23,862 nucleotides of DNA from a virus. Location of the stretch: positions 1 through 23,862 of the IMG/VR virus record IMGVR_UViG_3300027836_000041, one strand, 5' to 3'. A program made the translations under genes and the position numbers. The notes beneath the pieces were generated by a model. It searched no databases and had not been told where the DNA came from. It was given only the letters and a program-made list of their open reading frames with translations. Within the stretch, counting starts at the first letter, position 1, and every line of letters starts with the position of its first letter. Of this stretch, positions 1 to 23,862 are shown piece after piece.

Positions 1-20
1 TTTGTTCCTTCTGGTATATC
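1..20 (-). promoter_or_regulatory. Ribosome binding site of a gene outside the window
   Basis: Read on the minus strand this stretch contains AGAAGGA just after the stop of the neighbouring tail-fibre gene. It would place a start codon just beyond the left edge, so the minus-strand tail operon probably continues outside the window. No coding residues of that gene are visible. Confidence 0.4.
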
Positions 21-317
21 TTAGCTAGATATTTCAGAAAGTGCATTTTGTATAGCAACTAGAGCTTCTGCATCTAGAGAGACTTGATCTGGTAGCTGTG
101 ATAGAGGAATTTTGCCAGAAGAGTTAAGAGTTGCAACTCCGTCTGCTTGACCTATCTTAAAAGCGTAATTTGATAAACTGTTCCATCTTTGTGTACCATT
201 ACCAATTTTAAACTTTAAAGTGTCTGTCTCAATACCTACTTCGCCATTTAAAAGAAGTGGATTATTTTGAGTCCAGTTTGTTGATAGGTCTCTTCTTAAT
301 TGTATTTTTAGTGCCAT
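21..317 (-). CDS. Tail fibre / receptor-binding type protein, short
   Basis: 98 residues. The N-terminal half carries the pattern IQLRRD...W...NPLLLNGEVGIETD...KFKIGNGTQRWNSL (residues about 5-49). This repeats a motif common at the start of phage tail-fibre and tropism-determinant proteins, which is known family behaviour. The second half (GVATLNSSGKIPLSQLPD) resembles the linker that leads into distal fibre domains. It is short for a whole fibre, so it may be an adaptor or one subunit of a split fibre. Its start overlaps the last base of the preceding gene, suggesting coupled translation. It is the last gene of the tail cluster visible here. Confidence 0.75.
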   Translation of the reverse strand: MALKIQLRRDLSTNWTQNNPLLLNGEVGIETDTLKFKIGNGTQRWNSLSNYAFKIGQADGVATLNSSGKIPLSQLPDQVSLDAEALVAIQNALSEISS

Positions 318-772
318 TATGAATTTCCTCCATCAAGGCTAGGGGATTCAAAATCTTCTGAACCTCCGCCTCCGATTATTGTATCTGTTGTGTCTGGTAC
401 TGTTCCATCAAAAAGACCTGTATCAAAAAGATTCTGATCTTTCCAGGATGGGCTTGTAAGATTGCTTGAAGGTGATCCTCCATCGTAACCAATTATTTCT
501 GGCAATTCTAACGCAGGTCCAGAAGAGTTTAGATTTTTAAAATCTATTTTGTTTTGAATATCTATTGTATGAACGTCACCGTCAAAGGTATGCGTGTGCA
601 TATAAAATGGTGTTGGGTCCGTGCTTGGTGGAGTTAACTCCATCCATATTGATCCATTATGAACACGTAAGTTTTTTGTTACTGTGTTTATATACACTTC
701 GCCTTCTTGACCGAACTCTGGATCAGAGTCTAAAGCAAGGAGTCTGAGTGGAACCAACATTTTTCTTGACAT
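317..772 (-). CDS. Tail-fibre-associated structural protein
   Basis: 151 residues. The N-terminus (VPLRLLALDSDPEFGQEGEVYINTVTKNLRVHNGSIW, roughly residues 7-43) is the short beta-hairpin unit seen repeatedly in phage tail-fibre proteins of marine and freshwater phages: a GxVYYNT-like strand then LRVxNGxxW. The C-terminal third is low-complexity and rich in Gly, Ser, Asp and Thr, ending in GGGGSEDFESPSLDGGNS. It has no catalytic motif. One base separates its start from the stop of the 323-residue fibre gene, so the two are probably co-translated. Confidence 0.65.
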   Translation of the reverse strand: MSRKMLVPLRLLALDSDPEFGQEGEVYINTVTKNLRVHNGSIWMELTPPSTDPTPFYMHTHTFDGDVHTIDIQNKIDFKNLNSSGPALELPEIIGYDGGSPSSNLTSPSWKDQNLFDTGLFDGTVPDTTDTIIGGGGSEDFESPSLDGGNS

Positions 773-773
773 A

Positions 774-1745
774 TTATCCTACTATTACTACTCTATATTC
801 TCCAGGAGTTGGAGCTGATGCAAAGTTGATTACAACTGTATTAAGGCCATTTCTTTGTATGTCTGCTTCTACTTGTGCATAAGGAGTTGCTGCCTCATAA
901 ACCTGAACGGTTACATCTAATGAGTTTAAGTTGTGTACTATTGAGTATGTTGTAGATGATGTAGATAAAGTTTCTGCATGCTTTCTTGCAATTGGATGAT
1001 ACTGTGTGCCATTATTTGTTAATGTCCAACTATTTGATGTCTCATTCCACAAAAGCTCTACATCTGCTTCGTCTCCACGCTCAACACGAATTCCAGCGTC
1101 GGTAGTTGGTGATCCTGTAAAATTAGTGTTAAGATTTACTTTATTATCTTCAATATTTATCTGTGTAGTATTTACAGAATTAACAGTTCCTATTACATTT
1201 AAGTTTCCACCAACCTGAAGGTTTCCAACAATCTCAACATCATCTGGCAGACTAATTGTAACAGCGGCATTGTGTCCACTATTTGGAGAGACATCTATCT
1301 GCCCCTCTGTGCCAATAATTGTAGCAACGTAGTCGCCAGTAGTTTGTTCATCAAGCGGGATTATTAAATCTACTTCTCCAGCATATGTTAATTGACCTTG
1401 AGAATTTACATCAAATGTGGGAACCTTTGTTGTAGATCCGTATGAATCTGCAATAACTCCAGTGTCGTCTATAGATATTGTTGTTGTTCCAGTTGAATCA
1501 GAGTAATCTGATACAATTCCTGTTCCGCCTGAAACATATGCGCCTATGGCATCTTGAATTACCTCTAGTGATCCAGATGTAGATATCCACTCTGTACCAT
1601 TCCAGAAGTACATGATATTATCTTGTGAGTTGTAATAAATCTGGCCTGATACAGGACTTGAAGGTGCTGAACCTAAGTTTTGAATTCTTGCATTAAGTAA
1701 TTCATTTTTGTTTAAATCAATACTGATTAAATATTTTTTTGCCAT
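774..1745 (-). CDS. Tail fibre protein
   Basis: 323 residues, the largest fibre protein here. Near the N-terminus it has the hairpin unit [21 protein letters not shown]. The middle has Gly/Ser/Thr-rich beta repeats. Residues about 175-245 have the pattern [26 protein letters not shown] then [17 protein letters not shown], typical of tail fibres in T4-like and cyanophage genomes. The last about 70 residues ([18 protein letters not shown]...[20 protein letters not shown]) form a predicted beta-sandwich resembling the end of the 148-residue protein upstream. Structural, at the tip of the tail; receptor binding is inferred. Confidence 0.8.
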
Positions 1746-1759
1746 TTGCTATCTCCCTT

Positions 1760-2206
1760 TTAGGACAGGTACGCTGTCCCTGAAAATGGCTGAGCCATTG
1801 TCAATGTTAGTCTACTAGTACTATTATAGTCTATGCCTGTTTCAAGCATATCCCCTGAACTTGATTTTACTGAGACATTTGGATTAAATCCCAAATTATG
1901 GTTTATTATTACAGAATAGATACCAGAAACTGGACCAGTTATTTGGCTCATTTCCCATGAATAAGAAAAATTTTCTGGAGCTGTAGCAAGTAATATTACA
2001 CCAGCATTAGACCAGCTTAGGTCTTCTAGCTTTGGACCATAGAATTCTGAAGTAGTAGAATTAAAATAAAAATCTCCAGCTAAACCTAAATTGTTTGCTG
2101 GAGCTGAGCTTCCATTCAAAATAGTTCTTCCTCTTGGGCCTTGTGGTCCAGGAGTTGAAATAATTACTTTGTTTTTTTGCTCTATTACTTTTACTGAATC
2201 AGCCAT
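1760..2206 (-). CDS. Tail fibre protein with short collagen-like segment
   Basis: 148 residues. Residues about 19-26 (PGPQGPRG) are a short collagen-like Gly-X-Y stretch, followed by a knob unit (LNGSSAPANNLGLAGDFYFNSTTSEFYGPK) found in many phage fibre proteins. The C-terminal half (IINHNLGFNPNVSVKSSSGDMLETGIDY) is a beta-rich binding domain. The collagen part probably helps trimerisation of a stalk. The start codon overlaps the last base of the 116-residue gene upstream, so translation is coupled. Confidence 0.75.
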   Translation of the reverse strand: MADSVKVIEQKNKVIISTPGPQGPRGRTILNGSSAPANNLGLAGDFYFNSTTSEFYGPKLEDLSWSNAGVILLATAPENFSYSWEMSQITGPVSGIYSVIINHNLGFNPNVSVKSSSGDMLETGIDYNSTSRLTLTMAQPFSGTAYLS

Positions 2207-2556
2207 TATATAGTCACCGATCTATTAAGAGTCATAAAACCCTCAAGGAGTTTTATTTTATTCCCATTAGAATCGATAACCATAACATCATAAGATGACT
2301 TAGGATAAAAAAGTTTGTTGGTTTGTGTTGGCGTCATGATAATATTCAGTGTGCCATTTGGTCCATCTATTGTTATGCCATTAGATGGTGATGTAAGTGA
2401 TACAGCTAGCTTGCTTCCGCCTTTTGTGTCACGAACCTGCATCTTTACTGATGCGCCAGTAAGATCAATTGGGGTTACTCCATCTTCCTGGGTATACTCT
2501 ACCTGGAATGTGAAAGTAGCATTTTGATCTACTTCAAAGTTTTTTTGTCCTGCCAT
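2206..2556 (-). CDS. Baseplate/tail Ig-fold protein (BppU-N-like)
   Basis: 116 residues, all beta by appearance. It has the pattern FTFQVEYTQEDGVTPIDLTGASVKMQVRD (residues 11-39), typical of the N-terminal domain of baseplate upper proteins and related Ig-like phage tail proteins, where it attaches fibres to the baseplate. That function is family knowledge. It is the first gene of the tail-fibre group in transcription order. A minus-strand AGGAG lies about 10 bases upstream of the ATG, and a strong hairpin separates it from the holin-like gene. Confidence 0.6.
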   Translation of the reverse strand: MAGQKNFEVDQNATFTFQVEYTQEDGVTPIDLTGASVKMQVRDTKGGSKLAVSLTSPSNGITIDGPNGTLNIIMTPTQTNKLFYPKSSYDVMVIDSNGNKIKLLEGFMTLNRSVTI

Positions 2557-2578
2557 TTGCCATAGTCTCCTAAATAGG

Positions 2579-2612
2579 AATACTCCTGTACTAATTTTAG
2601 CACAGGAGTATT
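2579..2612 (-). terminator. Strong hairpin between holin-like gene and tail genes
   Basis: A perfect 11-bp inverted repeat, AATACTCCTGT / ACAGGAGTATT, with a 12-base loop. It lies right after the holin-like gene in the direction of transcription. The T-run on the minus strand is interrupted, so it may act as a partial terminator or an mRNA-stabilising stem. Confidence 0.65.
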
Positions 2613-2625
2613 TCTAATCAACTAA

Positions 2626-2868
2626 TTACTTAGATGTAAATCCAAATTCTTTGTTGCTTGGGCTAAGAGCCTTCAAAACTACTGGGGCAATTGCTGCCAC
2701 TCCAGCTGCAATTAAATCTTTAGGATTTGTATTGCCAGTCATATATAGAGCTGTTGCTGCTGCTAGGAATGCTCTTCCGTAAGTGCCAACTGCTGCCAAA
2801 ATTTGTTCTTGCATTGTTACTTTCCCATCTTTATTTAAATCAGCTTTATCAAATTTTTTGATAGCCAT
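2626..2868 (-). CDS. Holin-like small membrane protein with EF-hand loop
   Basis: 80 residues. Residues 10-21 read DLNKDGKVTMQE, a complete canonical EF-hand calcium-binding loop: D at 1, N at 3, D at 5, G at 6, V at 8, E at 12. Two hydrophobic segments follow (about residues 24-43 and 50-67), with a polar Asn/Pro turn between and a charged tail. Two-helix topology and size match r1t-type holins, which make membrane holes that release endolysin; that is inferred. The lysozyme-like gene lies about 2.3 kb away on the other strand, so lysis genes are split. A GAGGAG ribosome site precedes the start. It could instead be a tail-associated membrane protein. Confidence 0.55.
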   Translation of the reverse strand: MAIKKFDKADLNKDGKVTMQEQILAAVGTYGRAFLAAATALYMTGNTNPKDLIAAGVAAIAPVVLKALSPSNKEFGFTSK

Positions 2869-2880
2869 ATTATCATCTCC

Positions 2881-2900
2881 TCGTGGGCGGATTGCCCATG
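2881..2900 (-). other. Short hairpin upstream of the holin-like gene
   Basis: TGGGC / GCCCA inverted repeat with a GGATT loop lies between the reductase stop and the GAGGAG ribosome site of the holin-like gene. It may separate the two messages. There is no T-run, so terminator function is doubtful. Confidence 0.35.
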
Positions 2901-2934
2901 AATTTTGGTTTTAACCAATACTATAATTCTACCA

Positions 2935-4869
2935 TTAGGCAGATATATCTACAAGCTCGCAATTGCCATCTGAGCTACATGCTAATGTAGCATTAATTGA
3001 AGTTCCATCTTCTGTCTCATAAAAAGATAGATCTTCCCATCTAATGCTAGATGGCATCTTGGAAAGAAGTTCGTCATATTCTTCTTTTGAAACTTCCTGG
3101 TACGGAGCCTGCTTGTAAGAGTGATCGGAGTAAGGCAAGAATGAAATACCTGAAACTTCGTCGAAGTGTTTATAAACCCAAGCGCCGACTTCCATCCACT
3201 CGTCTTCTTTTACTGAAACAGTAATGGAGGGCTTATGCTCACACCAAGCTCTTTGATAAACAAGCCATGTGTTTAAATGATCAAGTGCTGTGAGATCACT
3301 TCTAACAATTGCTCCTTCTGGAGCTTTTACTGGAAATGAAAACACATAAGTGTCGTTTGGCTTCATTACATCATCTTCAACTGGAATTCCAACTTCCTTT
3401 AGGAATGTTGAAATTGGATCTCCCTTAGATCCACGAACTGTGCGAATGTAATACGGCGAATGCCAAGGATGCATGCCAGATGAAACTCCAACCAATTGAG
3501 ACACTGTTCCAGAAGGCTTTACACAAGTGATAGCGGCAGACTCCTGAATTCCAATCTTGCCAGCTTCATCTTTATTCATTTCACGAGCATACTCTCTGAG
3601 ACTCATCAAGTAGGCTTCTAGAGAAACCATGTCTTGCTTTCCTGACATAAACTTATGTCCAAATTGGCCAGTAAGTGAAACTCCAAGAAGTCTTTCTTCT
3701 TCAGTATTATCTTTCCAGATTTTTCTAATGTACTTAAAGTCAGTCAATGTTGATTGCCAAGTTCCAAGAATAGTGGCAAGTCTTACCTTGTTTGCAATTG
3801 TTTCTTTTGTGTCATCTTCACGGATAACAACTTCTGATAAGTTGCAAAACTGGTATGGTCGTAAAATAATTTCAGAGCATGGATTGGTTCCATAGTGAAT
3901 CTCTGGATCTCTGCGCCCATACTTTGCTGCCTGTGCTTGTGCTGCGGCAACGTTATAAATTCCACGCTCTCCAGACTTTGAATCGTAAAGATTCTTCCAT
4001 TCTGCAATAAACTGTTCCATCTCTGGTTTACGTGAATACGCAACTGAGTTATTAGACAAAGCTCTCTGCGTATTGTTCTCCCACCAGTTTCCAGATTTAG
4101 CAGAAGCCATTTCAATATCATTAATGTTTGAAAGAGAAATCATTGCTGATCGTCTAACGCCACCAACAACAACTACTTCTCCAATTTTACACATTAGATC
4201 GTGAGCTTCAATTGGCTTAAGTTGTCTTCCAGTTGCAGACTTAAACTTTGCAATAGTAAAGTCAAAAAGGTTGATCAATGGCTGTGGGCCAGAAGATCTA
4301 CCACCCATAGTTTTTAATCTTGCGCCAGCTGGACGAACTTTAGAAACATCAACTGCTGGAATATGTCCAGTCCAAAGAAGTGCAAGAAGTTCACGGTATG
4401 CTTTTGCCCAACCTTGCTTTGAATCTTCAACAACGATAACAGTATCTGATTTTTCAAGTGTTTCTGGGACGGCAGGAAGTTTATTGACATACTTGTATTC
4501 AACAGAGAATCCAACACCAGTACCACACATCAAAATATACATAGTTTCGTCAAATGATCTTGGTGAATCAACTGGTACAAAAGAGCAGTTGTATCCTGCT
4601 ACATTATCTCTTTCTAGTGCTGCTCCAGCAGTCATTACAGAGCGCATTGATGGCATTACATTTCGTTCAAATACACCATTTTTTAATTCCGCAACAAGCT
4701 TATCATCTGGAATGTAATTATTATTTTTCTTAAGGTGTTCCAGCATAAACTCAAAATATCTATCTACTGTTTCACCCCATGTTTCACGACGGTTCTCGTC
4801 AGAGATCCATCTTGCATATCTTGATAGTGCAATAAAGTTTTCATAAGGATTTTCAATAGTATTTTTCAT
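2935..4869 (-). CDS. nrdJ: Adenosylcobalamin-dependent ribonucleotide reductase, class II monomeric type
   Basis: 644 residues. Makes deoxyribonucleotides from ribonucleotides using a B12-derived radical, so it supplies DNA precursors in the host cytoplasm without needing oxygen. Visible motifs: GYNC (Cys95), CGTGVGFSVE (115-124), and TNPCSE (328-333) with active-site Asn329, Cys331 and Glu333. Cys342 follows 11 residues later, the spacing known for the radical/reductant cysteines of the Lactobacillus-type enzyme. KPSGTVSQLVG is the C-terminal phosphate-binding loop. The tail ends CSSDGNC-ELVDISA (Cys631, Cys637), the redox-active pair that re-reduces the site. It is about 95 residues shorter than the 739-residue Lactobacillus enzyme. 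No intein or frameshift is seen. A long AT-rich leader precedes it. Confidence 0.93.
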   Translation of the reverse strand: MKNTIENPYENFIALSRYARWISDENRRETWGETVDRYFEFMLEHLKKNNNYIPDDKLVAELKNGVFERNVMPSMRSVMTAGAALERDNVAGYNCSFVPVDSPRSFDETMYILMCGTGVGFSVEYKYVNKLPAVPETLEKSDTVIVVEDSKQGWAKAYRELLALLWTGHIPAVDVSKVRPAGARLKTMGGRSSGPQPLINLFDFTIAKFKSATGRQLKPIEAHDLMCKIGEVVVVGGVRRSAMISLSNINDIEMASAKSGNWWENNTQRALSNNSVAYSRKPEMEQFIAEWKNLYDSKSGERGIYNVAAAQAQAAKYGRRDPEIHYGTNPCSEIILRPYQFCNLSEVVIREDDTKETIANKVRLATILGTWQSTLTDFKYIRKIWKDNTEEERLLGVSLTGQFGHKFMSGKQDMVSLEAYLMSLREYAREMNKDEAGKIGIQESAAITCVKPSGTVSQLVGVSSGMHPWHSPYYIRTVRGSKGDPISTFLKEVGIPVEDDVMKPNDTYVFSFPVKAPEGAIVRSDLTALDHLNTWLVYQRAWCEHKPSITVSVKEDEWMEVGAWVYKHFDEVSGISFLPYSDHSYKQAPYQEVSKEEYDELLSKMPSSIRWEDLSFYETEDGTSINATLACSSDGNCELVDISA

Positions 4870-5062
4870 TTGTCGCCTTTTCTTCCGCCTAACGGAGTGA
4901 TTGTTTTTGAGTGAGTTCTAAGTGTATCAAACTTTTTTATAAAAGAAAAGATTAAAACTTTTTATTGTTGTTTTTTAGTTAACTATAATATATAATACTA
5001 TCTATATATAATATATATGTTGATTTGTGTTGATTTGCTGACCCCCCGACCCCCCTATTGGA
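4870..5062 (-). promoter_or_regulatory. Long AT-rich leader of the reductase gene
   Basis: Non-coding stretch of about 190 bases between the probable minus-strand promoter and the reductase start. It holds runs of TATAT, two copies of TATTATATAT on the minus strand, a tandem AAATCAACAC-type repeat and a GGGGGGTCGGGGGGTC stretch. I could not identify a cobalamin riboswitch or clear NrdR boxes. Confidence 0.4.
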
Positions 5063-5090
5063 AGTATACTATTTAGATATTCTTTGTCAA
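5063..5090 (-). promoter_or_regulatory. Sigma70-type promoter for the reductase gene
   Basis: On the minus strand TTGACA (5090-5085), a 16-bp spacer and TATACT (5068-5063). The start point would be near 5056. It is divergent from the lysozyme promoter, with the two -35 boxes 14 bp apart. Confidence 0.6.
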
Positions 5091-5104
5091 CAAGAAAAAA
5101 TCAT

Positions 5105-5134
5105 TTGACATGGACTTTAATCAAATGGTATGAT
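5105..5134 (+). promoter_or_regulatory. Sigma70-type promoter for the lysozyme-like gene
   Basis: TTGACA, an 18-bp spacer and TATGAT. The start point would be near 5141, which gives a leader of about 27 bases to the chosen ATG. The location rules out the longer reading frame that begins at 5084. Confidence 0.65.
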
Positions 5135-5167
5135 TGTAGTTCGCTATCTCTAGAGGAGGAAATGCCA

Positions 5168-5716
5168 ATGGAGAATATAAAGAAAAGTTTGAGCGATATT
5201 GTTCATCAATATGCTGCGATTGCAATTACAGTAATGTTTTTGTTTTCCAACACAGTTAATGCAATACCTGCACAAGCTCTAATAGTAAAACCAAAGACAG
5301 AAGTACAACTTAAGAAAGAAACCTTAGTGAAGTACAGCAATACTGTTTACAAGCCTTCTCAGGCTCTGTCAGATGAAGATTTAAAAGATCTTCTTTGGGC
5401 AGCAGGTTTTGAAGGAAAAGCCCTTAAAACGGCTTGGGCCATTGCTAAGAGGGAGTCCAACGGACGACCAATGGCATATAATGGCAACAGGAAAACTGGA
5501 GACAGTTCCTATGGAATTTTTCAGATCAACATGTTGGGTAATCTCGGCGATGTTCGTAAAGAAAAATTTAATTTAAAGTCAAACGTACTATTATTTGACC
5601 CAACTATAAATGCAGAGATAGCGTATTACATGACTAATGGCGGAACCAATTGGTCAGCTTGGAAGGGTTTAACCCCAAGAGCAAAGGAATTTTATTTGAA
5701 ATTCCCAAATAAGTAG
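5168..5716 (+). CDS. Exported lysozyme / transglycosylase-like endolysin
   Basis: 182 residues from the chosen start. GAGGAGG at 5153-5159 is best spaced for ATG 5168; ATG 5162 is too close. An N-terminal hydrophobic segment (about 14-30) ending near NAIPAQA looks like a signal peptide with a possible cut after residue 37. Residues 85-170 resemble the SLT/goose-lysozyme fold: TAWAIAKRESNG with likely catalytic Glu96, then SYGIFQIN (115-121), and the closing helix DPTINAEIAYYMT. It should cleave peptidoglycan outside the membrane during lysis or entry. First gene of a plus-strand operon, with the next gene 12 bases away. Confidence 0.8.
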   Translation: MENIKKSLSDIVHQYAAIAITVMFLFSNTVNAIPAQALIVKPKTEVQLKKETLVKYSNTVYKPSQALSDEDLKDLLWAAGFEGKALKTAWAIAKRESNGRPMAYNGNRKTGDSSYGIFQINMLGNLGDVRKEKFNLKSNVLLFDPTINAEIAYYMTNGGTNWSAWKGLTPRAKEFYLKFPNK

Positions 5717-5728
5717 AAAGGAAGTGTA

Positions 5729-5938
5729 ATGAGGATACAGTACGTGTCTACTTACATTAAACTTTCTGAAGAGGGCCTTGTTCCTAAGCTTTTATGCCCA
5801 CAGGATCAAGGTCCTCTATTATGTAACGGTGACGGAGAATCTTTTATTTATTTATATTGCTTAGAGTGTGATTACAAAAACACAATTGGCATAGCTAGAT
5901 ATGAAGATATAGTAAAATTAGTAGATGGTCACAGATAA
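5729..5938 (+). CDS. Small zinc-ribbon-like protein
   Basis: 69 residues. Four cysteines are arranged as Cys23...Cys32 and Cys44-x2-Cys47 (CPQDQGPLLCN...YCLECDY), consistent with a treble-clef or ribbon zinc site. No further domain is visible and I do not recognise a named family. GAAAGGAAG precedes the ATG. It lies directly behind the lysozyme-like gene in the same operon and overlaps the next micro-ORF by 14 bases. Confidence 0.65.
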   Translation: MRIQYVSTYIKLSEEGLVPKLLCPQDQGPLLCNGDGESFIYLYCLECDYKNTIGIARYEDIVKLVDGHR

Positions 5939-6035
5939 ATACGATTTTGAGTCAAACATAATATCCCCTACGGATGCTATGGGTAGAGAAATTTGGTGGG
6001 AAGATGCAGGAAGACCAGAAGGCGGAGACAAGTAA
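5925..6035 (+). CDS. 36-residue conserved-looking micro-protein
   Basis: MVTDKYDFESNIISPTDAMG-type start and a REIWWEDAGRPEGGDK tail. It begins inside the end of the zinc-ribbon gene and ends inside the next gene, the tight overlap typical of this phage. Acidic overall, with an aromatic WW pair. Function unknown. Supported by packing and composition only. Confidence 0.45.
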   Translation: MVTDKYDFESNIISPTDAMGREIWWEDAGRPEGGDK

Positions 6036-6216
6036 TTTAGAAGATAACCTTCCAATGGTTACTTACATAATGCTACATAGAATTTACGACTTGCTATCTT
6101 TAATTGCAAATAAAGTAGTGGGTTCACAAGACGTTGAAAAAATGATACAATATCATGAGGCGGGATATCTATTAGGACCAGTCCCCTCTTTTAAACCAGG
6201 AGAAGAAAATGAATAA
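6004..6216 (+). CDS. Small hypothetical protein
   Basis: 70 residues from ATG 6004 (GGTGGGAAG just upstream). The frame is open back to ATG 5974, which would give 80 residues. The centre (MVTYIMLHRIYDLLSLIANKV) is an amphipathic to hydrophobic helix; the tail is PSFKPGEENE. No known family. Overlaps both the micro-protein before it and the next gene by 8 bases. Confidence 0.6.
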   Translation: MQEDQKAETSNLEDNLPMVTYIMLHRIYDLLSLIANKVVGSQDVEKMIQYHEAGYLLGPVPSFKPGEENE

Positions 6217-6400
6217 ACAGGAAATATTAGCAATAATGCACTCTGCATTTGATGAGGCAAACAGATCACTTTGCGTTCAAAATGGTATGCCAGAAGCAGA
6301 GATTGACGAGAATATATCTAAAAGCGAAATGGCAGTAACATTTTTGCTTTCAGAGGTTTTCAATAAGCTTGAAGAAAAAAATATTATCGTTACCCCTTGA
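6209..6400 (+). CDS. Small helical hypothetical protein
   Basis: 63 residues, mostly helical and acidic. AGGAGAAGAAA provides a good ribosome site, and the start overlaps the previous stop region. A single Cys and no metal site. Likely the last gene of the 5168 operon, because a strong hairpin follows about 75 bases later. Function unknown. Confidence 0.6.
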   Translation: MNKQEILAIMHSAFDEANRSLCVQNGMPEAEIDENISKSEMAVTFLLSEVFNKLEEKNIIVTP

Positions 6401-6476
6401 TCTTTAATAGAGATTGCTCTAGAATAGTATTGCGTTAGTTGAGTAAATCCTGACGCATGCATGAAAATGCAAATAG

Positions 6477-6502
6477 TCCCTGCGGATCCGCCTCCGCAGG
6501 GA
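6477..6502 (+). terminator. Strong GC hairpin after the lysozyme operon
   Basis: TCCCTGCGGA / TCCGCAGGGA, a perfect 10-bp stem with a 6-base loop. A flanking GCATGAA / TTCATGC match could extend it. It ends in TTATTC rather than a long T-run, and the next promoter's -10 starts 11 bases later. Confidence 0.65.
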
Positions 6503-6508
6503 TTATTC

Positions 6509-6518
6509 ATGCTATAAT
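6509..6518 (+). promoter_or_regulatory. Extended -10 promoter, near-leaderless
   Basis: ATGC-TATAAT gives an extended -10 (TGN-TATAAT) with no good -35. ATG of the following gene is 9 bp downstream of TATAAT, so the mRNA would start within about 3 bases of the ATG. No ribosome site precedes that ATG. Confidence 0.5.
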
Positions 6519-6527
6519 ATAAATACT

Positions 6528-6668
6528 ATGGTTCATCATTTTGCTAAGTGGATGGCTAGTCCACAGTTTAGTCACCCTCAGATATGTAATGACAACTGCA
6601 ATAAAGAACACGAAAAAGGAAAAAAATCATTTTTTAAAAAAATTATAAAAAGGGTAGGTAAAAAATAA
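6528..6668 (+). CDS. 46-residue basic micro-protein
   Basis: Starts MVHHFAKWMASPQFSHPQIC and ends in a Lys-rich tail (KSFFKKIIKRVGKK). It has two Cys five residues apart. No ribosome site precedes it and its ATG is close behind a -10 box, so it is probably translated from a leaderless message. Its TAA shares a base with the ATG of the oxygenase that follows, suggesting it couples translation of that gene. Could bind membrane or nucleic acid; unknown. Confidence 0.55.
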   Translation: MVHHFAKWMASPQFSHPQICNDNCNKEHEKGKKSFFKKIIKRVGKK

Positions 6669-7510
6669 TGTTTTACGACAGAGAAGATTGCACTAAATTA
6701 TCATTTTTTCCAGATGAGTATGGAACCCCTAGCGGCGTGTTTTTATTTAAGGGTTTTTACACAGATGAAGAGTGCAAGATTGTTGAAGATGCAATGGCTG
6801 AAGAAGACACAAGAAACCATGTTTATGAAGAAACACTAATCAGCTGGTACTCAGAAAAGCTTAGCCCAATGATTGAGGGTCTACATGACCTGTGGGAAAA
6901 GGCTAGTGAGATGCTTTACCCAGAATATGTAATCCATCCACAAAATAACGTTTTAGTCTTAAGGCCATACATGAACGAAGGAATGTTTATTCATTCAGAT
7001 TCTCCAGGAAAAGGAGAGTGTCATAGACTTTCACAGGTTGATGTTTGGCAGACTTGTTGCGAGCTAGATTATGGTCTAGTTGCTTACTTTGGAGAATTTG
7101 AAGGCGGAGAAATTTTTTATCCAAATATCCAAGCTGATGGTACTAAAAAGGATCCAGCAGTAGATTGCGAAATACTTTCTTTCAAGCCAGAAAGAGGAGA
7201 TCTTGTAGTTCATGGCGCCTTTGGTCCACATGCACATGGAGTCAGACCAGTAACTAGTGGCAATAGATATGCTTTTTCAAACTTTGTTCTTAAGGCAATT
7301 GATAACCCAGGAACATTTCACAATTACAAGACTCCAGAATACTATGAGCAGATTGGCGACGCATCGATGGAGAGACTAATGAATGTATGGATGTTGCCAT
7401 TACAGCAGAATCCACAGTTTACCCATGAGCGCATAAAGATGTATCAGGAGTCTGGCCTAGAAGGCGAAGCTCTTTCAGATAAGTTTATGGCTGAATTTAA
7501 AGAACACTAA
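6668..7510 (+). CDS. 2-oxoglutarate/Fe(II) oxygenase, prolyl-4-hydroxylase type
   Basis: 280 residues. The double-stranded beta-helix core shows the iron triad His109-x-Asp111 (FIHSD) and His190 (HAHGV), with Arg200 (NRYAF) for 2-oxoglutarate binding. FEGGEIFYP (144-152) and FKPERGDLVVHG are the usual strands of the P4Hc fold. Such enzymes hydroxylate proteins, sugars or bases; the substrate is not visible. The C-terminal about 70 residues are helical. Coupled to the micro-protein upstream by a TAATG overlap. One of four oxygenase-like genes in 3.4 kb. Confidence 0.88.
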   Translation: MFYDREDCTKLSFFPDEYGTPSGVFLFKGFYTDEECKIVEDAMAEEDTRNHVYEETLISWYSEKLSPMIEGLHDLWEKASEMLYPEYVIHPQNNVLVLRPYMNEGMFIHSDSPGKGECHRLSQVDVWQTCCELDYGLVAYFGEFEGGEIFYPNIQADGTKKDPAVDCEILSFKPERGDLVVHGAFGPHAHGVRPVTSGNRYAFSNFVLKAIDNPGTFHNYKTPEYYEQIGDASMERLMNVWMLPLQQNPQFTHERIKMYQESGLEGEALSDKFMAEFKEH

Positions 7511-7793
7511 ATTCGTCTATATAGTGCGAAAAAAGTGCGTCGTCGAGAGAGACACATTCTAGTCAACTGTAATATATAGATCCATATGCATCAACATCTG
7601 CAGACATATCCCTGATAAAGCCCCTAGAGGCTCTCTAAGCCCTTTTGGGCTACTTTGGCTACACTGGGGCGGGAGAGGGCCAAATAATCCCTTTACGACA
7701 GTATTTTAAATTTTCCCAGTAACAAGTAAGACGATATATAGACTCATAAGCGACAAGGATAATCTAACTAAGAATAGATATACCTTCCACTTC
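7511..7793. other. Non-coding gap between convergent transcription units
   Basis: About 280 bases between the plus-strand oxygenase and the minus-strand small gene. I find no convincing gene. It holds a short hairpin AGCCC-TTTT-GGGCT (7638-7651) that could terminate either side. It also carries a copy of ATTCTAGTCAACTG near 7557 that recurs at 7961, where it forms a -35 box. Confidence 0.5.
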
Positions 7794-7937
7794 TTATAGG
7801 TCATATTCGTCTTCTACGTCAAAGAGATCTTTGATCCCCGCCAATTTTTTAGTTTCGTATAAGAAAATAATTATTGGTGACATAAGCCCAATAACAACTA
7901 GAATAAAGCTAAGATATTTTTTCCGCAATGATTTCAT
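7794..7937 (-). CDS. 47-residue single-pass membrane protein
   Basis: MKSLRKKYLSF start, a hydrophobic segment about residues 10-26 (FILVVIGLMSPIIIFLY) and an acidic tail (LFDVEDEYDL). Positive charges before the helix suggest an N-in orientation. No ribosome site: TATAAT lies exactly 6 bp before the ATG with TTGACT 16 bp further up, so the message is probably leaderless. Function unknown; the topology would suit a small membrane effector. Confidence 0.6.
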   Translation of the reverse strand: MKSLRKKYLSFILVVIGLMSPIIIFLYETKKLAGIKDLFDVEDEYDL

Positions 7938-7943
7938 ATTATT

Positions 7944-7971
7944 ATTATACTACAAGTAATATTCTAGTCAA
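7944..7971 (-). promoter_or_regulatory. Promoter of the 47-residue membrane protein, leaderless
   Basis: On the minus strand TTGACT (7971-7966), 16-bp spacer, TATAAT (7949-7944), 6 bp, then ATG at 7937. The predicted transcript begins at the A of ATG. Confidence 0.6.
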
Positions 7972-7976
7972 CTGCT

Positions 7977-8054
7977 TTATTTAATGTCATTCCAGAATGC
8001 AATTACAAGAACTAATATTGGTCCAAATATAACTGATGCCTGTATCCAATTCAT
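7977..8054 (-). CDS. 25-residue membrane micropeptide
   Basis: MNWIQ then about 15 hydrophobic residues (ASVIFGPILVLVIAF) and WNDIK. Its ATG shares a base with the TAA of the cupin/oxygenase gene upstream, so it can be made by translational coupling. Too short for homology evidence; the membrane helix and the coupling are what support it. Confidence 0.45.
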   Translation of the reverse strand: MNWIQASVIFGPILVLVIAFWNDIK

Positions 8055-8686
8055 TAGTATATAAACTTCTTTTCTTCCAGCCCTTTTTCAAGATTTTTTA
8101 GAACATTATCTCTTTGGTTTTTTAGGTCTAAATCTTTGGGTATTTGTACATACGGCAAATTCATAAATATCAATGAGCCTCTTTCGCTACGAGGAGTTGT
8201 TTCATGTAAAGTCCAGCCTCTCATATAAAGTAGATCTCCTGGCTCTAAAGTAATCCTGTGCTCTGTTTTTGTTTCATCAAATGGGTCTATTAGCAACCAG
8301 TCCACATTCCCAAAACAATTTATATGAACAACATCTGATTGATCATTATGCAGAGTTGCGTGAACTCTATCTGCAAAGGTGCTGCCAGTCTGCATTAGAC
8401 TTAAATAGTATGTATCAGTATTTCCGTAAAGCTTAGATAAGTCTTTAACAACTCCAGACCACCCAGGAAAATAATTTAAATCGTCATCTGCAATGTCTTC
8501 TCTTGTATTTCTTCTGCAAGATTCTTCAAAGCTTGCGGCATCTTGTCCTTTTTCTCTGTGGTAGTAATTAGAGTACTTTAAGAAATCTTCAGGACCGTAT
8601 TTAAAATCAACAGAATTTTTTAATACTGAGAATGGCAAGTCCTGCATTTTAGCCTCTAGTATGTGCTTTACTATTTTGTTTACCAT
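8054..8686 (-). CDS. JmjC/cupin-like 2-oxoglutarate oxygenase
   Basis: 210 residues. The C-terminal half is a cupin barrel with His113-x-Asp115 (LHNDQ) and His161 (TLHET) as an HxD...H iron triad, and the conserved LEPGDLLYMRGWTLHET turn. This layout fits JmjC-like protein or amino-acid hydroxylases. The N-terminal about 90 residues are helical. The substrate is unknown. ATG is 6 bp behind TATAAT with no ribosome site, so the message is probably leaderless; the promoter sits at the end of the upstream oxygenase gene. Second of three adjacent oxygenase-like genes. Confidence 0.75.
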   Translation of the reverse strand: MVNKIVKHILEAKMQDLPFSVLKNSVDFKYGPEDFLKYSNYYHREKGQDAASFEESCRRNTREDIADDDLNYFPGWSGVVKDLSKLYGNTDTYYLSLMQTGSTFADRVHATLHNDQSDVVHINCFGNVDWLLIDPFDETKTEHRITLEPGDLLYMRGWTLHETTPRSERGSLIFMNLPYVQIPKDLDLKNQRDNVLKNLEKGLEEKKFIY

Positions 8687-8701
8687 AGTTATATTATACC
8701 C

Positions 8702-9289
8702 CTAATCAGTTTTGTCTTTAAAATATTGAAATATAAATGTAGCTCTAGGCTCAAAAACATTGACTTCATGAAATACGCCTTCTGGTATATAAACCAAATC
8801 CCCTGGTTCTAATACTATCGATTTAAATTCTTTGGAGTCTTTATCTTTAAAGAATTTGTATTCTACCCTGCCTAATACATTCCAAGATATAACATCATGA
8901 TCGTCTGAATGAACCCAATACTCAGATTCGTTTCCTACAAGATTTATTATGCATTTGCCACCAGGAGTTTCCGATTGAAAAACTTTGTTTAGTTCTTTGA
9001 TCACTAAATCAGATTCTGGAATAAGTCCTCCATGATGATACCCATCTTCTTTTTTTGTTATAGCATGAAAAGAAACAATGTCAAATTTATTAAAAACTAT
9101 AATTGCTGTTTTAACGCCATCTTTTCTAGTAACCACTCTAGATTCTTCTCCCAGAGAAGACTCACTATTGTGATAGGCATGATTTAAGCTTAAAATTATT
9201 TTTTCCCATGTTGGTGTTTCTGGGTAATAGTTTTTAATTATGGCATAGGTATTATTTTTTTTAGCTTCTCTTAATACCAAGCTAATCAT
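8702..9289 (-). CDS. Cupin/JmjC-like oxygenase
   Basis: 195 residues from the chosen ATG at 9289, which overlaps the stop of the preceding gene as ATGA. The frame is open back to 9346, but that start lies inside the upstream gene. A cupin barrel shows His127-x-Asp129 (WVHSDD) and His174 (GVFHEV), plus LEPGDLVYIPEGVFHEV, closely matching the neighbouring 210-residue protein. It probably binds Fe(II) and may use 2-oxoglutarate. The two are likely paralogs. Confidence 0.72.
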   Translation of the reverse strand: MISLVLREAKKNNTYAIIKNYYPETPTWEKIILSLNHAYHNSESSLGEESRVVTRKDGVKTAIIVFNKFDIVSFHAITKKEDGYHHGGLIPESDLVIKELNKVFQSETPGGKCIINLVGNESEYWVHSDDHDVISWNVLGRVEYKFFKDKDSKEFKSIVLEPGDLVYIPEGVFHEVNVFEPRATFIFQYFKDKTD

Positions 9290-10068
9290 TGAGGCTCTCC
9301 AGGTGCTCCACAATAAGCTAAAAAGTTTTCCTGTGTATCTGCCCATTTTCTTAAACGCTCATTTGCAATTACTGGAGCTAAGGCATCAAAGTGAAAGTCG
9401 CCATCTTCTGACATTTTACCGTTTTGGATAAGCTGAAGATCTTGCTCATATGCTGGATGCCTAAAGTTTTCATAAAAATCTTTGTCTATAAGATACCTTT
9501 GATCAATGTTTGCTTGAGAAGAGTATCTTATTCCAGACTTTACTTTTTTTACTCCATGAATTACTTCTGGTGTATGTATTAGTAAGTCTCCAGCGCATGG
9601 CTTATACTCTATTTCGTATTCTGGATATACCAGCTCACCACCCTCAAAATCATCATTGTAGTATATCAATGTTGAAAATGTAGAGTATCCAAAATCTACT
9701 GTTTCTCCAGGATGATCTGGGCCAACGACACCCATAATCATTCTATTTTGCCATCCATAAATGTCAGCGTGTGGAGCCATACCCATTTCTTCTTTGAATG
9801 TTCTTACAAACTCAAAGTCTTGTATTGAAGGCGCTTTGTCAAAACCAGTGCTTAATTTTTCAGAAAGTTTTGAAAGTCTTTCAAGCTTTGTCTTGTCACG
9901 ATACTCCCACTCATTGAGCAAAGCTTCTTCTATGATTTCCCTGCATTCTTCTTTAGATATAAAATTTCTCCATATCCAAACTTCAGGAGCTAGCTGTTCA
10001 AATTTATCGTTTGGAGTGTACGCCGCATATTTCTGCAAAATAGTTTCATTAATATCGTGTTTTCTCAT
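9286..10068 (-). CDS. 2-oxoglutarate/Fe(II) oxygenase, prolyl-4-hydroxylase type
   Basis: 260 residues. Iron triad His100-x-Asp102 (MAPHADIYG) and His171 (VIHGV) with Arg181 (GIRYSS) for 2-oxoglutarate. FEGGELVYPEYEIEYKPCAGDLLIH is the typical P4Hc core. The first 30 residues precede the FISKEEC helix that opens this fold. Substrate unknown. Start is preceded by TATAAT exactly 6 bp upstream, with TGA making an extended -10, so the message is probably leaderless; the promoter abuts the tRNA-Ile 3' end. Couples to the next oxygenase through a 4-base overlap. Confidence 0.87.
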   Translation of the reverse strand: MRKHDINETILQKYAAYTPNDKFEQLAPEVWIWRNFISKEECREIIEEALLNEWEYRDKTKLERLSKLSEKLSTGFDKAPSIQDFEFVRTFKEEMGMAPHADIYGWQNRMIMGVVGPDHPGETVDFGYSTFSTLIYYNDDFEGGELVYPEYEIEYKPCAGDLLIHTPEVIHGVKKVKSGIRYSSQANIDQRYLIDKDFYENFRHPAYEQDLQLIQNGKMSEDGDFHFDALAPVIANERLRKWADTQENFLAYCGAPGEPQ

Positions 10069-10074
10069 ATTATT

Positions 10075-10083
10075 ATTATATCA
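10075..10083 (-). promoter_or_regulatory. Extended -10 of oxygenase operon, leaderless
   Basis: On the minus strand TGA-TATAAT, then AATAAT and ATG at 10068: 6 bp between box and start. No recognisable -35, which lies in the tRNA sequence. Confidence 0.5.
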
Positions 10084-10086
10084 TTG

Positions 10087-10161
10087 TAGGGATACTCGGA
10101 TTTGAACCGAGAGTCGTTTGTATATAAGACAAATGCTTTAACCAGATTAAGCTATATCCCC
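10087..10161 (-). tRNA. tRNA-Ile (anticodon UAU)
   Basis: A full cloverleaf on the minus strand. The acceptor GGGGATA pairs with TATCCCT (one G-U at the first pair). D-stem GCTT/AAGC has a GG-containing loop, anticodon stem TTTGT/ACAAA has loop CTTATAT, and T-stem CTCGG/CCGAG has loop TTCAAAT. The anticodon UAU would read AUA, a codon that is frequent in this AT-rich phage and usually rare in higher-GC actinobacteria. CCA is not encoded. It sits between the zinc-ribbon micro-gene and the oxygenase operon. Confidence 0.85.
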
Positions 10162-10167
10162 TAGGGA

Positions 10168-10287
10168 CTAGCGTATTCGGTTTGCCGCCGTTAATTTGTT
10201 TATGCAATTTACGCAAAAGTTTTCCAGTACGCCCTTAGAGTTAATACGCTCTACGTACTTTGGGTTTGTGCAAAAGCTGCATGTCAT
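10168..10287 (-). CDS. 39-residue zinc ribbon
   Basis: Cysteines at 3, 6, 25 and 28 (CSFC...CVNC) form a clean CxxC-x18-CxxC ribbon. A basic tail (KLTAANRIR) follows. No ribosome site precedes it; TATAAT with TGC in front lies exactly 6 bp before ATG, so a leaderless message is likely. Function unknown; such ribbons often bind RNA polymerase, ribosome or nucleic acid. It ends 6 bases before the tRNA-Ile gene. Confidence 0.65.
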   Translation of the reverse strand: MTCSFCTNPKYVERINSKGVLENFCVNCINKLTAANRIR

Positions 10288-10431
10288 GATCTTATTATAG
10301 CATAGTTTCAGTCAACTGCTTTTCAGATTTCATCAAAATGTTAATATATTTTTAATTTGTATGATACACGTATTTCTCAGAAACGGACATTTAGGATAGA
10401 CCGCACATATCGCCTGCCATTAAGGGGCTAA
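10288..10431. other. Divergent intergenic region separating left and right arms
   Basis: No gene found. It separates the minus-strand oxygenase/tRNA unit from the plus-strand array of small genes. It contains AACGGACATTT (near 10383), which recurs at about 12523 ahead of another operator-promoter, and a TATGAT at about 10359 with no good -35. Confidence 0.4.
10294..10302 (-). promoter_or_regulatory. Extended -10 of zinc-ribbon gene, leaderless
   Basis: On the minus strand TGC-TATAAT, 6 bp, ATG at 10287. TTGACT lies only 10 bp upstream of the -10, too close for a -35 box, and its GCAGTTGACT context repeats at 7966-7975. Confidence 0.5.
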
Positions 10432-10517
10432 TGTGATACACCTCACAAAGTATTTTTTCAATATGTCCCGAATGTCCGAATTGCGATTCGCTATTTGTCA
10501 GACCCCCCTGCTATGAT
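10432..10517 (+). promoter_or_regulatory. CRP-type operator plus TTGTCA-N11-TATGAT promoter (copy 1)
   Basis: TGTGA-TACACC-TCACA at 10432-10447. TTGTCA at 10495-10500, 11 bp, TATGAT at 10512-10517. The operator centre is 72.5 bp from the -10. An AACGAAAGGAG ribosome site and ATG 10551 follow. Confidence 0.65.
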
Positions 10518-10550
10518 TATTATATAAAGAAAACAACGAAAGGAGTCAAA

Positions 10551-10706
10551 ATGACTCAACTAACCGAACAACTGTTCAGCACAATCGTGCATGACTTTCA
10601 CAATGGCGGAGTAAAGTCCTCATATGGACTAGATACATATACACGCAAAGAGGTATTGACTTACCTCATCCGCTCTAAGGGTTGTGAGTGTGTGAATTGC
10701 CTATGA
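10551..10706 (+). CDS. 51-residue Cys-rich small protein
   Basis: First gene of the plus-strand array. The C-terminus reads GCECVNCL with Cys45, 47 and 50, a possible metal-binding knuckle. The rest (MTQLTEQLFSTIVHDF, then YTRKEVLTYLI) is helical. No family recognised. Preceded by its own operator, promoter and GAAAGGAG ribosome site; its message ends near the next operator. Confidence 0.6.
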   Translation: MTQLTEQLFSTIVHDFHNGGVKSSYGLDTYTRKEVLTYLIRSKGCECVNCL

Positions 10707-10767
10707 GGTATATCACACGACACACCCCCTAGACATCCCACTATTTGTCACCGCTATACGCTACAAT
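10702..10767 (+). promoter_or_regulatory. CRP-type operator plus TTGTCA-N11-TACAAT promoter (copy 2)
   Basis: TATGA-GGTATA-TCACA (one mismatch) at 10702-10717 overlaps the previous stop codon. TTGTCA at 10745-10750, TACAAT at 10762-10767. The centre is 52.5 bp from the -10. Confidence 0.55.
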
Positions 10768-10797
10768 TACAACATAACAACAACGAAAGGTCAGAAA

Positions 10798-10890
10798 ATG
10801 ACACTAGAAGAATACAAGGCGCTAGTAGAAGCGCAACGCAAGGAGAGCCTTGCTCTCGCCCTAGCCGTACTAACGAAAGAGGTTAAATAA
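10798..10890 (+). CDS. 30-residue helical micro-protein
   Basis: MTLEEYKALVEAQRKESLAL start; a single amphipathic helix by composition. AACGAAAGG ribosome site 6-7 bases upstream. Its TAA shares a base with the next ATG. Its place as the first gene after a promoter and the coupling support it; function unknown. Confidence 0.5.
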   Translation: MTLEEYKALVEAQRKESLALALAVLTKEVK

Positions 10891-11069
10891 TGTACGCATA
10901 CTCATACGAAACTAATAGCGTATCTAAATGGGATACCATTCAAGAAGATGTCGCAGACGCATACTCATACTTAGATGAAGCAGATGAAGAACAACCGCCT
11001 GTTGATGATTTTGATGATGCAGATGATGAAGCACTAGCCAAACTATTCACACTAACTTGGGAGAACTAA
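10890..11069 (+). CDS. Very acidic 59-residue protein
   Basis: About 18 of 59 residues are Asp or Glu against two Lys, with the acidic run DDFDDADDE at 39-47. Aromatic residues cluster near both ends (YAYSYE; LFTLTWEN). Strongly acidic small phage proteins can be DNA mimics or inhibitors; that is only a possibility here. Translationally coupled to the 30-residue gene before it. Confidence 0.55.
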   Translation: MYAYSYETNSVSKWDTIQEDVADAYSYLDEADEEQPPVDDFDDADDEALAKLFTLTWEN

Positions 11070-11072
11070 TAA

Positions 11073-11228
11073 ATGATTATCAACTACTCACTTTGGCAAG
11101 GCGCACAACTACTAAGCGTTAATAACAAGGCTAGCAAGCCCGAAGATATTTTGGCTGTAATGGAAGAGCTAAGCAAACTAGGTAAAGGATTTTCCTTTAT
11201 CGTTAGAGAGGTTAATACTAATGAATAG
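11073..11228 (+). CDS. 51-residue hypothetical protein
   Basis: Alpha/beta by appearance: MIINYSLWQGAQLLSV strand, a helix EDILAVMEELSKLGKG, then strand FSFIVREVN. The beta-alpha-beta order recalls small DpnD/PcfM-like domains, but I cannot confirm this. Starts 3 bases after the acidic gene stops and overlaps the next gene by 8 bases. Confidence 0.5.
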   Translation: MIINYSLWQGAQLLSVNNKASKPEDILAVMEELSKLGKGFSFIVREVNTNE

Positions 11229-11343
11229 ACTACTAACTACACTAGTGCAACTATCTATTGCTATCCCCGCCCTATATATGGCGAGGATCGTAGGGCGTGA
11301 GGTCATAGCGGATATGCGTGAGATGTGGCAAGAATCACACTAG
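11221..11343 (+). CDS. 40-residue membrane-associated micro-protein
   Basis: Hydrophobic residues about 4-22 (LLTTLVQLSIAIPALYMA) followed by a charged helix (RIVGREVIADMREMWQESH). Probably a single-pass or surface membrane peptide. Last gene of its operon, with hairpins directly downstream. Function unknown. Confidence 0.5.
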   Translation: MNRLLTTLVQLSIAIPALYMARIVGREVIADMREMWQESH

Positions 11344-11347
11344 GATA

Positions 11348-11501
11348 ACGGCGTGTCGCCTTGACAAAGGCGGCAGCTGCCCCTAGTTTTTTGTGGGCGC
11401 TGTCAAGTCCATATACGGCGTGTCGTAAAAAATTCCTGAAAATTCTAAGGTTTGACCAGTCATGTGTGGCACACATCACATGGCGCATAGGGCGACACGC
11501 C
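11348..11501. repeat. ACGGCGTGTCG repeats framing an intergenic region
   Basis: Direct copies at 11348-11358 and 11415-11425 and an inverted copy CGACACGCC at 11493-11501. Related copies occur at 12407, 12457, 12499, 13885, 14809 and, inverted, 14922. They occur only between operons in this window. Confidence 0.6.
11357..11392 (+). terminator. Tandem hairpins with T-run after the first small operon group
   Basis: CGCCTT-GACA-AAGGCG stem followed by the palindrome GGCAGCTGCC, then CTAG and six T residues at 11387-11392. A plausible intrinsic terminator, which overlaps the repeat ACGGCGTGTCG at 11348-11358. Confidence 0.6.
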
Positions 11502-11541
11502 CACCCACATCCCACCATTTGTCGGTAGGGTACGCTATAAT
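11465..11541 (+). promoter_or_regulatory. CRP-type operator plus TTGTCG-N11-TATAAT promoter (copy 3)
   Basis: TGTGG-CACACA-TCACA at 11465-11480 (one mismatch). TTGTCG at 11519-11524, TATAAT at 11536-11541. The centre is 63.5 bp from the -10. Confidence 0.6.
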
Positions 11542-11572
11542 TCCTATATCAACACAACGAAAGGCGGTCAAT

Positions 11573-11740
11573 ATGACCTCACTATATGCTCTCCGCTCTG
11601 TATGCGGTAACTCTGTTTCTTATGTCGATTCATATGACATGAACCTCAACCCTCACGGGTCTATCTGTTGCGATAATTGCAACTCAATAATGATATGCCG
11701 TAAGGCGTGGGATTTTCTTTACACGAAAGGCAATAACTAA
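11573..11740 (+). CDS. 55-residue Cys-rich protein
   Basis: Cysteines at 11, 32, 33, 36 and 42 (ICCDNCNSIMIC), likely a zinc-binding knuckle. ATG 11573 is chosen because it follows the promoter and AACGAAAGG site; the frame extends further upstream through the operator, which is not credible as coding. Its stop shares a base with the next ATG. Function unknown. Confidence 0.6.
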   Translation: MTSLYALRSVCGNSVSYVDSYDMNLNPHGSICCDNCNSIMICRKAWDFLYTKGNN

Positions 11741-11886
11741 TGAATAAATATACTGTAACTGTTTCTTATGTATGCGAGGCAGAATCCGAACTGTCAGCGG
11801 TTTTCGCTCTACAAAAATCACTACATCCACTAAGTGAAAATGAATTAGAAAAGTTTAACGCAATTAAAGTTGAGGAGAATAAATAA
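11740..11886 (+). CDS. 48-residue alpha/beta small protein
   Basis: MNKYTVTVSYVCEAESELSA start, helix in the middle, ending AIKVEENK. The order strand-helix-strand and the EA...A and IxxxEEN features match the 45-residue gene two places downstream, so the two look like diverged duplicates. It might belong to the DpnD/PcfM-like group; unproven. Coupled on both sides by TAATG overlaps. Confidence 0.55.
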   Translation: MNKYTVTVSYVCEAESELSAVFALQKSLHPLSENELEKFNAIKVEENK

Positions 11887-11990
11887 TGATAACTCTACAA
11901 TGTCGCATATGCGATGAAGAAATGTCCTCAATGTATTTTGAGGCTAATGACATAATCGAATGTCCAGATTGCTGGGGGGATTTTGAATGA
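11886..11990 (+). CDS. 34-residue zinc ribbon
   Basis: Cys6-x2-Cys9 (CRIC) and Cys26-x2-Cys29 (CPDC) with an acidic tail (WGDFE): a minimal two-knuckle zinc ribbon. Coupled to neighbours by a TAATG at its start and an ATGA overlap at its end. Partner unknown. Confidence 0.6.
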   Translation: MITLQCRICDEEMSSMYFEANDIIECPDCWGDFE

Positions 11991-12124
11991 GTAAGTTTAT
12001 TTATACTATCTCCGTTGAGGTTGAGGCAATTGACCAAGATGAGGCTACATGGATTATTTACAACACCCCGCTAGATAAACTAAATACCGATTGCCTAGAA
12101 ATTGAAATTGAGGAAAATAACTAA
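11987..12124 (+). CDS. 45-residue alpha/beta small protein
   Basis: MSKFIYTISVEVEAIDQDEA start and CLEIEIEENN end. Same layout as the 48-residue protein two genes upstream and possibly its paralog. Acidic. No known family. Tight 4-base overlap upstream and TAATG overlap downstream. Confidence 0.55.
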   Translation: MSKFIYTISVEVEAIDQDEATWIIYNTPLDKLNTDCLEIEIEENN

Positions 12125-12309
12125 TGACTAAAAAAGATTATATTCGCATTGCAGGTTTATTTAATTCAATGCACCATGGATTTCCAGAAGATTCGTTTAG
12201 CTATGACGCTAAGAAATTTTTGGTAAATAATATGTGTGATATTTTTGAAATGGATAATGAACGATTTGACCGTGCTAAATTTAAGGAGGCCGTATATGCA
12301 GCAAGATAA
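12124..12309 (+). CDS. 61-residue helical protein, paralog of the 13408 gene
   Basis: MTKKDYIRIAGLFNSM start, ending RFDRAKFKEAVYAAR. It shares MT(K/R)KDY, a central FxxNxxxxF-like helix and RFDxxxFxEA with the 64-residue gene at 13408, so these are likely paralogs. The pattern (KDY...A.....DN.RFD...F..A) is one I associate with small actinobacteriophage proteins of unknown function. Confidence 0.65.
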   Translation: MTKKDYIRIAGLFNSMHHGFPEDSFSYDAKKFLVNNMCDIFEMDNERFDRAKFKEAVYAAR

Positions 12310-12403
12310 TGACCCGTTTGGTTTTGCTAAAGCAATTAATTTGGATCATCTAACCGATGAGCAGATTAATACGCTAGAAGAATTATTTAAAGATTTTAAA
12401 TAA
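12296..12403 (+). CDS. 35-residue helical micro-protein
   Basis: A strong AAGGAGG site sits 6-7 bases before its ATG, inside the end of the previous gene. MQQDNDPFGFAKAINLDHLT then a helix DEQINTLEELFKDFK. Acidic, no Cys. Function unknown; the ribosome site is the best support. Confidence 0.55.
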   Translation: MQQDNDPFGFAKAINLDHLTDEQINTLEELFKDFK

Positions 12404-12415
12404 TTAACGGCGCGT

Positions 12416-12454
12416 CGCCTTGACAAAAGGCGGCAAGCCCCTATATATACGGGG
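12416..12454 (+). terminator. Two hairpins after the 11573-12403 operon
   Basis: CGCCTT / AAGGCG with a 5-base loop (12416-12432), then CCCC-TATATATAC-GGGG (12438-12454). The same pair of stem types recurs near 14818 and 13863. There is no T-run. Confidence 0.45.
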
Positions 12455-12536
12455 TCGGGCGTGTCGTTATGAACTTGTTATAAATTCCCTGGAATTTTAC
12501 GGCGTGTCGATTTGACAGACAAAACGGACATTTTTA

Positions 12537-12623
12537 TGTGACCCTTATCACATGGCTTGAGCGTCTTACTATTTGGAATTACTGGCTAGTAGGTAGAGAA
12601 ATGTCAGACCCTTCCGCTATAAT
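12537..12623 (+). promoter_or_regulatory. CRP-type operator plus ATGTCA-N11-TATAAT promoter (copy 4)
   Basis: A perfect TGTGA-CCCTTA-TCACA at 12537-12552. ATGTCA at 12601-12606, TATAAT at 12618-12623. The centre is 73.5 bp from the -10. AACGAAAGG then leads into ATG 12657. Confidence 0.65.
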
Positions 12624-12656
12624 ATCCATATACAAACAAACGAAAGGTGACAACTT

Positions 12657-12857
12657 ATGTCAGCAAATGTCTATACTATCGAAAGCCTCTTGGTGGGCAA
12701 GCCTTATCACTCTAATTCAGTAAAGGGCGAAATTATCTCAGCCGAAAAAAATGATGATGTCTGGTATGCGGATTGCGATACATACAAGGTTCAGGTGCGA
12801 CCTTACAATTCAATTAAAGATACATACCGCTACCTAGCGGTAAAGGTAGGTGACTAA
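12657..12857 (+). CDS. 66-residue beta-rich hypothetical protein
   Basis: MSANVYTIESLLVGKPYHSN start, then alternating strands (GEIISAEKNDDVWYADCDTYKVQVRPY). Small SH3-like barrel is possible from the strand pattern. One Cys. First gene after an operator-promoter; the following gene begins at the next base with GTG. Function unknown. Confidence 0.65.
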   Translation: MSANVYTIESLLVGKPYHSNSVKGEIISAEKNDDVWYADCDTYKVQVRPYNSIKDTYRYLAVKVGD

Positions 12858-13022
12858 GTGATAGATGTAATTGACGAAACCGAATTTTATTTGGTTAAAG
12901 ATGAAATGCGTTTCTGTTGTGATGAATCACAATTCAAATACACCTGCAAGGCTCATGGCGAGGCTATGGGTTGCTACTTCTGCGAATTTGATTACAACAA
13001 GCCATGCGATTGCGAGGAATAA
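12858..13022 (+). CDS. 54-residue Cys-rich protein, GTG start
   Basis: Seven Cys: 20, 21, 30, 39, 42, 50 and 52 (RFCCD...CK.HG...CYFCEF...CDCEE) with a His after Cys30, pointing to one or two zinc sites. A GTG start right after the previous TAA, preceded by GGTAGGTGA. It lies in a frame other than the longer open frame that begins at 12871. Confidence 0.55.
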   Translation: MIDVIDETEFYLVKDEMRFCCDESQFKYTCKAHGEAMGCYFCEFDYNKPCDCEE

Positions 13023-13023
13023 A

Positions 13024-13146
13024 ATGGGACACATTGAATTTTTTAGAATTGATGATGAAGGTGCTGGCTGGGTAGATTTATCCGAAGCCACCCCCGCAGA
13101 ATTGATCGATTTAGAGATAGGGCTATTTCAAGAGGGCGCCCTCTAA
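13024..13146 (+). CDS. 40-residue acidic micro-protein
   Basis: MGHIEFFRIDDEGAGWVDLS start and a helix PAELIDLEIGLFQEGAL. The frame stays open upstream to 12871, but the GTG gene before it occupies that stretch. The ATG is one base past that gene's stop, with GCGAGGAA as ribosome site. Function unknown. Confidence 0.5.
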   Translation: MGHIEFFRIDDEGAGWVDLSEATPAELIDLEIGLFQEGAL

Positions 13147-13147
13147 T

Positions 13148-13170
13148 TTGTCAGACCCCTACGCTATAAT
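13148..13170 (+). promoter_or_regulatory. TTGTCA-N11-TATAAT promoter (copy 5)
   Basis: TTGTCA at 13148-13153, N11 beginning GACCC, TATAAT at 13165-13170. No CRP-type palindrome is visible upstream; the region there is coding. ATG 13205 lies 34 bp beyond the -10. Confidence 0.55.
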
Positions 13171-13204
13171 ATCCACTAACAACAAAACGAATAGGAAAAC
13201 TAAT

Positions 13205-13411
13205 ATGTATAAATTAACCTCTGCTTATGACTCTAACCCACCGCATTGGTCAGCGGAATACGAAAACGAATTTGGTGCATGGGAAAACTTTTTCCTATTT
13301 ACCGATTGGGGATTTGCTGATGAATACCGAACAGTTAATCTATACACACCAACAGGCAAATGCCATACTAGAATTTTTTATCGTGAAGGTCGAAAGGTCG
13401 TAACAAAATGA
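13205..13411 (+). CDS. 68-residue beta-rich hypothetical protein
   Basis: MYKLTSAYDSNPPHWSAEYE start; aromatic and beta rich (FFLFTDWGFADEYRTVNLYT) with a basic tail. Start chosen at ATG 13205, after the promoter. Ends in an ATGA overlap with the next gene. No family recognised. Confidence 0.6.
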   Translation: MYKLTSAYDSNPPHWSAEYENEFGAWENFFLFTDWGFADEYRTVNLYTPTGKCHTRIFYREGRKVVTK

Positions 13412-13602
13412 TGACTCGCAAAGATTATGTAGCAACGGCGGAAATTCTAAAGTATGCCAGCAACAAAACGCACCCTGCGCTATTTTCTAAAATCGTAAAT
13501 GATTTTGCGGAAATGTTTGCAAAAGATAATCCACGATTTGATGTCGTGAGATTTCATGAAGCCAGCAACTACACAACAATTTTTGGAAAGGTCGAAAAAT
13601 GA
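13408..13602 (+). CDS. 64-residue helical protein, paralog of the 12124 gene
   Basis: MMTRKDYVATAEILKYASNK start and NPRFDVVRFHEAS near the end, matching the 61-residue gene at 12124. Two ATG codons in tandem at the start; either can be used. Overlaps its neighbours by 4 bases on both sides. Function unknown. Confidence 0.65.
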   Translation: MMTRKDYVATAEILKYASNKTHPALFSKIVNDFAEMFAKDNPRFDVVRFHEASNYTTIFGKVEK

Positions 13603-13742
13603 TTTTAGAAATGTCAGCAATTTATTGTGAGGCGTGTCAAGATTCTGCGTTCATTGTTCAGCATGAGGACATGATAGAAATTTCTGCGTGTGCGTGTGAG
13701 CAAGACCTTCAAGAGTTAGCGGAGTGGATAAATGAGCCTTAA
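13599..13742 (+). CDS. 47-residue zinc-ribbon-like protein
   Basis: Cys10-x2-Cys13 (YCEACQD) and Cys31-x-Cys33 (ACACEQD), suggesting a ribbon with an irregular second knuckle. An acidic helix follows (LQELAEWINEP). ATGA overlap upstream and 11-base overlap downstream. Function unknown. Confidence 0.55.
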   Translation: MILEMSAIYCEACQDSAFIVQHEDMIEISACACEQDLQELAEWINEP

Positions 13743-13851
13743 AGATAAAGTAAAACGCATACAGGAATTGCGTCGCAGTAATGCGGCGCAACCTGTTCGC
13801 AATAAGAAAAAATACACACGCAAGCGGAAGCATAAAAATTCAGAGCATTGA
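13732..13851 (+). CDS. 39-residue strongly basic protein
   Basis: 15 of 39 residues are Lys or Arg, with NKKKYTRKRKHK at 24-35. An amphipathic helix (LKDKVKRIQELRRS) comes first. Likely to bind DNA or RNA; inferred from charge only. Last gene of its operon, with a GC hairpin just downstream. Confidence 0.55.
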   Translation: MSLKDKVKRIQELRRSNAAQPVRNKKKYTRKRKHKNSEH

Positions 13852-13862
13852 ATATTTATGCG

Positions 13863-13884
13863 ACCCCCACGTATGTGCGGGGTC
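13863..13884 (+). terminator. GC hairpin after the 13205-13851 operon
   Basis: GACCCC / GGGGTC stem around CACGTATGTG, which can itself pair. It is followed by the intergenic repeat GGGCGTGTCG, not by a T-run. Confidence 0.45.
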
Positions 13885-13901
13885 GGGCGTGTCGTTAAGT
13901 G

Positions 13902-13967
13902 TGTGATATTAAACACCCTGGAATTTTTGGGAGTGTTGCATAATTTGTCAGTGGCTTACGCTATAAT
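13902..13967 (+). promoter_or_regulatory. CRP-type half-conserved operator plus TTGTCA-N11-TATAAT promoter (copy 6)
   Basis: TGTGA-TATTAA-ACACC at 13902-13917 (weak right half). TTGTCA at 13945-13950, TATAAT at 13962-13967. The centre is 52.5 bp from the -10. Confidence 0.5.
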
Positions 13968-13994
13968 TCTACTAACAACGAACGAAGGGCCCTC

Positions 13995-14714
13995 ATGAAA
14001 TTAAAACGCTCTAACGATAGAAAGGTGACTAACCTTGTCACAAAAAACGGTAAGCAAGCAGCAATTGCTAACACATTTGGATTACCTGCAGGAAAAGACT
14101 ATTCATGTCCTGGCGCAACTAGTATCTGTGAAAGTGTTTGCTACGCTGGCAAGCTTGAAAAGTTATTCCCAGGAGTAAAAACTAATCTTCTGCATAACTG
14201 GGAGCTCCTACGCAATGCAGATATGGATACCATGTTGCTATTGCTTGATGAAATGATCATGGAATTCCGTGCAGACTGTGAAAAGAAAAACGCTCCAATG
14301 CTATTCCGTATCCACTGGGACGGAGATTTTTTTAACGATGTATATACATATGCCTGGAAAGTAATCATTACTAATAATCCAGATATTCAATTCTGGGTAT
14401 ATACACGAGTAAAGTCTGCGGCTCTCATTCTTAAGGATGTGTCTAATCTATCCTTGTACTATTCAACGGATGACGATAATAAAGAAATAGCATTCGATTT
14501 GAAAACTAATTCTAAGGTCCGCCTTGCTTACCTAGGCAAGACATTCGCTTCAACTGAAGACACAATGAAAGAATTAACGGGCAAGCCTGGCGCTAAGTGT
14601 CCTGAGAATATGAAGAGTATTCCATTAATTAGCAATGCAGGCTCTGCGTGTGTTTCATGTGGCTTGTGTGTTTATGGTAAAGCTGATATTAGATTTTCTG
14701 CGAGTAAAAAATAA
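13995..14714 (+). CDS. GP88-family phage protein, probable metal or Fe-S protein
   Basis: 239 residues. The N-terminal signature YSCPGATSICESVCYAG has Cys38, 45 and 49, and the C-terminus has Cys202 then ACVSCGLCVYG with Cys219, 222 and 225. This arrangement matches the actinobacteriophage gene-product-88 family, whose function is not established; a cluster-binding role is inferred from the cysteines. The core (FRIHWDGDFFND...FWVYTR) looks like part of an alpha/beta barrel, recalling radical-SAM folds without the classic CxxxCxxC. ATG follows CGAAGGGCCCTC. A TM micropeptide is coupled to its stop. Confidence 0.8.
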   Translation: MKLKRSNDRKVTNLVTKNGKQAAIANTFGLPAGKDYSCPGATSICESVCYAGKLEKLFPGVKTNLLHNWELLRNADMDTMLLLLDEMIMEFRADCEKKNAPMLFRIHWDGDFFNDVYTYAWKVIITNNPDIQFWVYTRVKSAALILKDVSNLSLYYSTDDDNKEIAFDLKTNSKVRLAYLGKTFASTEDTMKELTGKPGAKCPENMKSIPLISNAGSACVSCGLCVYGKADIRFSASKK

Positions 14715-14809
14715 TGTATGATGTAATTGGGACCCTGGGCGGAATTGGAATTCTATTTATATCACTACTACCGTTTATTTTAGCTGCATATATATTTTCT
14801 AAAATGTAA
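14714..14809 (+). CDS. 31-residue membrane micropeptide
   Basis: MYDVIGTLGG then a hydrophobic stretch (IGILFISLLPFILAAYIF) and SKM. Single membrane helix by composition. Its ATG shares a base with the TAA of the GP88-like gene, so translation is coupled. Function unknown. Confidence 0.5.
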   Translation: MYDVIGTLGGIGILFISLLPFILAAYIFSKM

Positions 14810-14817
14810 CGGCGTGT

Positions 14818-14887
14818 TGACTTGACAAGATCAAGTCAGCCCGTATATATGGGGGTTTATCCACAGGTTTAAGTAGGCTTGTGGATA
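14818..14887 (+). terminator. Two hairpins after the GP88-like operon
   Basis: TGACTTG / CAAGTCA (14818-14838), then TATCCACA / TGTGGATA (14858-14865 and 14880-14887) with a 14-base loop. The second contains TTATCCACA, which is also the DnaA-box consensus. An inverted pair of ACGGCGTGT(T/C)G repeats at 14809 and 14922 frames the region. Confidence 0.5.
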
Positions 14888-14898
14888 TCCCCTGAAAT

Positions 14899-14969
14899 TG
14901 TGAGTATTATCACAAAAGCTGCGACACGCCGTAAATGGATTAGGTAATGTCGGTGGCATAGGCTATAAT
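14899..14969 (+). promoter_or_regulatory. CRP-type operator plus ATGTCG-N11-TATAAT promoter (copy 7)
   Basis: A perfect TGTGA-GTATTA-TCACA at 14899-14914. ATGTCG at 14947-14952, TATAAT at 14964-14969. The centre is 57.5 bp from the -10, the one copy that is out of phase with the others. Confidence 0.6.
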
Positions 14970-14998
14970 TCTCTTATACCAACAACGAAAGGCTACAA

Positions 14999-15223
14999 AT
15001 GACAAATGTAATGACCGTACCTCACACAATAGAGTTTATTGCTACTATTGATTTAGATAAGATTGATTCTGATATTCTGCCAGCCCTATTATCTTTATCT
15101 GAAGAAGAACTTGTAAATATGTGTGCAGAGGCAACACACTCAGCACTTGAAATTGCAGATGTATTAACAGTTGCAAATACAGGATACTCTTGGGCAGAAC
15201 TATCTATCAAGAAGGGTAACTAA
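14999..15223 (+). CDS. 74-residue acidic helical protein
   Basis: Mostly helical and acidic (LDKIDSDILPALLSLSEEELVNM). AACGAAAGG ribosome site. One Cys. The following gene starts 3 bases after its stop, so they form a two-gene operon. I do not recognise a family. Confidence 0.65.
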   Translation: MTNVMTVPHTIEFIATIDLDKIDSDILPALLSLSEEELVNMCAEATHSALEIADVLTVANTGYSWAELSIKKGN

Positions 15224-15225
15224 TA

Positions 15226-15495
15226 ATGGGATACACAACAGCGTTAGGACTTACAGAAGATTTATCACTAGAGGCAGGACTTGCTTATCACTTGCAGGGT
15301 AATCATTACCCGCCCGTTCCCGTTGCTATGGTGCAACCTTGCATAGATGCTATTGATGCATTCTATGAAGAAGAATATAGTCGAGAGATTAATTTACCTG
15401 AAGGTATTTTATGGCGTGGGCAAACCTCATGCCCTGCATCGGCTATTGTAGATGCTCACCACTTGGAAGCATGGCTTCCAGAATACGAGGACTAG
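15226..15495 (+). CDS. 89-residue hypothetical phage protein
   Basis: Begins MGYTTALGLTEDLSLEAGLA; Pro-rich middle (NHYPPVPVAMVQPCIDAID), then LPEGILWRGQTSCPASAIVDAHHL. Two Cys and a HH pair, without a clear metal motif. Acidic. Probably soluble. No named family; second gene of the 14999 operon. Confidence 0.65.
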   Translation: MGYTTALGLTEDLSLEAGLAYHLQGNHYPPVPVAMVQPCIDAIDAFYEEEYSREINLPEGILWRGQTSCPASAIVDAHHLEAWLPEYED

Positions 15496-15512
15496 GGGAT
15501 CAAAACCAGGCG

Positions 15513-15588
15513 TGTGATTTTAATCACACGCTTGGTATCTCAAATAATAAGATTGGGCTATACAAATGTCAGACCCTAATGTTATACT
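15513..15588 (+). promoter_or_regulatory. CRP-type operator plus ATGTCA-N11-TATACT promoter (copy 8)
   Basis: TGTGA-TTTTAA-TCACA at 15513-15528, extended by GCG...CGC into a perfect 22-bp palindrome (15510-15531). ATGTCA at 15566-15571, TATACT at 15583-15588. The centre is 62.5 bp from the -10. The palindrome could also act as a weak terminator. Confidence 0.65.
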
Positions 15589-15616
15589 ATCTACCTACAC
15601 AGAAAGAAGGAAGCAA

Positions 15617-15796
15617 ATGACACTACAAGATAAGTTGTATCAGGTTGGAGATTTATTCACTACCCTAAAGTCAAAGAAGACAGGTGTGATTAAAGAAATC
15701 CACCCACAAGCATCTGGCTCGGTGCGTGTGTTACTAGAAATGCCAACAAAGGAAACTCGCTGGACAACAGTATCAGCAGAAGCCTTGACCTCATAA
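15617..15796 (+). CDS. 59-residue small beta-barrel-like protein
   Basis: YQVGDLFTTLKSKKTGVIKE followed by VRVLLEMPTKETRWTTV has the strand-turn pattern of a KOW/SH3-like barrel, which often binds nucleic acid or protein. Start chosen at ATG 15617 after GAAAGAAGG; the frame opens earlier only through the promoter. Single-gene unit. Confidence 0.6.
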   Translation: MTLQDKLYQVGDLFTTLKSKKTGVIKEIHPQASGSVRVLLEMPTKETRWTTVSAEALTS

Positions 15797-15874
15797 CTAA
15801 ATAATGGAAACAGGTGCAGTTTCGGGAGTATCTCGCACAATGTCCTAAGTAAGAACTCCCACCCTACGGGGTAT

Positions 15875-15897
15875 TTGTCAGACCCCCCTGTTATACT
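15875..15897 (+). promoter_or_regulatory. TTGTCA-N11-TATACT promoter (copy 9)
   Basis: TTGTCA at 15875-15880, N11 GACCCCCCTGT, TATACT at 15892-15897. The N11 is almost identical to copy 1. No CRP-type site is visible upstream. Leader of about 36 bp to ATG 15934 with AACGAAAGAGG. Confidence 0.6.
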
Positions 15898-15933
15898 ACA
15901 ACCAACAACAACCAATCAACGAAAGAGGAAAAA

Positions 15934-16350
15934 ATGGCTAGAGCAATTACAGTAAAGGTAGCAACACCAAAGGTTATCAAGGCACTTGAAAACAAGTTGG
16001 CTTCACTTGAGTCACAAATGGCAAATCAGGAAAAGGTAGAGGCAAAGTATCAGAAAGAGTTTGAGAAGTATAAGAAGGCTCTTATTGACTACGCTATCGC
16101 CAACATCAAGAAGGCAACTGATTTCCGCACCAACCACCGCTCATGGGCTAATCAGTTGAACATTGACTTTAACCTTGACACAACAGGCACAGATTTCCCA
16201 GCAGAGCCTCAGCGTGAGCAAGAGCGACTTGCAGAGTGGGAATACAAGAACATGAAGACAGAGATTACAAACGCTCTTTCTATCTTGCGAATGACAGATG
16301 AGGAAACAGTAAATGCCTCAACTATGAAGTCAATCGCACAGTATCTCTAA
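15934..16350 (+). CDS. 138-residue coiled-coil protein
   Basis: Residues about 10-65 are a long charged helix (ALENKLASLESQMANQEKVE, then KYQKEFEKYKKALIDY), a likely coiled coil. The C-terminal half includes FNLDTTGTDFPAEPQREQER and two more helices. No Cys. Codon use here is richer in GC-ending codons than in neighbours. It may be abundant given the near-consensus promoter. I do not recognise a family; unknown. Confidence 0.65.
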   Translation: MARAITVKVATPKVIKALENKLASLESQMANQEKVEAKYQKEFEKYKKALIDYAIANIKKATDFRTNHRSWANQLNIDFNLDTTGTDFPAEPQREQERLAEWEYKNMKTEITNALSILRMTDEETVNASTMKSIAQYL

Positions 16351-16436
16351 ATAGATTTAGCACAACGCTAAAACAAAACGACCTGAGTAAGTCGCCAAAC
16401 TGCTCCCCGCAAGGGAACTACTAACAAAGGCAACAA

Positions 16437-16676
16437 ATGCTAAACCGATTTAAAATCGAAATGTATGATGAAGTAAAAGCAAATGATTTAACAATTTATT
16501 CTGATGAAGGTTATGATAACGAAAGCCTAAAAGAGCTCGTGTTCTCTAATCTAAAAAGATTTGACGGAAATGTTAAAGCGTTTGTGTATGATCAAAAAAA
16601 TAAAAAGAAAACATCAGCGGCGTTCTTTCCAATGGAAACAGTAAATTATGTTAAGTCGCTAGTACCTAAACAATAA
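16437..16676 (+). CDS. 79-residue hypothetical protein
   Basis: MLNRFKIEMYDEVKANDLTI start, alternating strands and helix, with a Lys-rich turn (DQKNKKKTS). Ribosome site AACAAAGG. The short gap from the previous gene holds only a weak CGAC/GTCG hairpin, so the two may be co-transcribed. No family recognised. Confidence 0.65.
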   Translation: MLNRFKIEMYDEVKANDLTIYSDEGYDNESLKELVFSNLKRFDGNVKAFVYDQKNKKKTSAAFFPMETVNYVKSLVPKQ

Positions 16677-16732
16677 TCCAATAGACCTAAGCACGTCTAT
16701 AAACTGCTTTTGGCCCGCAATAATGTGGGGGG

Positions 16733-16762
16733 TTTTCCACAGGTTTAAGAGGGTTATCCACA
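16733..16762 (+). repeat. Two TT(A/T)TCCACA motifs in direct orientation
   Basis: TTTTCCACA near 16734 and TTATCCACA near 16754, 21 bp apart, with CCACAGGTTTAAG shared with 14861. They match the DnaA-box consensus, but the same sequence forms hairpin arms elsewhere in the window, so they may be part of the intergenic repeat. Confidence 0.4.
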
Positions 16763-16775
16763 ATCCCTGGAATTT

Positions 16776-16851
16776 TGTGAGATTGATCACATCTCAGCAC
16801 ATTAGATTATGTTTAACTAGACTATCATTTGTCAGACCGCCCTGCTATAAT
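16776..16851 (+). promoter_or_regulatory. CRP-type operator plus TTGTCA-N11-TATAAT promoter (copy 10)
   Basis: A perfect TGTGA-GATTGA-TCACA at 16776-16791 directly after TCCCTGGAATTT. TTGTCA at 16829-16834, TATAAT at 16846-16851. The centre is 62.5 bp from the -10, as in copy 8. Confidence 0.7.
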
Positions 16852-16882
16852 TGCTTAATCAACCAAACGAAAGAAGGAAATC

Positions 16883-17890
16883 ATGGCTCATAATCTCGAA
16901 ACTGAAAATGGCGAAGTTGCATTTGCATTGCGTGGCGCTCCTGCATGGCACAATCTCGCTAACCGTATTTTTACTAAGGATGAGGAAGTTACAACTAGCC
17001 TAATGCTTGAAGAAGCAAAGTTGGCAAATTGGAATGTTCGTCTATCTCCTATCGCTGAGCACATTCCAGAATCTTGGAATGATGTATCTACCGCATCTCT
17101 CGTGTTGCGTGATAATCCTTTCAATGGTGGCACCGATGTTTTGGCTACTGTTGGAAAGCGTTACAAGCCTGTGCAGAATGAAGAATTGTTTGCATTTGCT
17201 GATGCAATTCATGATGCAGACCCTGCTTGCCGTTGGGAATCTGCTGGCTCTCTTAAGCAGGGCAAAGTTGTATTCGGTACTGTTGATATTCCACGCACAA
17301 TGGTTATTGACCCACAAGGTGCTAACGATGAAACAAAGTTGTATCTAATTGTTTGGACATCACACGACGGCTCTGTTGCTGTTCAGGCTGCCGTTACTCC
17401 TGTTCGTGTTGTATGCCAAAATACTTTGAATCTTGCAATGCGTAATGCAAAGCAATCTTTCAAGATTCGTCACACTCAGTCAGTAGAAGGACGAATTCAA
17501 GTTGCTCGTGAAACTCTTGGGCTTGCTCTTGGTTACTTTGATGAATTTGAAAAAGAGGCTCAGGCTCTTTATTCTCAGTCAATTACTGATGCTGAATTCT
17601 CAAAGTTGATTCAGACAATTTATCCAAAGCCTGATAAGGATGCTGCTAAGGTTGCTCTTACAAAGTGGGAAAATAAGGTTGTTCTTCTTGATGACCTTTA
17701 TCATAACTCACCAACCAATGCCACAATCAAGGGCACAAAGTGGGGTGCCTTCAATGCACTTACTGAGCGACTAGACTACTATCGTTCAGGGCGTGGAAAT
17801 TCTGAAACGCTTATGGCAGGCGCATCAGGGTTTGACCCAATTCTCACCGCAGAGAAAAACAAAATCAAAAAGTTAATCTCTGCGTTTTAA
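16883..17890 (+). CDS. DUF932 family phage/plasmid protein
   Basis: 335 residues. The order of motifs is that of DUF932: PAWHNLANRI near residue 20, LVLRDNP and VGKRYKPVQNEE (about 75-100), GKVVFGTVDIP, then WTSHDGSVAVQAAVTPVRVVCQNTLNLA (about 154-181). The family is common in phages and plasmids; its function is unproven. It is a single-gene unit with its own operator, promoter and AACGAAAGAAGG site. Codon use is more GC3-rich in CGT/CTT-type codons than the small genes, suggesting high expression. Confidence 0.88.
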   Translation: MAHNLETENGEVAFALRGAPAWHNLANRIFTKDEEVTTSLMLEEAKLANWNVRLSPIAEHIPESWNDVSTASLVLRDNPFNGGTDVLATVGKRYKPVQNEELFAFADAIHDADPACRWESAGSLKQGKVVFGTVDIPRTMVIDPQGANDETKLYLIVWTSHDGSVAVQAAVTPVRVVCQNTLNLAMRNAKQSFKIRHTQSVEGRIQVARETLGLALGYFDEFEKEAQALYSQSITDAEFSKLIQTIYPKPDKDAAKVALTKWENKVVLLDDLYHNSPTNATIKGTKWGAFNALTERLDYYRSGRGNSETLMAGASGFDPILTAEKNKIKKLISAF

Positions 17891-17928
17891 TAATAAAATT
17901 CCTGGGCATGAATTAAAACTGCCTGCAC

Positions 17929-18005
17929 GATCTCTTAGCTCAGTTGGTTAGAGCGCTACCCTGTCACGGTAGAGGCCACGGGTTCAAGTCCCGTAGGGGT
18001 CGCCA
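17929..18005 (+). tRNA. tRNA-Asp (anticodon GUC)
   Basis: The acceptor GATCTCT pairs with AGGGGTC with several G-U pairs. A D-arm AGCTCAGTTGGTTAGAGC, anticodon stem CTACC/GGTAG with loop CTGTCAC, and a T-arm ACGGG-TTCAAGT-CCCGT follow. The anticodon GTC reads Asp codons. The CCA end is encoded at 18003-18005, unlike the tRNA-Ile in this window. The many G-U pairs in the acceptor are unusual and could affect charging. TTTTTT follows the CCA after a few bases. Confidence 0.9.
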
Positions 18006-18101
18006 GTTTTTTAATTTGACAATTTGATCTCCGCCCGCAATATTAAGGGAGCCAAAATTGTTTTAAGAGGGATCAAAAAAATCCCTGGAAATCTATTCCA
18101 T

Positions 18102-18124
18102 TTGTCAGTGGTACCCGCTATAAT
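18102..18124 (+). promoter_or_regulatory. TTGTCA-N11-TATAAT promoter (copy 11)
   Basis: TTGTCA at 18102-18107, N11 beginning GTGG, TATAAT at 18119-18124. No CRP-type site upstream, but TCCCTGGAAAT and a GGGAT/ATCCC hairpin (18070-18086) lie just before it. Confidence 0.6.
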
Positions 18125-18149
18125 ACTCCTATACAACGAAAGAAGGAAA

Positions 18150-18776
18150 ATGAAAAACGAACAATGGACTAAATATACATTTACCTGCGACCCAGAAGAA
18201 TGTGACACATTAATTGAAGTAACCTGTGATAACTATGGGTTCCCACTTGGTGTGATGCAAATCACTTGTCCATGTGGCAGGAAGTTAGATGTTTTGTCAG
18301 TGGCAGATGCTACAATTACACCTTCAAACCAAACGAAAGAGGAAACCATGGAAGATATAAAGCCTAATGTAATCACCCTTGATTGGGTAGAGAACGATGT
18401 TGTTACAAGCAAGACTTATACTGAATCAGATATTCGTCACATTGTATGGCAGAACAAGGGTTTTCAAACAAAGCAGAACGAGTGGTTTAAAAAAGAATCA
18501 CAACTTCGTACATTTATTCACGACAACTTTGAGCACTCAGAAGACCAAGAATCATTAACTGAGATTGCAGAGATGTTTGATATTCCTTTGACTAAGGAAG
18601 TCGAAGTAACTATCTGGGTTCGTGTTGATGCAACTGTTGAAGTTGAACTATCAGGTGGAGATTCATTTGATGCAGTTGAGCAGTTTATTTCAGATAACCT
18701 AACTGTTGATTCATATGGTTCAGAAATGTCTGTAAATAACTTTGAGGTTGAGCGATGTGAAGAAGGGGCGTACTAA
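18150..18776 (+). CDS. Zinc-finger module fused in frame to a downstream phage protein
   Basis: 208 residues from ATG 18150 (GAAAGAAGGAAA upstream). The first about 50 residues carry Cys13, 18, 26, 40 and 42 (CDPEEC...CPCGRK), a likely zinc module. Residues about 48-66 are encoded by DNA that is itself an operator, promoter and ribosome site, and residue 67 is an ATG (18348) that can start a separate 142-residue acidic protein. That second part has WVENDVVTSKTYTESDI and ends in a beta-rich domain. It looks like two genes joined by loss of a stop codon, with the promoter region now read as a linker. Confidence 0.65.
   Translation: MKNEQWTKYTFTCDPEECDTLIEVTCDNYGFPLGVMQITCPCGRKLDVLSVADATITPSNQTKEETMEDIKPNVITLDWVENDVVTSKTYTESDIRHIVWQNKGFQTKQNEWFKKESQLRTFIHDNFEHSEDQESLTEIAEMFDIPLTKEVEVTIWVRVDATVEVELSGGDSFDAVEQFISDNLTVDSYGSEMSVNNFEVERCEEGAY
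18251..18316 (+). promoter_or_regulatory. Operator-promoter embedded in a coding frame (copy 12)
   Basis: TGTGA-TGCAAA-TCACT at 18251-18266, TTGTCA at 18294-18299, TACAAT at 18311-18316. Centre 52.5 bp from the -10. AACGAAAGAGG and ATG 18348 follow. All of it lies inside the open frame that starts at 18150. Confidence 0.6.
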
Positions 18777-18991
18777 TGTACTTTGAACTTACTGCTCCAT
18801 CTCAGGTAGCCTTTGCGAGGGCTACCTGGGAAGCGGAGATGATTGGGCTCGACCCTCAAACAATTGCACCATTGACATTCAACATTGGAACTGGTAGTAT
18901 TGAGAAGGTGAGTCGTATTCGTGATAAGTATAATTTAATTGAAAGTTATACATCAGACTACGAACCAACAGAAATTTACAATAGGAGATAA
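18776..18991 (+). CDS. 71-residue hypothetical protein
   Basis: MYFELTAPSQVAFARATWEA start; mixed alpha/beta, no Cys. Its ATG overlaps the preceding TAA by one base, so it is coupled to the 18150/18348 gene. No family recognised. The next gene starts one base after its stop. Confidence 0.6.
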   Translation: MYFELTAPSQVAFARATWEAEMIGLDPQTIAPLTFNIGTGSIEKVSRIRDKYNLIESYTSDYEPTEIYNRR

Positions 18992-18992
18992 T

Positions 18993-19139
18993 ATGTCAGA
19001 CTACAAAGATGGTTTTGAAGATGGGTACAAGTTTGCCCGTGAAGAGATGATGGAGAAGCTTTCAGAGATTGATATTGCTGATATTGATTCTTGGATTCTT
19101 GACCGTCTTTCAGAGATGATTGAAGGAGGAACACTATGA
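18993..19139 (+). CDS. 48-residue acidic helical protein
   Basis: MSDYKDGFEDGYKFAREEMM start; DGFxDGYxxA is a turn-helix pattern seen in many small actinobacteriophage proteins, of unknown role. Strongly acidic. AGGAGATA ribosome site. The frame opens earlier at 18939 only inside the previous gene. Four-base overlap with the zinc-ribbon gene downstream. Confidence 0.6.
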   Translation: MSDYKDGFEDGYKFAREEMMEKLSEIDIADIDSWILDRLSEMIEGGTL

Positions 19140-19333
19140 ACGAATGGATCGGTTGCGATAAATGTAATTCAGTAGTACCTGCAATGTATCTAGTTAAGAT
19201 GGTTAGTGGAGAGCTTGCTTTCTGTGGTCATCATTTTAATAAGTTCAAAGACGCCCTTGACAAAATCTCATACGAAGTGATAGAATTGGGCAAGAAAGAA
19301 GAAGTACCTCAACTAGTAGAAATGGCGGAATAA
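19136..19333 (+). CDS. DUF7455-like zinc ribbon
   Basis: 65 residues. Cys7-x2-Cys10 (CDKC) and GELAFCGHHFNKF with Cys30 and His32/33 form a treble-clef site. The GELxFCxHHxxK pattern is characteristic of a small zinc ribbon in actinobacteria and their phages, which I recall as DUF7455. Function not established. Coupled to its neighbours by overlap. Confidence 0.65.
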   Translation: MNEWIGCDKCNSVVPAMYLVKMVSGELAFCGHHFNKFKDALDKISYEVIELGKKEEVPQLVEMAE

Positions 19334-19334
19334 T

Positions 19335-19739
19335 ATGGGCGATAGAGCGAACTTTGGATTTACACAATCTAATGGCGATACAATTGTACTTTATGGGCAC
19401 TGGGCTGGGGCTGGAATGCTGGACCTATTAGCACGGGCTGTTGATAAGGCTAGGCCAAGGTGGGGAGATGAATCATATGCAACACGCATTGCTATCTCTA
19501 ATCTTATTCAAGACGAATGGACCAGCGAAACTGGATGGGGCCTGCAAGTAAATCAGCGCTCTGACAATGAGCACAAGATTCCTATCATTAACTTCTCTAA
19601 AGGTGAGTTCAGTCTTCATGAAGAGTCTGCCTTTAGCGATGATAATAAAATTAAGGGCGTCAGTGATGAGCCCATATTTACAATGAGCCTTGATGCATTT
19701 GTAACTAAATATGCACAAGAACTTATTCTAGCCGAGTAA
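19335..19739 (+). CDS. 134-residue conserved phage protein
   Basis: MGDRANFGFTQSNGDTIVLY then GHWAGAGMLDLLARAV: this opening, with YxHWxG, occurs in several actinobacteriophage proteins of unknown function. The rest is alpha/beta with conserved-looking SNLIQDEW and ETGWGL. No Cys. Last gene of its operon. A repeat-bearing gap of about 280 bases follows. Confidence 0.65.
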   Translation: MGDRANFGFTQSNGDTIVLYGHWAGAGMLDLLARAVDKARPRWGDESYATRIAISNLIQDEWTSETGWGLQVNQRSDNEHKIPIINFSKGEFSLHEESAFSDDNKIKGVSDEPIFTMSLDAFVTKYAQELILAE

Positions 19740-19940
19740 TTAATACTTAAGGGTGCCTCTAGTAGTCCTAACGGGCCAGGGGTTAAATAAAGCACGGTTC
19801 TTTTACTTTCGTTGGTGAGCCCGTAGCAGCCTGTGTAAGAAGCTTGACAAATCATGATCGGCCCGCAAAAAATAAGGGTAATATATTTCTTTTAAGAAGT
19901 CAATAGAAAATCGCCTGAAAATTTGACCAATTTAGATCCA
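19740..19940. other. Non-coding intergenic region with repeat elements
   Basis: No gene found. Holds the repeat GCCCGCAA with GGG nearby (about 19860-19878), also present near 16712 and 18032, and CGCCTGAAAATTTGACC (19911), a copy of the TCCCTGGAATTTT element. The operator for the next gene follows. Confidence 0.45.
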
Positions 19941-19996
19941 TGTGGCCAGTATCACAGGCCAAAAGGATTCCATTTGTCAGTGCCCTAGTATATAAT
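19941..19996 (+). promoter_or_regulatory. CRP-type operator plus TTGTCA-N11-TATAAT promoter (copy 13)
   Basis: TGTGG-CCAGTA-TCACA at 19941-19956. TTGTCA at 19974-19979, TATAAT at 19991-19996. The centre is 42.5 bp from the -10, the closest in the set. Confidence 0.6.
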
Positions 19997-20023
19997 TATC
20001 ACATATCAACGAAAGGATATAAC

Positions 20024-20155
20024 ATGGTTAATTCATATGATGAACTAATGGTTCATTTTGGCCACAAGATTGAAATTGCTAATTATGCTGGCAGAAATGT
20101 CAGTGCTGAATGTTATGATTGTTCAGAAGTCCTACTAGATTTTGACAAGGAGTAA
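20024..20155 (+). CDS. 43-residue protein with CxxC
   Basis: MVNSYDELMVHFGHKIEIAN then NVSAECYDCSEVLLDFD with Cys30 and Cys33. The H-x-I...Y...NVxxEC-x2-CSEVLLDFD layout resembles small actinobacteriophage proteins I have seen, of unknown role. AACGAAAGG upstream. A second promoter module lies inside its coding sequence. Confidence 0.6.
   Translation: MVNSYDELMVHFGHKIEIANYAGRNVSAECYDCSEVLLDFDKE
20097..20119 (+). promoter_or_regulatory. Intragenic ATGTCA-N11-TATGAT promoter (copy 17)
   Basis: ATGTCA at 20097-20102, N11 beginning GTGC, TATGAT at 20114-20119, inside the 43-residue gene. It would feed ATG 20158, 38 bp beyond. Less certain because it must also encode protein. Confidence 0.4.
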
Positions 20156-20157
20156 TA

Positions 20158-20865
20158 ATGCCAAATTGGGTATATAACGGATTAACTATTGAGGGTCCAA
20201 AGGATTCTGTAACTAAACTAAAAGAACAAATGAATACTCCATTCTTGGATTATATTACCCCTAGAGGTGACTTGGCTTTCTCTATTGAGCAAAGTAAGTA
20301 TTCTAATCCTATCTTTAGTTTCCGCAACATTGTTTCCCCCACCGACCTTGAAGCATATAAGGCACAGCCTGACTTTAAGGCAGAGGGTGAGCAGAATGAC
20401 TGGTACTCATGGAATGTCCGTAACTGGGGTGTTAAATGGGATGTGGCTGTGTCTAATGATGATAAGCATCCTGATACATATATGGAAGAGCACGAGAACG
20501 GTGAGAACTATGTAGTCTATTATAACTTTAATACTGCATGGGGTGTTGCTGAACCTGCCCTTAAACTATTATCAGGTCAGTACCCTGACCTACTATTTAC
20601 TTTATCATTTGAAGAAGAAACAGGCTGGGGTGGAGAAATGGAATTCCTTCGTGGTGTTGTAATCAGTCTATCTGAATATGATAACAAATGCCGTGACTGT
20701 GATTCTACTAATACCTTAGATTATTGTGAAGATTGCGAAAATGAACTTTGTTCTAATTGTAATTGGTTGGGAGAGGCTGACCTAAATGCAGTCAAAGAAT
20801 GTCAGACCCATGCTATATACTTAGACGATAACCACATACCAGCATATCGAAAGGCGGATGAATAA
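20158..20865 (+). CDS. Api92-like protein (DUF1281-type ferredoxin fold) with C-terminal zinc ribbons
   Basis: 235 residues. MPNWVYNGLTIEG at the start, NWGVKWD at 89-95, NTAWGVAEP near 125-133 and ETGWGGE are hallmarks of the Api92-like/DUF1281 family in phages and plasmids. Its function is unknown. Behind it sits an extra cysteine-rich tail: Cys178, 181, 190, 193, 198, 201 and 215 (CRDC, CEDC, CSNC), enough for two zinc sites and not part of the core family as I know it. AAGGAG ribosome site; 2 bases from the gene before. Confidence 0.8.
   Translation: MPNWVYNGLTIEGPKDSVTKLKEQMNTPFLDYITPRGDLAFSIEQSKYSNPIFSFRNIVSPTDLEAYKAQPDFKAEGEQNDWYSWNVRNWGVKWDVAVSNDDKHPDTYMEEHENGENYVVYYNFNTAWGVAEPALKLLSGQYPDLLFTLSFEEETGWGGEMEFLRGVVISLSEYDNKCRDCDSTNTLDYCEDCENELCSNCNWLGEADLNAVKECQTHAIYLDDNHIPAYRKADE
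20799..20821 (+). promoter_or_regulatory. Intragenic ATGTCA-N11-TATACT promoter (copy 16)
   Basis: ATGTCA at 20799-20804, N11 beginning GACCC, TATACT at 20816-20821, inside the end of the Api92-like gene. Feeds ATG 20865 with CGAAAGG in between. Confidence 0.45.
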
Positions 20866-21050
20866 TGGATACAAAGCCATACGCAATACATGAACTAGTT
20901 ACTGCTATCTATGAGGATAACTATTCTCATTTTGAATTCATGGAAAATATGAATGGTGGGGATTGCGATTGCAATCTTCATCAAACAATGAATGTAATTG
21001 CTGCATATCAAGAAGGACTGGTAGATGGACCATGGGGGGATTACCTATGA
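20865..21050 (+). CDS. 61-residue hypothetical protein with CDC
   Basis: MDTKPYAIHELVTAIYEDNY start, GGDCDCNLHQTMNVIAAYQE in the middle with Cys-Asp-Cys and His. Acidic. The CxCxxH arrangement could bind metal but has only three ligands. Preceded by CGAAAGG. ATGA overlap with the next gene. Confidence 0.6.
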   Translation: MDTKPYAIHELVTAIYEDNYSHFEFMENMNGGDCDCNLHQTMNVIAAYQEGLVDGPWGDYL

Positions 21051-21214
21051 GATTTAGTATTGATTACTATGAGCGAGTTAATAACTATTGGAATAGAGAG
21101 ATTGAGGCTGATACCTTGATTGAAGCTCAGGAAAAAATGCGTGAAGAAATACAGGGAACCGAACCTGACCATATAGATATTATTGGATACGAATTTGAGG
21201 AAGGTGAGGCATGA
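21047..21214 (+). CDS. 55-residue alpha/beta protein
   Basis: MRFSIDYYERVNNYWNREIE start, a helix AQEKMREEI, then strand DIIGYEFEEGEA. The strand-helix-strand order resembles the small proteins at 11740 and 11987. Start chosen at ATG 21047 for the ATGA overlap; the frame extends to 20963 only inside the previous gene. Confidence 0.55.
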   Translation: MRFSIDYYERVNNYWNREIEADTLIEAQEKMREEIQGTEPDHIDIIGYEFEEGEA

Positions 21215-21327
21215 GCCATGATCACTTTTGGGAATGCTCTGATATTCCAGGGCAATTCATTTGTCAGTGCTCAATGGTAAAATACTACAATCGACTAACA
21301 AAGGAGTATTACTATGGGAATGCGTGA
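21211..21327 (+). CDS. 38-residue Cys/His micro-protein overlapping a promoter
   Basis: MSHDHFWECSDIPGQFICQC start with Cys9, 18 and 20 and two early His: a possible metal site. ATGA overlap with the gene before suggests it is translated. Its coding sequence contains the whole of promoter copy 14 and runs 14 bases into the next gene. It could also be chance; confidence is moderate. Confidence 0.45.
   Translation: MSHDHFWECSDIPGQFICQCSMVKYYNRLTKEYYYGNA
21261..21283 (+). promoter_or_regulatory. TTGTCA-N11-TAAAAT promoter (copy 14)
   Basis: TTGTCA at 21261-21266, N11 beginning GTGC, TAAAAT at 21278-21283. No acceptable CRP-type site upstream, though an inverted TTCCAGGG copy lies at about 21245. 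ATG 21314 is 30 bp beyond, with AAAGGAG. Confidence 0.5.
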
Positions 21328-21583
21328 TGAATCTTGGTGTAATGATTGTGGAACTTCTATTCCTTATACAGAGGAAGAAGATTATAATGCTTACTGCGGT
21401 GAATGTGCTGCTTTAGATGTTATTGATACCCTCCGTAGATTTGCGGAAGGCCGTATAAAAGAACTAACAGAACTTCGTGAGAAGTATCAGTCGGAAGGCG
21501 ACAATGAAATGGATGACTATTCAGCAGGTGCCATTGACGCATATGACATTATCAGAATGAAATTGGAGCCAACTAATGACTAA
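21314..21583 (+). CDS. 89-residue zinc ribbon with acidic helical tail
   Basis: Cys9-x2-Cys12 (CNDC) and Cys28-x2-Cys31 (CGEC) form a zinc ribbon. Residues 35-89 are helical (ALDVIDTLRRFAEGRIKELT) and acidic. Ribbon plus helix suggests a small transcription or replication factor, not assignable. ATG after AAAGGAG. Overlaps the next gene by 8 bases. Confidence 0.65.
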   Translation: MGMRDESWCNDCGTSIPYTEEEDYNAYCGECAALDVIDTLRRFAEGRIKELTELREKYQSEGDNEMDDYSAGAIDAYDIIRMKLEPTND

Positions 21584-21806
21584 ATCATCAGCATTTCTAG
21601 AGTACATGAAGTTACATCTAATTAGTTTGCAACAAGACGCAGATGAAGTTCAAGCCGAAATGGATACATATGAGGAAATGGAATCAAATGAATATCATGC
21701 CTTGGAGATTGAGCACATATCTTTAAATGGACAGTATATTGCTACGGCACATTTATTGTCAGTGGCTACTGATATAATGAACTCTTCTAACGAAAGGTAT
21801 GAATAA
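21576..21806 (+). CDS. 76-residue acidic coiled-coil protein
   Basis: Nearly all helical (MKLHLISLQQDADEVQAEMD then EEMESNEYHALEIEHISLN), a likely helical hairpin. Its 3' part contains promoter copy 15. TAATG overlap with the next gene. Function unknown. Confidence 0.6.
   Translation: MTKSSAFLEYMKLHLISLQQDADEVQAEMDTYEEMESNEYHALEIEHISLNGQYIATAHLLSVATDIMNSSNERYE
21756..21778 (+). promoter_or_regulatory. Intragenic TTGTCA-N11-TATAAT promoter (copy 15)
   Basis: TTGTCA at 21756-21761, N11 GTGGCTACTGA, TATAAT at 21773-21778, inside the coiled-coil gene. CTAACGAAAGG and ATG 21806 follow at the usual distance, which supports a real start point. Confidence 0.55.
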
Positions 21807-21940
21807 TGACAATTGATGATGTTCTAGATAAGATTGAAACTCTTATTGATAATACTCATTACCGAAATAGCCCGCTAGAAATGGGACATTGTAAATACTG
21901 TACAACTTGGCTTACTTTAACAGAAGGAGAACTACTATGA
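21806..21940 (+). CDS. 44-residue protein with CxxC
   Basis: MTIDDVLDKIETLIDNTHYR start and GHCKYCTTWLTLTEGELL with Cys29 and Cys32 plus His28. Half of a zinc site, which might be completed by a partner or dimer. ATGA overlap with the next gene, AACGAAAGG upstream. Function unknown. Confidence 0.55.
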   Translation: MTIDDVLDKIETLIDNTHYRNSPLEMGHCKYCTTWLTLTEGELL

Positions 21941-22203
21941 ATTCAGAAGATATTGGGCTCCCGCCCCATTTACAGCGCATGGTCAATGCAGGTGTTAATG
22001 GATTAGATATAATGCACGGGGAACTAAAGAATCTACTTTTAATTGCCGAGCAGGAACTTGTGGAGGCACAAGCAGTAGAAGACTTATCAGAAGAAGCAAT
22101 GGACTCAATGGACCGAACAAGATGTGAGGGATATCTTGACGCATTGGTCAATCTATATAATCTAACATACCAACTATCATTTGCGATTGGGGAAAAACAA
22201 TAA
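21937..22203 (+). CDS. 88-residue helical protein
   Basis: MNSEDIGLPPHLQRMVNAGV start; the rest is acidic helices (LLLIAEQELVEAQAVEDLSE). ATG 21937 is preferred for AGAAGGAG and the ATGA overlap over an upstream TTG in the same frame. No family recognised. TAATG overlap with the next gene. Confidence 0.6.
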   Translation: MNSEDIGLPPHLQRMVNAGVNGLDIMHGELKNLLLIAEQELVEAQAVEDLSEEAMDSMDRTRCEGYLDALVNLYNLTYQLSFAIGEKQ

Positions 22204-22550
22204 TGGACCTACAGGAACAAACACGCAAGCAAGATACATTTAAAGATATTAATCTAATCATAGATAAGATTGGGGAACTAGGGGTCTTCCCTCCCTTGGT
22301 TTGGGTATGGACATGGGATGTAGCAATAACTATCCTTAAGGATATCCGTGAAGGCGGGGATCCAGATTACAATGTAACCATGGATGAAGAAGAGATGTGG
22401 GAACTGTTCTGGGCTAATGCAGACAAGAATGGTTTCACTCTAGAGTATGGCACAGAAGACCTGTATGAGGCCATACGGGACTGGATGGTCGATGAAGGTA
22501 TCATCGAAGAGTATGATGGGGATGAAGAGGATGAAGATGAAGACGAGTGA
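22203..22550 (+). CDS. 115-residue acidic protein with poly-acid tail
   Basis: Residues about 29-42 (VFPPLVWVWTWDVA) are unusually Trp-rich, the middle is helical, and the last 15 residues are almost all Asp and Glu (EYDGDEEDEDEDE). Such a tail can mimic nucleic acid or bind basic proteins; inference only. The tail's codons are also the start of the next gene in another frame. Confidence 0.65.
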   Translation: MDLQEQTRKQDTFKDINLIIDKIGELGVFPPLVWVWTWDVAITILKDIREGGDPDYNVTMDEEEMWELFWANADKNGFTLEYGTEDLYEAIRDWMVDEGIIEEYDGDEEDEDEDE

Positions 22551-22680
22551 CCAGTATGTAGATAAGGTGTTGTCTGAGGCACAGGCCCTATTATGGGGCG
22601 GGTCTGAAACAGAGAACATCGCAGCACATAATTTAATAGCAGAACTAATTAAAGATAGAGCACAAGGTTTGGATCAATAA
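22537..22680 (+). CDS. 47-residue helical protein
   Basis: MKTSDQYVDKVLSEAQALLW then GGSETENIAAHNLIAELIKD; a soluble helical protein with a GGSETEN turn. ATG 22537 lies inside the acidic tail of the previous gene, with a GGGGATGAAGAGG-type purine-rich site ahead. A longer upstream frame exists but overlaps too far. Function unknown. Confidence 0.55.
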   Translation: MKTSDQYVDKVLSEAQALLWGGSETENIAAHNLIAELIKDRAQGLDQ

Positions 22681-22708
22681 GGGCAGAAAATTTGTCTTAC
22701 GGTAACTA

Positions 22709-22737
22709 TTTACAAATCCGTGAAAAGTTGCTATACT
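22709..22737 (+). promoter_or_regulatory. Canonical sigma70 promoter of the Lsr2-like gene
   Basis: TTTACA, 17-bp spacer, TATACT. Unlike the others in this arm it has normal spacing and no TTGTCA box. TTGAAAGGAG and ATG 22773 follow. Confidence 0.65.
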
Positions 22738-22772
22738 TGAATAAAATACATCTCTTGAAAGGAGATTAATAA

Positions 22773-22922
22773 ATGACAACAAAGCGTGAATATCTAAAGC
22801 AGCAGGGCATTACAGTAGGCGTCCGTGGTCGATTCTCAGGAGCAGCAAAGGTAGCTCTAGCTGAGGCCGAATCAAAGGGAATCAAATTTACCGCAGAGGC
22901 ACCTGTCAAGAAGGCGAAGTAA
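22773..22922 (+). CDS. 49-residue Lsr2 C-terminal-like DNA-binding protein
   Basis: REYLKQQGITVGVRGRFSGAA, followed by a helix, aligns by eye with the DNA-binding end of Lsr2 (REWxxxxGxxVxxRGRIxxxxxxAxxxA), including the RGR that enters the AT-rich minor groove. It lacks the dimerising N-terminal half of the full host protein, so it might compete with host Lsr2 or act as a small nucleoid factor. That role is inferred. Basic tail APVKKAK. Single-gene unit with a canonical promoter. Confidence 0.55.
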   Translation: MTTKREYLKQQGITVGVRGRFSGAAKVALAEAESKGIKFTAEAPVKKAK

Positions 22923-22929
22923 TAGAGTT

Positions 22930-22961
22930 GGGGAGGGTCAGTAGAGATATTGACCTTCCCC
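22930..22961 (+). terminator. Hairpin terminator overlapping the next promoter
   Basis: GGGGAGGGTCA pairs with TGACCTTCCCC (one G-U), an 11-bp stem with a 10-base loop, then ACATATTTT. Its right arm includes the -35 (TTGACC) of the following promoter. Confidence 0.6.
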
Positions 22962-22978
22962 ACATATTTTGGTATAAT
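22950..22978 (+). promoter_or_regulatory. Canonical sigma70 promoter of the last gene
   Basis: TTGACC, 17-bp spacer, TATAAT. The start point would be near 22986. AGGGGCGG is the ribosome site of ATG 23004. Confidence 0.65.
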
Positions 22979-23003
22979 CGAAAGTTAAAGAACAGGGGCG
23001 GAC

Positions 23004-23279
23004 ATGAGTAAAGTATCATCAGTAGAAACAAAAGCAGCAGAGAAAGTCTTAGAGGCTATGGATAATCATTGGTTTAATCCAACTATCATGGCACGAGAAT
23101 TAGTCAATGGTTGTGGCTATTATACTCAATCTAAGGTAATGGAGTTGGTTGTAGAAATTATCAAACAGACGGCGGGTCAATTTGATAATGCATGGGAAGA
23201 AGGGGTTACAACAGAAGCCCTATTCATGGCAGATAGACTCAATGACTACATACAAAACTTTGAGCCTATTGAAGCATAA
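23004..23279 (+). CDS. 91-residue helical hypothetical protein
   Basis: MSKVSSVETKAAEKVLEAMD start, NHWFNPTIMARELVNGCGYY (a possible helix-turn-helix-like centre), then acidic helices. One Cys. Single-gene unit closed by a strong terminator. Its layout suggests a small regulator; I cannot assign a family. Confidence 0.65.
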   Translation: MSKVSSVETKAAEKVLEAMDNHWFNPTIMARELVNGCGYYTQSKVMELVVEIIKQTAGQFDNAWEEGVTTEALFMADRLNDYIQNFEPIEA

Positions 23280-23353
23280 CAATTAAATAAACATATGGAT
23301 CGAGAACGAACAGATATATCTATCTAAGTATTACTCTTGATCATATAGCCCCA

Positions 23354-23397
23354 GATATCCACAGGATCTTACACAGGTTCTGTGGATATCTTTTTTT
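23354..23397 (+). terminator. Strong intrinsic terminator
   Basis: GATATCCACAG / CTGTGGATATC, a perfect 11-bp stem with a 15-base loop, followed by seven T residues. The clearest terminator in the window. The arms also resemble DnaA-box cores. Confidence 0.85.
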
Positions 23398-23644
23398 GTG
23401 TGGGCATGAGGGCAAAATTTTCTATTTACGACCAAGCTTAAAAAATCCCTGAAAATTTGATCAGAATAGAATAAAATAGATCTAATATAATATAAAACAT
23501 ATAATGAATTAGGCATAATATACCCAGAATCTGTCAAAATTTTTCTATGAAATATGTTGACAATGTGGGCAAAATATGCCATTTACGGGCCTATTGACAA
23601 TATCCCTGGAATATGCTGGCATATGGATTATATGTCCCAAGGTA
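23398..23644. repeat. Two diverged copies of an intergenic module
   Basis: GGGCAAAAT-x-ATTTACG and then ATCCCTG(A/G)AA occur at about 23412-23455 and again at 23568-23612. The second half of each matches the TCCCTGGAATTTT element found between operons elsewhere. No gene was found from 23280 to the window end. Confidence 0.5.
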
Positions 23645-23673
23645 TTGACATTACGGTTAGGCTCTGATATGCT
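23645..23673 (+). promoter_or_regulatory. Sigma70-type promoter pointing out of the window
   Basis: TTGACA, 17-bp spacer, TATGCT. No start codon of a convincing gene follows within the window, so it would have a leader of at least 180 bases. Confidence 0.5.
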
Positions 23674-23706
23674 CGATTACATAGATATATTTATCCTAGT
23701 ATAACT

Positions 23707-23769
23707 ATAGTATATAGTCGTGAATCCATAGTATATATTCTCCACTTTACTCCACAATACTCCACTTTA
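23707..23769 (+). repeat. Tandem 10-bp CTCCAC repeats and paired ATAGTATATA
   Basis: ATAGTATATA at 23707 and 23728, 21 bp apart. Directly after, CTCCAC-TTTA, CTCCAC-AATA, CTCCAC-TTTA in an exact 10-bp period (23740-23769). A TGTGGAG (inverted CTCCACA) lies near 23845. This could be an iteron or operator array for an origin or a downstream gene. Confidence 0.5.
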
Positions 23770-23862
23770 GAAGCCTTCTAGAGGCTCATACAAGGGAGAT
23801 AAAGGGGAGGGGGATATAGGAGCTAGGAGCTAATATGTCCTATTTTGTGGAGCGTCAGCAAT

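Follow-up and report, generated by a model that had tools for sequence, protein, structure and literature searches.

The stretch of virus DNA analysed here, hereafter called the window, comprises positions 1 to 23,862 of IMG/VR record IMGVR_UViG_3300027836_000041. The following genes and features are relevant for the small membrane protein that is the subject of this analysis:

2206 to 2556, minus strand: gene matching phrog_1084 (E = 5.1e-23), directly downstream of the gene for the 80-residue protein and at the start of the tail gene block
2626 to 2868, minus strand: gene for an 80-residue, loop-bearing, holin-like membrane protein with two predicted helices (open reading frame with ATG start, gene context, AlphaFold2 model)
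2665 to 2724, minus strand: helix 2, residues 49-68, second transmembrane segment (TM2; predicted by AlphaFold2, hydrophobicity)
2740 to 2814, minus strand: helix 1, residues 19-43, the exit helix of the loop continuous with the first transmembrane segment (TM1; predicted by AlphaFold2)
2806 to 2841, minus strand: 12-residue EF-type loop, residues 10-21, DLNKDGKVTMQE (EF-hand_5 match below cut-off, conservation)
2877 to 2882, minus strand: ribosome-binding site GAGGAG, located 8 bases upstream of the ATG (seen directly in the sequence)
2935 to 4869, minus strand: ribonucleotide reductase gene, directly upstream (66% identical to reductases from Streptomyces phages, Yaboi among them)
5084 to 5716, plus strand: gene for a lysozyme-like SLT_3 protein (PF18896, E = 2.6e-15) with an N-terminal, export-like hydrophobic segment recognized by eye

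The host is probably a member of the Actinobacteria, because the nearest reductases belong to actinobacterial phages. A GGAG motif was also seen upstream of most relatives of the 80-residue protein for which the upstream stretch was inspected. In the AlphaFold2 model, which was built on a 49-row alignment (mean pLDDT 70, pTM 0.47), residues 1-8 have a pLDDT under 50, no helix entering the loop is predicted, and the helix of residues 19-43 starts inside the loop, at loop position 10, and runs unbroken through TM1. The most hydrophobic 19-residue segment, sampled in 3-residue steps, was 52-70 (mean 1.87); the hydrophobicity of helix 1, which contains the invariant R32, is low (19-residue means up to 1.06). 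The protein is thus what is expected of a holin in being small and having at least one membrane helix (80 aa, predicted helices, modest hydrophobicity). Its charge amounts to +1 to +2 at the N-terminus, 0 in the hairpin and +2 at the C-terminus, a weak bias that hints at a cytoplasmic location of both termini. Core residues that are invariant in a 50-row alignment are R32, Y42, G45, P49, P62 and F75-G76. Within the helix hairpin (2665-2810), ALYMTGNTNPKDL weakly resembles the TGvTEP stretch in solved structures of PTS EIIC (5iws, 6bvg; E around 0.0014), which probably reflects shared composition or convergence.

Residues 10-21 read D-L-N-K-D-G-K-V-T-M-Q-E, a 12-residue loop with ligands at positions 1, 3, 5, 9 and 12 and Gly at position 6, in which D1, N3, D5, G6, V8, T9 and E12 agree with the canonical EF-hand loop. 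The strict loop pattern occurs once in the window, compared to 0.03 occurrences expected from residue shuffles (stop-to-stop frames of at least 30 aa), and when the 80-aa protein is shuffled 200,000 times it arises in 4 cases; these shuffles, together with the conservation described below, rule out a chance loop. The Pfam model EF-hand_5 matched with E = 5.5e-5, but its 22.9 bits fall short of the gathering cut-off of 25.9, while Dockerin_1 scored 13.0 bits against a cut-off of 22.9, and matches to the profiles of dockerins and EF-hand proteins among solved chains were weak and non-significant (E 0.13-1.9, and 0.13-1.7 for the dockerins). The full PROSITE pattern PS00018, which we take to require a hydrophobic residue at position 13, has no match in the window, because position 13 is Gln; in the relatives listed it is Q, K or E, and never hydrophobic (130 of 130). 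The first-pass annotation had reported a canonical EF-hand loop at residues 10-21 that directly precedes two membrane helices. The loop itself was confirmed and two helices are indeed predicted, but the first of these begins inside the loop. Since the predicted helix does so and continues through TM1, the protein has just the exit half of an EF-hand. As modelled, the element is not a full EF-hand but a loop plus exit helix, dockerin-like, that caps TM1. Dockerins are likewise organised as a loop plus exit helix, and the loops of dockerins and EF-hands share the ligand set D-x-N-x-D-G-x-V-T-x-x-E. In contrast to type I dockerins, with their two repeats, the 80-residue protein has a single loop, and it further differs from both in its non-hydrophobic position 13 and in the direct fusion of the loop to a predicted transmembrane helix. 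A lone EF loop is usually a weak binder. The loop is nevertheless likely to bind a divalent ion.

Relatives were collected by six scans of IMG/VR viral contigs with different queries, each of which contributed the best 80 of 483 to 545 confirmed relatives. Two of these scans were queried with C-terminal pieces alone and were unable to favour the loop, because the queries lacked it. Together with the window and phage DSL-LC01, the scans gave 477 stretches, with many contigs repeated, which collapsed into 198 distinct nucleotide sequences. The window protein by itself has at least 518 matching stretches in IMG/VR. A search for family members in bacterial genomes returned 468 pattern-matching stretches, none of which was confirmed.

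Among the 198 listed sequences, 131 have a gene context of the window type (reductase upstream and/or phrog_1084 downstream): the ribonucleotide reductase was found in 129, phrog_1084 in 129 and both in 127, the phrog_1084 match lying at a median of 74 nt downstream of the family gene. An intact loop is present in 127 of these 131 distinct sequences and in none of the 67 listed from other contexts. In 62 of these 67 the family gene adjoins an endolysin gene, always on the same strand: in 50 this is a CHAP gene immediately upstream of it, and in 12 a VanY gene immediately downstream. Taken from close to where helix 1 begins or from the end of the family gene, the distances range from -16 to 80 nt to the CHAP match and from -49 to 267 nt to the VanY match, and the median is -13 in either case. 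All twelve VanY cases match the L125 reference, and Pfam searches with one representative each gave E = 1.2e-7 for CHAP and E = 1.3e-8 for VanY. The five sequences outside the CHAP and VanY rules are L111, L117, L136, L162 and L081, the last of which has a CHAP gene annotated as endolysin 1.4 kb downstream. No CHAP or VanY gene was found near any of the 131 genes in the window-type context within the flanking stretches examined. Thus, loop-free relatives are mostly located beside a CHAP or VanY endolysin, whereas loop-bearing genes are located between reductase and tail genes.

The loop-free relatives, all from phage contigs, share the two-helix core and show 37-57% identity to the window protein (15 aligned, from outside its context). 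They differ in having no N-terminal loop, and most of their start codons align at about loop position 11. One of them is encoded by the Actinomycetia phage DSL-LC01 (OQ999401) and is 50% identical to the window protein. DSL-LC01 is a lake phage whose Actinomycetia host was predicted by its authors, and their paper names holins for two other phages (PMC10611076).

Since earlier counts had defined family members by the loop motif, conservation of the loop could have been an artefact of selection. This was rejected by a rescan with C-terminal pieces and classification by gene context, which left the result unchanged and brought to light two more lineages without the loop. At a fixed distance from TM1, and with no motif required, D1, D5 and G6 are each found in 127 of the 130 relatives listed; position 3 is N or D in 126 of them, and 129 have E12. 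Parsimony counts on 126 sequences, chosen as intact (L039 dropped; the four loop-less sequences lie outside the count), gave 50 synonymous and 2 replacement changes for loop positions 1, 3, 5, 6 and 12, compared to 53 and 24 for the other seven loop positions and 894 and 168 for the next 56 codons. The difference between ligand/Gly and other loop positions is significant (Fisher p = 9e-5), as is that between ligand/Gly positions and the rest (p = 0.016). The two replacements at ligand positions, N to D at 3 and D to N at 5, co-occur in one relative (L110, DLDKNGKVTEME) and both yield allowed ligands. The D/N/D/G/E positions, whose conservation in homologs had been proposed as a check, are therefore the most constrained part of the loop, the opposite of the unconserved loop residues that the first-pass annotation had named as a refutation. 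The loop begins exactly 31 residues ahead of the motif at the end of TM1 in all 127 loop-bearing relatives listed, while the peptides preceding the loop vary (19 different ones, 3-14 aa, with start codons chosen by rule). The fixed spacing, the variable leader and the ligand constraint together point to selection on the loop and on its coupling to TM1.

The four sequences (of 131) that have the same context and no intact loop represent three lineages. In L137, which is found in 11 stretches, several of them repeats, the loop is shortened; in L357 it is degraded, with K at position 3; and in L378/L380 it is absent, with MN[TS]YTEQ in its place and the gene context kept. A tree was built from the helix region alone, without L039 because of an ambiguous base and with L136 chosen as the root; in it, the 130 tips with the reductase context group into a single clade (local support 0.96 for protein, 0.62 for DNA). 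On the protein tree, the cheapest history is a single gain of the loop at the base of this clade with three later losses. The DNA tree needs just three changes and leaves the state at the clade base ambiguous, which means that L137 may have split off before the loop was gained. Because four of 131 same-context relatives manage without an intact loop, the loop seems to be an accessory module and not something that the core function requires.

An ATG or GTG codon is present at loop position 10 or 11 in all 127 loop-bearing relatives listed (Met 19 in the window, 2812-2814). Such an internal start, near the starts of the loop-free relatives, could give rise to a loop-free short form, but this idea was unsupported, since the predicted pairing with the 16S tail is weak: it averages -5.0 kcal/mol before the internal start, compared to -6.6 kcal/mol in random synonymous versions, although one unrelated internal Met is preceded by weaker pairing still (+0.7).

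A lysis role of the window protein is likely, and the evidence for it comes mainly from its relatives. No holin profile matched the window protein at E ≤ 1 in Pfam, PHROGs or NCBIfam, nor its relatives (seven searched in Pfam and PHROGs, three in NCBIfam). Pfam includes a model for r1t-type holins. No model of these three libraries identifies the protein outside the loop, so that, the loop aside, this is a widespread family of small proteins without a family match in the curated libraries tried. A Foldseek search against BFVD returned as its top match an entry that carries the database name Holin (E = 0.013, probability 1.00, 37% identity), and no match at E ≤ 0.001. Besides the endolysin neighbours of the loop-free relatives, gene order in the cultured Streptomyces phage Yaboi is informative: a glycosyltransferase and a reductase are directly followed by a gene annotated as endolysin, which occupies the slot of the family gene. 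The Yaboi glycosyltransferase is 45% identical to that of the loop-bearing relative L110. As the window has no glycosyltransferase beside its reductase, the synteny with Yaboi runs through the window's relatives. A transglycosylase shared with Yaboi was also considered and proved not to be homologous (BLASTP E = 1.5), though glycosyltransferase and reductase are. The first-pass annotation had called the protein holin-like; this is supported indirectly by endolysin neighbours (62 of 67), the Yaboi slot and the weak fold matches named Holin, and not by any holin profile. Its statement that it knew of no described calcium-gated holin agrees with the titles and abstract openings listed by searches of open-licence literature on holins and calcium or EF-hands: most of these belonged to papers on endolysins and other phage topics or to unrelated reviews, and none describes a calcium-regulated holin. 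Its observation is thus confirmed and its interpretation partly supported, with calcium gating a suggestion drawn from the loop.

Eight large loop-bearing contigs (109-120 kb) were available for a wider view of the lysis genes. Each of them has one copy of the family gene and an SLT_3 lysozyme-like gene. Six encode a CHAP protein elsewhere; in the other two no CHAP match was found at E ≤ 0.01, and Amidase_2 and VanY were not found in any of the eight. The CHAP protein of L479, the sole one compared, shares 50% identity with the CHAP endolysin found in the loop-free relatives. By eye, no obvious holin is encoded beside CHAP in L478 and L479, two of four CHAP regions from the large contigs (L478-L481; open reading frames of at least 55 aa). 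A hydrophobic antisense frame in L478 (2301-2468) was taken as spurious, as it overlaps annotated-looking genes on the opposite strand. The SLT_3 gene of the window is divergent from the reductase gene, and it was detected in 93 distinct same-context relatives, each time on the opposite strand. Its product is a candidate exported lysin, possibly a second lysin.

On this basis we tentatively propose, at somewhat less than an even chance, a small two-helix (class II-like) lysis membrane protein in which a divalent-ion loop caps TM1 and ion binding modulates triggering. In one clade, the N-terminus carries one EF-type calcium loop, for which TM1 itself is the predicted exit helix, and both ends of the protein are presumably in the cytoplasm. 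The loop would bind Ca2+ or another divalent ion, binding would fold and cap the start of TM1, and ion levels at the membrane could then alter the ease of clustering and of lysis triggering. Because a conserved calcium-type loop sits at the start of TM1, calcium may help set the moment at which the cell bursts. Taken on its own, a change of triggering upon binding comes close to an even chance, and is somewhat more probable if the lysis role and ion binding both hold. In a stronger version, a calcium-triggered holin, the loop would be empty at low cytoplasmic calcium until a first small leak admits calcium; the loops of neighbouring molecules would then fill, capping and aligning the TM1 helices, and lysis would become abrupt and self-reinforcing. 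This version we consider unlikely. If true, it would mean that lysis is timed by ion entry and not by membrane potential alone, and that loop-less lineages would use a calcium-independent trigger.

A somewhat unlikely alternative is that the loop of this lysis membrane protein is permanently filled with Ca2+ or Mg2+ and stabilises helix 1 without any sensing. The rigid 31-residue spacing and the continuous predicted exit helix would suit such a static metal site, the constraint on the ligands would look identical for a structural site, and the absence of the loop from L378/L380 in the same context suits a replaceable stabiliser; yet loop-free relatives presumably fold and function without such a cap.

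Quite unlikely, too, is a protein that makes no hole and tunes lysis by another membrane protein, as an antiholin or holin partner. The nearest described analogue found is LysF1a of Mycobacterium F1 phages, a lysis-cassette protein of 77-88 aa with two TMDs and an N-in-C-in prediction, whose deletion delays lysis triggering and whose recovery mutants include D9A near the N-terminus (PMC13056207). Its authors dispute a type II holin role, and regard the data as no more than partly consistent with a pure antiholin (PMC13056207). The window protein resembles LysF1a in size and in its two TMDs, predicted here and with a weak charge bias as regards topology, and a change at the N-terminus is among the LysF1a lysis-recovery mutants; as to differences, the words calcium and EF-hand are absent from the main text of PMC13056207. 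In keeping with an antiholin or holin partner, a second membrane protein, which could be the holin instead, is encoded within 600 nt of the family gene in 38 of the 62 endolysin-linked relatives listed. Against it, a partner was not found in the eight large loop-bearing contigs (a search without a positive control), and tblastn of three family members against 50,697 records of a phage collection matched DSL-LC01 only, with no mycobacteriophage and no sequence relation to LysF1a found from this side. The protein might be an antiholin or another regulator of lysis. As a representative of the second hydrophobic proteins, that of L114 (2879-3268) has two helices by eye, has no Pfam match at E ≤ 0.01 and is a possible holin partner. 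It is very unlikely that the protein is associated with the virion or tail, or is an early membrane protein whose gene accompanies those of the tail, because, although the loop-bearing genes are located between the reductase and the closely spaced phrog_1084 and tail genes, homologues elsewhere adjoin an endolysin and Yaboi has its endolysin after the reductase.

With the pinholin S21 of phage 21, the proposed ion-modulated lysis protein has its size and two helices in common (S21 is also mentioned in PMC13056207), and an export-like lysin candidate, SLT_3, is encoded near the window protein too. In other literature, the words calcium and EF-hand are absent from the main text of a Gordonia lysis-cassette paper (PMC9671378), and the word holin from a freshwater phage survey (PMC6802176).

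To our knowledge, S21 has no metal loop. How phages time lysis has long been debated, and the triggers known so far mainly involve membrane potential and the clustering of holins. A lineage-specific, selected loop of ion-binding type, welded to TM1 of a protein with relatives in lysis cassettes, offers a compact system for asking whether a divalent ion sets the lysis clock, and natural forms with and without the loop are available, such as the window type versus L378/L380.

Two further observations concern the loop codons and other genes of the window. At loop codons 6-7 (2821-2826, Gly-Lys) the synonymous choices are coupled: GGA-AAG was found in 58 and GGG-AAA in 56 of 126 sequences, while the mixed forms GGG-AAG (2) and GGA-AAA (1) are rare. 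This coupling is the strongest of 189 neighbouring codon pairs and involves five coordinated double switches on the tree. As codon 3 changes on four of the branches on which codon 6 does, the coupling probably reflects recombination of two haplotypes, with a constraint at the RNA level as a possible alternative. Further along the window, the genes at 6668-7510 (plus strand), 8054-9346 (minus strand) and 9286-10068 (minus strand) look, by reading their sequences, like 2-oxoglutarate/iron oxygenases, and several such genes seem many for one 24-kb stretch.
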